Assembly (NCBI GenBank): GCA_021201135.1
Contig: JAJQGT010000018.1
Location: forward strand, 3,254-67,253
Reading direction: 5' to 3'
Length of the DNA: 64,000 bases
Origin: Oscillospiraceae bacterium
GTDB taxonomy: Bacteria; Bacillota; Clostridia; Oscillospirales; Ruminococcaceae
Shown: positions 1 through 64,000 of the stretch, piece by piece
Position numbering within the stretch: position 1 is the first letter of the stretch
How the letters are laid out: every line of letters starts with the position of its first letter
Translations under genes and position numbers: made by a program
The notes under the pieces: generated by a model
Seen by the model: the letters and a program-made list of their open reading frames with translations, nothing else
Databases searched by the model: none
Told to the model about the DNA's origin: nothing

Positions 1-22
1 TAAAGGCTCACGTTGGTACAAA

Positions 23-2482
23 ATTTCAATCCACTCCCTCCGTGGGGAGGGAGACAGGAAGAAAAAGCAGGAGAAGAAGCCGCCGAAATATTTCAATCCA
101 CTCCCTCCGTGGGGAGGGAGACTCAAGCAATTCGTCTGTTGGTTTGTTGTAAGCTTTCATTTCAATCCACTCCCTCCGTGGGGAGGGAGACAAGTCGCAG
201 AATTAAAGGCTCACGTTGGTACAAAATTTCAATCCACTCCCTCCGTGGGGAGGGAGACCGTTTTCGCCGTCCTGTAGGTAGTTGATAGTTCCATTTCAAT
301 CCACTCCCTCCGTGGGGAGGGAGACAACGCAATATATCAAAGATATATATTGTAAAAAGTATTTCAATCCACTCCCTCCGTGGGGAGGGAGACGGTTCTC
401 TGGCTTGATGGCGTTGAAAGAAAGTAATTTCAATCCACTCCCTCCGTGGGGAGGGAGACAAAGTATCCTGCATTAGAGCAATAGTAAGTTGAATTTCAAT
501 CCACTCCCTCCGTGGGGAGGGAGACTTTTCTGCGCTATTCTTTATAAAATTCTTGGACATTTCAATCCACTCCCTCCGTGGGGAGGGAGACCAATATAGA
601 GCAGATGCGGCAGTTGCAAGAGGACGAATTTCAATCCACTCCCTCCGTGGGGAGGGAGACATTAAAGGATTTAGGCTATGAATTTGTTATTTGCAATTTC
701 AATCCACTCCCTCCGTGGGGAGGGAGACTATCAGAACCCGTAGACTATACCCCCTTACCAGAATTTCAATCCACTCCCTCCGTGGGGAGGGAGACTTGTA
801 ATAGCGGTATTAGTACTTCTATTCTTCAAAATTTCAATCCACTCCCTCCGTGGGGAGGGAGACCGATTAGAACCGGCTTCGTTAAGAGCATCGAGTAATT
901 TCAATCCACTCCCTCCGTGGGGAGGGAGACGTCCAACGGTGATAGTTCCGTTTGTCTTTTCGGATTTCAATCCACTCCCTCCGTGGGGAGGGAGACCGCT
1001 TGCAAGTCTTACACTGAAAAATCTCGAAGCATTTCAATCCACTCCCTCCGTGGGGAGGGAGACATAGACTATATTCTGTACAAAACTTTCGGCGTTCATT
1101 TCAATCCACTCCCTCCGTGGGGAGGGAGACGTGTGTGATACGAAAGACTGTTTTACCCTCTGGTAAATTTCAATCCACTCCCTCCGTGGGGAGGGAGACC
1201 TGTTCTACACTTTCAGGGTCTTCTGCACCATAGATTTCAATCCACTCCCTCCGTGGGGAGGGAGACACTCACTCTGAATCCTCCTCGTTTTCAGGCTCAA
1301 AATTTCAATCCACTCCCTCCGTGGGGAGGGAGACAGCATAAATTGCCTTCCTATCGTTCGCCGAGACATTTCAATCCACTCCCTCCGTGGGGAGGGAGAC
1401 TCAAATTTGACATCAAGCGTTATAGATGCACTGCCATTTCAATCCACTCCCTCCGTGGGGAGGGAGACCACTCGTCCCGTATCTTTGCGCCAGAGTAACC
1501 ACATTTCAATCCACTCCCTCCGTGGGGAGGGAGACGTTTCTTCTACTTCGTCATCGTTATTCAGGTCTACATTTCAATCCACTCCCTCCGTGGGGAGGGA
1601 GACATAGACTATATTCTGTACAAAACTTTCGGCGTTCATTTCAATCCACTCCCTCCGTGGGGAGGGAGACGTGTGTGATACGAAAGACTGTTTTACCCTC
1701 TGGTAAATTTCAATCCACTCCCTCCGTGGGGAGGGAGACCTGTTCTACACTTTCAGGGTCTTCTGCACCATAGATTTCAATCCACTCCCTCCGTGGGGAG
1801 GGAGACACTCACTCTGAATCCTCCTCGTTTTCAGGCTCAAAATTTCAATCCACTCCCTCCGTGGGGAGGGAGACAGCATAAATTGCCTTCCTATCGTTCG
1901 CCGAGACATTTCAATCCACTCCCTCCGTGGGGAGGGAGACTCAAATTTGACATCAAGCGTTATAGATGCACTGCCATTTCAATCCACTCCCTCCGTGGGG
2001 AGGGAGACCACTCGTCCCGTATCTTTGCGCCAGAGTAACCACATTTCAATCCACTCCCTCCGTGGGGAGGGAGACGTTTCTTCTACTTCGTCATCGTTAT
2101 TCAGGTCTACATTTCAATCCACTCCCTCCGTGGGGAGGGAGACTTGACACGATTCGGGTCACGGGGCTTTACGTTGAATTTCAATCCACTCCCTCCGTGG
2201 GGAGGGAGACATTTACTCCTCTGTGGTAGTAGTTTCTTCAGCAAGCATTTCAATCCACTCCCTCCGTGGGGAGGGAGACGATTGTAGCGCATTTTAGAAC
2301 GTCTCACAGCGCACATTTCAATCCACTCCCTCCGTGGGGAGGGAGACAATACCCGTGCCGAAACACGGGTATCTCGCCGAAAATTTCAATCCACTCCCTC
2401 CGTGGGGAGGGAGACATAGGTGCGTGTGATAGCACACCACACCTCAAAAATTTCAATCCACTCCCTCCGTGGGGAGGGAGAC
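23..2482 (-). CRISPR. Type I-C CRISPR array, 37 repeats, left end outside window
   Basis: Thirty-seven copies of a 33-bp repeat occur with 36 full spacers of 33-36 bp; the copies read as identical. On the minus strand each repeat begins GTCTCCCTCC and ends TGGATTGAAAT, the usual form of I-C repeats, with a perfect 8-bp stem (CTCCCTCC/GGAGGGAG) around a CCAC loop. The cas operon is also leftward and ends on the right side, so the leader end is at 2482 and the newest spacer should be 2416-2449. The window opens inside the array: bases 1-22 are the 3' part of a spacer identical to 204-225, so that spacer is at least partly duplicated. ORFs across the array are artefacts of the repeat. Confidence 0.98.
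1064..2143. repeat. Exact tandem duplication of an 8-spacer block inside the array
   Basis: Bases 1064-1603 and 1604-2143 are the same 540 bp, holding eight spacers and eight repeats in the same order. The duplicated block begins with the spacer starting ATAGACTATATTC and ends at a repeat boundary, as expected for unequal recombination between repeats. An assembly error is possible but would have had to respect repeat boundaries exactly. Confidence 0.95.
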
Positions 2483-2681
2483 AGCAAAACAGCACAAAGT
2501 TGTGGCTTGTTTTGCGAGGGCTGTTTCCGAAAGTGCCGATTTTGTTATACCTGCAGTTTTCGGAGACAGCAAAGTATATTACAATAAGTAATATATGTTT
2601 AAAGTTTTGAGTGCGAAGGTCGGGCGATTTTATGAGTGCTTGGACTTCGCACGGGTTCATGACCGCTATCGCAGGTTACTT
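2483..2681 (-). promoter_or_regulatory. CRISPR leader with three inverted repeats
   Basis: AT-rich non-coding DNA between the leader-proximal repeat and the toxin gene. Three dyads are visible: GCAAAACA/TGTTTTGC (2484-2491 and 2508-2515) touching the first repeat; CTGTTTCCGAAA (2521-2532) against TTTCGGAGACAG (2558-2569) with one mismatch; and TATATTAC/GTAATATA (2575-2582 and 2588-2595) with a 5-base spacer. On the minus strand the last dyad includes TAATAT, a possible -10 for pre-crRNA transcription. A further 8-bp dyad (2611-2618 and 2645-2652) lies just after the toxin stop and could be its terminator, though it lacks a good T run. That dyads may serve as spacer-integration or promoter sites is inference. 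Confidence 0.7.
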
Positions 2682-3095
2682 CTACTCTACCATTTCCAAA
2701 ATTTCCATAGGGCGAAGTGCCTTAACGGGGCTTCCCACAGAAGAGAGAAAGACTTGGTCTCTTGTTGCAATGAAGTCAGCGGCGGATTCCTTTACGCAAG
2801 AGGCTAAGACCGCATCCTCGAAGTCGGACATAGGAAGTTCTAATGCGTTAAGACATGCTTCTGCAGTGACAGGAGCAATTTCGAAAATCGAAAGAATTTC
2901 AAAGACAGCTTCCCTGGCATCAGATTCGCTCATTCCTTTCCGTGCAACATAATAGATGTCGGTTATAGTGTTGGCTGTCAGAATTCCGTCGATTTTGTCA
3001 TCAAGCACCGCTTTTATCAACGCATTCGCATTTTCAGACTCGGGACGGTTAAGAATTGCATCCAGAATTATGTTGGTGTCAAATGCTATCCTCAT
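2682..3095 (-). CDS. PIN-domain toxin (VapC-like)
   Basis: A 137-residue protein with the PIN-domain layout: FDTN near residue 6 (first acidic metal ligand), the DFEDA segment around residue 92, and a late TRD motif before the final strand. PIN toxins are Mg-dependent RNases, often cleaving tRNA or mRNA. Its start overlaps the stop of the upstream antitoxin by 4 bp (ATGA), the standard toxin-antitoxin layout. What is unusual is the place: the pair lies between cas2 and the CRISPR leader, where I-C loci normally have the leader directly. The substrate cannot be told from sequence. Confidence 0.85.
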   Translation of the reverse strand: MRIAFDTNIILDAILNRPESENANALIKAVLDDKIDGILTANTITDIYYVARKGMSESDAREAVFEILSIFEIAPVTAEACLNALELPMSDFEDAVLASCVKESAADFIATRDQVFLSSVGSPVKALRPMEILEMVE

Positions 3096-3316
3096 CTCAG
3101 GCGCTCCTCTCTCGCTTTGGCTACGTCTTCGTCACTCAGACTCATGTTGCCGAAAAGCCCTCGGACATGTTCCCACGAAGCCTTTTTATTAGGCTTTATC
3201 GTAACGAGTTTTGCAACCGCTTTTCCGTTACGAGTGATAATTACGTCCTGTTCCTGCGCCATGTTTACATACATGCCGGTGTTCATTTTCAAATCAGAGA
3301 TAGAAATCTGCTTCAT
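3092..3316 (-). CDS. Phd/YefM-family antitoxin
   Basis: A 74-residue protein whose N-terminus (ISISDLKMN, then VIITRNGKAVAKLV) has the Phd/YefM DNA-binding fold pattern, with a basic and acidic C-terminal tail that would wrap the toxin. The ATG at 3316 is preceded by AAAGGAG at good spacing. It has its own promoter (3360-3389), so the pair can be transcribed apart from the cas operon. Proteins of this type bind and silence the partner toxin and usually repress their own promoter. Confidence 0.85.
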   Translation of the reverse strand: MKQISISDLKMNTGMYVNMAQEQDVIITRNGKAVAKLVTIKPNKKASWEHVRGLFGNMSLSDEDVAKAREERLR

Positions 3317-3359
3317 AATGGTCTCCTTTCGTGAGATAATATTTTCAATCGGTACTGTT

Positions 3360-3389
3360 ATTATATCACAAAAGTGCTCTTTATGTCAA
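3360..3389 (-). promoter_or_regulatory. Sigma-A promoter of the toxin-antitoxin pair
   Basis: On the minus strand TTGACA (3384-3389), an 18-base spacer and TATAAT (3360-3365) are perfect hexamers, 44 bp upstream of the antitoxin start. Confidence 0.85.
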
Positions 3390-3427
3390 CAAAACAGCAC
3401 TGTTTTTTGAAAATAAATCGCACGCTT

Positions 3428-3727
3428 TCATACCATCAACGTTCCTTCCGGGTCATACGAATCCTTCACGCCGAAGTGTTCGATTTTGGTCTGGTACTTG
3501 TTGCCGAGGTAGTAGAACCTGAGGCTGTCGCGGAACGGGTCCATTATCTCCAAAAGCTTTGCCTGGAGAAGGCGGCACTGGGCGGCATCGAGGAGGCACT
3601 CGAAGACGGAGTTTTGCACCCTCTGACCGTAGTTTGTGCACTGCTTCGCGATTTTTCTGAGGCGCTTTCTGCCGGCGGCGTCCTCGGTGTTCACGTCATA
3701 GGTTATCAATACGAGCACTTCCCTCAC
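3428..3727 (-). CDS. cas2: CRISPR-associated endonuclease Cas2
   Basis: A 99-residue protein with the Cas2 ferredoxin-like start (VLVLITYDVNTED, catalytic-type Asp at residue 11) and the VQNSVFECLL strand. With Cas1 it forms the spacer-integration complex; Cas2 mainly acts as the dimeric scaffold. It starts with GTG directly after the cas1 stop (TAG-GTG), so translation is coupled. It is the last gene of the cas operon. The usual neighbour, the array leader, is displaced about 950 bp by the toxin-antitoxin pair. Confidence 0.97.
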   Translation of the reverse strand: MREVLVLITYDVNTEDAAGRKRLRKIAKQCTNYGQRVQNSVFECLLDAAQCRLLQAKLLEIMDPFRDSLRFYYLGNKYQTKIEHFGVKDSYDPEGTLMV

Positions 3728-4759
3728 CTACTTCCACAAAAACGGCGGATATGTGTCAAGGTCTCCGCGAAGATATCTCGAAAGAAGCTGTGCCTGCACC
3801 GCGGGGACCAATCCCCAGGGAATCTTTTCGCCGAGATACGGGTGGGTGATTTTCTCGCGCTTGTGCTCCTGCCAGGCTTTGAGGAAGGTCTTTCTCGCGT
3901 CGTCCGACATGATGACTGCGCCGCTGTCGAGGAAGTCGAAGTCCTTCCTGTTAAACCGACGATTGTTGATGAGCGTCAGCACGAACCGGTCGGCAATACA
4001 GGGGCGGAGCTCCTCCATCAGGTCAAGCGCAAGGGACTTTCTCCCCGGACGGGCTGTGTGCATGAAGCCGACATAGCTGTCGAGCCCGACTGCCTCAAGA
4101 GCCGAGGCGCAGTCGTTCGTGAGAAGCGAATAGGCGAACGACAAAAGCGCATTGGTCGGGTCAAGCGGCGGACGGCGGCTTCTCACGGTGAAGCGAAAAA
4201 GCTCCTTGTCACCAAGAATCATCTCGTCGAAGGCGTCGAAATAGGCGTTTGCGGCGACACCCTCGAAACCACGAAGGCTGTCGGTGTCAGTCGCCTCCGA
4301 AATCATCGGGATGTAGCTCTTGAGCTGGTCGGAAGCGATTCTTAAGATATTGTCGTCGACACGCATGCCGTGGTCGCGCCTCGTTCTCTCGACGCTCTTT
4401 CGGCAGTTGTAGACCTTCCCGAGAATAAAGCACTTCGCGATTTCAACACTCTTTTCGGGATTGTCGGTGACACGGTACTGAGTCTGCCGGAGGAGGACGT
4501 TTCCGTGAGTGATTCCCGTCGTCCTCGCCAGGAATTTTCCTCTCGGGGAGAAGAACGCAAGGTTCACTTCCCTGTCGGCGCAGGCGCCCATAAGCGAAGG
4601 GCTTGCGCCAGCATAGGAAAAGGACATGATGCTCTCAAGAGTGTGAAGAGGATAACGCCCCGCGACGGTGTCTCCCCTCTTCACGACAACATTCTCGCCG
4701 TCGAGCGTGAGATAGGCGTCCTCGCTCATGACATAGAGCGTATTCAGAAGCTTTTTCAT
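3728..4759 (-). CDS. cas1: CRISPR-associated endonuclease Cas1, type I-C
   Basis: A 343-residue integrase of the adaptation complex. The metal-binding residues are all visible: Glu166 in LRGFEGVAA, His234 in GFMHTARPGR and Asp246 in LALDLMEELRP. It catalyses joining of new spacers at the leader-proximal repeat together with Cas2, and in I-C systems with Cas4. Its start overlaps the end of cas4 (ATGA), and cas2 follows with no gap. Length and motifs are those of an intact protein. Confidence 0.98.
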   Translation of the reverse strand: MKKLLNTLYVMSEDAYLTLDGENVVVKRGDTVAGRYPLHTLESIMSFSYAGASPSLMGACADREVNLAFFSPRGKFLARTTGITHGNVLLRQTQYRVTDNPEKSVEIAKCFILGKVYNCRKSVERTRRDHGMRVDDNILRIASDQLKSYIPMISEATDTDSLRGFEGVAANAYFDAFDEMILGDKELFRFTVRSRRPPLDPTNALLSFAYSLLTNDCASALEAVGLDSYVGFMHTARPGRKSLALDLMEELRPCIADRFVLTLINNRRFNRKDFDFLDSGAVIMSDDARKTFLKAWQEHKREKITHPYLGEKIPWGLVPAVQAQLLSRYLRGDLDTYPPFLWK

Positions 4760-5442
4760 TGGCAGTCCTCCTCAAGAGAATCGTTCAGCGATTCGCTGAT
4801 GTATGCCTTTGCGCTTTTCACCTTCGTGAGCTTCGGCAGACAGAGCTCCTTCATCGAGCAGGACTGACAGCCCTTCTTCGGTCTGACCTTCGGGGTGTAA
4901 CCCCGCTCGAAAAGCTCGTGCATCTCCTTGAGAGCCGATTCAACCTCCGCCCGAAGTTCTGGCGTAAACTCAATCTCAACCCGTCGTTTTATCTCGCCGT
5001 AGTAGAGCGCGCCGGCGGGAATGTGGCAACAAAGCATTTCCTCGAGGCACATTGCCTGTCCGCAGAGCTGATGGGCGTCGCCGGTGTCTTCGCGGGGCTT
5101 GCCACGCTTGTACTCAATCGGATAAGGAAGCCACTTTCCGTCCCTGCCGGAGAGCGGAATCCCGTCGTCCGAACGGTGGAATTCGAGAACATCACACTGT
5201 CCCGAAAACCCGAGCCTTGATGAGCGGAGATAAACGCCACGGGTGACGACGGTGTCTCCCCTGCTCTCGACAAGCTCGCTGTCGTGTGCCCGCTCGTGAA
5301 AGATGTCGCCGTCGACGGTGAGATGGTTTTCGCTCCAGAGTCCTTCGATGGCAGTCAGCGCCCATCTTCGCCTGCAAAATATAAAGTTCTGCAAACCGAA
5401 AAGCTGGAGATAGTCGTCTTCCTTATACTCAGACACCGTCAA
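4756..5442 (-). CDS. cas4: CRISPR-associated exonuclease Cas4
   Basis: A 228-residue RecB-family nuclease that selects PAM-adjacent prespacers and trims their ends before integration. The PD-(D/E)XK residues Asp84 (QCDVLEF) and Glu110/Lys112 (IEYKRG) are present, as are four Fe-S cluster cysteines, Cys23 and C-terminal Cys192, Cys195 and Cys201. The frame overlaps the end of cas7. The start may be TTG at 5442 or GTG at 5436; the second is better placed after GGAAG. Confidence 0.96.
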   Translation of the reverse strand: MTVSEYKEDDYLQLFGLQNFIFCRRRWALTAIEGLWSENHLTVDGDIFHERAHDSELVESRGDTVVTRGVYLRSSRLGFSGQCDVLEFHRSDDGIPLSGRDGKWLPYPIEYKRGKPREDTGDAHQLCGQAMCLEEMLCCHIPAGALYYGEIKRRVEIEFTPELRAEVESALKEMHELFERGYTPKVRPKKGCQSCSMKELCLPKLTKVKSAKAYISESLNDSLEEDCQ

Positions 5443-6298
5443 TCACTTCCGGTTCGAGTCCTTCCAGAGGATGAACGATGATATCGTAATCGTCGGCAGA
5501 GGTAGGCAGTTCGTTTTCGTTCTTGAGCTTGACTTCAATACTGCGATGAACTTTTGCGGTCGAATACTGCCCGCCCTTGCAGTTGTGCCTGAACCAGAAA
5601 ACCTTAAGGATTTCCATCGAGCCGTCGGGACGGGCGGAAGACGAATCGTTCTCAAAGAGTGTCCTCAGGCATCCCTTGATAACCCCGGCATCCTCTTCAC
5701 TGAACCCGGTCTTCTCCGCAAGCTGAACGTTTATCGAGCCTTTGATGGTGTAGAGACCATAGCGAACCATGTGCTTCTGACCCATGGTGTCAGGACTCTT
5801 CTTGCCATCTTTGGTTTCTTCTCCGTTTACGCTTTTTGTAATCTGTATGGACAGCAGTTCTATCGGAGAACTGCTTACAGACTGATGAATCGAGACCGGA
5901 CCTCTCACGCCGACAGAGGTGCTTCCGTCGTCGGAATCGTCCTTCTTGCCCTTGCCTTTGAAAGCAAACACCTGACCGAAGCTTCTGACATCAAGCCACT
6001 TCTCACAAGCGGCTTCTGCATACTCGTTTCTGCTAGTGATTCCTTTGAGAGAAGCTTCTGCTCGCTTGCTAAGGCTTGTAAAGCCGTCGTCACAACGTTC
6101 GTCGGACTGGACAAAAATGCTGTGTCCCATATCCTGCATTCTGTTTCTGATTTTGCGCTTGATGCAGACGTCGGACATTTCTCCGAATCCGTCGTAGGTT
6201 GTCCTCGGACGGTTGCCGTTGAGCGGATCGCCGTTTGCGTTTGCCATTGTGACCGATGCCAATACCACGAAATCAATTTTGTTGCTGAGAATTGCCAT
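5429..6298 (-). CDS. cas7c: Cascade backbone protein Cas7 (Csd2 family)
   Basis: A 289-residue protein with the I-C Cas7 start (FVVLASVTMANANGDPLNGN) and the internal VRGPVSIHQS segment typical of the Csd2 family. Several copies line the crRNA in the Cascade complex. It lies 1 bp after cas8c and its end overlaps cas4. The ATG is preceded by GGAGG. No defects are visible. Confidence 0.96.
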   Translation of the reverse strand: MAILSNKIDFVVLASVTMANANGDPLNGNRPRTTYDGFGEMSDVCIKRKIRNRMQDMGHSIFVQSDERCDDGFTSLSKRAEASLKGITSRNEYAEAACEKWLDVRSFGQVFAFKGKGKKDDSDDGSTSVGVRGPVSIHQSVSSSPIELLSIQITKSVNGEETKDGKKSPDTMGQKHMVRYGLYTIKGSINVQLAEKTGFSEEDAGVIKGCLRTLFENDSSSARPDGSMEILKVFWFRHNCKGGQYSTAKVHRSIEVKLKNENELPTSADDYDIIVHPLEGLEPEVIDGV

Positions 6299-6299
6299 T

Positions 6300-8123
6300 T
6301 TAAATTTCCTCCGATTCTGTAATTTCTGATTCTTTGTCTTCTTTTAACTTATAAAGCTCTTTACGCTGCAGATAATAGCCCAAGAGATAGGTGTCGTCGA
6401 GACGATGATTCATAAATGCTCCGTCTTCTTCTTTGAATGTTGCAAAGATGTCACCCATGAGATCTTCTAATTCCGCTCTCTTCCATGGTGAAAGCTTCTG
6501 CATATAAGGCACAAGTCTCTCCTTGAGAATCGCCACCGTACTACTGGGTCTTTCGCAGAACATCGAAAGCATACGGACGGCGTTCGGCTCACGGGTTTCA
6601 CCCTTGTCGTAAGTTATTCTCTCCGCATACTCCATTACCGCCAGAAGCCTCCCAAAAAGATAGCTCCGATCATTTTTTGCAGTGTCAAGCTGCATTGTCC
6701 ATACCTCCTTATTGAGCAAGTCGTTGTGATATTTTCTGATTACCGCACAAGCGGTATATAGTACAAGCTGATAGTTGTAGTATTCCTTATAACACTGCGG
6801 TTGGGAAGCCTTTATTGTCAAAGAACGTACAAGGCTTGCCGAAATCGGCGCCGATTCGGTCATGCACAAAAGAAGCCTCTTCATCTGCTCTTTCATAACC
6901 CTGTCATCTACATCGATAAATTTTCCACGCTCCGTACCGAAAGAACACCTTACAATATCGTCAAGCCTCGGCGTTTGAACTGTATAAATGCCACCCTTTG
7001 TTCTCTTAGGAAAGCAAGCTGTCATATACCAGTTTTCAATTCTTCCGTAGTAGTCAGACGCTTTCTTTTCGCTGTAGTAAGTAATAGACAATCTGCCCGT
7101 AGTTGCAGCATCAAAAGTTACTATGCAAACGTCGTCTTCATCGGGAAGCTCATTTTTATAGCCACGGATGGTATCACTAAGCAGTTGTTTGTATTCGCTC
7201 GGTTCAATCGGTGTCTCGACATCATCGTCATCACCGAAAAGGTCATCAGTCGGCTTGAAGACCGGCTTACCATTCGGATTCCAACAGATGATAGTGCAAC
7301 CGCCTCTGACCACTCCTTCATTCGCCGCCAGCCACCTGAGTGCACAGTGTGTTTTCTGCGACGAAGTGAATCCAACTTCTGCGGCTTGCTCCGCTTCAAG
7401 GAATCTGCCTTTGTACGCAAACACTCTGTCTGTGTCCTTCTGAGAAATGAGCTTTGCGCCGTAATTGCTCTGTACAATCGCTCGAGGATGCCTTGACGTG
7501 GATATATCCTGTTCGCCAGAAATCAGACAGAAGCATTTTTCCCTCTGAGAATCAAGCAAACCAAGGTAATAATTCTCCCAAGCCTTGAGAGTGGCACGGT
7601 CTCTCCAACATTCGTCAACATCGTCTGAGCCGTAAACTCTCCACCTGACTATGTACTTTGCATATTTGCTACTTGCAAAGGACGTGTTTTCGTCGAGGGT
7701 TATAAGACCGCAATTCTGCAAATCGCTGAGAATGGTTTCACCGAGAATGTACTTCCTCACGGCTTCAACCTTAGGAGTTGAATACTCCGAATCAGCCCAA
7801 GCGGACAATATGGCAACATAATTTTCATACTTATCCTTGACCACATTGGAAAGATACTGAAGTTGATCGCTCAGTGGATGTGCATCCGGTTTAGTTCCAC
7901 CTCTGTCAGCGGACTCCTCCGTCACAGGGATTATCGTTTTTCCGCTTTCTTTTGTCAGTGCAGACGCCTCATAAAATGTCCCATCAGCTTTCAGTGAGAT
8001 CTCAATCTGTGCATTGACAACCATGTGACACATCGGAGAAAGTGGCTCTTTGCCCTCTATGTACACACCCGCAAGGTGGGCGTGGTTGTCATAGGTCTCG
8101 TAGGCTTTCTGCCATATGCTCAT
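6300..8123 (-). CDS. cas8c: Cascade large subunit Cas8c (Csd1 family)
   Basis: A 607-residue protein of the Csd1 family, recognised by its SPMCHMVV N-terminal region, the HCALRWLAA segment after a run of conserved aromatic residues, and the C-terminal YLLGYYLQRKELY motif. It recognises the PAM and helps place Cas3; in I-C loci an internal start inside cas8c also makes the small subunit Cas11c (known for the type, not checked here). The start overlaps the cas5c stop by 4 bp. Confidence 0.96.
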   Translation of the reverse strand: MSIWQKAYETYDNHAHLAGVYIEGKEPLSPMCHMVVNAQIEISLKADGTFYEASALTKESGKTIIPVTEESADRGGTKPDAHPLSDQLQYLSNVVKDKYENYVAILSAWADSEYSTPKVEAVRKYILGETILSDLQNCGLITLDENTSFASSKYAKYIVRWRVYGSDDVDECWRDRATLKAWENYYLGLLDSQREKCFCLISGEQDISTSRHPRAIVQSNYGAKLISQKDTDRVFAYKGRFLEAEQAAEVGFTSSQKTHCALRWLAANEGVVRGGCTIICWNPNGKPVFKPTDDLFGDDDDVETPIEPSEYKQLLSDTIRGYKNELPDEDDVCIVTFDAATTGRLSITYYSEKKASDYYGRIENWYMTACFPKRTKGGIYTVQTPRLDDIVRCSFGTERGKFIDVDDRVMKEQMKRLLLCMTESAPISASLVRSLTIKASQPQCYKEYYNYQLVLYTACAVIRKYHNDLLNKEVWTMQLDTAKNDRSYLFGRLLAVMEYAERITYDKGETREPNAVRMLSMFCERPSSTVAILKERLVPYMQKLSPWKRAELEDLMGDIFATFKEEDGAFMNHRLDDTYLLGYYLQRKELYKLKEDKESEITESEEI

Positions 8124-8869
8124 GCGTTCACCTCCTCAAATTCAGACTCGTCAAACTCCTCGAGCCCGACAAAATTATTTTCTTCCTTGCCGAATTTCTT
8201 CATGTTCATCTGCCTTACGAATTCGGTTATAGGGCAATCCTCGGGTCTCGGGAACTCGATTATGCCTCCGTGCTTCATGACCGGATAGAAGAATCTCTTT
8301 GTGAGACGGCCCTTGGTTTCCTCATCATATGCCTCGTCGGGATAGGTCAAGCCATGATACATAAGACCGAATGAGAGCTCGTTAAAGTCTCCCCTGTCGT
8401 ATACGCTTTCTCCCTCGCCGAAAGTACAAGGTTCAACGTAGCCCTGACACTCCTTCGAGCCGAGGAAAATGTCACGCCTGCCACCTCTTCTGATGCTTCT
8501 TTTAGCAATCTCATGATGCTTGTTCTCGTTCCTATCGCACTCAAGATTGTCGCGGTTGTAATTCCATTCAAAATGAGCCTGAACCTGATAGCAACAGTCC
8601 TTGAGATAAGTACAGTAGGACAGGTCGTTGCCACCGGTCCATTTCAGCGGACGGATGCCCTTGGTCTCGGTCTGAATGGAATTCATCACCCTGATTTTGT
8701 CGACATACCAGATGATTGACGGCTTCCAGTATATGGAGTGCATGATGCCCTTTATAGCTTCGTATGTCGGAATAAGATAGCTGCACTTCTCCCCGCCGAT
8801 ACGGGTTATCGGGTCTGAAAAGAGAGCATAATCTCCGTATACCTTGAACTGCACAATATTCGGATGCAA
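8120..8869 (-). CDS. cas5c: Cas5c, crRNA-processing Cascade subunit
   Basis: The protein begins with the Cas5 glycine-rich pattern (VQFKVYGDYALFSDPITR) and carries the I-C type lysine/tyrosine-rich core. In type I-C, Cas5 replaces Cas6 and cuts the repeat RNA, which fits the absence of a cas6 here. The open frame extends to 9025 inside cas3, but I place the start at a TTG (8867-8869), eight bases after a perfect AGGAGG and 28 bp after the cas3 stop; this gives 249 residues, the usual family size, and starts directly before the conserved motif. Confidence 0.93.
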   Translation of the reverse strand: MHPNIVQFKVYGDYALFSDPITRIGGEKCSYLIPTYEAIKGIMHSIYWKPSIIWYVDKIRVMNSIQTETKGIRPLKWTGGNDLSYCTYLKDCCYQVQAHFEWNYNRDNLECDRNENKHHEIAKRSIRRGGRRDIFLGSKECQGYVEPCTFGEGESVYDRGDFNELSFGLMYHGLTYPDEAYDEETKGRLTKRFFYPVMKHGGIIEFPRPEDCPITEFVRQMNMKKFGKEENNFVGLEEFDESEFEEVNA

Positions 8870-8897
8870 ATTTAACACCTCCTGCAAAATTATAGTT

Positions 8898-11279
8898 TTA
8901 TGCAAATAACGGTTGCCCGTTGTCGTCCGTAACGACGCCCAAGGCATCGTCATACCAATTTCTGCCCAGAACCAAGACTCCAAGTGGTGTCGATGTAATG
9001 CCGCCCTGCTCGGTAATCCTGTCAACCTGCCATTTGAAGAGCGAAACTGTGTATGGTTTCAACTTCACAAGAAGCTCTTTCGCTCTCTTAATATCGTGAA
9101 TATCGCAATCATAGAGCTCATCGATAAGCGGTTTATTGTCACCATACGGAACAATTACATCTGTGCCCTCGTCTTCAAACACTTCAAAATAGCTTCCGGC
9201 AGTCTTGAATGACTGAGTAAGGATATACTTGAGAGGTTTTGAAGAGAGCAGAGAGTAAATATAGGTGTCCAGATTCTCGATATAGAAGTCCTGATGATAA
9301 CCGTTTTCCTTGGCATAATACTTCCGATAGTAGTATGCAATCGCTTCATCCGAATCCAACTCCGTGAAATTGCCACCAAGCAAAACAGAGTTTGTCGCAT
9401 CTTTGCCCTTTTTTATATCTGGCAACTTGCTAAGATTCTCACCTTTCAGTCTCACTATGTAGACATTTGCAGACTTGTCCGACTCTCCGTTGCGGTTACA
9501 GCGTCCCGCCGTCTGAACAACGCTGTCCATCCCAGCCTGGATTCTGATTGCACTTCCGTAGGAGACATCTACGCCTGCTTCCAATACTTGCGTTGATGAG
9601 AGAATTACTTTCCCCCGCTTTTTTGCAAGCTCTGCGGCTTCGAGTGTGTCGCGGCGGTGTGCCATACACATCGAGGATGATAGGTGGAAGCAGGAGACAT
9701 CCAATTCCCTCTTTTCTGAAAACTCTTTGTAAAGCGTCGCTGCTTCAGCCTTTTTGTTTGATACTATCAAGAGACTGTTCGCAGTTTCAAGAATTCCGCT
9801 CCCGAAATCGACCACTTCTTCATACGACATCTCTGGCTCACATTTGCTCACGATATTTGTTCTCTTGAATACAGTCCAAATCTCTTCATCATGCTCAATC
9901 ATTTCTTTTGGGGTTGGAAGAAGAGGACGTTGGGCACATTCAAGAGCTGGTTGCGTGGCAGAACAGAGTATTATGTCGGCACCGCAGACTTCAGAAAGAA
10001 AAGCTATTGCCTGATTGAAGAGCGACAGCATTTTAGTCGGTACTGTCTGCACCTCATCAAATATTATAACGCTGTTACAAAGGCTGTTGAACCTTCGAAC
10101 ACAACTCGTCTTGTCCGAAAACATCGTGTTCAGTACCTGAACCAACGTGGTTATGATTACGGGGGCATTCCAACTTTCGATCATCAGTTCCCTTTCATCA
10201 AGTGCTTCCCCGTTGTCCCTTCCCACGGAAATCACATTGGAATGGTGCTCAAGGACTGTGCAACTGTCGCCGATATAATCTTCGATTACTTTTGAATTCT
10301 GGTCGATGATTGCAAGAAGAGGAATTGCAAATATGATTCTCTTCTTGTCGCTGTGCTCCTTGGCATGAGTCAGAGCATATCGAAGTGAAGTCAAAGTTTT
10401 TCCGGCACCTGTCGGGAGATTGAGACGATAGATACCGCTCGGCTTACTCGCAAACTCCTTGCAACGCTCCGACAGTGTCGCACGAGCCCTTGTTATATCA
10501 CTATCGGATGGCAAATCCGCAAGCCTGGCTTCGAAATGCGAAAGGCACTCGTCCCAGTCCGCCTCTTCTGTTTCGAGTGTGCTACCGCTCATAAATGCCG
10601 CAGTATCCGTCCGGTCGCCCTCGACGACCGCCGACAAAAGAAGCCTTGCAATAAGTCCACTATAAAAGTGCATCTCATTTTTGTTAAAGCTTAGCTTTGC
10701 CCAGACGGTTTTAACTTCCTCAACACACTTCGGAAAGAGCTCTTTCAGGACATCATGATATTCGGACTCCCTGAACCGCTCAATGGCTTTCTCAATTTCC
10801 TTATTTTGAGCGTTATTCTCGTCCAGCCTGTGGTCAAAGCCCACCTCTTCATGGTGCTCGTCCACCAAATCGAACTGACCATGATGTGCGCCGATTGCAT
10901 ATGCCATCAACTCGGCGGTAAGCTTTTCGTAGGATGAGTTGCTGTCCTTGTGGTATTCTCTGAGAATCAGCCTCACTCCAGCAAAAGTATGATTGACCGA
11001 GCCTCTTGTGACATCCTCTCCGAGAACCGCCCGAACAATATACTCCCTGTAGCTCGCCGTAAGCTTACCAACATCATGGAGAAGACCTATGACATAGGCG
11101 GTCACATAGAGTCCGATTGCCCGCAAAAGCTTTCCCGCAAGCTCAGCAGTCCTCGAATTATGCTCGAAAACCGTCTGAATCTCGAATGTGTCCCCACTGT
11201 CGCCGACCTTCCGTATGTGAGCTGGAAAAACACCTCTTTCCGTTAGCTCTTTTATAAGCTCCTCGCTGAAAATAATCAC
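8898..11279 (-). CDS. cas3: Cas3 helicase-nuclease, type I-C
   Basis: A 793-residue effector. The N-terminal HD nuclease has His40 and the His68-Asp69 pair (LLHDVGK); the helicase has Walker A (NLPTGAGKT), motif II IIFDEVQTVP, motif III CSATQP and motif VI QTAGRCNRNGE. It is recruited by Cascade and degrades target DNA. The first codon is GTG (11277-11279). It is the first gene of the cas operon, driven by the promoter at 11311-11339. All catalytic motifs are intact. Confidence 0.97.
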   Translation of the reverse strand: MIIFSEELIKELTERGVFPAHIRKVGDSGDTFEIQTVFEHNSRTAELAGKLLRAIGLYVTAYVIGLLHDVGKLTASYREYIVRAVLGEDVTRGSVNHTFAGVRLILREYHKDSNSSYEKLTAELMAYAIGAHHGQFDLVDEHHEEVGFDHRLDENNAQNKEIEKAIERFRESEYHDVLKELFPKCVEEVKTVWAKLSFNKNEMHFYSGLIARLLLSAVVEGDRTDTAAFMSGSTLETEEADWDECLSHFEARLADLPSDSDITRARATLSERCKEFASKPSGIYRLNLPTGAGKTLTSLRYALTHAKEHSDKKRIIFAIPLLAIIDQNSKVIEDYIGDSCTVLEHHSNVISVGRDNGEALDERELMIESWNAPVIITTLVQVLNTMFSDKTSCVRRFNSLCNSVIIFDEVQTVPTKMLSLFNQAIAFLSEVCGADIILCSATQPALECAQRPLLPTPKEMIEHDEEIWTVFKRTNIVSKCEPEMSYEEVVDFGSGILETANSLLIVSNKKAEAATLYKEFSEKRELDVSCFHLSSSMCMAHRRDTLEAAELAKKRGKVILSSTQVLEAGVDVSYGSAIRIQAGMDSVVQTAGRCNRNGESDKSANVYIVRLKGENLSKLPDIKKGKDATNSVLLGGNFTELDSDEAIAYYYRKYYAKENGYHQDFYIENLDTYIYSLLSSKPLKYILTQSFKTAGSYFEVFEDEGTDVIVPYGDNKPLIDELYDCDIHDIKRAKELLVKLKPYTVSLFKWQVDRITEQGGITSTPLGVLVLGRNWYDDALGVVTDDNGQPLFA

Positions 11280-11310
11280 TTTTAACGCCTTCTTTATACT
11301 TGATGATTAC

Positions 11311-11339
11311 ATTATACCACCCAAAAATTCCCGTGTCAA
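11311..11339 (-). promoter_or_regulatory. Promoter of the cas operon
   Basis: On the minus strand TTGACA (11334-11339), a 17-base spacer and TATAAT (11311-11316): a consensus sigma-A promoter 32 bp before the cas3 start. It suggests strong basal transcription of the whole operon. No obvious operator overlaps it. Confidence 0.9.
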
Positions 11340-11642
11340 TAAATTATAGTCCTAAAAAATGTACTGCAAAAATATTTTTGGCTTTTCCCGCAAAATTTCA
11401 TTTTCCCGAAAATAATACTTGCATTCTTCGAGAAAATGTGGTAGAATATCATGGTTGACACGGAGCGGTATCGAAGAGGTCATAACGGGAACGACTCGAA
11501 AACAAGTTTCTTTCTTGGAAGTCTCAGCCCTGAAGATTCAGATTTGATGCGGGTTTTCGGAGAGTCAACAACTTAATATTTTTCTTTCTTCTCTCCATCT
11601 TTTCTCTCCTTTTTCGAGAGGTCAGATGACGAGAAATTTTAC
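11340..11642. other. Non-coding gap with a rightward promoter and a tRNA relic
   Basis: No gene is visible between the cas operon and tRNA-Ser. The stretch holds a good rightward promoter, TTGCAT (11419-11424), 17 bases, TAGAAT (11442-11447), then a degraded tRNA-like segment and a pyrimidine-rich tract (11578-11612). Confidence 0.7.
11470..11568 (+). pseudogene. Decayed tRNA-Ser (CGA-like) relic
   Basis: Directly after the promoter at 11419-11447 the sequence reads GGAGCGGTATCGAAGAGGTC followed by CTCGAAA, which matches the acceptor strand, D-arm and anticodon loop of bacterial tRNA-Ser(CGA). The anticodon stem no longer pairs and the T-arm is reduced to GCGGGTTTTCGGAGAG, so it cannot fold properly. 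An intact tRNA-Ser with the same anticodon follows about 75 bp later. Assignment as a relic rests on partial similarity only. Confidence 0.45.
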
Positions 11643-11730
11643 GGAGAGTTGTCCGAGAGGTCGATGGTGCAGCACTCGAAATGCTGTAGACCGCAAGGTC
11701 TCTAGGGTTCGAATCCCTAACTCTCCGCCA
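11643..11730 (+). tRNA. tRNA-Ser (anticodon CGA, decodes UCG)
   Basis: Acceptor strands GGAGAGT (11643-11649) and ACTCTCC (11720-11726) pair fully and are followed by discriminator G and an encoded CCA. The anticodon stem CAGCA/TGCTG encloses CTCGAAA, giving CGA; the long variable arm AGACC-GCAA-GGTCT and the T-arm TAGGG-TTCGAAT-CCCTA are typical of tRNA-Ser. The integrase gene ends about 95 bp downstream, so the 3' end of this tRNA is the likely attachment site of the element to its right. Confidence 0.97.
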
Positions 11731-11741
11731 TGTGCTAAAAG

Positions 11742-11771
11742 CTCGTAAAACCTTGTGTTTACGGGTTTTTT
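11742..11771 (+). terminator. Intrinsic terminator after tRNA-Ser
   Basis: CTCGTAAA (11742-11749) pairs with TTTACGGG (11758-11765) and is followed by TTTTTT and further T-rich sequence. Confidence 0.85.
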
Positions 11772-11824
11772 GCTTTTAATTAAGCGTTTAAGTGCTTTGC
11801 TTGGAGAACACGATTTTTTTGGTC

Positions 11825-12988
11825 TTAATTTTCAGACTCCATGCCCAGACCATTGAGCATCGCATCTGCTGAGTTGAGTTTGGAGCTGTAGTCGAGATGA
11901 GCGTAGATGTTTGCCGTTGTTGAGAAGTCGCTGTGACCGAGCCACTCTTGGATCTGCTTCATCGGAACACCGTTTACCAAGAGGAGCGAGGCGCAACTGT
12001 GCCTCAAGTCGTGGAATCGGATGTGTCTGAAGCCGTTGCTCTCAAGAAATCGTGAAAAGCCACTTGTGACTGCCTGTGGCGTTATAATATCGCCAAGCTC
12101 GTTTACACAGACGTAATCAAGATATTCCTTGTTGTAGCAACGCCCACAAAGACGACGGTTTTCCTCTTGTTCTTCTCTCTTAATCAAGAGCCTCTCTTTT
12201 ACAAACGGAACAAGCGGAAGCGTTCTCATACTTGACTTCGTTTTAGTTGTGTCCGATGCAACAAGAGTGAGCTTTCCATCCAGATTGCAGGCTGTAACCG
12301 TGTGCTGGACGGTGATGGTGTTACGCTCAAAGTCGATAGCATCCCACTTCATTCCTATTGCTTCACTTCGCCTGAGTCCATAGAATGCACCAAACATAAT
12401 GGGCAATTCAAGATTAGTTCCTTTGGAAGCTTCAAAGAGTGCATTGATTTCATCTGCATCATAGAAGCTTCCGACGAAGCGTTCTTTCCTCGGACGTTCA
12501 ACCTTGTCCGCCGGATTCACGTCTATCAGGTCTGTCTTCACAGCATACTTCAATGACCTGTGAATGTTTGTGTGATAGTGAATTACCGTCGAAGCACTGA
12601 CACGTTCCAATTCGTGAAGATAAAACTCCTGAATGTCGGTAGCTCTCAGATCCTTGAGAGCTATTTGTTTTTTACGGAAGTACGGTGAAATAACACCCTT
12701 TACCATCATCGAGTAGGAAGAATATGTTGGAACCGCCACAGTGCTTTTAATAATCTCAAGCCACTGTTCTATGAAATCTGCGAACAAGATGTCGCCATTC
12801 ATAGTTTTTGGCTCGTCGGGAACAAAGCTGCGTCTGGCATCCGCAAGGAATGCTTCGGCTTTCTTCTTGTTTCCCTTTACGGGAAGACCGGTTTTGAGCC
12901 ACTTGGTTTTCCTCTTTCCAAGGGAATCGGTATAACTTAATACGGCGTAGTAATAGCCGCTTTTTTCACTTAAATGTCCTGCTACCAT
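11825..12988 (-). CDS. Tyrosine recombinase, phage/ICE-type integrase
   Basis: A 387-residue integrase. The catalytic set is visible in the C-terminal domain: Arg in YGLRRSEAIG, His-x-x-Arg in HDLRHSCAS, His in WLGHSDFST and the nucleophile Tyr in TANIYAHLD. The N-terminal part has an AP2-like arm-binding region (YYYAVLSYTDSLGKRKTKWL) and a core-binding domain. The start is the ATG at 12988, seven or eight bases after AAGGAGG; the open frame upstream is the remains of another gene. Its 3' end faces tRNA-Ser, as for elements that insert into tRNA genes. Cysteines (CGRCYNKEYLDYVC) form a possible zinc knuckle seen in Clostridial integrases. Confidence 0.95.
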   Translation of the reverse strand: MVAGHLSEKSGYYYAVLSYTDSLGKRKTKWLKTGLPVKGNKKKAEAFLADARRSFVPDEPKTMNGDILFADFIEQWLEIIKSTVAVPTYSSYSMMVKGVISPYFRKKQIALKDLRATDIQEFYLHELERVSASTVIHYHTNIHRSLKYAVKTDLIDVNPADKVERPRKERFVGSFYDADEINALFEASKGTNLELPIMFGAFYGLRRSEAIGMKWDAIDFERNTITVQHTVTACNLDGKLTLVASDTTKTKSSMRTLPLVPFVKERLLIKREEQEENRRLCGRCYNKEYLDYVCVNELGDIITPQAVTSGFSRFLESNGFRHIRFHDLRHSCASLLLVNGVPMKQIQEWLGHSDFSTTANIYAHLDYSSKLNSADAMLNGLGMESEN

Positions 12989-13058
12989 AAATGTAACCTC
13001 CTTCTTTGTGTAGCAGATACACCTACTTATGCCGGGTTCCATTATACCAGAACCGGGT

Positions 13059-13166
13059 TCAAAATGGAGGACGTTCTGACACCGGCTCAATACTCATTAC
13101 GTCGGGATAATCCTTAAGCATGAGCCTGTATACTTCTCTCTGAGATATTTTTGAAGCGGTATTCAT
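13059..13166 (-). pseudogene. Truncated excisionase-type HTH gene
   Basis: The frame from the ATG at 13166 reads MNTASKISQREVYRLMLKDY and then PDVMSIEPVSE before losing the family pattern and stopping. This is the conserved N-terminus of the small HTH excisionases that precede tyrosine integrases in Clostridial elements; the expected helix-turn-helix (a STKT-type motif and basic tail, another 35-40 residues) is missing. The stub lies just upstream of the integrase on the same strand, the normal place for xis. Loss of xis would hinder excision. Confidence 0.55.
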
Positions 13167-13323
13167 ACGTCTCACTTCCACTCTCACCCCCCTCAGAGGA
13201 TCTCTCCGAGCCGCCCCGGAAATCCGGGACGGAAGTATCATTGTACCAGCTTTTCCATCATCGCAAGCAGCCGCACCACACGGCTGTTCTGTCTCTCTGT
13301 TGATCGCTCGTTCATGTTGGAGG

Positions 13324-13470
13324 TCATGGCGGCAGAAGACAAGTCGCTCGAAGAAGCTTCATGACATCACGAGCTACCTCCGTCACCTCGCCGGTGAGCT
13401 TAACTCTCACCATGCACTTTCCATCCTCCGTAGTCCAAAGGTCGTAGTCAAATTCGATTGGGGTTTTCAT
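13324..13470 (-). CDS. Small protein resembling the N-terminus of ICE sigma-like proteins
   Basis: A 48-codon frame starting MKTPIEFDYDLWTTEDGKCM and running into KLTGEVTEVARDVMKLLRA before a short tail TCLLPP. The pattern of a short beta pair followed by VTEV-x-R-x-V-M-K-x-L-R-A is that of small sigma-70-like regulators common in Clostridial ICEs, which normally continue for about 80 more residues. The tail after LRA looks out of frame, and a second frame (MTSNMNERSTERQ and on) continues downstream, so the gene is probably frameshifted. The ATG has AAAGGA at good spacing. Confidence 0.5.
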   Translation of the reverse strand: MKTPIEFDYDLWTTEDGKCMVRVKLTGEVTEVARDVMKLLRATCLLPP

Positions 13471-13478
13471 TTTGTTTC

Positions 13479-13506
13479 CTTTCCGCTGGGACGGAACAGC
13501 GGAAAG
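13479..13506 (-). promoter_or_regulatory. Hairpin overlapping the ribosome site of the 48-codon ORF
   Basis: A perfect 10-bp inverted repeat, CTTTCCGCTG and CAGCGGAAAG, with an 8-base loop. In the leftward mRNA its 3' arm contains part of the GGAAAGGA ribosome site nine bases before the ATG at 13470, so folding could block translation. The effect is inference. Confidence 0.55.
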
Positions 13507-13664
13507 GTGAACATAAAAAGAGCCGCACGACGGAAAGCTTTAATCCCAAACCGATAAAACAGATGCTTCTTTAACAGAAACTCTGTTCATGCGGCTCAGG
13601 AAGACTCACCGTTCAGCGGCTCCATAGCACAGCTATAAATATTTATTTTTTGTTATCTCCACAT

Positions 13665-13820
13665 TCAGCTCTTATAGCTGATAGGGAGTTGTAACCGTCT
13701 CATGTTGAGAACATCAAACACTGTCTCACGTCCGCAAGCCTTGCACTTGGTTTGGACATGACCCCGTGTGTCCTCAAATACTGCGATTGAATTGTGATGG
13801 CAATACGGGCATTTCACCAT
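13665..13820 (-). CDS. 51-residue zinc-ribbon protein
   Basis: A small frame beginning MVKCPYCHHNS with a second knuckle KCKACGRETVF, i.e. two CxxC pairs 18 residues apart, as in zinc-ribbon proteins of the Com/rubredoxin-like type. It begins inside the end of the upstream 109-residue gene (overlap 47 bp, different frame), which suggests translational coupling. Small zinc ribbons like this are common among ICE and prophage genes; the role is unknown. Confidence 0.6.
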   Translation of the reverse strand: MVKCPYCHHNSIAVFEDTRGHVQTKCKACGRETVFDVLNMRRLQLPISYKS

Positions 13821-14103
13821 CCGCTTTTTCTGCGATGCAATAGCATTGCAAGCCCTCCTTTGCTTCTACAAACCACCTATTCCCTTCCTGGAACAGGTAC
13901 GACTCATGTCCTTTAATCAGAACAGTATACCGTATTCCTCCGCCGCTGACTGACATCGAAGCGGCACGGCACTTGTAGAGTACTTTTTCAATGTGAAAGA
14001 CAAGCCCGTTTTTCCAAATGACGAAGCAAGGCATTATGTTGCCCTGCTCGTCGATATTGACGTTTACTGAAACATAAGCTTTTCTTCTCTTAACATCAGT
14101 CAT
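13774..14103 (-). CDS. Polymerase-associated small protein, DUF6504-like
   Basis: A 109-residue protein with a compact beta-rich pattern: PCFVIWKNGLVFHIEKVLYK, then a YTVLIKGHESYLFQEG strand pair and NRWFVEAKE. This layout resembles the DUF6504-type proteins found beside Y-family polymerases. It is divergent from the polymerase gene and shares the upstream region with two LexA-like boxes, so joint SOS control is likely. The ATG at 14103 follows GGAG. Family assignment is from pattern only. Confidence 0.5.
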   Translation of the reverse strand: MTDVKRRKAYVSVNVNIDEQGNIMPCFVIWKNGLVFHIEKVLYKCRAASMSVSGGGIRYTVLIKGHESYLFQEGNRWFVEAKEGLQCYCIAEKADGEMPVLPSQFNRSI

Positions 14104-14139
14104 GATAAATCTCCAATCTTAAAAATCTTGCTTTGACTA

Positions 14140-14220
14140 TTGACACGGCTGTCGGTTGTATGGTATCATATTATCGAACAGCCGTTCTTTTTAAGAAGAG
14201 TATATCACGAACATAAGTTC
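14140..14220 (+). promoter_or_regulatory. SOS promoter with two LexA boxes
   Basis: TTGACA (14140-14145), an 18-base spacer and TATCAT (14164-14169) form a rightward promoter. Two matches to the Gram-positive LexA box GAAC-N4-GTTC follow: GAACAGCCGTTC (14176-14187) and GAACATAAGTTC (14209-14220), both perfect in the half-sites, with centres 33 bp apart (about three helical turns). LexA bound here would block transcription of the polymerase operon until DNA damage. Confidence 0.85.
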
Positions 14221-14281
14221 ATGTCAAGTGCTTTTCGAAAAATTTGTTCTCATGAAAATTCTGGAGAGGAGGAGACCGCAC

Positions 14282-15787
14282 ATGAAACCCCGCACCTACA
14301 TCGCCATAGATCTCAAGAGCTTTTATGCTTCGGTTGAGTGCCGGGAGCGAGGGCTTGATCCGATGGATACCAATCTCGTTGTGGCGGACGAGTCGAGAAC
14401 CGACAAGACCATCTGCCTTGCGGTCACGCCCTCTCTCAAAGCCTATGGCATTTCCGGACGAGGACGACTTTTTGAGGTCAAGCAAAGAGTAAAAGAAGTG
14501 AACATGGGAAGACGGCACGATGCTCCGGGGAGGACTCTTGAGGGCAAATCCTGCTTCTTCTCGGAGATTCAGGCAAACCCGAAGCTTGAGGTTGACTTCA
14601 TCATCGTTCCTCCGCAGATGGCGAAATATATGGAGGTCAGCACCAAGATTTATCAGGTCTACATGAAATACGTCTCGCCGGAGGACATTGTTGTCTACTC
14701 AATCGACGAGGTTTTCATGGACGCGACCGATTACCTGAAGACCTACGGGATGACCGCCCACGAGCTTGCGATGAAGATGATTCTTGACGTCATTGAGACG
14801 ACGGGAATCACTGCGACCGCCGGAATCGGGACGAATCTTTATCTCTGCAAGGTTGCGATGGACATTGTTGCAAAGCACATTCCTGCGGACGAGAACGGCG
14901 TGAGAATCGCCGAGCTTACTGAAATGAGCTATAGGAGAACCATGTGGACGCACCAGCCGCTTACTGACTTCTGGCGCGTCGGGCGTGGGTACGCTAAAAA
15001 GTTAGAAGAACATGGTATGTTCACCATGGGCGATGTTGCAAGGTGTTCTGTTCAGAATGAAGACCTGCTCTACAGGCTTTTCGGAAAGAATGCGGAGCTT
15101 CTCATCGACCACGCATGGGGATGGGAGCCGACGACTGTTGAAGCAATCAAGGCTTATAAACCGGGCAGTAACAGCCTCGGTTCCGGGCAGGTTCTTCATA
15201 CTCCGTATGAAGCCAAGAAGGCGAAGCTCGTCCTCAGAGAAATGGCGGATATGCTGACACTCGACCTTGTTGAAAAGGGCTTCGTCACCAACCAGATTGT
15301 CGTGACTATCGGCTACGATGTTGAAAATCTCACCGACCCGAAGCGCAGTGAAAGCTATCACGGCGCAGTCGTCAAAGACCACTATGGCAGGCTGATTCCG
15401 AAGCACTCTCACGGAACAGCGAACCTCGGCGGGTATACCTCCTCCACAAAGAAAATTCTGTCCGCAGTTTCTGAGCTTTTTGACGGGATTGTTGACAAAA
15501 ATCTCCTCATCCGGCGACTTAACATAACTGCAACCCACGTCATCTCCGAAGCAGAAGCTCCGAAAAATGACGCACCAGAACAACTCGATTTCTTCACCGA
15601 TTACGAGGCGAAGCAAGCCGAGAAAGAGAGGGAGCAGCGTGAGCTTGAGCGTGAAAAAAAGCAGCAGGAGGCAATCTTAAAGATAAAGAAAAAGTATGGC
15701 AAGAACGCCATACTCAAGGGCATGAATTTTGAAGATGGAGCGACCGCAAAGGACCGCAACTCGCAGATTGGAGGGCATAAGGCGTGA
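14282..15787 (+). CDS. Y-family DNA polymerase (UvrX/UmuC-like)
   Basis: A 501-residue translesion polymerase of the type carried by Gram-positive ICEs and prophages. The palm carboxylates are present: YIAIDLKSFYASVECRERG (first Asp, Phe/Tyr steric gate) and VVYSIDEVFMDATDY (Asp-Glu pair). Helix-hairpin-helix and little-finger regions follow, with a basic coiled C-terminus (EREQRELEREKKQQE). The start at 14282 follows GGAGGAG at 7 bases; an upstream in-frame ATG has no such site. The YolD gene overlaps its stop (GTGA), and the LexA boxes upstream indicate SOS induction. YolD partners modulate these polymerases. Confidence 0.93.
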   Translation: MKPRTYIAIDLKSFYASVECRERGLDPMDTNLVVADESRTDKTICLAVTPSLKAYGISGRGRLFEVKQRVKEVNMGRRHDAPGRTLEGKSCFFSEIQANPKLEVDFIIVPPQMAKYMEVSTKIYQVYMKYVSPEDIVVYSIDEVFMDATDYLKTYGMTAHELAMKMILDVIETTGITATAGIGTNLYLCKVAMDIVAKHIPADENGVRIAELTEMSYRRTMWTHQPLTDFWRVGRGYAKKLEEHGMFTMGDVARCSVQNEDLLYRLFGKNAELLIDHAWGWEPTTVEAIKAYKPGSNSLGSGQVLHTPYEAKKAKLVLREMADMLTLDLVEKGFVTNQIVVTIGYDVENLTDPKRSESYHGAVVKDHYGRLIPKHSHGTANLGGYTSSTKKILSAVSELFDGIVDKNLLIRRLNITATHVISEAEAPKNDAPEQLDFFTDYEAKQAEKEREQRELEREKKQQEAILKIKKKYGKNAILKGMNFEDGATAKDRNSQIGGHKA

Positions 15788-16230
15788 AGAATCCCTATGA
15801 AGACATCATCAACCTCCCTCACCATGTTTCGAAGACCCATTCTCAGATGTCCATGCAGGACAGAGCCGCTCAGTTTTCTCCGTTCGCCGCTCTCACCGGC
15901 TACGATGATGCCATCGACGAAACCGCCCGTCTGACCGGCAGGAAGATTGAACTCGGCGAGGAAGCGAAGGAAGTCCTCGATAGAAAGCTACAGTATCTTG
16001 GGAGCATAATCTCCAACCAGCCGGAAATTTCGGTCACTTATTTTGTGCCGGATGAAAAGAAAGACGGCGGGGAATATGTCACTGTGAGTGGGAATCTGAA
16101 GCGAATTGATGAGTATGAGAGAGCGATTATTCTGACGGATGGGAAGAAAATTCTGATGGATGAGATTATAGATATTGAAAGTGAACTCTTTACGGGGGAT
16201 TTCTACGAGGGATACGATTTTAGAGAATAG
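15784..16230 (+). CDS. YolD-like family protein
   Basis: A 148-residue protein with the YolD signature: MSMQDRAAQFSPFAALTGYD near residue 20, followed by a beta-rich C-terminal half (VSGNLKRIDEYERAIILTDG) and IDIESELF. It starts with a GTG overlapping the polymerase stop, so the two are made together. In Bacillus, YolD proteins accompany UvrX-type translesion polymerases and are SOS induced. The role as polymerase partner is inferred from that association. Confidence 0.88.
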   Translation: MKNPYEDIINLPHHVSKTHSQMSMQDRAAQFSPFAALTGYDDAIDETARLTGRKIELGEEAKEVLDRKLQYLGSIISNQPEISVTYFVPDEKKDGGEYVTVSGNLKRIDEYERAIILTDGKKILMDEIIDIESELFTGDFYEGYDFRE

Positions 16231-16239
16231 CAAGCACAG

Positions 16240-16330
16240 CCGGTGTATATACAACTTGACAGCCGGCAATTTTTGATTAAGGAAACCCTCCCCTTAATCT
16301 TAAAATTTGCTTGTTGGGATAGTCCCAAAC
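16240..16330 (+). other. Probable oriT region
   Basis: The 126-bp gap before mobC contains GATTAAGG (16275-16282) facing CCTTAATC (16292-16299) and TTGGGA (16314-16319) facing TCCCAA (16323-16328), with a GCCGG-rich dyad to the left (around 16240-16266). Dyads next to mobC/relaxase genes are typical of origins of transfer. The nick site cannot be named. Confidence 0.5.
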
Positions 16331-16356
16331 CCTTTTTATTTTTGTGAGAGGATAGG

Positions 16357-16692
16357 ATGCTTATGGTGAACAGGACGAGACCGATTGTGCTTCGTCTTGC
16401 AGTTACAGAAGATGAAAAGAAACTCATCGAGAGCAAGATGCAGCAACTCGGAACGAAAAACTTTGGAGCTTATGCACGGAAAATGTTGATTGACGGCTAT
16501 ATCATAAAAGTAGATTACACCGAGCAGAAAAAGCTTGCAGCAGCGGTTAGCAATGTTGCTTCAAACATCAATCAGGTTTGCAAGCGCATCAACTCGACCG
16601 GGCATTTTTACGAAGACGACGTTACAGAATTGAAAGAGAGACAAAAGGAAATATGGCAGTTACTAAAATCAAGCCAATCCAAGGAACTGTAG
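16357..16692 (+). CDS. mobC: MobC-family relaxosome accessory protein
   Basis: A 111-residue protein with a ribbon-helix-helix N-terminus (RPIVLRLAVTEDEKKLIESK) and the MobC segment KLAAAVSNVASNINQVCKRI. It would bind oriT just upstream and help the relaxase open the DNA. The relaxase frame begins 40 bp before its stop, the usual MobC-relaxase overlap. The gene itself looks intact although its partner is not. Confidence 0.88.
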   Translation: MLMVNRTRPIVLRLAVTEDEKKLIESKMQQLGTKNFGAYARKMLIDGYIIKVDYTEQKKLAAAVSNVASNINQVCKRINSTGHFYEDDVTELKERQKEIWQLLKSSQSKEL

Positions 16693-17738
16693 ACAAGGGT
16701 CATTGTCACAACCATATCATCTTCAACGCCGTCAACTTTGTGGACTATCATTGCTACAGAAGCAACAAGCGAACATACCAAGAGTTGAGGCAACTTAGTG
16801 ATGATATTTGCAAGGAGCATGGGCTGTCCGTTATTCCTCCGGCACAAAGCAAAGGCATGGAATACAAGGAATATTCCGAAGCTAAGAAAGGCACGAGCTG
16901 GAAGCAAAAGCTCAAGCAGACGATTGACCGACTGGTCATCACTGCAAGAGATTATGATGAGTTTTTGAAGCTCATGCAGGAATCCGGGTATGAAGCTAAA
17001 CCCGGCAAATACATTTCATTTCGGGCTGAGGGACAAGAGCGTTTTACCCGTGCAAAAACCATCGGCAAGAATTACACCGAGGAGCGCATCAGGGAACGCA
17101 TTCAGGGACGTAATCCCAAAAAGCAAAGACAGCTCACGGAACGCAAAGGCATCTCTCTTATTATCGACATTGAGAACAGCATCAAGGCTCAGGAAAGCAA
17201 GGGTTATGAACACTGGGCGAAGATAAATAATCTCAAGGAGGCTGCCAAAACTCTCAACTATCTTACTGAGAATAATCTTCTTCAGTATTCTGACCTTGAA
17301 GCTAAAGCGGATGACATCCATGGTTCTTATGACCGCACCGGCGAGGAGTTGAAAAGAGTTGAAGCGAGGCTCCGTGAAGTTCAACCACTCATCAAGAATA
17401 TCGGAAATTACAGGCAGCTCAAGCCAATCTATGACGACTACCAGAAGTCAAAAAATAAGCCCGACTTCCGGGCAAAGCATGAAGCCGAGCTTGTCATTTT
17501 TGAAGCAGCAAAAAGTTCGCTCCTCGCCACTCAGGGGAGCGAAAAGCTTCCAAGCCTGAAAGCTCTCCACGCCGAAAAGAAGCAGCTTCTTGAAGAACAG
17601 CAGAGGCTGTACGACGAAAGAGCCAAGCTTAAAAAGCAGGTCAAGGAGATTGATACTATCAAGGCAAATGTTGATAGCTATCTGAGTCCGAATGCTTCTC
17701 AGGAAAGGGAGAGTAAGAGGAGTAGCGAGTTGGAATAA
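16653..17738 (+). pseudogene. MobP-type relaxase with in-frame loss of its catalytic N-terminus
   Basis: The frame from ATG 16653 (after AAAGGA) reads MAVTKIKPIQGT and then jumps to VDKGHCHNHIIFNAVNFVDY, the third relaxase motif with its metal-binding histidines. In this Clostridial family about 90 residues normally lie between these, including motif I with the nucleophile tyrosine near residue 20. The join keeps frame and leaves 361 residues instead of about 450. The rest is family-like (KQKLKQTIDRLV, PGKYISFRAEGQERFTR, long coiled C-terminus). Without the tyrosine it should not nick DNA, so the element could not transfer itself. Confidence 0.8.
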
Positions 17739-17748
17739 TATTGCAATG

Positions 17749-17783
17749 AAAAGCACTGATCACATCTTTGGGTCAGTGCTTTT
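17749..17783 (+). terminator. Intrinsic terminator after the relaxase gene
   Basis: AAAAGCACTGA (17749-17759) pairs with TCAGTGCTTTT (17773-17783), followed by more T. It separates the mobilisation genes from the helicase operon. Confidence 0.88.
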
Positions 17784-17831
17784 TTCAGAGAAATCTAAAA
17801 AATTTTGCTCAAATTGAGCTTCGAGGCTCTG

Positions 17832-17887
17832 AAGTCGTGAACATAAAACCTCAAAGACTTGCTTTATTTTCAGCGGTGTTGTATAAT
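17832..17887 (+). promoter_or_regulatory. Promoter of the helicase operon, copy A of a shared module
   Basis: TTGCTT (17859-17864), 17 bases, TATAAT (17882-17887). Upstream of the -35 lies AAGTC, 14 bases, TCAAAG, the same arrangement as at 28730-28785 and, reversed, 37910-37965. In this copy AAGTC and the GACTT beside the -35 also form an inverted repeat. Confidence 0.75.
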
Positions 17888-17942
17888 ATTTGTTGGAACA
17901 TCCTATGCAGATGAAAGTATGAATGTGAAAGGAATGTTTGGA

Positions 17943-20828
17943 ATGTTTGATTTCGGAAATGCAAATGATGCCCAGCGTGAGGCAATCATGACCACAAACG
18001 GGCCCGTGTTGATAACCGCCGGACCAGGTACAGGAAAAACATTTACTCTTGTGGAACGCGCCATCTACCTTATACAGGAATGCGGAGTTAAGCCGGAAGA
18101 AATTCTTATTGCGACTTTTACCGAAAAAGCAGCCAAAGAGCTTGTAACAAGAATTACTAATGAACTTTATGCTAGGAACATTTCTGTGAATGTAAACGAA
18201 ATGTATGTTGGAACATTTCACTCGTTATGCCTTCGTATTATCAAGGAACATCTGGAAGAAACGCATCTTAAGAAGAATTACCGACTTCTTGATTCATTCG
18301 ACCAGCAGTATATGGTCTATCAAAATATCTATAGGTTTAGAAACATAGATGGCTTTTCTAATGTCATTTCAGACAAAGGTGTTTGGCACCAATCATCCGA
18401 GATATGTGGCTATGTAAATCAACTATCTGAAGAACTTGTAGATATAGAGGCGATGAGTGCAGATGATAATCCCAACATAGTTGCTATCGGAGATATGCTT
18501 TCTTTATATCAAAAACTTCTAAGTGATGAGAATCTGATTGATTTTGCTACAATTCAAGTAGAATGCTATAAGCTACTTTTAGAGCATCCTTCCATACTGA
18601 ATGAACTTCAGGAACAGATTCGTTACCTGATGATAGACGAATATCAAGACACTAACTATATCCAAGAGCAAATTGTTTTTCTACTTGGTGGCAAACACAA
18701 CAACATTTGCGTTGTCGGCGATGATGACCAAGGTCTGTATCGCTTCAGAGGGGCTACAATTCGAAATATTTTGGAGTTTCCTTCTAAATTTGAAGGCAGA
18801 GAATGCAAGGTTATTCCATTGGTCATCAACTACCGCTCGAACAGCGATATTGTAGACTTCTATAATAACTGGATGCAAGCAACAGCGGGCAGCGATTTTA
18901 AGTTTTCTTGGGGCAGATTTCGCTATGACAAACAGATTGAACCACACGAGAAATCAACTATTCATAGTCCTACCGTTATTAAAGTGTCAGGCAATGAGGA
19001 TTCAGACGAATGGCATGACAAGATTCTTGGCTTTATAAAGCAACTAAAGGAGTCAGGAAAACTCACTGATTACAATCAAATTGCGTTTCTGTTCAACTCT
19101 GTCAAGCATCAGCGAGCTACAGCATTAGCTGATTTCTTGGAGAAGAATGATATTAGTGTCTACTCTCCCCGCTCTGATATGTTTTTCAAGAGGGATGAAA
19201 TACGGCTGATTATCGGGTGTCTTCTTCTGCTGTTTCCGAACTACGTCTCAAGCCTTCAGAAAGGCGAGCAAAAATATCTACAGCCGGAACACTGTACATA
19301 CTACACCGACTGTATAAAAATGGCGAATGAGTACGTTACAAAGCCCGAAAATAAAGAACTCCTCAAGTTTATAAGGAATCACGGCACTGAACATTTTAGC
19401 TTGCAAGGTACAACTGATTACGCATACTCCGGGCTTGTTTATCAACTGTTTATGTTCAAGCCGTTCAGTGATATACTCGATACAGATATGAGTGTCGGCG
19501 TAGCCAATATCAGACCAACAAGAAATCTTGCTCTGTTCACTCAGATAATCGGGAAATTTGAGTACTTACATAGAATCGACGTTCTTGATGGCACTGTGTA
19601 TAAAGGCAAACGACGTATAGATGCAAACACCGAACTCCTTTTCAGTACATATTTAAGATTACTATATGATGGTGGAATAACTGAGTATGAAGATGATGCC
19701 GAATATGCGCCGAGTGGATGTGTCTCATTCTTGACAATTCACCAGTCTAAAGGCATGGAGTTTCCCATTGTATTTGTGGACTCTCTTGGGAACGTACCGA
19801 GAAAAAGCTATGATGATCTGATGGGCGAAGTCGAAAGAAAATACTTCCACCGTCCTGCTTTTGAGCCATACGATATGATGAAGTATTTCGACTTCTGGCG
19901 TCTCTACTACACGGCATTTTCAAGAGCGCAAGACCTTTTGGTTCTCACCTGCAATGAGAATAACCGTACTCCGAGTAAGTACTTCTCTGAAGTCTATGAT
20001 GATTTGCCGACCACAAGTAGTCCGTCTTTTGACCTTACGGAATTTGATTTCAAGGAAGTCAAGAAGGTAAATCTGAAAAATACATTCTCGTTCACCTCAC
20101 ACATATCGGTTTATGAAACCTGCTCATTACAGTACAAGTTTTATCGGGAATTGGAGTTTATGCCGATTCGTCAGGAGGCTATGATGTTCGGTACTTTGGT
20201 TCACGAGACTATAGAGGATATACACCGTACAGTGCTTAAGGGTGAGGAACAGAAGGTCACCGAAGATAACATCACCAGATGGTTTAACGGCAACTATTTG
20301 TCTCTGGTGAAATCGGAGCATTCATACTTGGCAGAACCACAAAGAATGGCTGCATTAAAACAGGTATTGCGATATGCTGAGAGACAAGCAGACAAATGGG
20401 ATACCATCAAGCAAGCAGAAGTTGATGTCAGCTTGGTTCAGCAGGACTACATCATTGAAGGCAAGATTGACCTTGTGAAAGGCGAAGGCGACACTGTTGA
20501 GCTTGTCGATTTCAAGTCAGAGCGCAAGCCCGACATGGAGAAGGACAAAGTTCGGCTTGAACGTTATCGCCGACAGCTTCAACTTTATGCGTACCTGATT
20601 GAACAGCGCACAGGACAGAGAGTCTCCAAAATGCACGTTTACTATACCGGCGAGGAGAACAGCAATCCTATGGTGACTTTCCCCTACACCAAGAGTGCAA
20701 TCGAGGGAACAGTTGCAGCCTTTGACGACACAGTTCACAAGATACTCCACAAAGAGTACAATCACTGTGCCGATAACCCAAAGACTTGTAAGAGCTGTGA
20801 TTTCAGATACTATTGTCAGAATAAATAG
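17943..20828 (+). CDS. UvrD/AddA-type helicase fused to a PD-(D/E)XK Fe-S nuclease
   Basis: A protein of 961 residues. The helicase part has motif I AGPGTGKT, motif II DEYQDTNYIQ, motif III VVGDDDQGLYRFRGA, motif V TIHQSKGMEFPIVF and motif VI YTAFSRAQDLL. The last 250 residues are a RecB-type nuclease: Cys in YETCSLQYKFY, His/Glu in VHETIEDIHR, Asp and Glu/Lys in EGKIDLV and VELVDFKSER, and three late cysteines (KTCKSCDFRYYC) for a 4Fe-4S cluster as in AddB or Cas4. The ATG at 17943 (MFDFGNAND) follows AAAGGA at nine bases; earlier in-frame ATGs lack a site. It heads a six-gene operon with methyltransferase and Res genes, so a DNA-degrading defence role is inferred. Confidence 0.9.
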   Translation: MFDFGNANDAQREAIMTTNGPVLITAGPGTGKTFTLVERAIYLIQECGVKPEEILIATFTEKAAKELVTRITNELYARNISVNVNEMYVGTFHSLCLRIIKEHLEETHLKKNYRLLDSFDQQYMVYQNIYRFRNIDGFSNVISDKGVWHQSSEICGYVNQLSEELVDIEAMSADDNPNIVAIGDMLSLYQKLLSDENLIDFATIQVECYKLLLEHPSILNELQEQIRYLMIDEYQDTNYIQEQIVFLLGGKHNNICVVGDDDQGLYRFRGATIRNILEFPSKFEGRECKVIPLVINYRSNSDIVDFYNNWMQATAGSDFKFSWGRFRYDKQIEPHEKSTIHSPTVIKVSGNEDSDEWHDKILGFIKQLKESGKLTDYNQIAFLFNSVKHQRATALADFLEKNDISVYSPRSDMFFKRDEIRLIIGCLLLLFPNYVSSLQKGEQKYLQPEHCTYYTDCIKMANEYVTKPENKELLKFIRNHGTEHFSLQGTTDYAYSGLVYQLFMFKPFSDILDTDMSVGVANIRPTRNLALFTQIIGKFEYLHRIDVLDGTVYKGKRRIDANTELLFSTYLRLLYDGGITEYEDDAEYAPSGCVSFLTIHQSKGMEFPIVFVDSLGNVPRKSYDDLMGEVERKYFHRPAFEPYDMMKYFDFWRLYYTAFSRAQDLLVLTCNENNRTPSKYFSEVYDDLPTTSSPSFDLTEFDFKEVKKVNLKNTFSFTSHISVYETCSLQYKFYRELEFMPIRQEAMMFGTLVHETIEDIHRTVLKGEEQKVTEDNITRWFNGNYLSLVKSEHSYLAEPQRMAALKQVLRYAERQADKWDTIKQAEVDVSLVQQDYIIEGKIDLVKGEGDTVELVDFKSERKPDMEKDKVRLERYRRQLQLYAYLIEQRTGQRVSKMHVYYTGEENSNPMVTFPYTKSAIEGTVAAFDDTVHKILHKEYNHCADNPKTCKSCDFRYYCQNK

Positions 20829-20846
20829 AAGTTTGGAGGGAAACAA

Positions 20847-21578
20847 ATGACGGAGCATTATGTCGAAAGAGAAGGCATCATATATGTTATTCCGGATGAT
20901 AAGCTTTACAAAAAATACGACAATGACGAAGCCTACATCGACATTCATGGAAGCTTGAGAGACAGTAAGTCACATAAGTATTTGAAGCGACTTGATTTTT
21001 TCGCAAACAATCCTCCCGAAGCACAAACCGAACCACTTCCACCTTACAGGAGTATAGGATCTCAGGTAAAAGATGATGTGCGTGATTTTATGGTCGAGGG
21101 TGCTAATATTTTTATTGACTGGGGTGTTGACAAATTCCTTAATGATGTATTCATCCCGAAGATTAAAGAAGTCAGATATGCCTTGACAAACAAGGACATA
21201 AAGGCTCTTTCAATCGTGAAAAATAGCAATCCTGTTATCGAGGATTCACTGACAAAGATGACTGCAGAGGAAATTGAGGCAGAAGAGCGAAGTGCTGTAT
21301 ATCATTGGCTTGCAATGCTCAAGAGTTTAAAGAAGATTAAAAATGCCGGTGTAATCGACATGAGCGAAACATTGGAAAAGCTCACTGATCCGGTTATGCT
21401 ACAAAAAGTCAACAGCTACTTCGATAAGAATCCGGAGTTGCTTGAGACAGAAGAGTGCGTAACTTCTCTGAGTCTTCTCGGAAGGGATTTGTATCAAGAA
21501 GAGCAGTTTGTGCCGATTCAGGCAGAAGAAATCGAAGCTATTGCGATAGCTATGTCAGACATAATAAGAAATGAGTGA
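20847..21578 (+). CDS. Unknown protein of the helicase-methyltransferase operon
   Basis: A 243-residue protein I do not recognise. It starts well after a GGAGG site and its end overlaps the next gene by 8 bp. The middle has a possible amphipathic or short hydrophobic segment (DFMVEGANIFIDWGVDKFL) and the C-terminal half is mainly helical and acidic (AEEIEAEERSAV, then EIEAIAIAMSDII). No catalytic motif is evident. Its tight placement between the helicase and the HEPN-motif gene suggests that it works with them, perhaps as a structural or adaptor subunit. Confidence 0.8.
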   Translation: MTEHYVEREGIIYVIPDDKLYKKYDNDEAYIDIHGSLRDSKSHKYLKRLDFFANNPPEAQTEPLPPYRSIGSQVKDDVRDFMVEGANIFIDWGVDKFLNDVFIPKIKEVRYALTNKDIKALSIVKNSNPVIEDSLTKMTAEEIEAEERSAVYHWLAMLKSLKKIKNAGVIDMSETLEKLTDPVMLQKVNSYFDKNPELLETEECVTSLSLLGRDLYQEEQFVPIQAEEIEAIAIAMSDIIRNE

Positions 21579-22454
21579 TACTATGGCTGAAAGTCGTTAT
21601 AACATAGGTAATTTAGAACTTGAAGAGATACGTCCCTTGCTTTGGGAGGCTATGAAATCTATGTGGAAAGGAAGTTCCCTAAAAGAAAAGACGTATATGG
21701 CAACAGACGACGATATTTGTTTGTCGGTAATTCTGCTTGCGATTGGTAAGAAACTTGTTGAAGATCCGTTTAAGAATTCAAACTCACATAGTAATCTTCC
21801 TGACCAAAAAAGCAAAGAAAAGATTATGGGCATAGTCTGGGAGTACGTCAACCAAGGTATTCTATATCTCCATGACCCAAGTCATAATATTTATAATATC
21901 ACCGAATATGGGCTTCAGGTTCTCAAGGCAGAAAAGCCGATTCCGCATGACCCGGAAGGCTATCTGGCTCACCTGAAAAGAGAAATACCGGACATAGACG
22001 GTGTTATTCTCACTTACATGACAGAAGCTATTACAACCTACAATCACAGATTATATCTTTCAGCCACAACTGCCATCGGATGTGCGTCTGAGAAGGCTAT
22101 TCTACTGTTGATAGAAGCTTATCGAGGGTTCACTCCATCTGAAAAAGAAAAGACAAAGTTTTCGGATATGTCCAACAAGACTGTAAAGAGGCAGTTTGAG
22201 GAATTTCAAAAAAAAGCTTTAAGGGTGTTAAAGGCAACATAAAAGATAAAGACTTGAATGACGGGGTGGATGGGATTTTAGACGGTGTTTACGACACACT
22301 CAGACTGAATCGAAATGCAACCGGTCATCCAACCGGTAAAACTATGGAAAGAGAAGATGTCTTCGCATCTCTCCAAGTATTCATTACCTATTGCAAACGA
22401 ATCTACGGGCTGATTCACTATTTTGAAGCAAACCCCAACACATCAGATACATAA
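21571..22454 (+). CDS. HEPN-motif protein split by a -1 frameshift at an A8 run
   Basis: The first frame (21571-22242) gives 223 residues, with GCASEKAILLLIEAYRG in its helical second half, and ends at TAA soon after a run of eight A (22208-22215). Reading back by one base on the tandem AAA AAA codons continues as SFKGVKGNIKDKDLNDG and on to 22454 with LNRNATGHPTG and LQVFITYCKRIYGLI. RNATGH fits the Rx4H motif of HEPN RNases, and the joined protein of about 294 residues would be complete only after the shift. A 6-bp hairpin CTTTAA/TTAAAG follows the run. This may be programmed slippage, phase variation, a mutation or a sequencing error. Confidence 0.72.
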
Positions 22455-22472
22455 AACGGAGGCAAACATACT

Positions 22473-24242
22473 ATGGAAAATGAACAGCTTACTTTTGAAT
22501 TTGAAAAACGTCCGACAATCAAAGGCTTCCCCGAACTGAGATGGACAGGCAAGCGTCCCTATGAGTCCACTCAGTACTACCCTGCCCAACTCCGTGAACG
22601 TTACGGTGAGGAGCAGGATGGTTGGATTAACAAGATATACTGGGGCGACAATCTCCAAGTCATGAGCCACCTCCTGAAAGACTACCGTGGCAAAATAGAC
22701 CTCATCTACATAGACCCTCCGTTTGATAGCAAAGCTGACTATAAGAAAACCATCGAAGTCAAAGGCGTTGGCAAAGCTGAAAGCGACATTTCCTCTTTTG
22801 AAGAAAAACAATATGGAGACATTTGGACAAATGATGAGTATCTCCAGTTTATGTATGAAAGGCTGATTGTTCTTCGAGAGTTGCTTTCTGATACAGGATG
22901 CATTTATCTGCATTGTGATTGGCATAAATCACATCATTTGAGAATGCTTATGGATGAGGTGTTTGGTGCTGATCGTTTTGTAAATGAGGTCATATGGCAC
23001 TATTCAGGAGCTGGGACGCCTAAAGGATGCTGGGCAAAACGTCATGATAATATTTGGGTGTATTCTAAGACATCCGAATATTGTTTTAATGCCGATGCCG
23101 TGAGAACTGAATATTCTGCAACAACCGTTGAAAGGTTTAGTCATGCTATTAATAATGTTCGAAATGGTGTGAATTTCGGTGCGCAATCTCTTAACCCGTT
23201 GGGAAAATATCCAGAGGATGTATTGGATATTTCAATTGAGGCACCTTCAGCAAGCATACGAACAGGATATCCGACACAAAAACCAGAGGCTCTTATCGAA
23301 AAAATAATTAAGGCCTCTTCTAATCCAGGGGATATCGTTTTCGACTGCTTCATGGGCAGCGGAACTACTCAGGCGGTTGCTATGAAGCTGGGGAGGAGAT
23401 TTATTGGGGCTGACATTAATCTTGGGGCGATTCAGACTACTACGAAGAGATTGTTGAACGTGGCGAAGTCGTTGGAGACGGAGGAAGAAGCTCAGCTTTC
23501 GCTTACTGATGACGGTGAGGATGAGGCTCAGGATGATGTCAAGTACACTGGCTTTGAGGTCTATAACGTCAATAACTATGACTTCTTCAGAAACCCTGTC
23601 CAAGCCCGTGACTTGATTATTCAGGCACTCGAAATCCAGCCGTTCCCGCAGAGTAATGTCTGGGATGGTGAACTTGACGGCAGGATGGTAAAAATCATGC
23701 CGGTCAATCGTATTGCCACAAAGGCAGACCTGGAGGAACTCAAGGCTAATTTGCCGTATAAGACCTATGAGAGACGCAAAGAAGAGTATCCGGGACAGCC
23801 GGTCGAGAAAATCACTATTGTCTGCATGGGACATGAGCCGGACTTGAAGGCATCTCTTGAGCAGGAGCTTTCCGACTATAAGCTTGATATTGAAATCGTG
23901 GATATTCTCCGTGATAAGACCGACCTTCAGCTCAAGCGTGAAGCGGAGGCAGAGATTGTCCGTGAAGGCAGTAAGCTTGTTATCCGCTCGTTCTATCCGA
24001 TGAACCTTATGCAGAAGCTCTCACTTCAGAAGGATTATTATGTGGAAGACTGGCGGCAACTCGTGGAGTCCATCATGATTGACTGGAACTATGACGGAGT
24101 TGTTATGCAACCGGCAGTCACCGATATTCCCGATAAGAAGGACATGGTTTCCGGCGTCTATGATATTCCCGAAGATGCAGGAACAATCAAGGTCAAGATT
24201 ACAGACCTGCTCTCGGAATCTCTTGAAATGGAGGTTGAGTAA
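22473..24242 (+). CDS. Beta-class DNA adenine methyltransferase, type III Mod-like
   Basis: A 589-residue protein. Motif IV LIYIDPPFDSKADY (around residue 75) comes before motif I DIVFDCFMGSGTTQAVAMKL (around residue 285), the order of beta-class N6-adenine or N4-cytosine enzymes; DPPF favours adenine. The region between is the target-recognition part. A C-terminal extension of about 240 residues (from YTGFEVYNVNNYDFF) resembles that of Mod subunits that pair with Res. The Res-like gene begins 6 bp after its stop. It should mark host DNA for the system. Confidence 0.92.
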   Translation: MENEQLTFEFEKRPTIKGFPELRWTGKRPYESTQYYPAQLRERYGEEQDGWINKIYWGDNLQVMSHLLKDYRGKIDLIYIDPPFDSKADYKKTIEVKGVGKAESDISSFEEKQYGDIWTNDEYLQFMYERLIVLRELLSDTGCIYLHCDWHKSHHLRMLMDEVFGADRFVNEVIWHYSGAGTPKGCWAKRHDNIWVYSKTSEYCFNADAVRTEYSATTVERFSHAINNVRNGVNFGAQSLNPLGKYPEDVLDISIEAPSASIRTGYPTQKPEALIEKIIKASSNPGDIVFDCFMGSGTTQAVAMKLGRRFIGADINLGAIQTTTKRLLNVAKSLETEEEAQLSLTDDGEDEAQDDVKYTGFEVYNVNNYDFFRNPVQARDLIIQALEIQPFPQSNVWDGELDGRMVKIMPVNRIATKADLEELKANLPYKTYERRKEEYPGQPVEKITIVCMGHEPDLKASLEQELSDYKLDIEIVDILRDKTDLQLKREAEAEIVREGSKLVIRSFYPMNLMQKLSLQKDYYVEDWRQLVESIMIDWNYDGVVMQPAVTDIPDKKDMVSGVYDIPEDAGTIKVKITDLLSESLEMEVE

Positions 24243-24248
24243 AAATCC

Positions 24249-26852
24249 ATGGCTAAGAAACAGACTACAGCATTTGTAGAGGATTTTGCGTTCTATCAGC
24301 AGCTCTGCTATTACTATACCGAAAATAGAAAGAGAATTCGCTCAAGGTATAACGACCTCACAAAGAAATTCCTCGCCTATAACGACCCAAACGAGAATCC
24401 GGATGCCTTCCTTCGTGAGCCTCAGTTTGAGGCTTTAGAGATGTATGTCTTCATAAAGGAATTCATGGACAACGCCCATATGTATGAGATCTTCGATGAT
24501 TGGAGAAAGCGTCAGAGTAAATTCTCTGATTTCTCATACTACACCATTCACAAAGATGGACAAGAAACAATGATGGATTTAGGTGATGAACAGAATAGTG
24601 CCATCTTCAAGCAAATGAAAAAGTACAAAGAAGAATATCCGAACTACATTTATGCGCTTACGATGGGACTCGGAAAGACCATCCTCATGGCAACCTGTAT
24701 CTTCTATGAGTTCCTCCTTGCCAAGAAGTATCCAAAAGATAAACGCTACTGCCATAATGCTCTGGTGTTTGCCCCGGATAAAACCGTTCTGGAATCACTT
24801 CGTGAGATTATGACATTCGACAAGACCAAGGTAGTTCCGCCGGAATATGCCCGTGTCCTGGATGCCAATATCAAGTTCCACTTTCTTGAAGAGAGCGGCA
24901 TCACTTTACACACGATTGATGGCTCAGATTTCAACATAGTAATCTCCAACAACCAGAAGATAATCGTGAAGAAAAAACGTAAGGATTCAGGACCGACTGA
25001 AGCTCTCTTTGGTGCAGGTTCCCTCCTTGAGGATGTTTATGGAAAGACCGATGATGATGCCTGGGATGATACCTCTTTGACGGAGAACCAGCGGTTTAAG
25101 AAATTATGTCGTTTGCCACAGCTTGGCGTCTACGTTGATGAGGCTCACCATCTCTTCGGCTCCAATCTCGAAAAAGAACTGCGTTCCGATAAGACTGAGA
25201 AAACCACTCTGCGAAATACTATCAACCTGCTTGCGGCAAATACTAAGATTGTTGCGTGCTACAACTACACCGGAACTCCTTATGTCAACAATCAGGTATT
25301 GCCTGAAGTGGTGTATGCCTATGGCTTGAAAGAATCGATCGCAAAGGGCTATCTGAAAGATGCCAATCCAATCGGCTATGAAAATGTAAAAAATGAGGAA
25401 TTCCTCCGTTCGGCAATAACAACATTCTGGAATCGTTACGGCGGAAAGACCTACGAAGGGCTTGCACCGAAACTTGCTATATTCGCATCCGGCGTTAAGG
25501 AAGCCACTGACGTGGTGCACCCTGCTGTTGAAAGAATCCTCAGCGAACTCGACATACCGATCTCTACTATCCTTGTGAACACCGGTGATCCAACCGTAAC
25601 CAAAGATGAAGACATCAGAAACTTCAATAATCTCGATGTCGTTGGAACTGAAGGAAGCAAAAAGCAGTTTATTATCCTTGTCGAAAAAGGTCGTGAAGGC
25701 TGGAACTGCCGCTCACTCCTCGGAATTGCCCTGTTCCGAAGTCCTAAGTCAAAGATATTTGTTCTTCAGGCTACCATGAGATGCCTCCGTAAGCTCACAG
25801 ATGAACAACTTACTGCATCTATTTTCCTCTCCAAAGAGAATTACGACATCTTGAACGATGAATTGGAAAAGAACTATAATATGACGATTTCTGACCTCGG
25901 TAAATCGTCAACAAAGCCCAAAGACAAGTATAAGGTTCGCGTACTTCCTCCTCCACGCACAATTCGTATGAAGAGACTATGGCATGAGTATTCGCTCATT
26001 GAGAAAGAATACTCAGCACCTGTTAATTTCGAGTTATCATCCTTGGATGAATCAAAATATGAAGCGAAAATGTACGAAAAAGGAAGTTTGCGGATAGATT
26101 TCTCCGAGAAGGAAACCAATATAGATGCTATGAAGGAACAGACTAAGTATAGCGAATTTTCGCTTGTCAGTGAAATTTCACGCTATATGAATATCTCCTG
26201 CATCACTATTGAAAAGATTCTCCGTGAGTCGGTTGATGGCGGCAATGCCATTGTCGCAGCAGTAAACCGCCACAATGAAATTCTCGACGATGTTATCATT
26301 CCAAAGATATTCTACACACTCTACGAAGTTCAAAGCACGAAGCGTAGCGAAGATGTAGATTTGGTTCTCCTGCGTGAGCCTAAAGATGCAGGATACTACA
26401 CGTTTTCAGCATCAGAAGACTTGGTTATCACAAAGGAACACAATAGCTTTAAACCTGCTGAAATTGCAAAGAGCTTCCACGCAGATACATACTGCTTCGA
26501 TTCTAAGCCAGAGAAAGAGTGCTTTTTACAGTACATTACGAGCGACAAAGTCAAAGAAGTCTATTTCACCGGAATGTTTACTTCAAATCAAGGTGACTTG
26601 TCTGTTCAGTATTTTGACCCAGAGTCAAAACGCATACGCAATTATTACCCTGACTTTCTTGCTCGAATGGATGACGGCTCATATCAACTTATCGAAGTAA
26701 AAGGCGATAACATGATAGATGATGCAGTCGTTCTGGCAAAGAAAGAAGCTGCCGAGGAAATGGCTACAGCAAGCAATATCAGCTATCTGATGTATGCAGG
26801 AAGCACGCTCATGAAGTCAAATGTCCTTGAGGCGGGAGACTTACTGAACTGA
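24249..26852 (+). CDS. Type III restriction Res-like helicase with C-terminal nuclease
   Basis: An 867-residue superfamily 2 helicase-nuclease. Walker A is ALTMGLGKTILMAT (about residue 138), motif II is VYVDEAHHLF, motif V has VEKGREGWNCRSLL and motif VI is VLQATMRCLRKL. The C-terminus holds NYYPDFLARMDDGSYQLIEV followed by KGDN, a PD-(D/E)XK endonuclease site with the acidic pair and lysine. It is placed directly after the methyltransferase and should form the cutting complex with it. All motifs are intact. Confidence 0.92.
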   Translation: MAKKQTTAFVEDFAFYQQLCYYYTENRKRIRSRYNDLTKKFLAYNDPNENPDAFLREPQFEALEMYVFIKEFMDNAHMYEIFDDWRKRQSKFSDFSYYTIHKDGQETMMDLGDEQNSAIFKQMKKYKEEYPNYIYALTMGLGKTILMATCIFYEFLLAKKYPKDKRYCHNALVFAPDKTVLESLREIMTFDKTKVVPPEYARVLDANIKFHFLEESGITLHTIDGSDFNIVISNNQKIIVKKKRKDSGPTEALFGAGSLLEDVYGKTDDDAWDDTSLTENQRFKKLCRLPQLGVYVDEAHHLFGSNLEKELRSDKTEKTTLRNTINLLAANTKIVACYNYTGTPYVNNQVLPEVVYAYGLKESIAKGYLKDANPIGYENVKNEEFLRSAITTFWNRYGGKTYEGLAPKLAIFASGVKEATDVVHPAVERILSELDIPISTILVNTGDPTVTKDEDIRNFNNLDVVGTEGSKKQFIILVEKGREGWNCRSLLGIALFRSPKSKIFVLQATMRCLRKLTDEQLTASIFLSKENYDILNDELEKNYNMTISDLGKSSTKPKDKYKVRVLPPPRTIRMKRLWHEYSLIEKEYSAPVNFELSSLDESKYEAKMYEKGSLRIDFSEKETNIDAMKEQTKYSEFSLVSEISRYMNISCITIEKILRESVDGGNAIVAAVNRHNEILDDVIIPKIFYTLYEVQSTKRSEDVDLVLLREPKDAGYYTFSASEDLVITKEHNSFKPAEIAKSFHADTYCFDSKPEKECFLQYITSDKVKEVYFTGMFTSNQGDLSVQYFDPESKRIRNYYPDFLARMDDGSYQLIEVKGDNMIDDAVVLAKKEAAEEMATASNISYLMYAGSTLMKSNVLEAGDLLN

Positions 26853-26873
26853 GAATTTCAAAAGGAGAAAATC

Positions 26874-27926
26874 ATGCCCACTGCGCCTAATGCACACATG
26901 AAAAACTGGCAGAAGAGCAAGCTCGTCTTGCTCGTTGAACTACTGCGGCGGGAGTCGAGCCCTGAGAAACCGCTCCTGACGCCGGAAATCTGCGCCTATA
27001 TGGAGAGTCTGGGCATTCCGTGCGACAGACGTGTCGTCGCCCGTGACATTCAGGCTCTCAACGAAATCGGAATTGTCGTCCACGAGGTCCGCATCGGAAA
27101 GTTCAAGGGCTACTACATGGTCGGCGACAATGTCCCGAAAAAGAAAAAGAGCCGTAGCCCACGGGACGAAGCCAGCTTCACGACTGCAGAGCTCAAGCTT
27201 CTTATTGATGCCGTGCAGGCGGCGAGCTTTGTCACGGAGGAAAAGACCGAGGAGCTTATCGACAAGATTGCCCTGCTCGGAGGCGGCCGTCGGGCGGAGC
27301 TTCTCAAGAAAAACAAAGTTCTTTTCAACACCAGAAAGCACTCGAACGAGAACGTCTACTCAAATATTGATGCCCTTGAGACCGCCCTTCTCAAAAAGAA
27401 GAAAGTCGTTTTCTGCTACTATGACCTCGACATGAATCACGAAAAGGTTTATCGCCGTGAAGGACATCACTACGTCGTCGAGCCGATTGCGCTCGTCTTC
27501 AATGAAGACAACTACTACCTCAGCACCTACAGTCCGAAGCACGATTCTACCGCCAACTATCGCATCGACCGCATGGAGGATGTCGAGATTCTTGAGGACA
27601 AGATCTGCGAGAAGGCTTCGGAGCTTCGGGCTTCCATGTCGACCTACACCGGGCAGGTCTTCAAGATGTACGGCGGCAAGCCGAGAACCATCACCATTCA
27701 GTTCGACCCAAGTCTCGTTGGTGCCGTCTACGACCGCTTCGGCGAGGACACCGTCATGAAGCAGAGGAAGGACGGGCAGGTCACTGCAAGGGTCAAAGTC
27801 CAGCTCTCCCCACCATTCTGGGGCTGGCTGTTCCAGTTCGGCAAGCTGATGAAGATCACCGTGCCGAAAGAGGTTGCGGAGGAATACAAGGAAAAAGTTC
27901 GGGATGTCCTGGAGCAGGAACCGTAA
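26874..27926 (+). CDS. WYL-domain transcriptional regulator
   Basis: A 350-residue protein with an N-terminal winged HTH (LLVELLRRESSPEKPLLTPE, then VVARDIQALNEIG) and a C-terminal WYL domain (VVEPIALVFNEDNYYLSTYS and YRIDRMEDVEIL) that senses nucleic acid or nucleotide ligands. Regulators of this type control several phage-defence loci such as BREX and CBASS. The gene closes the operon, 21 bp after the Res-like gene with a strong AAAAGGAG site. Its codons are clearly richer in C and G at third positions than those of its neighbours, which suggests a separate origin. Confidence 0.9.
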   Translation: MPTAPNAHMKNWQKSKLVLLVELLRRESSPEKPLLTPEICAYMESLGIPCDRRVVARDIQALNEIGIVVHEVRIGKFKGYYMVGDNVPKKKKSRSPRDEASFTTAELKLLIDAVQAASFVTEEKTEELIDKIALLGGGRRAELLKKNKVLFNTRKHSNENVYSNIDALETALLKKKKVVFCYYDLDMNHEKVYRREGHHYVVEPIALVFNEDNYYLSTYSPKHDSTANYRIDRMEDVEILEDKICEKASELRASMSTYTGQVFKMYGGKPRTITIQFDPSLVGAVYDRFGEDTVMKQRKDGQVTARVKVQLSPPFWGWLFQFGKLMKITVPKEVAEEYKEKVRDVLEQEP

Positions 27927-28005
27927 ATGTCGCCTGCCGGGCGACCACTTTTGGGAAGCCATCTGTTATAATATAGTTGTCACTTGGAGTTAAGGAGTGT
28001 GTAAA

Positions 28006-28710
28006 ATGAATAGCAATCTCCTGATAAACAGCCTCACTATTGACTGGTCTAAAGTCAGCCGTGAAAGCTATCTTCGAAAAATTCCTGCCATTAGCAAGCT
28101 GAATTATCTCGAATTTTCAAGCCCAGTGACTTGCTTGGTTGGTGAAAACGGGACAGGAAAATCCACTCTGCTTGAGGCTATGGCTATTTCATTCGGATTT
28201 AATCCCGAAGGCGGAACTGAGAATTACCTGTTTTCAACACACGACTCTCACTCAGAATTATGGCTGTCCAAAGGCACGAAAAGACCGAAGCACGGTTTCT
28301 TTCTCAGGTCGGAGTCCTACTACAACATAGCAACATATGATGAATACTACAACCATGAGCCAACTCTGCATATCAAATCTCACGGCGAGGCATTTCTGAC
28401 CATTGCGGAGCAAGACTTTGTGCCATATGGTTTGTATTTTCTCGATGAACCGGAGTCTGCGCTCTCTCCACAATCGCAGTTGGCGTTTCTGTATGAGATT
28501 TATAAGAATGCAGAAGCCGGTGCTCAGTTCTTCATCGCAACTCACTCACCGATTCTCTTGGGCATTCCGAACGCCGAGCTTCTTGGATTTGACGGTGGAG
28601 AAATACACAAGTGCCGCTATGAAGACACCAGCCAGTATCAGGTGATGGAGCTGTTCATCAACCATCGGGAGCAGGTTCTCCGGCATATTTTGGACGAATC
28701 GGACGAATAG
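28006..28710 (+). CDS. ABC-type predicted ATPase (AAA_21-like)
   Basis: A 234-residue ATPase. Walker A is VGENGTGKSTLLEAM near residue 44; Walker B is YGLYFLDEPESALSPQSQL, and the switch histidine is in FIATHSPILL. No membrane domain is attached, so it belongs to the soluble OLD/RecF-like group rather than transporters. The ATG at 28006 follows AAGGAG at eight bases; a GTG nine bases earlier is less well placed. A TATAAT lies at 27966-27971 but with no clear -35. It stands alone and its partner, if any, is unknown. Confidence 0.82.
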   Translation: MNSNLLINSLTIDWSKVSRESYLRKIPAISKLNYLEFSSPVTCLVGENGTGKSTLLEAMAISFGFNPEGGTENYLFSTHDSHSELWLSKGTKRPKHGFFLRSESYYNIATYDEYYNHEPTLHIKSHGEAFLTIAEQDFVPYGLYFLDEPESALSPQSQLAFLYEIYKNAEAGAQFFIATHSPILLGIPNAELLGFDGGEIHKCRYEDTSQYQVMELFINHREQVLRHILDESDE

Positions 28711-28729
28711 TCTAAAAATAATTTTAATC

Positions 28730-28785
28730 AAGTCACAAAACCACGACATCAAAATCTTGTTTTTTATCAAATGGTATGTTATACT
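28730..28785 (+). promoter_or_regulatory. Promoter of the DIP1984-family gene, copy B of the shared module
   Basis: TTGTTT (28757-28762), 17 bases, TATACT (28780-28785), preceded by AAGTC (28730-28734), 14 bases and TCAAAA. The stretch CACGACATCAAA is shared with the copy at 37910-37965. Confidence 0.75.
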
Positions 28786-28830
28786 TATCCCGTAAGACAA
28801 ATTTAAACAAATTTCAAGGAGGAAATTAAT

Positions 28831-29343
28831 ATGAAGTACACACCTGCAGAGGCATCGAAATTGCTCAGAACACTTACCGAGGAGCATGACAATTTAGCGG
28901 TTCGTGAGCGTTCGCTCGACACCTTCGGAGCATTCGCCAACGAGGATCTCGAGACCGTCCGCCCCGATTACGACTACGCTGATTATCAGGCTCAGCTCTC
29001 GGAACTTGAGAGAAAGATCCGCACGGTCAAGCACGCGATAAACGTTTTCAATGTGACGACGGTTTTGCCTGACACCGATGGGATGACGATTGACGAGGCT
29101 CTCGTCTGCCTCCCACAGCTTTCGGCAAGGAAGCGCAAACTCGCCACCATGTCGATGAGAGTACAGAAAGAGCGACTGATGAGCACCCGCACGACCACCG
29201 CTGCCGTCTCCGAATTCAAGTACTCGAACTACGACATTGCCGAAGCGAAGTCCGACTACGAGCGCACTGTCGTCGAAATCACGGCAATTCAGACTGCTCT
29301 CGACCTTGTCAATAATACCGAGACGTTTGAGATTGACGTCTGA
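28831..29343 (+). CDS. DIP1984/septicolysin-family protein
   Basis: A 170-residue, mainly helical protein with charged heptad-like segments (YQAQLSELERKIRTVKHAIN and SARKRKLATMSMRVQKERL). The pattern, including the N-terminal LRTLTEEHDNLAVRE and the FEIDV end, is that of the DIP1984 family, once called septicolysin, whose function is not settled. It has its own promoter and an AGGAGG site. Codons are GC-rich compared with the genes on either side. Confidence 0.7.
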   Translation: MKYTPAEASKLLRTLTEEHDNLAVRERSLDTFGAFANEDLETVRPDYDYADYQAQLSELERKIRTVKHAINVFNVTTVLPDTDGMTIDEALVCLPQLSARKRKLATMSMRVQKERLMSTRTTTAAVSEFKYSNYDIAEAKSDYERTVVEITAIQTALDLVNNTETFEIDV

Positions 29344-29618
29344 GCAAACTTTCCGAACACAGCCACAAGCCTCCAACTATCTTAAAAGAATATGGGTTAC
29401 GGTTTATCGTGAAAGTAGCTGTCTGAAACTTTTATGGTTGTTGAAGTCAGAGTTTAAAGTTTGAAGTTATTGTTACACCATCATCCGATTGGTTCTGAAC
29501 ACTAATAATTTCGGCTTCAGCTGTGTTGAAAACTTGCGCTTTTGCCTTGGCAAAAGTGTGCCCTCCCCAAAGTTCGGTTTTAGGGGAGGATAAATAATAA
29601 TTATTAGGAGGATGCCAT
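29344..29618. other. Intergenic region with three palindromes
   Basis: No gene is visible. It holds a perfect CTTTTGCC-TT-GGCAAAAG palindrome (29539-29556), CCTCCCC (29562-29568) facing GGGGAGG (29583-29589), and TAATAATTATTA just before the AGGAGG of the next gene. These may be a terminator or operators of the DUF262 gene. Confidence 0.5.
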
Positions 29619-31415
29619 ATGGCTCAATATGATGTAAATAACTATACGGTTGGTACAATACTCTCAAACATAAAATCCGGAAGCATTGCTATTCCTGAAA
29701 TGCAACGTCCGTTTGTATGGGACAGTACCAAAGTCAGAGATTTGATAGATTCTCTTTATCAAGGGTTTCCTATTGGGTACATAATAGTGTGGCAAAATCC
29801 GAGTGTCAAATTAAAGGACGGAACTAAAGCTATCGGCAAAAAGGTTTTGATTGACGGTCAGCAACGTATCACTGCTATGGCTGCGGCAATAGTTGGACAG
29901 AAGGTTCTTAATGCTCACTATAAGTGGCAACGCATTTCTATCGCCTTTAATCCCCTTGAAGAGAAGTTTGAAGTAGCTAATAGTGCTAACTCTAAAAGCA
30001 GTAAGTGGATTTCGGATATTGCTCCCGTCATGGAACCTGATTTTGATACTTTCAACTTTGTTCTTGACTATTGCAAGAATAACGGAATTGAAAGCGAAAC
30101 GGCTCACATCAATAACGTAATAAATCATCTGAGAGGAATTCAACATAACAGTCTTGGTGTCATCACGCTTGCACCGGAATTGGATATCGATAGTGTTACC
30201 GAGATTTTCATCCGAATCAATTCCAAGGGAGTTGTCCTTTCTCAGGCTGATTTTGCAATGTCGAAGATTTCATCAAACGAGGAATACGGTGGAAATATCA
30301 CCAGAAAAACGATTGATTACTTCTGCCACTTGCTCGAGTCTCCGAACGATTTGAAGGACATCGAGAAGAATGATTCTGATTTTGCCAAGCGCTCGGAGTT
30401 TTCTGCAATCAAGTGGGCTGTGGAAAAGAGCAACGCCGTTTACAAAACTTCATATAGTGACATTCTCCACGTTGCGTTTACATACAAGTTCAAACGCGGT
30501 CGCTTGTCTGACTTGGTTAGCTTACTGTCTGGTCGTGATTTCGAAACGAGAGAATTCCGAGCTGAAATCGAGGCAGATTCCTTTGCACAACTTCACGAAG
30601 CTGTATTGGCAACGATAAACAAGAATCACTATGAAAAGTTTCTCATGATAGTAGATTCTACCGGAATTGTTCGTAGTTCGTTGATTCGCTCTCAAAATGT
30701 TCTGAACTTTGGGTATGCTCTCTATCTCGCACTTAAGGAAAGAAAAATTGACAGCAATGAAATTGAGAAAATTGTCCGTCGTTGGTTAGTATTAAGTATT
30801 CTAACCGGTCGTTATTCCAGTTCGCCGGAATCTGCTTTTGATTTCGACATAAAACGCTTCTTTGCTTATGATGACCCGATGGAATATCTCAAGTTGACGG
30901 AAGCAGGAGAACTATCCGATGCGTTCTGGAATGTTACTCTTGTACAGCGTCTGAATACTTCTGTAGCAAGTAGTCCGTACTTCAATCTCTATCTTATGGC
31001 GCAGGCAAAGAGCCATGATAAAGGACTTTTGTCTGACCATATCGAAGTGGGAACAATGCTTGAAAATCGCGGTGATATTCATCACCTGTTCCCAAAGAAT
31101 TATTTGGTAAAGAACCATATACCCCAATCGCAATATAACCAAATCGCTAATTATGCTTTTATTCAACAAGAGATTAACATCAAGATTCGTGATGACGCCC
31201 CTTGTGAATATATGAAAACCGTATTTGAACAGTGTCAGACAAAGAAGGCTGTTTACGGCGGTATCGTAGATAAGGAACAGTTACGCACGAACTTAATGCA
31301 GAATTGCATTCCCGATGGGTTTGAGGACATGGATATTTCAGATTATGACGCTTTCCTTGAAGCCCGTAGAAAACTAATGGCAGAAAAAATCCGTCAATAT
31401 TACTTTTCACTTTAA
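29619..31415 (+). CDS. GmrSD-like type IV restriction endonuclease (DUF262 + HNH)
   Basis: A 598-residue protein. The N-terminal DUF262/ParB-like domain shows IPEMQRPFVWDSTKV, QGFPIGYIIVW and VLIDGQQRITAM, which bind and hydrolyse nucleotide. The C-terminal part has GDIHHLFPKNYLVKN, the HNH (DUF1524) histidine pair, followed by a segment with conserved asparagines. Such fused GmrSD enzymes cut phage DNA with modified (e.g. glucosylated) bases. It is a single-gene defence system here, with a strong site AGGAGG at its ATG. Confidence 0.88.
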   Translation: MAQYDVNNYTVGTILSNIKSGSIAIPEMQRPFVWDSTKVRDLIDSLYQGFPIGYIIVWQNPSVKLKDGTKAIGKKVLIDGQQRITAMAAAIVGQKVLNAHYKWQRISIAFNPLEEKFEVANSANSKSSKWISDIAPVMEPDFDTFNFVLDYCKNNGIESETAHINNVINHLRGIQHNSLGVITLAPELDIDSVTEIFIRINSKGVVLSQADFAMSKISSNEEYGGNITRKTIDYFCHLLESPNDLKDIEKNDSDFAKRSEFSAIKWAVEKSNAVYKTSYSDILHVAFTYKFKRGRLSDLVSLLSGRDFETREFRAEIEADSFAQLHEAVLATINKNHYEKFLMIVDSTGIVRSSLIRSQNVLNFGYALYLALKERKIDSNEIEKIVRRWLVLSILTGRYSSSPESAFDFDIKRFFAYDDPMEYLKLTEAGELSDAFWNVTLVQRLNTSVASSPYFNLYLMAQAKSHDKGLLSDHIEVGTMLENRGDIHHLFPKNYLVKNHIPQSQYNQIANYAFIQQEINIKIRDDAPCEYMKTVFEQCQTKKAVYGGIVDKEQLRTNLMQNCIPDGFEDMDISDYDAFLEARRKLMAEKIRQYYFSL

Positions 31416-31430
31416 AGGAGACCCAAAAAA

Positions 31431-31599
31431 ATGCTCGGTGCAATCATTGGCGACATCGACCATCGGCAGTATCGCCGAGGCGGCGTATGGGGTTCCGGAG
31501 TGGATGAAGGACAAAGCGGTATCTTACTTGGATGAACCGCTGCGTGACGTACTCAGAAGGTGGAAGGAGTTCGTAATTCATGATAAAAAATTCGAATGA
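31431..31599 (+). pseudogene. ADP-ribosylglycohydrolase remnant with internal deletion
   Basis: After AAAGGAG an ATG opens MLGAIIGDID, the family's exact N-terminus. The sequence then jumps, one base out of frame, to IGSIAEAAYGVPEWMKDKAV and SYLDEPLRDVLRRWKEF, the family's C-terminal end. About 200 middle residues with the catalytic Asp residues are gone. The tail frame runs into the start of the Sel1 gene. This is a clear deletion scar. Confidence 0.85.
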
Positions 31600-32500
31600 A
31601 GATATTGTGCCGACTATTTCAATAAAAGCAAAAGAGGGCTGGAGTTGGAGTAAAGAAGAAGCAGAACTTCTGACAAAGTTAGGCTATGCCTGTGAAAAAG
31701 GAACATTCGTTGAACGGGATTATAAAGCTGCTCTTCAATTTTATAAATTGGCAGGAAAAGCAGGAGACAATCAGGGACTTTCAAATCTTGCCTGGATGTA
31801 TCAGAATGGATTTGGAATAGAGAAAGATGTCCAAAAGGCTATAGAAATCTATGAAAAAGCAGCTGATGCCGGCAATTCGACAGCAATGATAAATCTGGGC
31901 AACATATACGAATACGGAGAGTTGGGAGAGCCGGATTATAATAAGTGCTTTAAATGGTATAAAAAAGCGGCTGAATCTGGTGATAAGAAAGGACTCTTTA
32001 ATTATGCAAATTGTTATCACTGGGGATATGGAACCAGAAAAAGTTACAAAAAAGCTTTTCCGATTTTCAAACAGCTTGCGGATGAGGGATATATAGATGC
32101 GTGTTTCTATGTCGGATTATATTATCAGGACGGTCTGGGAAGGGTGAAAGATTATGAACAGGCAAGACGGTATTACAGGCGTGGAGTACTGGTGGATGAC
32201 GCATATTGTTTTAATCAGCTGGGCGTAATGTATGCGAAAGGACAAGGCGTAAAAAAAGATATTAACGCTGCACTGGATTATTATCAAGAGGCTGCCAGAT
32301 TGGGAGATTGGCTTGCCTATACAAATATAGGCTGGCTTTATGAGAATGGAGATATTGAAGAAGCCGATATAGAGATGGCAAAAAAATATTATAAGACAGC
32401 GGCTGAGCAGGGAGAAGAAAATGCTCAGGAGGCATTAAAGCGTCTTGGTGCAGATGAGGAGCATAAATTCATTCAGAAGAAGTACAGCGATGCGACTTGA
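31580..32500 (+). CDS. Sel1-repeat protein A, lacking the N-terminal domain of its paralogues
   Basis: A 306-residue protein made of about seven Sel1-type TPR repeats (e.g. LGYACEKGTFVERDYKAALQ, LAWMYQNGFGIEKDVQKAIE). No signal peptide is present, so it acts in the cytoplasm, presumably by protein-protein contacts. It starts MIKNSNEDIVPTISIK; compared with the third paralogue (MIKNSD at the start, DDDVPTIRLKFN before its first repeat) the roughly 115-residue N-terminal domain has been removed in frame. Its codons are more AT-rich than those of the other two copies. Confidence 0.88.
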   Translation: MIKNSNEDIVPTISIKAKEGWSWSKEEAELLTKLGYACEKGTFVERDYKAALQFYKLAGKAGDNQGLSNLAWMYQNGFGIEKDVQKAIEIYEKAADAGNSTAMINLGNIYEYGELGEPDYNKCFKWYKKAAESGDKKGLFNYANCYHWGYGTRKSYKKAFPIFKQLADEGYIDACFYVGLYYQDGLGRVKDYEQARRYYRRGVLVDDAYCFNQLGVMYAKGQGVKKDINAALDYYQEAARLGDWLAYTNIGWLYENGDIEEADIEMAKKYYKTAAEQGEENAQEALKRLGADEEHKFIQKKYSDAT

Positions 32501-32545
32501 TTACATGGTGCGTCTATTTCACACTGATATAAGGAGGTAACAATT

Positions 32546-33655
32546 ATGCAAATCAGAAATTCCAATTCTGACGGCAACAAGGTTTTCTTCCTTGAGCCGG
32601 AGGAAAAGGGCGAGAGCCACGTTATCATGCACACGCTTCACTGGAATGAGCCATCTGAAGTCGCAGGGCTTCTCGCAATGAATTCTGACAAGGATATGGA
32701 TCTCGGGGTGGAGCTTGTCATCAACGAGACAGACGACCGAAGCTTTATGGTCATCCACAATCCACACATAGATGTTCCCTACCCGAAGGTCTTTGTTGCG
32801 AAGTACATAACCGACGATTTCGGCGACAGGGTGATTATTGATGTTGAAGATGACGACCTCGATGTTATCCCATTCATCAGAGACAGATACCTCACCCTTG
32901 ACGAGACAATAGTCATCCCGTTGGTTCTGAATCCCGAATGGGGCGGAAGTCGAACGGATCTCCTGAATGACCTCGGCTGTGCATATGAAGATGGCACGAT
33001 TTTCGAGCAGGATTACACCGCCGCCTACAATCTCTTCAAAATAGCCGCTGACAAGGGCGATGAGACCAGCCTTTATAATCTTGGGATGATGTATCTGCAC
33101 GGCGAAGGTGTCGAAAAGGATATTCAAAAAGCAATAGAAATGTTTGAAGCCTCAGCCGAAAAAGGCAACACTGATGCGATGTATAACCTTGGACAAATAT
33201 ATGGTGACGAGAATCAAGAAGTCTTTGATTATAGCAAAACGTACAAGATGTTCAAAAAAGCGGCGGATATGGGAAACGAAGACGGAGAGTTTGCCCTTGC
33301 TGTCTGCTATTACTATGGGTATGGAACTCCTAAGAATTACAAGAAAGCTTTCTCTTTGTTCAAGAAGCACGCAGATGCGGGAAATGGCAAATCTTGTTCA
33401 TATATTGGTTGTCATTACAGATACGGGCATGGCGTTGAGAAGGATTACGATTTATCGAGAAAGTATTTTCGCAGGGGATATATCTATGGCGACAGCTATT
33501 CTACTGCTGAGATGGGAATCATGTATGAAAACGGAATTGGCGTAGATAAAGACCTGAACGCAGCACTTGATTACTATGCAGAAACCGCTGAAATGGGAGA
33601 ACCTTATGCCATTGAGGCACTCAAAAGGCTGAAAGGAGAGGAAGCTGATGATTAA
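32546..33655 (+). CDS. Sel1-repeat protein B with unknown N-terminal domain
   Basis: A 369-residue protein. Residues 1-120 form a beta-rich domain I do not recognise (NSNSDGNKVFFLEPEEKGES, then VINETDDRSFMVIHNPH and VFVAKYITDDFGDRVIIDVE). The rest is about six Sel1 repeats (LGMMYLHGEGVEKDIQKAIE and others). The start follows AGGAGG. It overlaps paralogue C by 8 bp, so the two are co-translated. The repeated cassette of N-domain plus solenoid suggests a recognition module. Confidence 0.88.
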   Translation: MQIRNSNSDGNKVFFLEPEEKGESHVIMHTLHWNEPSEVAGLLAMNSDKDMDLGVELVINETDDRSFMVIHNPHIDVPYPKVFVAKYITDDFGDRVIIDVEDDDLDVIPFIRDRYLTLDETIVIPLVLNPEWGGSRTDLLNDLGCAYEDGTIFEQDYTAAYNLFKIAADKGDETSLYNLGMMYLHGEGVEKDIQKAIEMFEASAEKGNTDAMYNLGQIYGDENQEVFDYSKTYKMFKKAADMGNEDGEFALAVCYYYGYGTPKNYKKAFSLFKKHADAGNGKSCSYIGCHYRYGHGVEKDYDLSRKYFRRGYIYGDSYSTAEMGIMYENGIGVDKDLNAALDYYAETAEMGEPYAIEALKRLKGEEADD

Positions 33656-34766
33656 AAATTCTGATCCGAACGGGAACAATGTGTTTATCTTGGGACCTGA
33701 GCCGGAAGGAGAGAGCCACATCATCATTCATAGGATGAGCTGGGAGCATTTCAGCCCGACCGCTAAGCTTCTGGGGCTGGAAGGAAGCACAGGTAAAGAG
33801 GTTGGTTATGAGACAGTATACAATACCAAAGATCACCGCACCTGCATGGTCTTCTATAACTACAATACATACAAGCCCTACTCTAAGGTGGCTGTGGCTA
33901 AGTATATCAAGGACGAAGAAGGAAACGAGGTTCTGATTGATGTGACAGAGGACGACCTCGATGTAATTCCTCATATCAGGGAAGATTTCCTGACGGCAGA
34001 CGATGATGTCCCGACAATCCGCCTCAAGTTCAACCCGAACTGGGAGGGAGAAAAGTCGGAGCTTATCAGCGACCTTGGAGTCGCCTTCGCGTCCGGAACT
34101 ATCTTTAAGAAAAATTACGACATTGCTAATAAGTTGTTTCTGGCTTCGTCACGAGCCGGAAGCCTCGTTGGAACAAGAAATTTAGCTCGTGTTCATGCTA
34201 TCGGTTTGGGCGTAAAGAAAGACCCACAATTCGCCGTTGAACTCTACAAAATTCTCGCCGATGAGGGTGATGAAAAATCTATGATAGCCCTCGGTACAAC
34301 CTATGAATCGGATGATTTGGGTGAGCCGGATTACAAAGAAGCTTTCAAGTGGTATAAAAAAGCCGCTGATTGCGGAAACCAGACAGGTATAATCAAAACA
34401 GCCTTCAACTACTATTATGGTCGTGGCACCCAGAAGAACTATAAGAAAGCGTTCGCACTGTTCGAAGGTCTTGCAGACAGAGGAGAGCCGACCTGTTGCT
34501 ATCATGCGGGTCTATGCTACCAGAACGGACAAGGTGTCGCAAAAGACTACGCCAAGGCAAGAAGATACTACCGCCTCGGAGCATCTGCCGATGACGACCT
34601 CTGCCTTTCCAAGCTCGGTGAGCTATACGAAAAAGGTCTCGGTGTGAAGAAGGATCTTGACGAAGCCATCAGGCTCTATCGCCTTGCAGCGGATAAGAAT
34701 GAGCCAAGTGCTATTGAGGCACTCAAGAGATTAGAAAATAATCAGAACAGTGAGGAAGCTCCATGA
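33648..34766 (+). CDS. Sel1-repeat protein C with the same N-terminal domain as B
   Basis: A 372-residue paralogue of B: the N-terminal domain has the same landmarks (NGNNVFILGPEPEGESHIII, then TKDHRTCMVFYNYNTY, and DDLDVIPHIREDFLT), followed by about six Sel1 repeats (ARVHAIGLGVKKDPQFAVEL and others). The ATG overlaps the stop of B and is preceded by GGAGAGGAAG. Its own stop overlaps the start of the next gene (ATGA). No enzymatic motif is visible. Confidence 0.88.
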   Translation: MIKNSDPNGNNVFILGPEPEGESHIIIHRMSWEHFSPTAKLLGLEGSTGKEVGYETVYNTKDHRTCMVFYNYNTYKPYSKVAVAKYIKDEEGNEVLIDVTEDDLDVIPHIREDFLTADDDVPTIRLKFNPNWEGEKSELISDLGVAFASGTIFKKNYDIANKLFLASSRAGSLVGTRNLARVHAIGLGVKKDPQFAVELYKILADEGDEKSMIALGTTYESDDLGEPDYKEAFKWYKKAADCGNQTGIIKTAFNYYYGRGTQKNYKKAFALFEGLADRGEPTCCYHAGLCYQNGQGVAKDYAKARRYYRLGASADDDLCLSKLGELYEKGLGVKKDLDEAIRLYRLAADKNEPSAIEALKRLENNQNSEEAP

Positions 34767-35935
34767 ACACCAACCACATCAAGCAAGTTTTCCAAAACTA
34801 CATAGAAAACTTTGAACTTACGAACAACCAAGAGCATAAGGAATATGTCAAGTGGATAGTGACTGGAAAATTTCACAGGCTCATGGATGAAGCTTTATCG
34901 AAAAGCGGAGCGGAGTTTGCTGAGGCTCTAAAGGAAATCAGGTCGAATACATGGATAATGATTGACAACGGTATGATTCAGCCGTTCAACGGGTTGGTCG
35001 AATTTGCCAAGCATGAGCCGGATACCGTCCGTCAGATGTTTATCGACCTGTATTCCGACTATGGCGGAGATTTCCACGTTCTTGAAAGAAAAATCAGTGA
35101 ATTTGCCGCTAAGAGTAACGAGCTTCTGGAAAAGTATAAGCCGGGAAGCTTCCGCTATAGGCAGGATTTCCATGCAGTAATGGGATACCTGTTCTTGTAT
35201 GAACCGGATGTGCACTATATGTACAAGAGTACGGAAGCCCGTGCATTTGCAGATTGCATAGAGTTTTATGACGACTGGGATTACGGCTTCAATGTCAAGC
35301 TTGATGTTTACTATAGAATGTGCGACTGGGCAATAGAGCAAATCAACGATTGTCCCGAACTTCTTGCAACTAACCAGAGCAGATATGAACTGCCAGAAGG
35401 CAGCGAATTTGCGCCTGACAAAAGCAAGCATCTTCTTCTGTTTGATATTATCTACTGCTATAACACCTACGACCTTGACAAAGGCATAGAGTACAGTCGC
35501 CTCAATACGGCTGATAAAAAGCTTCGGATAGAGAGACAGAACAAGGCAAAAGAATTGCTGGCTGACTATGAAAAAGCGGCTGAAAAAGCGCAGAAGCTCG
35601 ATGAAAAGCTTGATTTTGTGAAGTCACACCTTACAGAAGGCACTGTGCTATACTACAAGGTAGGGATCGGGTATCTGGCGAAGTATCAGAGAAGAACTGT
35701 CAAATCGTGTGATAGTGAGTGCATGATTGAGATAACCGATGACACCGGCAATGTATCTAAGTTAAATGCTCCGCATATCTTCGCAAGTAAGTTAGCTAAA
35801 ACCGACGACGGCATTCTCGAAAGCCTCACTGAGACCGAAGAAGACTATTGGAAGGATTTATGCGAGCCTCAAAAAGTTTATAGCAGAGTTAAAAACGCAG
35901 AAGAAGCCTTGGAGCCTTACCGTGAATATCTTTAA
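34763..35935 (+). CDS. Unknown 390-residue protein coupled to the Sel1 genes
   Basis: I do not recognise this protein. It is soluble and mainly helical, with many aromatic residues (FRYRQDFHAVMGYLFLYEPD, FYDDWDYGFNVKLDVYYRM), a coiled segment near residue 265 (KAKELLADYEKAAEKAQKLD) and a beta-rich C-terminal part (GTVLYYKVGIGYLAKYQRRT, then ECMIEITDDTGNVSKLN). The 4-bp ATGA overlap with Sel1 protein C implies that they work together. A binding or effector function for the Sel1 group is possible but not shown. Confidence 0.8.
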   Translation: MNTNHIKQVFQNYIENFELTNNQEHKEYVKWIVTGKFHRLMDEALSKSGAEFAEALKEIRSNTWIMIDNGMIQPFNGLVEFAKHEPDTVRQMFIDLYSDYGGDFHVLERKISEFAAKSNELLEKYKPGSFRYRQDFHAVMGYLFLYEPDVHYMYKSTEARAFADCIEFYDDWDYGFNVKLDVYYRMCDWAIEQINDCPELLATNQSRYELPEGSEFAPDKSKHLLLFDIIYCYNTYDLDKGIEYSRLNTADKKLRIERQNKAKELLADYEKAAEKAQKLDEKLDFVKSHLTEGTVLYYKVGIGYLAKYQRRTVKSCDSECMIEITDDTGNVSKLNAPHIFASKLAKTDDGILESLTETEEDYWKDLCEPQKVYSRVKNAEEALEPYREYL

Positions 35936-35959
35936 TCCATATAGAAAGGACTAATACAT

Positions 35960-36529
35960 ATGATCGAATCCATCATCCAAGAAAACCAGAAGCTGAACGA
36001 AGCGATTATCTTCGCCGTGAACCAGCACGCAGGACAGCTCCGCAAGGGCACCACTCGCCCGTACATTCTGCATCCGATTGAGGTCTTACAGATTCTCCAT
36101 TCGATGAAGGCGGACACTAACCTCATGATTGCCGGACTTCTCCACGACACGGTTGAGGACACCGGTGCGACTGTGGATGAAATCCGTGAGCGTTTCGGCG
36201 AGGATGTTGCCAGCCTTGTTGCCGCTCATAGCGAGGACAAATCGAAGACTTGGGATGAACGCAAAACCTTTGCCATCGAGGAGCTGAAAACCGCCGACAA
36301 GCGTCTCAAGATGCTCGTCATGGCGGATAAACTCTCGAATATGCGAAGCATCGAGTCGGACTACAACGAAATCGGCGAGAACCTCTGGACCCGTTTCAAT
36401 GCGCCATTCGAAAAACAGCAGTGGTACTACACCGGCATCAAGGACGCCCTCTGCGACATGGCAAACTATCCCGAAACCAAGAAGTGCCATAGCGAGCTTG
36501 CGGGAATCTGGGAGAGAGTGTTCAAATAA
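35960..36529 (+). CDS. HD-domain protein, small alarmone hydrolase-like (MESH1/SpoT type)
   Basis: A 189-residue stand-alone HD protein. Landmarks of the SpoT/MESH1 hydrolase domain are present: HAGQLRKGTTRPYILHPIEV (first His and substrate Arg/Tyr), AGLLHDTVEDTGAT (HDxxED) and VMADKLSNMR (late Asp). No synthetase or TGS/ACT domain follows, so it would hydrolyse (p)ppGpp or a related nucleotide. It is 24 bp after the unknown gene; whether it belongs to the Sel1 operon is unclear. Confidence 0.82.
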   Translation: MIESIIQENQKLNEAIIFAVNQHAGQLRKGTTRPYILHPIEVLQILHSMKADTNLMIAGLLHDTVEDTGATVDEIRERFGEDVASLVAAHSEDKSKTWDERKTFAIEELKTADKRLKMLVMADKLSNMRSIESDYNEIGENLWTRFNAPFEKQQWYYTGIKDALCDMANYPETKKCHSELAGIWERVFK

Positions 36530-36537
36530 TTTCCGGA

Positions 36538-36804
36538 TTGGAAAAAGCTCCATCGGACATTTGCAGGGAGTACATAGCCTTGGGCTTTGCCCGGAGCGTG
36601 GACTTTTTCGATTGTAAAACGGATGTTGATAACAGCGGTCTGAAACAACGCAAGGACGACTTCATAGCCTACTTTGACATCGAGGACTGGCGGTACACCA
36701 TCATCAACGCCGGTCACTATATGGCGAAGATAAATCTTTGTAAGCAGATGGAGGAATACTTCCCCGACTGTGGAAACTCGAAGTTTATTTATGGGTTGGA
36801 GTAA
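36538..36804 (+). CDS. Small unknown ORF
   Basis: An 88-residue frame with a TTG start and no good ribosome site, ending FPDCGNSKFIYGLE. The amino acid pattern (YFDIEDWRYTIINAGHYMAK) looks like a real C-terminal part of a protein rather than random coding, so it may be the tail of a gene whose 5' end was lost when the HD gene was placed upstream. A strong terminator follows at once. Confidence 0.35.
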   Translation: MEKAPSDICREYIALGFARSVDFFDCKTDVDNSGLKQRKDDFIAYFDIEDWRYTIINAGHYMAKINLCKQMEEYFPDCGNSKFIYGLE

Positions 36805-36835
36805 AAAAAAGCAGCCGGGATTCCGGCTGCTTTAA
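36804..36835. terminator. Bidirectional terminator between convergent genes
   Basis: GCAGCCGG (36811-36818) and CCGGCTGC (36823-36830) with a GATT loop, flanked by A8 on the left and TTTAAT on the right. It serves the rightward island genes and the leftward small genes. Confidence 0.9.
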
Positions 36836-36837
36836 TC

Positions 36838-37041
36838 TCACGTTATCGGTCTGCCTTCTGCCCAAGCTTTTCGAGCTTGGTTCAAGCTCATACGGTTTCC
36901 ACAGGCGTCCTCGTCCGGATACTCTTCCTGATACATATCATCCTCCCAACCGCAAACAGGGCAATCATCGAAAGAATCTTTTTCCTTGAACTCATACTTG
37001 CCACAAACTGGGCAGAAGTGCTTTTGCTTTTCAGTGGACAT
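36838..37041 (-). CDS. CPCC-family cysteine-rich protein
   Basis: A 67-residue protein with two zinc-binding pairs, FCPVCGKYEF and DCPVCGWEDD, followed by YQEEYPDEDACGNRMSLNQA. This is the CPCC cysteine-rich family seen near polymorphic toxin immunity genes and in defence islands. It is the last of four leftward small genes. Function unknown. Confidence 0.75.
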   Translation of the reverse strand: MSTEKQKHFCPVCGKYEFKEKDSFDDCPVCGWEDDMYQEEYPDEDACGNRMSLNQARKAWAEGRPIT

Positions 37042-37054
37042 TTAGGGAGCCTCC

Positions 37055-37303
37055 TTAATACATCATATTCAAACAGTACGCTGTGCCAGAAACAGAGCCG
37101 ACAAAGAACTGCTTATCGGTAATTTCTCCGTTTCTATATTTCTTTACATCATACTGATAAGAATTATAAATCTCCTGCTGAGCTTCATCGGACTTCAAAT
37201 ACTCTGCAAACCCAGTGGAAAAATCTCTTGGATAGTCTTTTTTACACGTTTCATAGACTAAGCCTGCATATTTCTGTAGGGTGCAATCTTTTTGTGCGTT
37301 CAT
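37055..37303 (-). CDS. Small unknown protein
   Basis: An 82-residue protein (YAGLVYETCKKDYPRDFSTG, later GEITDKQFFVGSVSGTAYCL) with a GGAGGCTCAACA ribosome site before its ATG. Not recognised. It is 13 bp upstream of the CPCC gene and 12 bp downstream of a broken gene. Confidence 0.6.
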   Translation of the reverse strand: MNAQKDCTLQKYAGLVYETCKKDYPRDFSTGFAEYLKSDEAQQEIYNSYQYDVKKYRNGEITDKQFFVGSVSGTAYCLNMMY

Positions 37304-37315
37304 TGTTGAGCCTCC

Positions 37316-37561
37316 TCAATCATAATCCAAATCAAATGGTATATCCCAGACCAACTTTTTACCAGCAGCTTCATATTCTACTTCGGTGGCTCACATCTCA
37401 GCGTACAGCTTCTTGTAGTGTTCCTCTTCTTCCTTGGTTGCCGGAGAGTCAAGCTGACTTAAATCTGGTGCTCGGTCTATAGACAACATATAGATTATGC
37501 GATCACGATTTGCCTCATTGGTCTTGATTTTCTCTTTTGTCATAAATCTTTCTCTTGCCAT
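37316..37561 (-). pseudogene. Small gene interrupted by an in-frame TGA
   Basis: The ATG at 37561 follows a perfect AAAGGAGG at eight bases. The frame reads MARERFMTKEKIKTNEANRD and 36 more residues to AEM, meets TGA (37391-37393), then continues ATEVEYEAAGKKLVWDIPFD to a TGA at 37316. The second part has a normal composition and ends just before the next gene's ribosome site, so the original protein was probably 81 residues. A single substitution would explain the stop; a 56-residue product is still possible. Confidence 0.6.
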
Positions 37562-37576
37562 TGATAGAGCCTCCTT

Positions 37577-37857
37577 TCAACCGCAACAATAATCAATATC
37601 AACCGCCGCATAAGTTGCCGGCTCTTTTTCCTCATAGAACCTCTCAATTTGTTTATATTTGCGGGTAACTAGCTCATTCGCGTAGTCACAAAAGTGTACC
37701 ACTTGCAACATTTGACGGTAAATCTCCAGAGATATATCGAATCTCTTATATCCATTGCATAATCCTCAAGGCTTTGCGATTCATCAAAAGAACGAGTCCT
37801 CTTATCAAAAGCCTTGAGTTCTTCATCTGTCATGCTGTTTAGCTGTTCCAATGTCAT
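37577..37857 (-). pseudogene. Small gene with an internal frameshift
   Basis: The 5' frame begins MTLEQLNSMTDEELKAFDKR and is good to about LEDYAMD (near 37755), after which it turns into cysteine-rich nonsense. The overlapping frame then gives FDISLEIYRQMLQVVHFCDY and NELVTRKYKQIERFYEEKEP to a stop at 37577, with normal composition. Total span is 281 bp, not a multiple of three. A one-base change near 37745-37755 would restore a protein of about 93 residues. Confidence 0.55.
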
Positions 37858-37909
37858 GTGCGACACCCCGCCTTTCGTAAAATTGTTGCAGAAGACTCTC
37901 AACAATCAT

Positions 37910-37965
37910 ATTATATACTACCCAGAAATAAAAAGCAAGACTTTGATGTCGTGAGTTTATGACTT
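37910..37965 (-). promoter_or_regulatory. Promoter of the leftward small-gene cluster, copy C of the shared module
   Basis: On the minus strand TTGCTT, 17 bases, TATAAT (37910-37915), preceded by CACGACATCAAAG and, 14 bases further up, AAGTC (complement at 37961-37965). Spacing of all parts equals that at 17832-17887 and 28730-28785. Confidence 0.75.
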
Positions 37966-38030
37966 TATAAAAATTATTTTTATGGCAGGCTTAATTTTTA
38001 AAAGAATCACGACAAGTCGAATTTCGATAC

Positions 38031-38079
38031 AAAAAAAGAACCCCAGCCGACACCCAAACCAAGCATCGACTGAGGCTCT
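38031..38079 (-). terminator. Terminator of the leftward ICE-remnant genes
   Basis: A 14-bp stem, including three G-T pairs (complement of 38066-38079 against 38037-38050), with a 15-base loop and a run of seven T on the minus strand. Confidence 0.85.
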
Positions 38080-38190
38080 CTTATTGTTATTCAAAACTGC
38101 TCGAAAATTGCGATATTTCGCACGATGTGTCTTTGTGACGAAAGCTATACGGAAATATCTCGTTCCGTGGCTCTGAGGGGCAAAAAATCG

Positions 38191-38370
38191 TCATTTTCGA
38201 CCTTTATTCCGACTGTAAATTTCATCTTCGTAGCGTAGCGAGACATAATGTGGGCAGTCTATGAGGATTGTTCGGAAGCTCTGCTTGCAGTTACGGGCGC
38301 AACGGCGACAAGTCTCATTGTACTTTCGCCGTCCGTCACTGTCTAAGTAAAAGCTCCATTTGAGATCCAT
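38191..38370 (-). CDS. Small cysteine-rich ICE protein
   Basis: A 59-residue protein starting MDLKWSFYLDSDGRRKYNET with four cysteines (CRRCARNCKQ and IDCPHY), likely metal binding. The ATG at 38370 follows AGGAG at six bases; the longer open frame upstream is out of register with the neighbouring gene. It is the last of four leftward genes whose relatives cluster in Tn1549-type conjugative elements. Function unknown. Confidence 0.6.
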   Translation of the reverse strand: MDLKWSFYLDSDGRRKYNETCRRCARNCKQSFRTILIDCPHYVSLRYEDEIYSRNKGRK

Positions 38371-38383
38371 TTTTGACTCCTGC

Positions 38384-39217
38384 TCATATGTCTCTCTCCG
38401 GCTTGCGCTCTTTCTGAGGCGTAGCCTTTTCCTTTGGAATATCAGACTTTGCAGACTTGAGTCTGTCCATGATTGAGTTTTTACCGCCTTTTTTCTCGGA
38501 TTTCTCGTCCTTCTTTCCATTGTTTATGATGCCATCTATCATACCGTAGTCGTCCTCAAGAGACACTTCTGCATTTTTGAGATGGTTCTCTTTTTCGAGA
38601 ACAGCCATCCAATCTGCCTTTTCAATGCCGAAGATGCCTCCCTTGGCAGCGTGTTCCTTGATTTCGCTCGTGTCTGTAACACGACTCTCGGTATTGTCCC
38701 CGTATAGGCGATAGATGGTGTTTTCTTTGCCAACCTCTGATGCAGCTTCCTCTCGCATTGGCAGCATACCGCCCCATGAATAGCCATATTCTTTCATGTC
38801 ATCTACGGAAATAGTCTCATCGGGCATCCTGTCAACAGGCATAACCTCAAGTTCAAGAAGACTGACTGTGTGTTCATCAAAGCCGTCATAAACATCGATG
38901 AGCGACAGCTTGCCTTCCTCGTCAATAATGATGCAAGGCTTTTCGTTCCCAAAGTCGTTATGCTCCATCAAAAAGAAGGTGTGTCCGTCAACCTCTCCTT
39001 GGTCAATAGGATGCCACATCGCATAGTAACCGGCAACAGCAAGGTCGTCGGTATCAACTGTAGCTTCCATCGCTTCCTGCTTCTGCTGCTCCTCGGAAAT
39101 CATAGGGATGGCGACAATTTTGTCTCCAAGCATGGCAAACTGTTCCGGCAGTTCAAATAGCTTTGAGTACTTTTCTGCAAGACTGCTGTCAAGTGAGCCG
39201 AAACTGTCATCGGTCAA
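38384..39217 (-). CDS. YodL/DUF4316-type ICE protein, 5' end truncated
   Basis: A 277-residue frame. The C-terminal part (LKNAEVSLEDDYGMIDGIIN and a lysine-rich tail) is the DUF4316 pattern, and LTDDSFGSLDSSLAEKYSKL is the YodL-like start region, both typical of accessory genes in Tn1549-type ICEs. The only usable start is a TTG with no ribosome site. The same frame is open for 13 more codons upstream (YAGTFAVVG, a family-like strand) but has no start, while the AAAGGAGG there points to an ATG in another frame that stops after nine codons. So the 5' end is broken or frameshifted. Confidence 0.65.
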   Translation of the reverse strand: MTDDSFGSLDSSLAEKYSKLFELPEQFAMLGDKIVAIPMISEEQQKQEAMEATVDTDDLAVAGYYAMWHPIDQGEVDGHTFFLMEHNDFGNEKPCIIIDEEGKLSLIDVYDGFDEHTVSLLELEVMPVDRMPDETISVDDMKEYGYSWGGMLPMREEAASEVGKENTIYRLYGDNTESRVTDTSEIKEHAAKGGIFGIEKADWMAVLEKENHLKNAEVSLEDDYGMIDGIINNGKKDEKSEKKGGKNSIMDRLKSAKSDIPKEKATPQKERKPERDI

Positions 39218-39256
39218 GCCGACAACGGCAAAGGTTCCGGCATAGAACCTCCTTTC

Positions 39257-39469
39257 TCAGTCATCAATCAAGAAGTCAGGTGCGATATATAACGCATCGA
39301 ACTCCTCATCCGTTATCTTTTCAAGACGCTTCACCATACGGCACAGCATCTCCGCCGTTTCATCATCCATATCACTGAGAACCGTTGTCTGCATATCTGA
39401 GATAAGTGTCTCACGACTGGACTTGTCGAAATAGCTCATGAAATTGGTTTCTTCTACAGTAAAAATCAT
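39257..39469 (-). CDS. Transposon-transfer assisting protein (TTRAP-like)
   Basis: A 70-residue protein with the family pattern MIFTVEETNFMSYFDKSSRE at the start and KITDEEFDALYIAPD near the end. Relatives are found only in Tn1549-type conjugative transposons. It overlaps the upstream DUF3849 gene by 4 bp. It supports the reading of this segment as an ICE remnant; no catalytic motif is expected. Confidence 0.72.
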   Translation of the reverse strand: MIFTVEETNFMSYFDKSSRETLISDMQTTVLSDMDDETAEMLCRMVKRLEKITDEEFDALYIAPDFLIDD

Positions 39470-40281
39470 AGTTCCATATCCTTTCCTTTAGACTTTGCCG
39501 GAGCTTTCTTTTCCGGCTTTTCTGCCTCTTGTGCCTTAATCTTCGATTGATTATCACGGAGTGTCTGCAGCACAGATTCCTTGCGGTCGCTGAACTTAGC
39601 GGTCTGAGCATCAATCCGTTCTGGCTGTGCCACTTCTTTGACTTCACGGCTGTTCTCCAGCTCACTTCTGACCATACTCACAAACCCATCCAGAACCGCA
39701 GGGTGGCTTTGTACAGCCCATTCGGTTCTTATGTCGTTATCTGGGTTCACCTCTGCCAATGTCGGAACGGATGCTGCCCAATCCTTATTTGATTGCGAGA
39801 ACCGTCCATCCCAGTCTTTTACCTGAATAGTTGAGGCAAGTACAAATGCAACTCGTTCTTCGCCGAAGCTCTCTATAACCGGCTTAACCGCATCAGGATT
39901 TAAGTGCATCCCGTCGAAGTTATCCGAGATAGCCTTCTCGATTGCTTCCTTACAAGCCATATTCTCACTCTTCGACTGGCGATATTGATCCAGTTCTCCA
40001 TGTTCATGAGCGTAAGAGCCTGTTTGCGTATAAATGGGCAAGAAGCCTTTCTCCGTTGACTGTTCTTTTTCTGCCACGAGCAGCTTGAGCTTTTCATCTA
40101 TGCTTACTAAGTCTTTTGGTTCTTGAGTGATTACTTGATTAGTATTTATTTGCATTGGGTTTGCCGACGGCGGTTCAGCCGGTGTCGGTTTTGCCGTCGT
40201 CGGATTTTCCGCTGACGGTTTTCGCGATGACGGTGATAACGCATTCGGAATATTGAAAACTGTGTATCTTGCCTTGCTCAT
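39466..40281 (-). CDS. DUF3849-type ICE protein
   Basis: A 271-residue protein. After a proline-rich N-terminal stretch comes the DUF3849 region: GELDQYRQSKSENMACKEAI, then FDGMHLNPDAVKPVIESFGE and RFSQSNKDWAASVP, followed by a basic low-complexity tail. This domain occurs in accessory proteins of Tn1549-type ICEs and has no known activity. It ends overlapping the TTRAP-like gene. The ATG at 40281 overlaps the stop of a 27-codon frame (40278-40361, MTKTKSNSLPEIDIQRASGF), also usual in such elements. Confidence 0.72.
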   Translation of the reverse strand: MSKARYTVFNIPNALSPSSRKPSAENPTTAKPTPAEPPSANPMQINTNQVITQEPKDLVSIDEKLKLLVAEKEQSTEKGFLPIYTQTGSYAHEHGELDQYRQSKSENMACKEAIEKAISDNFDGMHLNPDAVKPVIESFGEERVAFVLASTIQVKDWDGRFSQSNKDWAASVPTLAEVNPDNDIRTEWAVQSHPAVLDGFVSMVRSELENSREVKEVAQPERIDAQTAKFSDRKESVLQTLRDNQSKIKAQEAEKPEKKAPAKSKGKDMEL

Positions 40282-40329
40282 GTGTCCGTTTTCATAGTTG
40301 TGAAGCCGCTGGCTCTCTGAATATCTATC

Positions 40330-40527
40330 TCAGGCAGACTGTTGCTCTTGGTTTTCGTCATCTTTCTGCCCCCTTCTTGTGGATAGCTCATATGGTGAAT
40401 ATGGGCAATACTCGAATACGCACGACTGATCCTTCCAGAACGGACGATTGAACCGGCAGGTGCGACATTCGGGGATAATGCCGTCATAACCGCTGTCAAA
40501 TTTCGAGTACGGCGATTCTTTCATCAT
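40330..40527 (-). pseudogene. Truncated small ICE gene at the element edge
   Basis: The frame reads KFDSGYDGIIPECRTCRFNR and KDQSCVFEYCPYSPYELSTR with four cysteines, a pattern common in Tn1549-type ICE proteins. It is open upstream as ARQANKSFIAFEA until a TAG at about 40572, without a proper start, so the 5' part of a longer gene is missing. This probably marks the boundary of the ICE remnant; the AAA-ATPase gene starts 70 bp beyond in the other direction. Confidence 0.55.
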
Positions 40528-40641
40528 CGCCTCGAATGCGATGAAGCTTTTGTTTGCCTGTCTCGCTCTTGACTAAACCTCGAATTTATGGTAAGCTATA
40601 TATGGAACCTGAAATTTGAGCCTGCAAGGAGGTAGACTGAA

Positions 40642-42216
40642 ATGGGATTGTATTTGAATCCGGGAAAAGAATCTTTCCAACAAATTTGTAATGGAATCTA
40701 TGTGGATAAAACCGACATGATTGATTATGTCAATAGCACTATCGGCACGCCAGCGAAGTTGACCTGTTTCAGTCGCCCAAGGAGATTCGGCAAGTCGTTT
40801 GCTGCAAAGATGTTGTGCGCCTATTATGACAAGAGCTGCGATTCAAGAGAACTGTTCGATGGCTTAAAGATTTCAAAGATGGATTCTTTCGAGAAATACT
40901 TGAATAAGTATGATGTAATATATTTGGATATAACGAGATTTATTTCCACTGTAGGCACTTTAAGCGATGTTGTAAAACGCCTCCAAGCGGATGTAATCGA
41001 GGAACTTAAGAGTGCATATCCGTTGTATGTAAAAGAGGACGAAAAAGCATTAGCGAATGCACTTTTTGCTATCAGTCACAGGACGGGCAATAAATTTGTA
41101 ATCATTATTGACGAGTGGGATGCACTTTTCCGTGAAGCAAAGGACGACGACAATCTCCAAAAAGAGTATGTTCAACTTTTAAGAGGACTGTTCAAAGGTG
41201 GCACAGCAACGGATGAGACTATTGCTGCTGCCTATATGACAGGCATTCTACCAATCAAGAAGTACGGCACGGAATCAGCACTAACCGATTTCCAAGAGTT
41301 CACTATGACAAGTCCTGCGAAGTTGGCTAAGTATGTTGGCTTTACCGAAGATGAGGTGAAGTTCCTCTGCGATAAGTACCATATGGACTTTGATAGTATG
41401 CAGACTTGGTATGATGGTTATTCGTTTAACCAGATTCAGCACGTCTACAGTCCGAACTCTGTTATGCTGGCGATACGAAATGAGGAGTTCCAGAATTATT
41501 GGACAGCTTCAGAGACATATGAGTCTCTAAAGAAATACATTGAGATGGATTTTGATGGTCTTAAAGGCGCAATTATCAGTATGTTAAGTGGAGAGGCTGT
41601 GAGAGTAAAAGTCAGCACGTTCCAGAACGATATGACCTCGTTCAGAAATAAAGACGATGTCCTCACTTTATTAATTCATCTCGGATACCTTGCGTATGAT
41701 AGTAAGACCCAAAAGGCAACTATCCCTAATTTGGAGGTTGCCGGTGCTTTCGGAGATGCAGTCGGCGGAACAGATTGGGCATATGTAGCTACCGCTATCA
41801 GGGATTCCGATGACCTGCTTGATGCAACTATTCAGGGCAAAGCAGAAAAAGTTGCCGATGCTCTCGAAAAAGCACACGAAGGGGTTTGCTCTGCTTTGGA
41901 ATATAACAACGAGGCATCTCTTAGTGCAGCGATTGTGTTGGCTTACTATACCGCTCGGCGACAGTATGAGATAGTTCATGAATTGCCAACAGGAAAAGGC
42001 TTTGCCGACTTGGCATTCCTCCCTCGTAAGTATTCAGACTATCCGGCAATGGTAGTCGAGCTAAAGTACAATCAGGATGCCGACACTGCAATCAGGCAGA
42101 TAAAGGAGAAACGCTACGACGGCAAGCTGAAAGAGTATTTCGGTAATCTCCTTATGGTTGGTATCAATTATGACAGGGAAACTAAGAAGCACACTTGTGT
42201 GATTGAGAAGGCTTGA
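40642..42216 (+). CDS. AAA-ATPase-like / PD-(D/E)XK nuclease superfamily protein
   Basis: A 524-residue protein of the PF09820 plus PF08011 type, frequent in gut anaerobes. The N-terminal ATPase has YVDKTDMIDYVN, the P-loop-like SRPRRFGKSFAAKML and Walker B FVIIIDEWDALFREA. The C-terminal nuclease region has GKGFADLAFLPR and PAMVVELKYNQDADTAI (Asp...Glu-x-Lys). The strong AAGGAGG site precedes the ATG. The family is often mobile and multicopy; its function is not known. A terminator follows directly. Confidence 0.85.
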   Translation: MGLYLNPGKESFQQICNGIYVDKTDMIDYVNSTIGTPAKLTCFSRPRRFGKSFAAKMLCAYYDKSCDSRELFDGLKISKMDSFEKYLNKYDVIYLDITRFISTVGTLSDVVKRLQADVIEELKSAYPLYVKEDEKALANALFAISHRTGNKFVIIIDEWDALFREAKDDDNLQKEYVQLLRGLFKGGTATDETIAAAYMTGILPIKKYGTESALTDFQEFTMTSPAKLAKYVGFTEDEVKFLCDKYHMDFDSMQTWYDGYSFNQIQHVYSPNSVMLAIRNEEFQNYWTASETYESLKKYIEMDFDGLKGAIISMLSGEAVRVKVSTFQNDMTSFRNKDDVLTLLIHLGYLAYDSKTQKATIPNLEVAGAFGDAVGGTDWAYVATAIRDSDDLLDATIQGKAEKVADALEKAHEGVCSALEYNNEASLSAAIVLAYYTARRQYEIVHELPTGKGFADLAFLPRKYSDYPAMVVELKYNQDADTAIRQIKEKRYDGKLKEYFGNLLMVGINYDRETKKHTCVIEKA

Positions 42217-42231
42217 TGCTAAATGTAAATT

Positions 42232-42261
42232 AAAAGAGCCACCACCCGGTGACTCTTTTTT
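42232..42261 (+). terminator. Intrinsic terminator after the AAA-ATPase gene
   Basis: AAAAGAGCCACC pairs with GGTGACTCTTTT (one mismatch) and is followed by T residues; A-rich on the other side, so it can also end the leftward nitroreductase operon. Confidence 0.85.
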
Positions 42262-42287
42262 CTGTATCCAAGCTCAACCTTGTCCAC

Positions 42288-42800
42288 TCAGATTCTCTTA
42301 ACCGTCTCCGCAATCGCCTTCCTTGAGGAGTGGTTCTGCGAGGGCTCGGCGTTTTCGTCGGCATAGCCGAGGTTCAGCAGGCACAGCACTTCCTCGTTCT
42401 CGGGGAGGTTGAAGGCGGCTTTGACCTCGTCCGGGTCGATGAGGTTCAGCCACGTCGAGTCGACGCCGACGTTCTTCGCGGCGAGCATCATGTGAGTCGT
42501 GACGATTGACGCGTCCTCGACGCCAGAGTCGCGCTTGCCGCCGGGATAGGTGAAGACGTTGTTCTTATCAAACGCCACAATCAGCACGGTTCCGGCATTG
42601 TAACGGCAACGGGTGAGCTTGTCAATTTTTGCGAGACCCTCCGCCGACTCAACGACGTAAATCCTCTGCTCCTGCAAATTCTTCGCCGTCGGAGCAAGCC
42701 GCCCGGCTTCCAGAATCTCCGCGAGAGCATCCGGCTCTACTTTTCGTCCGTCATAGCTTCTGCATGAATATCTGTCTTTAACAACTTTCATGAATTCCAT
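42288..42800 (-). CDS. Nitroreductase-family flavoenzyme
   Basis: A 170-residue FMN-dependent reductase: VVKDRYSCRSYDGRKVEPDA at the start (phosphate-binding Arg-Ser-Tyr), EAGRLAPTAKNLQEQRIYVV and the C-terminal NEEVLCLLNLGYADENAEPS. Such enzymes reduce nitro compounds or quinones with NAD(P)H. The ATG at 42800 follows AAAGGAG at seven bases. It lies 13 bp after prmA and is probably co-transcribed with it. Confidence 0.92.
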   Translation of the reverse strand: MEFMKVVKDRYSCRSYDGRKVEPDALAEILEAGRLAPTAKNLQEQRIYVVESAEGLAKIDKLTRCRYNAGTVLIVAFDKNNVFTYPGGKRDSGVEDASIVTTHMMLAAKNVGVDSTWLNLIDPDEVKAAFNLPENEEVLCLLNLGYADENAEPSQNHSSRKAIAETVKRI

Positions 42801-42813
42801 AGTAAATCTCCTT

Positions 42814-43770
42814 TCAGATTCTGAACGTAGCCGCATTCCACATCTCACAGCCTCTTTCTTCCATCAGCTCGAAGCCGCGGGATTTCATCACTTCAAAAAC
42901 CTCGTCCTTGCGGTTGTCGATGATTCCCGAGAGGATAAGGGTGCCGCCCGGAGCGATTAGCCCCCTGAAGACGTCCGCCATCGCAATCAGCACGTCGGCG
43001 ACGATATTGGCGGTGACGAAGGTATAGCCGCCGTCACGGGAAATCTTCTCAACCAGTCCCCTGTCGGTCGTGACATCGCCACAGATGGCGGTGTATTTTT
43101 CGTCGGGGATGCCGTTCTTGCGGGCGTTTTCGTGGGATGTCTTTGCGGCGTCGGCGGAGATGTCGACAGCCGTGGCGGAATCGGCTCCCAAGAGCATCGC
43201 CGCAATCGAGATGATTCCGCTCCCTGCTCCCAAGTCACAGACGGTATCGCCCGTCTTGACATACTTCTCCAAAAGCTCGAGGCAGAGCCGGGTCGTGTGA
43301 TGCCGACCGGTGCCGAAGCTGTTCTCTGGGTCGAGGGTCAGGTTCACCCTGCCGGTGTTCTCGGGGACTTCCTCCCACGACGGCGTGATGACGAGCTTTT
43401 CGCCCACCTCCATCGGCTTCCAGAACCGCTTCCAACTGTTCGCCCAGTCCTCGTCCGCAACGGTTCCGAACTTCATCTCGAGGCTCCCGACGTCATCTCT
43501 CCATTTAAGAGAATCTACTGCGCCTCTGACAGCTTCAAGAGCCGTCGGGTCGTCCTTGTCGAGATAGACGGTGACAAAGGTGTCCTTCCCGCAGAGCTCC
43601 CAGACCTCCTCGCCGATATAGTCCCAAGAAGCGTTTTTGTTCCGCTCAAATTCGCGAATATCCTCCGGGTCGTTAATCATCAGCCCATCAATCCCCGCCG
43701 CAATCAGTGCATCCGACAAAGCCTCCACGCCCGTGTGCTCAGTGTATATTTTAACTTCAGTCCATTCCAA
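42814..43770 (-). CDS. prmA: Ribosomal protein L11 methyltransferase
   Basis: A 318-residue protein. The N-terminal substrate-binding domain (WTEVKIYTEHTGVEALSDAL) is followed by a linker and a Rossmann methyltransferase: GTGRHHTTRLCLELLEK, motif I DLGAGSGIISIAA and motif IV FVTANIVADVL. PrmA trimethylates L11. A promoter lies at 43801-43829. Length and motifs are standard. Confidence 0.96.
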   Translation of the reverse strand: MEWTEVKIYTEHTGVEALSDALIAAGIDGLMINDPEDIREFERNKNASWDYIGEEVWELCGKDTFVTVYLDKDDPTALEAVRGAVDSLKWRDDVGSLEMKFGTVADEDWANSWKRFWKPMEVGEKLVITPSWEEVPENTGRVNLTLDPENSFGTGRHHTTRLCLELLEKYVKTGDTVCDLGAGSGIISIAAMLLGADSATAVDISADAAKTSHENARKNGIPDEKYTAICGDVTTDRGLVEKISRDGGYTFVTANIVADVLIAMADVFRGLIAPGGTLILSGIIDNRKDEVFEVMKSRGFELMEERGCEMWNAATFRI

Positions 43771-43800
43771 AACTTTTGCCTCCCAATTTTTGATGAGAAA

Positions 43801-43829
43801 AGTATAGCATGTTTTTGGGGAGAATGCAA
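43801..43829 (-). promoter_or_regulatory. Promoter of prmA
   Basis: On the minus strand TTGCAT (43824-43829), 17 bases, TATACT (43801-43806), 31 bp before the start. Confidence 0.8.
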
Positions 43830-43844
43830 GACCACAGTAGCATT

Positions 43845-44040
43845 TGTCGGCTTTGCCGACGCCGCTCCCTTTGGTCGCGGCACCCCTCAGTCAGCCTTCG
43901 GCTGACAGCTCCCCTTGGCAGGGGAGCCATAAGCGCATCTCTAAAAAGTTACATAGAATGAAAAAAGCCTCCCCTGTTAAGGGGAGGGGGACCGGCGAAG
44001 CCGGTGGAAGGGTGCGCCCCCGCAAGGGGCGCGATACCCA
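43845..44040. repeat. Palindromic intergenic repeat element
   Basis: About 200 bp of GC-rich imperfect palindromes: GTCAGCCTTCGGCTGAC, CTCCCCTTGGCAGGGGAG, CCTCCCCTGTTAAGGGGAGG, CCGGCGAAGCCGG and GCGCCCCCGCAAGGGGCGC. Elements of this look are scattered between genes in Oscillospirales genomes. A shorter relative lies at 56815-56915. Confidence 0.75.
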
Positions 44041-44047
44041 AAGGGAT

Positions 44048-44761
44048 TTACAGATTCCCCAGCTTATACTCAATATACAGCACAAACGCCGCTATTGTTA
44101 AGATTACAAACGCCGCTATGCCGATTATCGTCTTCGGGTTTACCTTCTTTCCCTCTCCCTTCGGTGGGAGCTCGGGGTTCAGGACGCTTGAAAGCCCGGT
44201 GTGACGGAGCGGGACACGGAGTGCGAGATAGAGCGGCACCGAAACCGCAACCGCTATCACTGCGTTTACGGAGGAAGTGATAAGATTCGTCACAGTTGCG
44301 GTTATTGCCGTCTGAACCTCATAGCCGAGAATAATCTGCGAGAGGTATGTCTTTGCGAGATACAAAACTATATAAGTAATCTGTCCGACAATGCCGCTGA
44401 TGAGGACGCCGGTGGTCTTGCCGAGCGATGTGCCCTTGTGACGGGTGCGGAAGTAGGACGCGAGCTCTCCGCAGATATAGCCCATCGCAAATTTCGACAG
44501 GAACGTGAACGGCGCCGAGAAGATGTAGACGGGGTCAAGAAGGTCATAGAGCCCGGCACCGATTCCGGATGCGAGTCCTCCGCCGAAGCCGCCGAGGAGA
44601 AGTCCCGACAGCAGGCACATCGAGTTGCCGAAGTGGATTCGGGTGATGAGCACGCCGTTCGGAATCTTTATCTGCAAGTAGTTTCCGACAAAGCAAAGCG
44701 CCGCCATCATGCCGACCGACACCATAAAGTACAGTTTGTCATTTCTGGATTTGGTATTCAT
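44048..44761 (-). CDS. ECF transporter S component (vitamin-binding membrane protein)
   Basis: A 237-residue membrane protein with about six hydrophobic segments and the S-component landmark IHFGNSMCLLSGLLLGGFGG followed by GAGLYDLLDP. S components bind a vitamin or precursor and dock on the shared EcfAAT module; an ecfT gene is present at the right edge of the window. The substrate cannot be told. The ATG follows GGAGG and a promoter at 44793-44821. A hydrophilic insert (VLNPELPPKGEGKKVNPKTI) precedes the last helix. Confidence 0.85.
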   Translation of the reverse strand: MNTKSRNDKLYFMVSVGMMAALCFVGNYLQIKIPNGVLITRIHFGNSMCLLSGLLLGGFGGGLASGIGAGLYDLLDPVYIFSAPFTFLSKFAMGYICGELASYFRTRHKGTSLGKTTGVLISGIVGQITYIVLYLAKTYLSQIILGYEVQTAITATVTNLITSSVNAVIAVAVSVPLYLALRVPLRHTGLSSVLNPELPPKGEGKKVNPKTIIGIAAFVILTIAAFVLYIEYKLGNL

Positions 44762-44792
44762 AAGAAAGCCTCCAAATTAATTTCTGTCAACA

Positions 44793-44821
44793 ATTCTATG
44801 CTAATTGAATCCAAATTGCAA
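44793..44821 (-). promoter_or_regulatory. Promoter of the ECF S component gene
   Basis: On the minus strand TTGCAA (44816-44821), 17 bases, TAGAAT (44793-44798). No riboswitch fold was recognised in the short leader. Confidence 0.7.
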
Positions 44822-45019
44822 ATCGACGCGAAATTTTATTTAAGCCTATAAATTGTGCAGATTGCATAGTTTTGAGGGAGGCGAAATCTCTGTAACAGTC
44901 GATATTTTACAACGAATTTCGGAGATTTTCAGGTTGGTTTTTATGATTAAGAAAAGTTGCACAACAATCGGGATAATTTTGAAGCTTTAAAGTAGGCAAT
45001 TTGCAAGAAATTTTCGGAG

Positions 45020-45048
45020 TTGACAAAAGCGGCATTACGGTATATAAT
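45020..45048 (+). promoter_or_regulatory. Promoter of the MFS exporter transcript
   Basis: TTGACA (45020-45025), 17 bases, TATAAT (45043-45048): a consensus promoter that leaves a leader of about 120 bases before the MFS start. Confidence 0.9.
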
Positions 45049-45090
45049 GAAGACAATATTTAAAAACGAGGCACAATAATGCGTTGATTT

Positions 45091-45160
45091 GAATTTAAAC
45101 ACCATAATTTCGAAAGGCATGAGTTTCATGCTTGTTCGTCGTGTTTAAATTCTTATTTTT
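45091..45160 (+). terminator. Leader terminator/attenuator before the MFS gene
   Basis: GAATTTAAACAC (45091-45102) and GTGTTTAAATTC (45141-45152) are a perfect 12-bp inverted repeat followed by TTATTTTT, which makes an intrinsic terminator upstream of the coding region. A second hairpin, GCATGA-GTT-TCATGC (45117-45131), sits in the loop. The right arm overlaps the end of a nine-residue leader ORF, the layout of ribosome-mediated attenuation. Confidence 0.75.
45119..45148 (+). CDS. Leader peptide MSFMLVRRV
   Basis: A nine-codon ORF with an AAAGG site one base before its ATG, ending at TAA inside the right arm of the terminator. A ribosome paused on its last codons (Arg-Arg-Val) would cover the arm and stop terminator formation, so the exporter would be read. 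Leader peptides of this size regulate macrolide and other ribosome-antibiotic resistance genes. The spacing of the ribosome site is short, so translation is not certain. Confidence 0.5.
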   Translation: MSFMLVRRV

Positions 45161-45176
45161 AAGGAGCGTATTAATT

Positions 45177-46319
45177 GTGTCTTTTTATTTTAACAGGTTC
45201 AACTGCCTGCAGCTTTTCAACGGGCTTATCTTCTATGCGCCGGTGGCGTTGCTCGTCAGAACTCAGGCGGGAATGACCGTCTCGCAGTTTCTGCTGTTAC
45301 AGGCAATACTGTCAATCGTAATCTTTGCGGGAGAGGTCCCCGCCGGAATGGTGACCGACAGAATCGGCTATAAAAACTCGATAGTCCTGTCGCAACTGCT
45401 TCTCCTCTCGGCGAGAGCCTGCCTGATGGCGGCATTTCTCATGAAGAGCCTTCCCCTGTTCGTCCTTGAAGCCGCACTCGAGGGGCTTTCAAACGTCTTC
45501 TACTCGGGGACATACGACGCTTATCTCTACGGTGTTTACGGCGAGGAAGAATACTTGCGGAGAAGTGCCCTTGCCAACAACTTCGGGACGACGGGATTTA
45601 TTCTGAGCACCCTTCTTTACTATGTCTTTTACGCCTGCTTTGGCATCACCGGGCTTCTCGTTTCCTCAACGATTTCGAGCCTTGCGGCTACTGTCTGCTC
45701 ACTTGGGCTCGAGAAAGAGAAATCCAAGCCCGAAAAGCAAGAGAAGGGCTCGGCAGATGTTTTCAAAACTCTCCTTAAGAGCCGTGAGCTCTGGGTTATG
45801 ATGCTCGTGTCGGCGTGCCTGACGATGGCAATGCTGTTTATAAACTTTTTCTACGTCGACAAACTGATGGCTGTCGGGCTGGATGAAAAGCTGATGACAC
45901 CGATAATTTTGGGCTATTCCGTGGTCGAACTGCTGAACGCAAGAATTGCCAAGCGTATCAACTCGAAGAATCAGAAGATATTCTTCGCCGTTTCCGGTCT
46001 TATTCTGAGCCTCGGCTTGGTTCTGTTCGGCGTATTGAGTGGCGCCGTGCCGGTTGTTCTGCTTATGCTAATCTTGCCGCTTCTGGTTGACATCCCGTCA
46101 GTGATACTCTCAAAGTACGAGAATGACCTCATCGACAGTATGAACGCTGAAAGCAATCGGGCGACGGTTCTGTCGGTGTTCAGCATGGGCGGAAGCCTCC
46201 CCGAAATAGCGATGCTTCTTGTCTCGTCGGCTCTGTCGGGAGCGGGGACGGCGGTGTGTTTTATAGCCTTGGGTGTCGCAATAATTCTTCTTTTACCTAT
46301 ATTTTTGCACAATATTTAA
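45177..46319 (+). CDS. MFS transporter, drug-efflux-like
   Basis: A 380-residue membrane protein of about 12 segments, starting FYFNRFNCLQLFNGLIFYAP. The MFS motif A is present after helix 2 (AGMVTDRIGYKNSIV). It starts with GTG at 45177 after AAGGAG. Expression appears to be controlled by the leader at 45091-45160, which suggests induction by a ribosome-acting compound and a role in its export; the compound is unknown. Its last 14 codons lie in one copy of a 27-bp direct repeat. Confidence 0.88.
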   Translation: MSFYFNRFNCLQLFNGLIFYAPVALLVRTQAGMTVSQFLLLQAILSIVIFAGEVPAGMVTDRIGYKNSIVLSQLLLLSARACLMAAFLMKSLPLFVLEAALEGLSNVFYSGTYDAYLYGVYGEEEYLRRSALANNFGTTGFILSTLLYYVFYACFGITGLLVSSTISSLAATVCSLGLEKEKSKPEKQEKGSADVFKTLLKSRELWVMMLVSACLTMAMLFINFFYVDKLMAVGLDEKLMTPIILGYSVVELLNARIAKRINSKNQKIFFAVSGLILSLGLVLFGVLSGAVPVVLLMLILPLLVDIPSVILSKYENDLIDSMNAESNRATVLSVFSMGGSLPEIAMLLVSSALSGAGTAVCFIALGVAIILLLPIFLHNI

Positions 46320-46343
46320 AAACAAAAAGCTAATATGTAAAAG

Positions 46344-46379
46344 TGCCCGTTATCGGCTTGATGGCTGATAGCGGGCATT
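46344..46379 (+). terminator. Terminator between MFS and BRO-N genes
   Basis: TGCCCGTTATC pairs with GATAGCGGGCA (one mismatch) and is followed by TTTTTG on the right; it also lies just after the leftward BRO-N stop. Confidence 0.85.
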
Positions 46380-46392
46380 TTTGCTTTATGTA

Positions 46393-47292
46393 TCATTTTT
46401 CCTGTTTGTCTGTATCCAGACTATCTTTGTCAAGTCCTGCCACTGTTTCAATCATGTCTGTGACAACTGCGTTAAGCTGTGTTGCGTTTTGAGAAGTAAT
46501 AACCGGCACGCCTGTTCTTGCTTCGACAGCCTTACGGGCTTCTCCGGCAGCTTCGCCACCACTTTTGGCAATTCGCATATTTTCATCAAAGGAAGTCGGC
46601 TTCTGCTGTTTGGATATTTCTGTGGAGGTTGATTCGGCAAGCATAGTCAGAATCAGTTCCATATCGGACATATTATCACGCAGATTTTCCTTTTTCAGAC
46701 CTTTCAAATTTTTGTACTGTCTCGTACTCATACCCGACCATGCTTTTGTGATTTCATCCGTAAGAATGGCATATTCACGTCCCTGTTGGACACCGCTTTT
46801 CTGCCATTCATCGGTAAGGGCATTGCGAACACGGATAGAGAGAATTCGCTGATTGATCCACTCATCGCTGTACCCCTTTTTCTGATAGGTTTCCATGGCT
46901 CTGTCAATCGCTTGCTCCGGGTCTATCGTTTCTTCAATCCTTTCCGTTCCCACACGGGCAAGCCACAGCTTGAATGGTTCAGCCTTCGGCGATGGGACAG
47001 ACTGAATAATGCGCAAGAGTTGTTCGGTATTTGCAACATCGGTCAAGCGCCGTTTGCCGTCTGTTGCTTTCATTTTCAACTGCTGACAATTTGTCAGCAG
47101 TTGGTCTGCGCCTTCTTCTTTCAGTCGCTGTTTCAGTTTTGCCCAATAATTGCTGGCACCTCTCTGATTCGGCTGTTCTGTCAAAACGCCGATAACATCT
47201 ACAATGGAAAAATACCATTCTTCCCGTTCTTCATCCCAAGCGGTACGAATGGGCTGATCTTCATATAATTGAATTTTGTTATTATCACTCAT
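46393..47292 (-). CDS. BRO-N domain protein (phage antirepressor-like)
   Basis: A 299-residue protein with the BRO N-terminal fold: QPIRTAWDEEREEWYFSIVD, VIGVLTEQPNQRGASNYWAK and LTDVANTEQLLRIIQSVPSP. A helical C-terminal region (DEWINQRILSIRVRNALTDE, MSTRQYKNLKGLKKENLRDN) follows. Phage relatives bind DNA and act as antirepressors; chromosomal copies like this are common in gut Firmicutes. It has its own promoter, TTGAAA, 17 bases, TATAAT (complement 47323-47351), and an AGGAGG site. It is flanked by a 27-bp direct repeat. Confidence 0.88.
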   Translation of the reverse strand: MSDNNKIQLYEDQPIRTAWDEEREEWYFSIVDVIGVLTEQPNQRGASNYWAKLKQRLKEEGADQLLTNCQQLKMKATDGKRRLTDVANTEQLLRIIQSVPSPKAEPFKLWLARVGTERIEETIDPEQAIDRAMETYQKKGYSDEWINQRILSIRVRNALTDEWQKSGVQQGREYAILTDEITKAWSGMSTRQYKNLKGLKKENLRDNMSDMELILTMLAESTSTEISKQQKPTSFDENMRIAKSGGEAAGEARKAVEARTGVPVITSQNATQLNAVVTDMIETVAGLDKDSLDTDKQEK

Positions 47293-47396
47293 AATATATA
47301 TCCTCCTATATTCTCTTTACTCATTATACTACAATCCGACGGTATTTTCAATACTCACACCGTAAGCGATAATTATTCTTTTACCTATATTTCACC

Positions 47397-47425
47397 TTGA
47401 CAAAATGCACAAAAAATGATACTAT
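47397..47425 (+). promoter_or_regulatory. Promoter of the reductase operon
   Basis: TTGACA (47397-47402), 17 bases, TACTAT (47420-47425); a TATAAT five bases further would give too long a spacer. It begins right after one of the 27-bp repeats. Confidence 0.7.
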
Positions 47426-47475
47426 ATAATATTGGATATGTCAAAAATAAATATTCTTTGGAGGAAACATCAATC

Positions 47476-48402
47476 ATGAGCAGTTACAAGGATTTAAGAA
47501 TCGTAGACAACTTTTATCAGACCTCGGCGTTCTTCCCGATGCCGACGATGATGATTGGCACCATCGCTGACGACGGGAGCACCACCTTTGGTCCCTACTC
47601 CCTCTGTTCACCCTATTACGTCGCGGGCAAGGACTACTATGCGATGCTTCTGAATTGCCGCAATTCTTCGAATACGGCACAGAACATCCTGAAGAGAAAG
47701 AGATGCACCCTCAACTTCATCTATGACGACAAGAAGCTCTTCAAGGAGGCTGTCAGAATGGGTTGGCCCGGGGACACTCCCGAGGAGAAGATGAAGGACT
47801 GCAAGTTCACCCTCGAGGACGGACTTCTGAAGGAAGCCGACCCGAACGGCACTTATCCGCAGGTCATCAAGGAGTGCTTCCAGGTATTTGAGTGCGTCTG
47901 GGTTGACACCCTCGACAATGCGCAGGACGACCAGCCCGGCGAGCTCCACGGCTATCCCGGACCCTACCACGATTTCAACGGCATCACCTCCGAGTTCGGC
48001 GCGCACTTCATCCTCAAGATTGAGAAGATTCTCATGAAGGAGAAGCACTACAACGCCATCATCAACGGTGTCAAGGCTTCCGGATTCCCGAAGGTTCCTG
48101 TTGACTACGGCTATCGCGATTCGAAGAACTTCTGGTATACCCACTTCTCCCGCCCGATTCCGGAGCTCTTGCCGGTAAGAGAGGGCAACCTCGACTCGGT
48201 CAAGTACGCCGCAAAGAGAATCGACCCGGACGTTCAGTTCACCGACGAAGCCTGCATGAAGCTTATAAACGTCCCGAGAATCTTCCTCCCGACGGCTCTC
48301 AAGGGCTGTGTTGACTGGGCGAAGCAGAACGGCGTCACCCTCATCACCGAGGAACACATGAACATCATCAACGACAAGCGCTCGAAAGAGAAGAACAAGT
48401 AA
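47476..48402 (+). CDS. Flavin reductase-like FMN-binding protein
   Basis: A 308-residue protein resembling flavin reductase-like proteins (split-barrel fold): FFPMPTMMIGTIADDGSTTF and PYSLCSPYYVAGKDYYAMLL, then SNTAQNILKRKRCTLNFIYD. The ATG at 47476 follows GGAGGAAAC; codons upstream are non-coding. It opens a four-gene operon with an NAD(P)-binding protein, a DUF1295 membrane reductase and a membrane protein, so it may supply or use reduced flavin in the same pathway. Substrate unknown. Confidence 0.78.
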   Translation: MSSYKDLRIVDNFYQTSAFFPMPTMMIGTIADDGSTTFGPYSLCSPYYVAGKDYYAMLLNCRNSSNTAQNILKRKRCTLNFIYDDKKLFKEAVRMGWPGDTPEEKMKDCKFTLEDGLLKEADPNGTYPQVIKECFQVFECVWVDTLDNAQDDQPGELHGYPGPYHDFNGITSEFGAHFILKIEKILMKEKHYNAIINGVKASGFPKVPVDYGYRDSKNFWYTHFSRPIPELLPVREGNLDSVKYAAKRIDPDVQFTDEACMKLINVPRIFLPTALKGCVDWAKQNGVTLITEEHMNIINDKRSKEKNK

Positions 48403-48421
48403 TCTGAAGGGAGAACGTGAA

Positions 48422-49279
48422 ATGAAAGTAGTATTGGCAGGAGCTTATGGCAAGCTCGGAAGCGAAATCCTCAGGTCGCTCGTTTCGAGAAACATCGAAA
48501 CCGTTGCGGCTGATATGGTTGAAAGAGACATCGAGGGACTTGACAAGTCGAAGTACACATTCAAGAAGCTCGACGTCACCAATAAAGAGGCTCTCAAGGG
48601 TCTCTGCGACGGCGCAGACACGGTCATCACGACCGTTGGTCTCACCGCCACAAGCGCAACCCTCACAAATTACGACATCGACTACAACGGTAACCTCAAT
48701 CTCTTGGAAGAGGCAAAGCGTGCCGGCGTTACGAAGTTCGTTTATATCTCGGTTATCAAGGCTGACAAGGCACCCGACGTCCCGATGCTCCACGCAAAGT
48801 ATCTCTTTGAGGAGAAGCTGAAGGAAAGCGGAATCTCCTATGTCATCCACCGCCCGACCGGCTACTTCTATGATATCGTAAAAGTTTTCAAGCCGATGAT
48901 CGAAGAGGGCAAGGTCACTCTCCTCGGAAAAGAGGCTGTTCACGCAAACGTCGTCCACACTCCCGACTTCGCCGAGTTCATCGTTGACCACATCGGCGAC
49001 AACAACGTCACCTACGATGTCGGAGGAAAAGAGAACTGGTCTTATGAGGAGATCGCCCGCATGTGCTTTGCGGCGGCTGGCAAGGAGCCTGTCATCAAGC
49101 GTGCTCCGGCATGGCTCTTCGACGTCCTGGGAAATCTCCCGAAGAACAAGAAGAACGGCAAGAAGGCAATCCTCAAGTTCTCGAAGTGGACTCTGACGGA
49201 AGAGATGGTCGGCGACACACATGTCGGCGATTCGAGCTTCAAGCAGTATATTGAAGACAGCTTCAAGAAGGAGGGCTAA
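48422..49279 (+). CDS. NAD(P)-binding atypical SDR (NmrA-like)
   Basis: A 285-residue Rossmann protein starting MKVVLAGAYGKLGSEILRSL (GxxGxLG nucleotide motif). DVTNKEALKGLCDGADTVIT and VTKFVYISVIKADKAPDV follow the atypical SDR pattern, with no classical YxxxK at the usual place. Second gene of the operon, 19 bp after the flavin protein. It may act as a reductase or as a redox sensor. Confidence 0.85.
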   Translation: MKVVLAGAYGKLGSEILRSLVSRNIETVAADMVERDIEGLDKSKYTFKKLDVTNKEALKGLCDGADTVITTVGLTATSATLTNYDIDYNGNLNLLEEAKRAGVTKFVYISVIKADKAPDVPMLHAKYLFEEKLKESGISYVIHRPTGYFYDIVKVFKPMIEEGKVTLLGKEAVHANVVHTPDFAEFIVDHIGDNNVTYDVGGKENWSYEEIARMCFAAAGKEPVIKRAPAWLFDVLGNLPKNKKNGKKAILKFSKWTLTEEMVGDTHVGDSSFKQYIEDSFKKEG

Positions 49280-49282
49280 GCT

Positions 49283-50089
49283 ATGAGTATATGGGGATAT
49301 TTTGGAATATTCTTCGTCGTCAGCCTTCTGTGCTGTGCAATCGGATTCAAGAAGTATGTCTACTTCCTCTCGGTCGGCTACGGCTTCTCCGTAATCGGCT
49401 TGGGAATCGCTTATCTCGTTTCAGCATTCGCGGGCGGCTTCGCTTGGAATGTCGTAACGATTTTGCAGTGCGTTCTTTTCGTAATCTACGGTGCAAGACT
49501 TTCCGGCTTCCTGCTCGCAAGGGAGCTTAAGAACGGCAACTACCGCAAGGTACTTAAAGAAGCGACCAAAGAGGACGAAAAGCCGATGCCGGTCTTCGTC
49601 AAGATTGCAATCTGGATTTGCGTCGGACTTCTCTACTTCGCCCAGACCTCGCCGGTCTTCTACAGAATCTATAACGGCAAGGGCGAGGACGTCGTCCTTC
49701 CGCTTATCGGCGTAATCATCAGCGCCTGCGGGCTCATCCTCGAGTCGATTTCCGACAAGCAAAAGAGCGCTCAGAAGGCTGAGAACCCGAACATGGTTGC
49801 GACCAAGGGGCTCTTTAAGATGGTCAGATGCCCGAACTATCTCGGCGAAATCATCTTCTGGACGGGAGTCCTCATCGGCTCGGTCAACGCTCTTCATGGC
49901 GTTGGACAGTGGATTGTTGCGGTCCTCGGCTGGGTTCTTATCGTGATGGTAATGTTCAACGGCGCACAGCGTCTTGACCGCCGTCAGGAAAAGAGATACG
50001 GCTCTATGAAGGAATACAGGGATTACGCCGACCACACGCCGATCATTCTGCCGCTGATTCCTCTCTACCATGTGGGAAAATATAAATAA
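49283..50089 (+). CDS. DUF1295 membrane reductase (steroid 5-alpha-reductase-like)
   Basis: A 268-residue protein with about six membrane segments. The C-terminal part has VATKGLFKMVRCPNYLGEII and the late QEKRYGSMKEYRDYADHTP, which are the NADPH-binding landmarks of the DUF1295/isoprenylcysteine methyltransferase-like group. Family members reduce steroid or lipid double bonds. It starts 4 bp after the SDR gene. The reaction here is not known, but a lipid-like substrate is likely. Confidence 0.85.
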   Translation: MSIWGYFGIFFVVSLLCCAIGFKKYVYFLSVGYGFSVIGLGIAYLVSAFAGGFAWNVVTILQCVLFVIYGARLSGFLLARELKNGNYRKVLKEATKEDEKPMPVFVKIAIWICVGLLYFAQTSPVFYRIYNGKGEDVVLPLIGVIISACGLILESISDKQKSAQKAENPNMVATKGLFKMVRCPNYLGEIIFWTGVLIGSVNALHGVGQWIVAVLGWVLIVMVMFNGAQRLDRRQEKRYGSMKEYRDYADHTPIILPLIPLYHVGKYK

Positions 50090-50107
50090 TAGAAGGGAAA
50101 GAAAAAT

Positions 50108-50755
50108 ATGACCATTCCAATGGCGCTCGTCGATTACATTCCGGTTCTGATGTTTTTAATCGCCGCTGTAATCCTTCAAAGAGACCTTTACAAAAGCATG
50201 AGCAAGGGTGCGTTTGCGCTCTTCTCGGCGGGAACCATCACCGTTTTTGTCGCCGGATTCTATAAGGCAACGTGGAAGCTCCTCTATGCCGCGGGAGTCT
50301 GCGACTTCACACCCTTAAACAAGTCCTTCTTCCCGATGCAGACGACCGGCTTCGTCCTTGCCGCACTCGGAATGCTCGCACTCCTCTGCCACAAGCAGGG
50401 AGACGAGAACAAGCTCAATTCCGTCGCGATTATCCCGGCTCTCGGAATCCTCCTGACCGCCGCGGCACCGTCGGAATACTCCGGCACGATGATTTTCGTC
50501 ATGCTGATGGTTTTGGGCGTTCTCGTCCTCGACGTCGGACTCATAATCATCTCGGCAAGGCATAAGCAAACCCTCGCCGCCGTGATTTACGGAATCTCGT
50601 TCGTGTTCGTAATGGGCATGGGATATCTCTCGTCGAAGGACTTCGAACAGGCTTCGATGAACTGGATTGCGGAGTTCACCAACGTCCTCGGACAGGGAAC
50701 GTTCCTCTTGGCAACGTGGATGCTTCATAAAAAGGCGTTTGCGGAAAGCAAGTAA
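50108..50755 (+). CDS. Unknown seven-segment membrane protein
   Basis: A 215-residue protein made almost wholly of hydrophobic segments (VLMFLIAAVIL, LFSAGTITVFVAGFY, LGILLTAAA, IYGISFVFVMGMGYL and others). I do not recognise the family. It is the last gene of the reductase operon, 19 bp after the DUF1295 gene, and a terminator follows. It may be the membrane partner of the pathway. Confidence 0.8.
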   Translation: MTIPMALVDYIPVLMFLIAAVILQRDLYKSMSKGAFALFSAGTITVFVAGFYKATWKLLYAAGVCDFTPLNKSFFPMQTTGFVLAALGMLALLCHKQGDENKLNSVAIIPALGILLTAAAPSEYSGTMIFVMLMVLGVLVLDVGLIIISARHKQTLAAVIYGISFVFVMGMGYLSSKDFEQASMNWIAEFTNVLGQGTFLLATWMLHKKAFAESK

Positions 50756-50772
50756 AGATTTTCAGGCATAAG

Positions 50773-50802
50773 AAACCCCACCGTGGAGATGCGGTGGGGT
50801 TT
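50773..50802 (+). terminator. Terminator of the reductase operon
   Basis: AAACCCCACCG (50773-50783) and CGGTGGGGTTT (50792-50802) form a perfect 11-bp stem followed by GATTTTTG. Confidence 0.92.
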
Positions 50803-50905
50803 GATTTTTGCAGTAAAACAAAAATTGCAGCGAAAAATGTAGCTGAGAGCACACTTTTTGCAGGGAAAAAGTGCGATAGGCTACATTTTTTACAACTAAT
50901 AAGTG

Positions 50906-50997
50906 TTAAGCGCTTAAATATGCGAGCGCTTGAGCATATAACCCTTTATTAATAGTGACTTATTGTATGTAGACTTTTTGTATTCACATTTTATAAT
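50906..50997 (+). promoter_or_regulatory. Control region of the type II R-M system
   Basis: A perfect 12-bp palindrome TTAAGCGCTTAA (50906-50917) is followed, centre to centre 16 bp, by an imperfect one, CGAGCGCTTG (50923-50932), sharing AGCGCTT. TAGACT (50970-50975), 16 bases, TATAAT (50992-50997) form the promoter of the HTH gene. The paired palindromes are good candidates for binding by the controller protein encoded next. The 50803-50905 stretch shows nothing else. Confidence 0.6.
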
Positions 50998-51020
50998 TAA
51001 AAACATAGAGGTGAAATTTC

Positions 51021-51236
51021 ATGGATATCGTTAAAGTCTTTGGAACAAATTTAAAGAAATATCGCACTGCCTTAGGCTTGTCTCAAGAAGCATTTGCAGA
51101 AAAATGTGGTATGCACAGAACATATATCAGTGCAATCGAATGCCACCGCCGTAGCATTTCGCTTGAGAATGTTCAAAGGATAGCAGATGCGCTTGGAGTT
51201 GAAACTTATAAATTATTTTTGGAGGAGATAAAATGA
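51021..51236 (+). CDS. HTH controller protein of the R-M system (XRE family)
   Basis: A 71-residue Cro/C1-type protein, nearly all helix-turn-helix: LSQEAFAEKCGMHRTYISAI is the DNA-contacting part. Size and place, directly before the endonuclease with a 4-bp overlap (ATGA), are those of C proteins that delay endonuclease expression and repress or activate their own promoter. The palindromes upstream are its likely operators. Confidence 0.88.
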   Translation: MDIVKVFGTNLKKYRTALGLSQEAFAEKCGMHRTYISAIECHRRSISLENVQRIADALGVETYKLFLEEIK

Positions 51237-51823
51237 AATACACCATAAAAAACGAACTTATCGAAAACTACAATGATAGTAATCCGACTACCTTTCCTAA
51301 GTACACATCGCAACTTATCAACTGGGCAAACCAAAATGCTCAAGGAACTCGTCCAGTCGTCGTTGGTCAATTGTCAGAACTATTTCCGGAATTTGCCGAG
51401 TCAGGCATTGAAATTACTATTGATAACTGGCGTAAATGGTATGTCGAAAAATATCCTCATGCGTTTGCGAATGCTACCGATAAAATATATACCCAAGTAC
51501 AAAATTTGAGAGATGCTATACCGCTGATTGACAGAGATATGGTAGAACGCTGGGTAGAAGACTTAATTATCGACAAGACCTTTAACGGCTTGTACGTTCA
51601 GCGCGCAATATTAGCTTTCTTGGCAGAAAATAAAGACACTACATACAGACTTGCTACTCCAGAAGAAGAGTCAAAAGGTATTGACGGCTATGTAGGAGGT
51701 GTTGCCTACTCCGTTAAGCCCGACTCATATAAGACTATGGGACGCTTGTCAGAAACAATCGATGTCAAGATGGTGTATTATACTAAGACAAAGACTGGTC
51801 TAAAAATCGAAGTTGAAGATTAA
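51233..51823 (+). CDS. MjaI-family type II restriction endonuclease
   Basis: A 196-residue protein matching the MjaI endonuclease family: VERWVEDLIIDKTFNGLYVQ, then EEESKGIDGYVGGVAYSVKP with the Asp...Lys arrangement of the catalytic core. MjaI cuts CTAG; the same target here is inference from family. It is coupled to the HTH gene and convergent with the methyltransferase, with a shared terminator between them. It should protect against unmethylated DNA. Confidence 0.85.
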   Translation: MKYTIKNELIENYNDSNPTTFPKYTSQLINWANQNAQGTRPVVVGQLSELFPEFAESGIEITIDNWRKWYVEKYPHAFANATDKIYTQVQNLRDAIPLIDRDMVERWVEDLIIDKTFNGLYVQRAILAFLAENKDTTYRLATPEEESKGIDGYVGGVAYSVKPDSYKTMGRLSETIDVKMVYYTKTKTGLKIEVED

Positions 51824-51828
51824 AACCA

Positions 51829-51855
51829 CGGGAGATGTTTAATTAACATCTCCCG
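51829..51855. terminator. Bidirectional terminator between R and M genes
   Basis: CGGGAGATGTT (51829-51839) and AACATCTCCCG (51845-51855) are a perfect 11-bp inverted repeat with a TAATT loop, A-rich to the left and CATTTTTATTTT to the right. Confidence 0.92.
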
Positions 51856-51860
51856 CATTT

Positions 51861-53144
51861 TTATTTTGGCATTGAAGCGTTGAATTTAGCCTTGTAACGA
51901 TAATCAATGCTGTTGTCAACATTCACATATCCAGTTTTTATCAAATGATTATTGACAAACGTCTTATTATTTAAGTAGACATAAGCCTGAAGAACGCCAT
52001 CATTATCGTACTTTTGAGAATCATACTTCAAAAACACCTTGTTCTTCCCAAACATATCCTGCAAAAATGAAATTGCTTCATACTCATGCTTGAAATTGGT
52101 TTTAATGCCAATTAATCTAACGACAATTCCGTTTGAGAGTTCAATTATTTCAGGAGAGATAACCCTTTTAACGCCAAATGTCTCTTCCCTTTTTGCCTCT
52201 GTGCCATCTATCGTTGAACCAAAACTTATCTTCTTCACATCAATTTTCTTATCCATGCTATGTGGATCGTGAAAGATATATGGAAGTTGATCAAAACTAG
52301 AAATATTTCCGATGCTGTCTTCCTCAAAAGTTATGACATCATCGTCATCAAAACTAAACTGATCTGATTCCAATTTATTTCGAATAATTGGTTCGAAATC
52401 TTTATTTATCTCATATCCAATAGAATTTCGCTCCAATTTCTTTGCCGCAAGAGAAGTCGTCCCGCTTCCTAAAAAGGGGTCAAAAACAGTTTCACCTACA
52501 AACGAAAACATCTTAATTAAACGCTTCGGTAATTCTTCCGGAAACATGGCGATATGCCCAGACTGCTTAACTCCGCTAAAATTCCAATGTGACGAGAAAT
52601 AACGATTCCATTCCTCCCGCGTCATAGCAGATCTTTCTTTTTGATATGACGTTGGCTTCGGAGCATTCCCTAATTTCTTAAAAATCAAGATAAACTCATA
52701 ATCTATCTTAAGAATACCGTTTCTTGGGTATGGGAAGCTTCCCATGACAGCACCACCACCAGATGTATTCATTGTAGTAGTTTTCTGCCAAATAATCGCT
52801 CCCATATAGTCCATCCCAATAGATTCACAAAAACGTATAATTTCAGTGCGAATTGGAATTACCTTATACCTACCGTAATAAACAGAACGTGCAAATTGGT
52901 CACCTATGTTTATACACATCCTGCACCCGTCAGAAAGAACTCTATTGCACTCTTTCCAAACAAGGTTTAAATTGTTGATGTATTCTTCATAGCTGTCGTT
53001 AAAACCAATCTGTCCCTCTACACCATAATCCTTCAATTGCCAATAAGGAGGTGATGTAATGATAAGCTGAACCGATTTATCCTTAATTTGATTCAAAGAA
53101 CGGCTATCGCCAAAAACTACTCTATGTTCTGTCATATACTCCAT
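51861..53144 (-). CDS. DNA methyltransferase with degenerate SNase-like C-terminal domain
   Basis: A 427-residue protein. Motif IV LIITSPPYWQLKDYG near residue 30 and motif I FDPFLGSGTTSLAAKKL near residue 220 show a beta-class enzyme; TSPPY fits N4-cytosine modification, as known for MjaI-type systems. Residues from about 330 (GIVVRLIGIKTN, GVLQAYVYLNNKTFVNNHLI, YRYKAKFNA) follow the staphylococcal nuclease fold, but acidic active-site positions read Lys/Asn and the second arginine reads Val, so this tail is probably not catalytic. The start may be either of two ATGs nine bases apart; neither has ideal spacing. Confidence 0.85.
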   Translation of the reverse strand: MEYMTEHRVVFGDSRSLNQIKDKSVQLIITSPPYWQLKDYGVEGQIGFNDSYEEYINNLNLVWKECNRVLSDGCRMCINIGDQFARSVYYGRYKVIPIRTEIIRFCESIGMDYMGAIIWQKTTTMNTSGGGAVMGSFPYPRNGILKIDYEFILIFKKLGNAPKPTSYQKERSAMTREEWNRYFSSHWNFSGVKQSGHIAMFPEELPKRLIKMFSFVGETVFDPFLGSGTTSLAAKKLERNSIGYEINKDFEPIIRNKLESDQFSFDDDDVITFEEDSIGNISSFDQLPYIFHDPHSMDKKIDVKKISFGSTIDGTEAKREETFGVKRVISPEIIELSNGIVVRLIGIKTNFKHEYEAISFLQDMFGKNKVFLKYDSQKYDNDGVLQAYVYLNNKTFVNNHLIKTGYVNVDNSIDYRYKAKFNASMPK

Positions 53145-53157
53145 CCTTTAAAAATCA

Positions 53158-53185
53158 TAAAACAAAGAAGAGCTTTTGCTCACTC
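53158..53185 (-). terminator. Probable terminator after yebC
   Basis: On the minus strand GAAGAGTGAGC, an AAAA loop and GCTCTTCTTTGTTTT; the left arm includes the yebC stop codon. Confidence 0.65.
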
Positions 53186-53923
53186 TTCCCCTTCATCCTC
53201 CGGCATATCCCAGTTATGGTATACCTGCTGGACGTCGTCGTTATCGTCGAGGGCGTCGAGGAGGAGCCCCATGAACTTGAGCTGGGTTTCGTCGGTGAGG
53301 GTGGTATAGGTCGAGGGAATCATCGTGTCCTCGGCAGAAACGAGCTTATAGCCCATTCCGGAAAGTTTCTCCGAAATCTTATAGACATCGTTCGGGTCGG
53401 TGGAGACTTCGATCACTTCGTCTTCGACGTTAAAATCGTTCGCTCCGGCGTCGAAGCAGTCCTCCATCAGCTTGTCTTCGTCGACGCCGTCGTTCTCAAG
53501 GACGATAACGCCCTTTCGGGTGAACATGAACGAAACGCAACCGGTCGTGCCCATGTTTCCGCCGAACTTATCGAAGTAGTGGCGGACATCAGCCGCAGTG
53601 CGGTTCTTGTTGTCGGTCAGGCACTCGACGATGATTGCGACTCCGCCGGGACCGTAGCCCTCATAGACCATCGTCTCGTAGCTGTTCTTGTCGTTGTCGC
53701 CGGCGGCTTTCTTGATAACACGCTCGATGTTGTCGTTCGGGACGTTGTTAGCCTTCGCCTTGGCGATAAGGTCTCTCAGCTTGGAGTTGGACGCAGGGTC
53801 AGGACCTCCCTCCTTGACGCAGACGGTAATCTCTCTGCCCATACGGGTGAAGACCTTCGCCTTCGCGCCGTCCGCAATTTCCTTCTTGCGCTTGATGTTA
53901 TTCCACTTTGAATGTCCTGACAT
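53180..53923 (-). CDS. yebC: YebC/PmpR-family protein
   Basis: A 247-residue protein starting SGHSKWNNIKRKKEIADGAK, the family signature, with PNDNIERVIKKA and YEGYGPGGVAIIVECLTDNK. YebC2-type members help ribosomes pass difficult proline stretches, and others were described as DNA-binding regulators; which applies is not clear. It is the last gene of the rplU operon, 12 bp after mrnC. Confidence 0.96.
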   Translation of the reverse strand: MSGHSKWNNIKRKKEIADGAKAKVFTRMGREITVCVKEGGPDPASNSKLRDLIAKAKANNVPNDNIERVIKKAAGDNDKNSYETMVYEGYGPGGVAIIVECLTDNKNRTAADVRHYFDKFGGNMGTTGCVSFMFTRKGVIVLENDGVDEDKLMEDCFDAGANDFNVEDEVIEVSTDPNDVYKISEKLSGMGYKLVSAEDTMIPSTYTTLTDETQLKFMGLLLDALDDNDDVQQVYHNWDMPEDEGEE

Positions 53924-53935
53924 GTAAATCTCTCC

Positions 53936-54358
53936 TTAGTTTAATGCTGAGTCCTGATTTGTCCAAATAATTTCAAATAATTCACGAACCCGCTCCTGCT
54001 GTCCCGTCAGATATAAATATCCGAAAAGGCACTCGAGTGCGGTTGCTGTTCTGTATTCACGGACGCTTGAATGCTTCGGCGGAGTAATTCCTCCGGCATT
54101 TCTTCCTCTGCGGAAGATGTCCGCTTCCTCTTCCGAAAGAAGAGGCAAAATTTTCTCGCACGAAGCCGACTGAAACTCACAGCAGACATACTTGACCGTG
54201 AGGCTATGGAGCTTTCCGGCGGGCATATTCGCGCTTAAGATGAGCTTTTCTCTGACGAGCTGTTCATAAACGCTGTCGCCCATGAATGCGAGCGCAGTGG
54301 GACTGTATTGTCCCGCTTCCTTTTTATCCAAAGCCTTGAACGACATTCTATCCTCCAA
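53936..54358 (-). CDS. mrnC: Mini-ribonuclease III
   Basis: A 140-residue RNase III-like protein without a double-stranded RNA-binding domain. The catalytic helix reads YSPTALAFMGDSVYEQLVRE and the second site EYRTATALECLFGYLYLTGQ. It matures 23S rRNA in Firmicutes. It starts 2 bp after obgE. Confidence 0.93.
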   Translation of the reverse strand: MEDRMSFKALDKKEAGQYSPTALAFMGDSVYEQLVREKLILSANMPAGKLHSLTVKYVCCEFQSASCEKILPLLSEEEADIFRRGRNAGGITPPKHSSVREYRTATALECLFGYLYLTGQQERVRELFEIIWTNQDSALN

Positions 54359-54360
54359 AG

Positions 54361-55991
<1,631 letters not shown>

Positions 55992-56028
55992 TTTATTTCA
56001 CCGCTTTCTGTATTCGTTGGAATCTCCG

Positions 56029-56346
56029 TTACGATTCTTCAATCGTAACCGCTACATTTTCGGGGTACTCTTCACTCAGGGCTTCGAGGTGCTCTTTTAA
56101 AGCTCCTATAAGCCTGTCCGCATCCGAAGACTTCTTATTCACCGTGAACCTGACCGTATCGTCAAAAACCTCCGGCACTGCGTCCACATTGAAGCCGTCG
56201 ATGCAGCTGTTGACAGTGAGCATCACTGCCGAGGAAACGGCGGCACAAACGATGTCGCTCCCCGCTTCCGAATATCCCGAATGTCCCGAGAAGGAAAAGC
56301 CCTCATAGCTCCCCTGCCCGGTCACTTTAAATAACGCCGTTATCAT
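56029..56346 (-). CDS. prp: Ribosomal-processing cysteine protease Prp
   Basis: A 105-residue protein with the active-site pair in SFSGHSGYSEAGSDIVCAAV: His in GHSGY and Cys in DIVCAA. It removes the N-terminal extension of L27, encoded next, before ribosome assembly. The start overlaps the rplU stop by one base. The L21-Prp-L27 order is conserved in Firmicutes. Confidence 0.96.
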   Translation of the reverse strand: MITALFKVTGQGSYEGFSFSGHSGYSEAGSDIVCAAVSSAVMLTVNSCIDGFNVDAVPEVFDDTVRFTVNKKSSDADRLIGALKEHLEALSEEYPENVAVTIEES

Positions 56347-56660
56347 TATGCCTTGATGGCTTCGATTCTCACCTGAGTGTAGGGCTGTCTGTGACCCTGC
56401 TTCTTGTGAGAAGAACCCTTCTTGGGCTTGTAGGTGAAAACGGTAATCTTCTTAGCCTTGCCGTTCTTAAGAACCTTGGCATCAACGGTTGCGCCCTTAA
56501 CATAGGGTGTACCAACAGAAGTTGTTTCGCCGTCAGAGAGGACTACAACTTTATCAAAAGTAACTTCCTCATCGGCTTCTACGGGAAGCTTCTCGATGAA
56601 GACGACATCGCCCTCGTGAACCTGATACTGCTTTCCGCCTGTTTCAATTACTGCATACAT
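56346..56660 (-). CDS. rplU: 50S ribosomal protein L21
   Basis: A 104-residue protein with the L21 start [17 protein letters not shown] and the C-terminal [20 protein letters not shown]. First gene of the rplU-prp-rpmA-obgE-mrnC-yebC operon. The 92-base leader upstream may carry autoregulatory RNA. Confidence 0.97.
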
Positions 56661-56787
56661 TTCTCGGCACCTGCCTTTACTATAAAACTCGCTATGCGAC
56701 GGAGAAAAAGCTCATAAAATCGCTCTTTACTTGAGAACCGACCATAAGCGGCTTAAAAATTATACTACATTGCGAGGTCAAATGCAA
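56661..56787 (-). promoter_or_regulatory. Promoter and leader of the rplU operon
   Basis: On the minus strand TTGCAT (56782-56787), 17 bases, TATAAT (56759-56764), leaving a 5' leader of about 92 bases with GC-rich complementary pieces (AAGCCGCTTATGGTC; GTCGCATAGCGAG). Firmicutes have an L21 leader RNA at this place; I could not confirm its fold. Confidence 0.65.
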
Positions 56788-56814
56788 CTCTTAGAAGGGA
56801 TTGTTCACAGAAAA

Positions 56815-56915
56815 TTTACAATTTGCAGAGGAAACCCCTCCACCGGCTTCGCCGGTCTTAGTTCGGTGAAACCGAACCGTCCCCTCACAAAGCTTAGGAG
56901 AGGTAGTTGGTTCTA
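56815..56915. repeat. Degenerate palindromic intergenic repeat
   Basis: CCACCGGCTTCGCCGG, GGTTCGG-type TTCGGTGAAACCGAA and CCCCTCACAAAG...AGGAGAGG resemble the element at 43845-44040 in reduced form. Confidence 0.5.
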
Positions 56916-56932
56916 TTATAGATTCTTATAAC

Positions 56933-57310
56933 CTAATTTCTTGTTGATATTCCAAGAAGTTCTGCAAGGTCATTTCTTTCATCAAGAATTACTTGGCGAT
57001 TTTCATCGGTATTTGAAACCTGCACATCAATCAAGTCTACAATAAGTCCGTTAAGCTTAATCCGAATACTCATATCCTTGTCATATGTAGGACTACCATA
57101 TTCGTAAGAAATGACATTCTCCTGCTCTTGAACTTCTTTTAAACGGTCGTAAGCGGCGGAGGCATTAATTGTATAATCAAGATAGTCATCAACAACTTCT
57201 ATGGCATCTTTGCCCATCTCATACGACAGTTCGCCTACATCAGACGGTTTGCAACTGCACAATGTAATCAACATTACGAAACACATTGCGATTAAAGCTA
57301 TTCTTTTCAT
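56933..57310 (-). CDS. Small lipoprotein
   Basis: A 125-residue protein with a lipoprotein signal peptide: MKRIALIAMCFVMLITLCSC, lipobox LCSC with the lipidated Cys at residue 20. The mature part (KPSDVGELSYEMGKDAIEVV, then an acidic beta-rich stretch) is not recognised. It would sit on the outer face of the membrane. It follows the SWIM-domain gene by 13 bp and may be co-expressed. Confidence 0.8.
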   Translation of the reverse strand: MKRIALIAMCFVMLITLCSCKPSDVGELSYEMGKDAIEVVDDYLDYTINASAAYDRLKEVQEQENVISYEYGSPTYDKDMSIRIKLNGLIVDLIDVQVSNTDENRQVILDERNDLAELLGISTRN

Positions 57311-57323
57311 ATTACATCTTCCT

Positions 57324-58094
57324 TTACTGGTTTTTGTTCACCATTTCTGTGGCGACAAGGTACATATGCTTACACGGGAGTTGCCTAAACCTAAAGTCCC
57401 TGCATGAACAACCGTGTTCATTGACGATGTAAACGTCATCTTTTTCACCAGAGACTCTTGCGGTTTTAGTGACCTCGTCATAGTCTAAAACAAACATGTT
57501 ATCACTGGTTGTGGCTCTTTGCAAACGGTCAAGTTGCCCTTCTGCGTGGTGAACAGAACTATCCCAGTATGTCCACCCGCATAGGTCAAAACCGTAAGTT
57601 GCCACTGCAATGAAGTATTCATCAATGTCCTCTTTTGACAGTTTCTCGTCCCCATTCACTTCAAACTGCGTCTCAACAGTTTCTTTGGTCACCTTCATCG
57701 TATTGCCGCAGACAGGGCATTTAACATTTGCCTCTCCGTCAACTGGCAAAAGAAAAAGTTCAGACTTGCAATAAGGACAAACGCCCTTTTTCTTATTGAC
57801 AAACATAGCTTTAAAAGCAGAAACTAGTAGAATAACGGCTACCACTCCAAAAAGCAGGAACACGACAATAGATGTGGTGTCTGTACCAAAAGATAGACAA
57901 GCCAAAAGTAAGAAAACAATTCCGAAGATAAGTGTAGGAATCCCTTTTCCGGTAAACATGCCGACATCTTCGCCTAACTGATTTATGCAAGTATGTTCTT
58001 CAATGTAACTATTTACTTCACATCTGCAATGAGGACAAATCGTATCAGACTTAAATATAAGCTTTTTACACTTAGGGCATTTTGTTGGTTCCAT
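57324..58094 (-). CDS. Membrane protein with zinc ribbons and a SWIM zinc finger
   Basis: A 256-residue protein with an unusual order: an N-terminal zinc ribbon (KCPKCKKLIFKSDTICPHCR), two membrane helices (IPTLIFGIVFLLLACLSFG and IVVFLLFGVVAVILLVSAF), a second ribbon (VCPYCKSELF with KCPVCGNTM), and a C-terminal SWIM motif (HGCSCRDFRFRQLPCKHMYL, CxCx8-9CxH). SWIM domains bind DNA or protein and are seldom tethered to the membrane. Function unknown. Confidence 0.8.
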   Translation of the reverse strand: MEPTKCPKCKKLIFKSDTICPHCRCEVNSYIEEHTCINQLGEDVGMFTGKGIPTLIFGIVFLLLACLSFGTDTTSIVVFLLFGVVAVILLVSAFKAMFVNKKKGVCPYCKSELFLLPVDGEANVKCPVCGNTMKVTKETVETQFEVNGDEKLSKEDIDEYFIAVATYGFDLCGWTYWDSSVHHAEGQLDRLQRATTSDNMFVLDYDEVTKTARVSGEKDDVYIVNEHGCSCRDFRFRQLPCKHMYLVATEMVNKNQ

Positions 58095-58157
58095 ACATAA
58101 TCTTCCCTTACAAAATATTCAACGCCGGCTTACTTGTTCTGCTCTTGGCTGAAATGT

Positions 58158-60467
<2,310 letters not shown>

Positions 60468-60488
60468 TTATTATCTCCGATTCAAATA

Positions 60489-61367
60489 TCATCCCATCAG
60501 ATTAAGTTCATAGAAGAACTTAAAGATATACGTCAGCTCTATTGTGTCGGTATTCAGGAATATAAGCGAGTCGCCGCTGACGTTGACGACAAGCTTAATG
60601 AGAAGTGCCAGTCCGTATACCGTGATAAGACCTTCGACCGCGCCGAGTATCGCTCCCAAAAGCACATTCAGGGCGCCGATCAGAGGGATCTTGTTTGCAA
60701 ATTTGAACATGTTCGAGACAGGGTTTATAACCAGTCTCAGAACGAATAAGAGAACCAAAAATACGACTATCTTGAGTGCCAATTCGATAATCGGTCGGAC
60801 GATTTCCTCCTCCGCTGTGGCGGCTGTCTCCTCGGCAGAGCCGGTCAGGAATACGTTCACAACCTCCGACATGTCGCCGGTGGCGGCTCCCAACGTTTCG
60901 AGCGCATTGATGATGTAGTCACTGAATAAAAAGCTCTCGACCGTGCTTGTGACGGAGCTTTCAACCCCCGTTGCTATCGACGAAGCCGAATCCTGCGAGC
61001 CGTTTTCACGAAGAGTTTCCGCAAGCTCGTTGAAAAGATCTGAAGCACCGGAAATAATCTCGCCGATTTCGCTGTCGGAGACAGTAGTGCCATAGTCGCC
61101 GGACGTAAGAGCATCCGAAACCACCGTGACAGGGTCCTTCTTTGAAGCCGTCTCGGTCAGGGTGTCAATAACCGTCTCGTGGATGAAGCTGTCGTAAATA
61201 AGCGGCGAGAGAGCCTCGGCTCCAAACCAGCTCACAAAGAACGCCGCGACGATGAGAATCGCATAAACGGCACTCCGAAGAAAGCCCCTTTTCGAGCCTT
61301 GGTAAAGCGTAATCAGGATTATTCCTATCACGCAGACATCGTAGAATATATAAAGATAATCGGTCAT
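60489..61367 (-). CDS. CvpA-family membrane protein
   Basis: A 292-residue protein with membrane segments at both ends and a large extracytoplasmic loop. It starts VCVIGIILITLYQGSKRGFL, the CvpA signature, and ends with LIGALNVLLGAILGAVEGLI. The loop (about residues 50-180) is longer than in E. coli CvpA. It lies 21 bp upstream of the clpE-like gene. Its role, colicin V production in E. coli or envelope work, is unclear here. Confidence 0.85.
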   Translation of the reverse strand: MTDYLYIFYDVCVIGIILITLYQGSKRGFLRSAVYAILIVAAFFVSWFGAEALSPLIYDSFIHETVIDTLTETASKKDPVTVVSDALTSGDYGTTVSDSEIGEIISGASDLFNELAETLRENGSQDSASSIATGVESSVTSTVESFLFSDYIINALETLGAATGDMSEVVNVFLTGSAEETAATAEEEIVRPIIELALKIVVFLVLLFVLRLVINPVSNMFKFANKIPLIGALNVLLGAILGAVEGLITVYGLALLIKLVVNVSGDSLIFLNTDTIELTYIFKFFYELNLMG

Positions 61368-61380
61368 GGTTTCTCCTTAA

Positions 61381-62565
61381 TCAATCTCCCACCGAAGCCT
61401 TGATAACGCTCCGGTAGTTGAGAAGAATTGCGTTGTTGTCGTAGATTACGAACGACGTATATGTGGCTCCGAGAGCCGTTTCGGACCTGAGCTCGCCCGA
61501 AGAGCTGAGACAATCGAGCTGTGAAGATGTGTTAAGATACACCTTGTCGTCACTCACAAGCACATATTCGATTTCTTCATTATAAGTAATTTCAGTCGGT
61601 TCGTCAAGTCCCGCTTCAAAAATTGCTACAAGATATTCGTCGCTTCCCGCCTTCTCAAACGTTACGGCGCAGACGTCGTCATTGGCGGAAAATCCGCTTA
61701 TATCATAAGTATAGTCATACGAATATGCGACACTGCAATCGCTGTTGAGAAGATACACGGCGTCGCTTCCGACAACCCAGATTTCATTATCGTCGGTGAA
61801 TTCGATGTCGAGCGTCAGTGTCTCAATAGCCGAGGATTTCGCCTGAATCTCGGTCGAGCTGAAATTGAGGACATAGACAAGCGTCTTCAGGATTCCTCCC
61901 GAAGCATAAAGGCTCGCAACGGCACAGCCGGAGCCGGAGTCGTTCATGGCAATCGCCATGATATAGTTGCCGTCCGCCCAGTGGAAAATCTCGGTGCCGT
62001 TCTTGTCATATATAGTGAGATACGAGACATATTTGTCCGTCGAGGTGACAACAGCGATATTTCCCTTCTCGCCGAGCTCGGCAAAGAGAATCTGGTCGTC
62101 AAGCTTCTTTTCGAAAATCTCGTTGCGCCTGCTTATAACCATAAGGCTGTAGCCGCCCATGTCATAGACGAGTGCCCTTGACGATGAGGTCTCGACGGTC
62201 GGGGTGCCGTAGGGTGCATAAACCGACTGGATGGTCGAGCCCGAGGCGTCATAGGTGGTGATGGACGTGTCGGAGAACATGACCCAGCAGTCCTTCATCG
62301 CGCCGATTGAGACGTTCGAGCGGCTCGAGACATCAAACGGAAAGTTCGACTCTTCTTCCTCATCAAGAGTGGTCGAGGTCGCCGACTCATAGCCCTCCTC
62401 GAGTATATTCTCGAAATACGGGAGCCAGCTGTCGTGGGTGAGATATATAAGAAATGCGACGGCGAGCACGGCAAGAATCGTCAAAAGTCTTCTTATGAAC
62501 CGCCTGCTTCTGCGGCTTCTACGGAGCTTCTTTATGTCGGTTTCGTAGGAATTTATTGAAGCCAT
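61381..62565 (-). CDS. DUF5711-type membrane-anchored protein
   Basis: A 394-residue protein with a basic N-terminus (KKLRRSRRSRRFIRRLLTIL), a single membrane anchor (LAVLAVAFLIYLTHDSW) and an external beta-propeller-like domain of repeated strands (WVMFSDTSITTYDASGSTIQ, AVVTSTDKYVSYLTIYDKNG, IWVVGSDAVYLLNSDCSVAY). This fits the DUF5711 family of Clostridia; function unknown. It is between truA and cvpA in one operon. Confidence 0.75.
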   Translation of the reverse strand: MASINSYETDIKKLRRSRRSRRFIRRLLTILAVLAVAFLIYLTHDSWLPYFENILEEGYESATSTTLDEEEESNFPFDVSSRSNVSIGAMKDCWVMFSDTSITTYDASGSTIQSVYAPYGTPTVETSSSRALVYDMGGYSLMVISRRNEIFEKKLDDQILFAELGEKGNIAVVTSTDKYVSYLTIYDKNGTEIFHWADGNYIMAIAMNDSGSGCAVASLYASGGILKTLVYVLNFSSTEIQAKSSAIETLTLDIEFTDDNEIWVVGSDAVYLLNSDCSVAYSYDYTYDISGFSANDDVCAVTFEKAGSDEYLVAIFEAGLDEPTEITYNEEIEYVLVSDDKVYLNTSSQLDCLSSSGELRSETALGATYTSFVIYDNNAILLNYRSVIKASVGD

Positions 62566-62583
62566 TTATGCTCGCCTCCCATC

Positions 62584-63327
62584 TCAGTAGAATACTTTGT
62601 TTAAATACAGCCCGTGCGGCGGAACTGTCTTGCCCGCTCGGGTTCTGTCGCAGGCGGAGATTATCTTCGGAATGGAATCTCTCGGGAGCTTGTCGTCGTT
62701 TATGAACAACAGCGTCCCGACCATTATTCTTACCATGTTGTAAAGAAATCCGTCGCCGCTTACCTTGAATATGACCAAATCGCCTTCGCGTTCAACCGAG
62801 AAGTCGAAAATCGTCCTGACGGTCTCTTTTTTATCCGTATCGGTCGAGCAGAAGGACTTGAAGTCGTGCGTGCCGATGAAGTCCTTCGAGGCTATATTCA
62901 GCTTTTCCGCATCAATCGGGTACCAGCTTCTGAACCACGAATCCTCATGAAACGCCGAGCGGATTTCCGAATTGTGGATTATATACTTATACTCTTTTCC
63001 CTTGCAGGAATATCTTGCGTGGAAATCGTCCGGGGCTTTCTCGCACTTAAGAATCGCTATATCCTTCGGCAGAACGCCGTTGAGCCCGAAAATTATGCCT
63101 CTTTCGTCTATGGTGTTCTCAAGAGCACATGAAAATACATACTCGTCTGCGTGAACTCCGGCATCGGTTCTTGAGCAGCCGTCGATTGAGACCTTTTCGC
63201 CAAGGAGCTTATAGAATCCCTGCTCAACCGTGCCCTGAATAGTGCGGAGCTTTAAGTTATCCGCCTGCTTCTGGAAGCCGTGATAATTTGTCCCCCGAAA
63301 GGACATCGTTACTTTATAATTCGTCAT
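62584..63327 (-). CDS. truA: tRNA pseudouridine(38-40) synthase TruA
   Basis: A 247-residue enzyme. The catalytic Asp is in IDGCSRTDAGVHADEYVFSC; other landmarks are GTNYHGFQKQ, FHARYSCKGKEYKYII and FLYNMVRIMVGTLL. It modifies the anticodon arm of tRNAs. The start overlaps the ecfT stop by 4 bp, the common ecfT-truA arrangement in Firmicutes. Confidence 0.97.
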   Translation of the reverse strand: MTNYKVTMSFRGTNYHGFQKQADNLKLRTIQGTVEQGFYKLLGEKVSIDGCSRTDAGVHADEYVFSCALENTIDERGIIFGLNGVLPKDIAILKCEKAPDDFHARYSCKGKEYKYIIHNSEIRSAFHEDSWFRSWYPIDAEKLNIASKDFIGTHDFKSFCSTDTDKKETVRTIFDFSVEREGDLVIFKVSGDGFLYNMVRIMVGTLLFINDDKLPRDSIPKIISACDRTRAGKTVPPHGLYLNKVFY

Positions 63328-64000
63328 ATCGGAATGAAAATGTTTGCAAGTATAATCAGCACCAAGAACAGCACCGTCACCGCAAGGGCGATATAGTCAA
63401 GATGCGTGGTCTTGAGCTGCTTCATTCTGGTTCTTCCCTCGCCGCCACGATAGCAACGGCATTCCATTGCAAGCGCAAGCTCCTCGGCTCTTCTGAATGC
63501 CGATACAAACAGCGGGATGAGAACCGGGATAAGTGCCTTTGCACGGTTGATGATTGAGCCGGACTCAAAGTCGGCTCCCCTTGCCTTCTGAGCCGACATA
63601 ATCTTGTCGGTCTCCTCGATGAGCGTCGGGATAAACCGGAGCGCAATCGTCATCATCATGGCGATTTCGTGCGCCGGGAAGTGGAACACTTTGAGCGGCG
63701 AGAGAACTCTCTCGATGGCGTCCGTCAGGGCAATCGGCGAGGTGGTGTATGTGAGGAGCGAGGTTCCGCAGATGAGAAAGATGATTCTCACCGCCATGAA
63801 TATCATCGTCGAAAGACCGTCGTCGGTTATCTTTATAAAACCGAGGCTGAATATTACGTCGCCCGTACTGATAAAGAACAGATTCAGTATTCCCGTGAAG
63901 ATGATTACCGGCAAAATCGGCTTGATGCCCTTCAGCATCATTTTTATCGGGATTCCCGAAATCGCGAATGCAAATACTAAGAACACTATGCCCACTGCGA
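63324..64000 (-). CDS. ecfT: Energy-coupling factor transporter membrane subunit EcfT (5' end outside window)
   Basis: At least 223 residues of a membrane protein with the EcfT coupling motif near the C-terminus (MSAQKARGADFESGSIINRA and a second, LALAMECRCYRGGEGRTRM), which link membrane helices to the ATPases. Family length is about 265 residues, so roughly 40 residues lie beyond the right edge. It should serve the S component at 44048 and others. Confidence 0.93.
   Translation of the reverse strand, partial: AVGIVFLVFAFAISGIPIKMMLKGIKPILPVIIFTGILNLFFISTGDVIFSLGFIKITDDGLSTMIFMAVRIIFLICGTSLLTYTTSPIALTDAIERVLSPLKVFHFPAHEIAMMMTIALRFIPTLIEETDKIMSAQKARGADFESGSIINRAKALIPVLIPLFVSAFRRAEELALAMECRCYRGGEGRTRMKQLKTTHLDYIALAVTVLFLVLIILANIFIPI

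Follow-up and report, generated by a model that had tools for sequence, protein, structure and literature searches.

The window is the whole stretch of DNA analysed here, 64,000 nucleotides from an Oscillospiraceae bacterium. It contains an operon with the gene order UvrD-PD(D/E)XK, X, HEPN, Mod, Res (with a TnsA-like end) and WYL (Table 1), in agreement with the initial annotation, which had called the operon restriction-like. The Mod protein matches PF01555 (E 1e-53) and the PADLOC family MTase_III (E 5e-70). The Res protein matches PF04851 (ResIII, E 1e-5), PF08722 (TnsA-like, E 2e-7) and PADLOC REase_III (E 4e-7). A Mod methylase and a Res helicase-nuclease, the pair that serves as criterion for a Type III restriction-modification (R-M) system, are thus both present. 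Gene X matches nothing in Pfam or PADLOC at E ≤ 0.001.

Table 1. Features at the split HEPN gene and in the surrounding operon
Feature	Position in window	Strand	Basis or remark
Relaxase ORF, 94 aa missing in frame relative to the sister element (L091, 8128–9570)	16578–17738	+	
UvrD-type helicase, C-terminal PD-(D/E)XK domain	17859–20828 (first possible start)	+	domain match
Gene X, 243 aa, overlaps HEPN start	20847–21578	+	
Frame-0 ORF, 223 aa: winged-helix part and first HEPN helices, motif absent	21571–22242	+	ORF list and homology
A8 run with in-frame heptamer A_AAA_AAA (22209–22215)	22208–22215	+	A6 in sister L055
−1 frame tail, 79 aa and stop: last HEPN helices	22215–22454	+	homology and sister model
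6-bp hairpin after the run (arms 22217–22222 and 22228–22233)	22217–22233	+	
RNATGHPTG, Rx4H motif in −1 frame	22311–22337	+	position counted by hand
Mod-like N6/N4 DNA methylase, 589 aa	22473–24242	+	Pfam, PADLOC
Res-like helicase with TnsA-like nuclease end, 867 aa	24249–26852	+	domain match
WYL-domain regulator, 350 aa	26874–27926	+	domain match

The operon and its cargo slot

The same operon is carried by Ruminococcus sp. MAG U_126731 (genome G1056, locus L055), which is of the same genus as the window and is called the sister below. Identities between the two are 98% for UvrD, 85% for X, 76% for the frame-0 part of HEPN and 96% for its tail, 83% for Mod, and 97% for both Res and WYL. Among 31 genomes of the genus, DNA of positions 20847–24242 was found in three: the window's own genome, the sister, and one where 408 bp of Mod match at the end of a contig; the same DNA had no near match among plasmids. 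The Res protein occurs in four of 297 genomes of the family.

A UvrD-PD(D/E)XK gene precedes Mod and Res in the window and in the eight plasmid operons viewed, as two ORFs in one of them (L005). The slot between the UvrD and Mod genes is empty (nothing annotated or found) in genome G114 and in seven of the eight plasmid operons viewed. In the eighth, from Spirosoma (L010, 6310–7891), it contains two other genes, and their proteins gave no match to X or HEPN; one of these two shows a weak DUF6615 match (E 0.0003). Genome G229 has X alone, at 40% identity, with no HEPN profile match in its genome at E ≤ 0.001, while the slots of the window and the sister hold both X and HEPN. Gene X was found in no plasmid or viral contig, and a search of 391 genomes of the class returned only the window's own copy, though the sister and G229 carry X. 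X and HEPN seem to be optional cargo of a restriction operon in which the slot between the helicase and Mod genes may be empty, hold X alone, or hold X with HEPN. A contig-end ORF in genome G133 (L092, 3912–5018) combines matches to the UvrD start and to a middle part of Res, and represents either a misassembly or an internal deletion.

Other genes of the window lie to both sides. A gene for a Cas3-like HD helicase (8898–11279, minus strand) adjoins that of a tyrosine integrase (11825–13090, minus strand), and this integrase end is common to the window and the sister element. The ends of the piece missing from the relaxase share the letters DK, and the loss of these 94 aa suggests that the mobile element is decaying in this lineage. 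Downstream of WYL are genes for a short AAA-type ATPase (237 aa, 27997–28710) and a GmrSD_N/DUF262 protein (29619–31415), perhaps further defence cargo, and then three consecutive Sel1-repeat genes (31580–34766).

The split HEPN gene and its relatives

Read from the ATG at 21571, the HEPN gene runs through CAA AAA AAA GCT and stops at a TAA (22240–22242) 27 bases past the run, exactly the break that had been claimed; an alternative start, the ATG at 21583, aligns with the start of the sister gene. The −1 frame is open from 22215 to 22454 and does contain RNATGH, correctly described as a HEPN-type motif (Rx4H, with a polar residue after the R). That the two frames make up one protein is borne out by homology: frame 0 (26% identity) and the −1 frame (37–38%) align in order to the same single-frame proteins, encoded on plasmids of Mycobacterium marseillense (L002) and Agrobacterium vitis (L003), with E values of 1e-14 to 2e-8 for the set of eight sequences searched. 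Both were also among the matches of frame 0 when it was searched on its own by tblastn in the plasmid collection (5e-8 and 2e-6), and at the place of the motif they have RNDAGH and RNEAGH. The −1 frame is therefore not a chance ORF. The collinear match of the two pieces to a single protein also rules out a reading as two separate genes.

In the sister the HEPN gene reads through in a single frame; its tract is A6 against the A8 of the window, and the flanking bases agree. The structure predicted for this intact protein consists of a winged helix and a HEPN-like domain (pLDDT 90); a search of a viral structure library with it gave no match at E ≤ 0.001. The gene product is probably an RNase. 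Pfam gave no match for frame 0 of the window or for the tail at E ≤ 0.001. DUF4145 (PF13643) matched 19 of 55 homologues weakly at E ≤ 0.1 (best 0.0012) and did not match the sister protein at that threshold. PADLOC, NCBIfam and PHROGs gave isolated odd matches among the 55 homologues, to two, two and three families respectively, with one member each.

Homologues were collected at 68 loci besides the window: 60 on genome contigs (confirmed from 107 pattern matches), four on viral contigs, two on plasmids, and two whole-genome matches; L003 and L059 are two records of the same protein. The motif is present by construction at the 64 loci found with a pattern that contains it, and copies without the motif are missed by that pattern. 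The motif falls within one ORF of more than 200 aa at 63 of the 68 loci. The remaining five comprise L056, interrupted by an in-frame stop, L069 and L073, which change frame elsewhere, L063, which is without the N-terminal part, and L071, which is cut by a contig end. Breakage in the family is thus sporadic, L056, L069 and L073 being broken at other places, and the split at the A-run site of the window recurs at none of the 68. Over the five codons that align with the break, the sister has the longest A run of the 63 (six), two loci reach five and the other 60 have four at most; a slightly wider stretch includes A7 in L061, L068 and L072, all in one frame. The initial annotation had held that homologues all in a single frame and free of an A run would make the break a simple mutation. 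The comparison comes close to this, the lone run of at least six A at the aligned codons of the 63 being the in-frame A6 of the sister.

Close relatives of the window gene are few. The frame-0 protein was found in one of 297 genomes of the family (its own), and the HEPN profile in one of 394 genomes of the order (its own) and three of 398 of the phylum (its own and two distant ones). Viral contigs and phages gave no close relatives of frame 0, and plasmids gave four distant matches only. A 22-nt pattern preceding the run, searched in viral contigs, found nothing. A weak match of 22 residues is present at the viral locus L016. The immediate neighbours of the homologues were also scanned (122 proteins, leaving out the two of the sister and one broken piece of L056) and are mixed: the 25 best-filled of the 111 matched families include integrases (4), resolvases (3), ResIII (2), GmrSD (2), Abi_C (2), PIN_12 (2) and one N6/N4 methylase. 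Hence the HEPN family is spread over mobile and defence surroundings and is not bound to this R-M system.

Origin and effect of the frame break

The gene lies in two frames, both homologous to single-frame proteins; the sister copy is in one frame with A6, and the site is not conserved. The probable explanation is a recent and unprogrammed, perhaps leaky, knock-out or knock-down at the A run, in a gene for a winged-helix and HEPN protein, probably an RNase, carried as cargo of an R-M operon on a mobile element; the one-frame form is presumably ancestral. The A tract (A8 here, A6 in the sister) places the halves of the gene in different frames, and the main product would be the 223-aa protein, without the Arg and His of the motif and the last helices, which would leave the RNase off or strongly reduced. 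Slippage at the run, either ribosomal (−1) or transcriptional (+1), would probably still yield a minority of full-length protein, and the indel may in this way be a leaky 'savior' that tempers a costly effector.

Some full-length protein from the A8 gene is plausible by analogy, because A_AAA_AAA is slippery in published E. coli reporters. With cassettes from one gene family, those reporters are described as shifting at 63% with 11 A, 40% with nine A and about 10% with A_AAA_AAA, that is seven A (PMC3711429). For human apoB, an eight-A run is reported to yield about a tenth of full-length product; the same source gives eight A, in place of nine, for IS elements of Deinococcus and Nostoc (PMC1088944). 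'Savior' indels with low compensatory shifting are the subject of a review (PMC5009743).

The state of the tail bears on the age of the break. Compared with the sister, the tail has seven synonymous and three non-synonymous changes, and the conserved part before the break seven and six; the break is therefore probably recent, or the tail is still translated. With free drift over half of the tail's divergence, one expects about 10.9 non-synonymous changes (P(≤3) 0.005), whereas a quarter gives 6.6 (P 0.10) and is compatible with the data; the numbers are small and the model simple. A constrained tail would equally fit full-length translation through programming or switching.

A programmed frameshift or slippage that sets the level of active RNase by design, the built-in safety catch of the initial annotation, is one alternative. 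In its favour, the constrained tail is joined by an in-frame A_AAA_AAA, preceded at a few bases' distance by a Shine–Dalgarno-like GAGGA and followed by a hairpin; this A8 has the sole in-frame A_AAA_AA(A/G) heptamer among the seven operon and neighbour genes checked. The hairpin is indeed there, with its six base pairs, but it is no better than chance: of 200 shuffles of the 75 nt that follow the run, 170 fold at least as well (z +0.98), and the shuffle test supports no shift-promoting structure in this stretch. Moreover GAGGA is identical in the sister, and the hairpin arms are kept there with one loop change; neither is special to a shifting gene, because the unshifted sister has both. A published criterion for programmed frameshifting is at least five clustered split genes with a conserved site (PMC3711429), and here the window's gene is the only one split at its site. 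We consider programming extremely improbable and reject it; a slippery run at a frame break is by itself no evidence of programming. The number of A8 runs in the window is unremarkable, two against 8.5 expected in shuffles. The only other one (36803–36810) lies between ORFs of at least 130 aa and adjoins a G+C-rich inverted repeat resembling a terminator.

Phase variation, in which replication slippage in the A tract would reversibly switch the effector on and off in the population, draws on the fact that two copies of one genus differ at the tract itself, in length and so in frame, with identical flanks, and that the tail is undecayed. A difference of two bases needs one 2-base slip, two 1-base steps or an A9 ancestor, and an actively varying tract would easily account for it. 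Yet two copies cannot demonstrate reversibility, 62 of the 63 aligned rows (all but the sister) have no run of at least six A at the five codons, and eight A is short for a contingency tract. We regard such switching as unlikely. A sequencing or assembly error, the true run being of another length and the gene intact, is quite unlikely: the run is seen in one assembly only, and homopolymers are a frequent site of error on some platforms, but this assembly has 32 contigs with 100% completeness and 1.19% contamination, and short-read platforms seldom miscall a run of eight bases. The one-frame comparison that decides for a recent unprogrammed break is with a single close sister.

The operon DNA of window and sister is mostly 88–100% identical in bins of 150 bp (83% in the last), with two tracts of divergence. 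One (about 21,450–21,900, 63–80%) covers the end of X and the N-terminal part of HEPN; the other (about 22,800–23,550, 46–84%) covers the middle of Mod. Residues 181–270 of Mod are 23–37% identical to the sister and 83–93% identical to the otherwise more distant G229. Exchange of recognition regions is ordinary in methylases, and the divergent middle of Mod would be such a region. Divergence of both the HEPN N-terminus and Mod in the same pair, one pair only, may hint at matched specificity or exchange; recombination in each tract independently, or rapid evolution, accounts for it equally well. Highly doubtful, to our minds, is a fuller version in which the RNase is a specificity-matched guard of the R-M system, its N-terminal half exchanged together with the Mod recognition region and the A tract serving as a reversible or leaky catch that keeps the RNase down after a change of specificity or entry into a new host.

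On the reading we prefer, a recent unprogrammed break, the window presents the likely defence RNase of a restriction operon, caught soon after a slip in an A run turned it off or down. Should bypass of the run prove measurable, the break would represent a 'savior' indel occurring naturally in a bacterial immune effector; otherwise it would be an ordinary recent loss.

Comparison with known systems

A narrow literature search (HEPN with R-M and slippage; HEPN anti-phage) found no published account of this case. Proteins with DUF4145 are described as occurring in R-M operons, with the proposal that R-M restrains the RNase (Anantharaman et al. 2013, PMC3710099). The window family resembles these HEPN RNases, as presented there, in its Rx4H motif followed by a helix and in its location inside a restriction operon. 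It differs in the weakness of its DUF4145 matches and in its N-terminal winged helix, and the window copy is split. PrrC, an anticodon nuclease guarded by a type Ic R-M system according to the same source, is likewise a HEPN effector within an R-M locus (PMC3710099). The R-M system of the window is of another kind, and no ABC ATPase domain was found in its protein: Pfam gave no ATPase family for the sister at E ≤ 0.1 or for frame 0 and the tail of the window at E ≤ 0.001, and in the model the N-terminal part forms a winged helix. The operon is like Type III R-M in that its Mod-like methylase adjoins a ResIII helicase-nuclease, and unlike it in the UvrD-PD(D/E)XK gene upstream and the TnsA-like end of Res. 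With the 'savior' indels and slippage-corrected genes treated in PMC5009743 and PMC1088944, the split gene shares a homopolymer indel whose effect may be partly undone by slippage.
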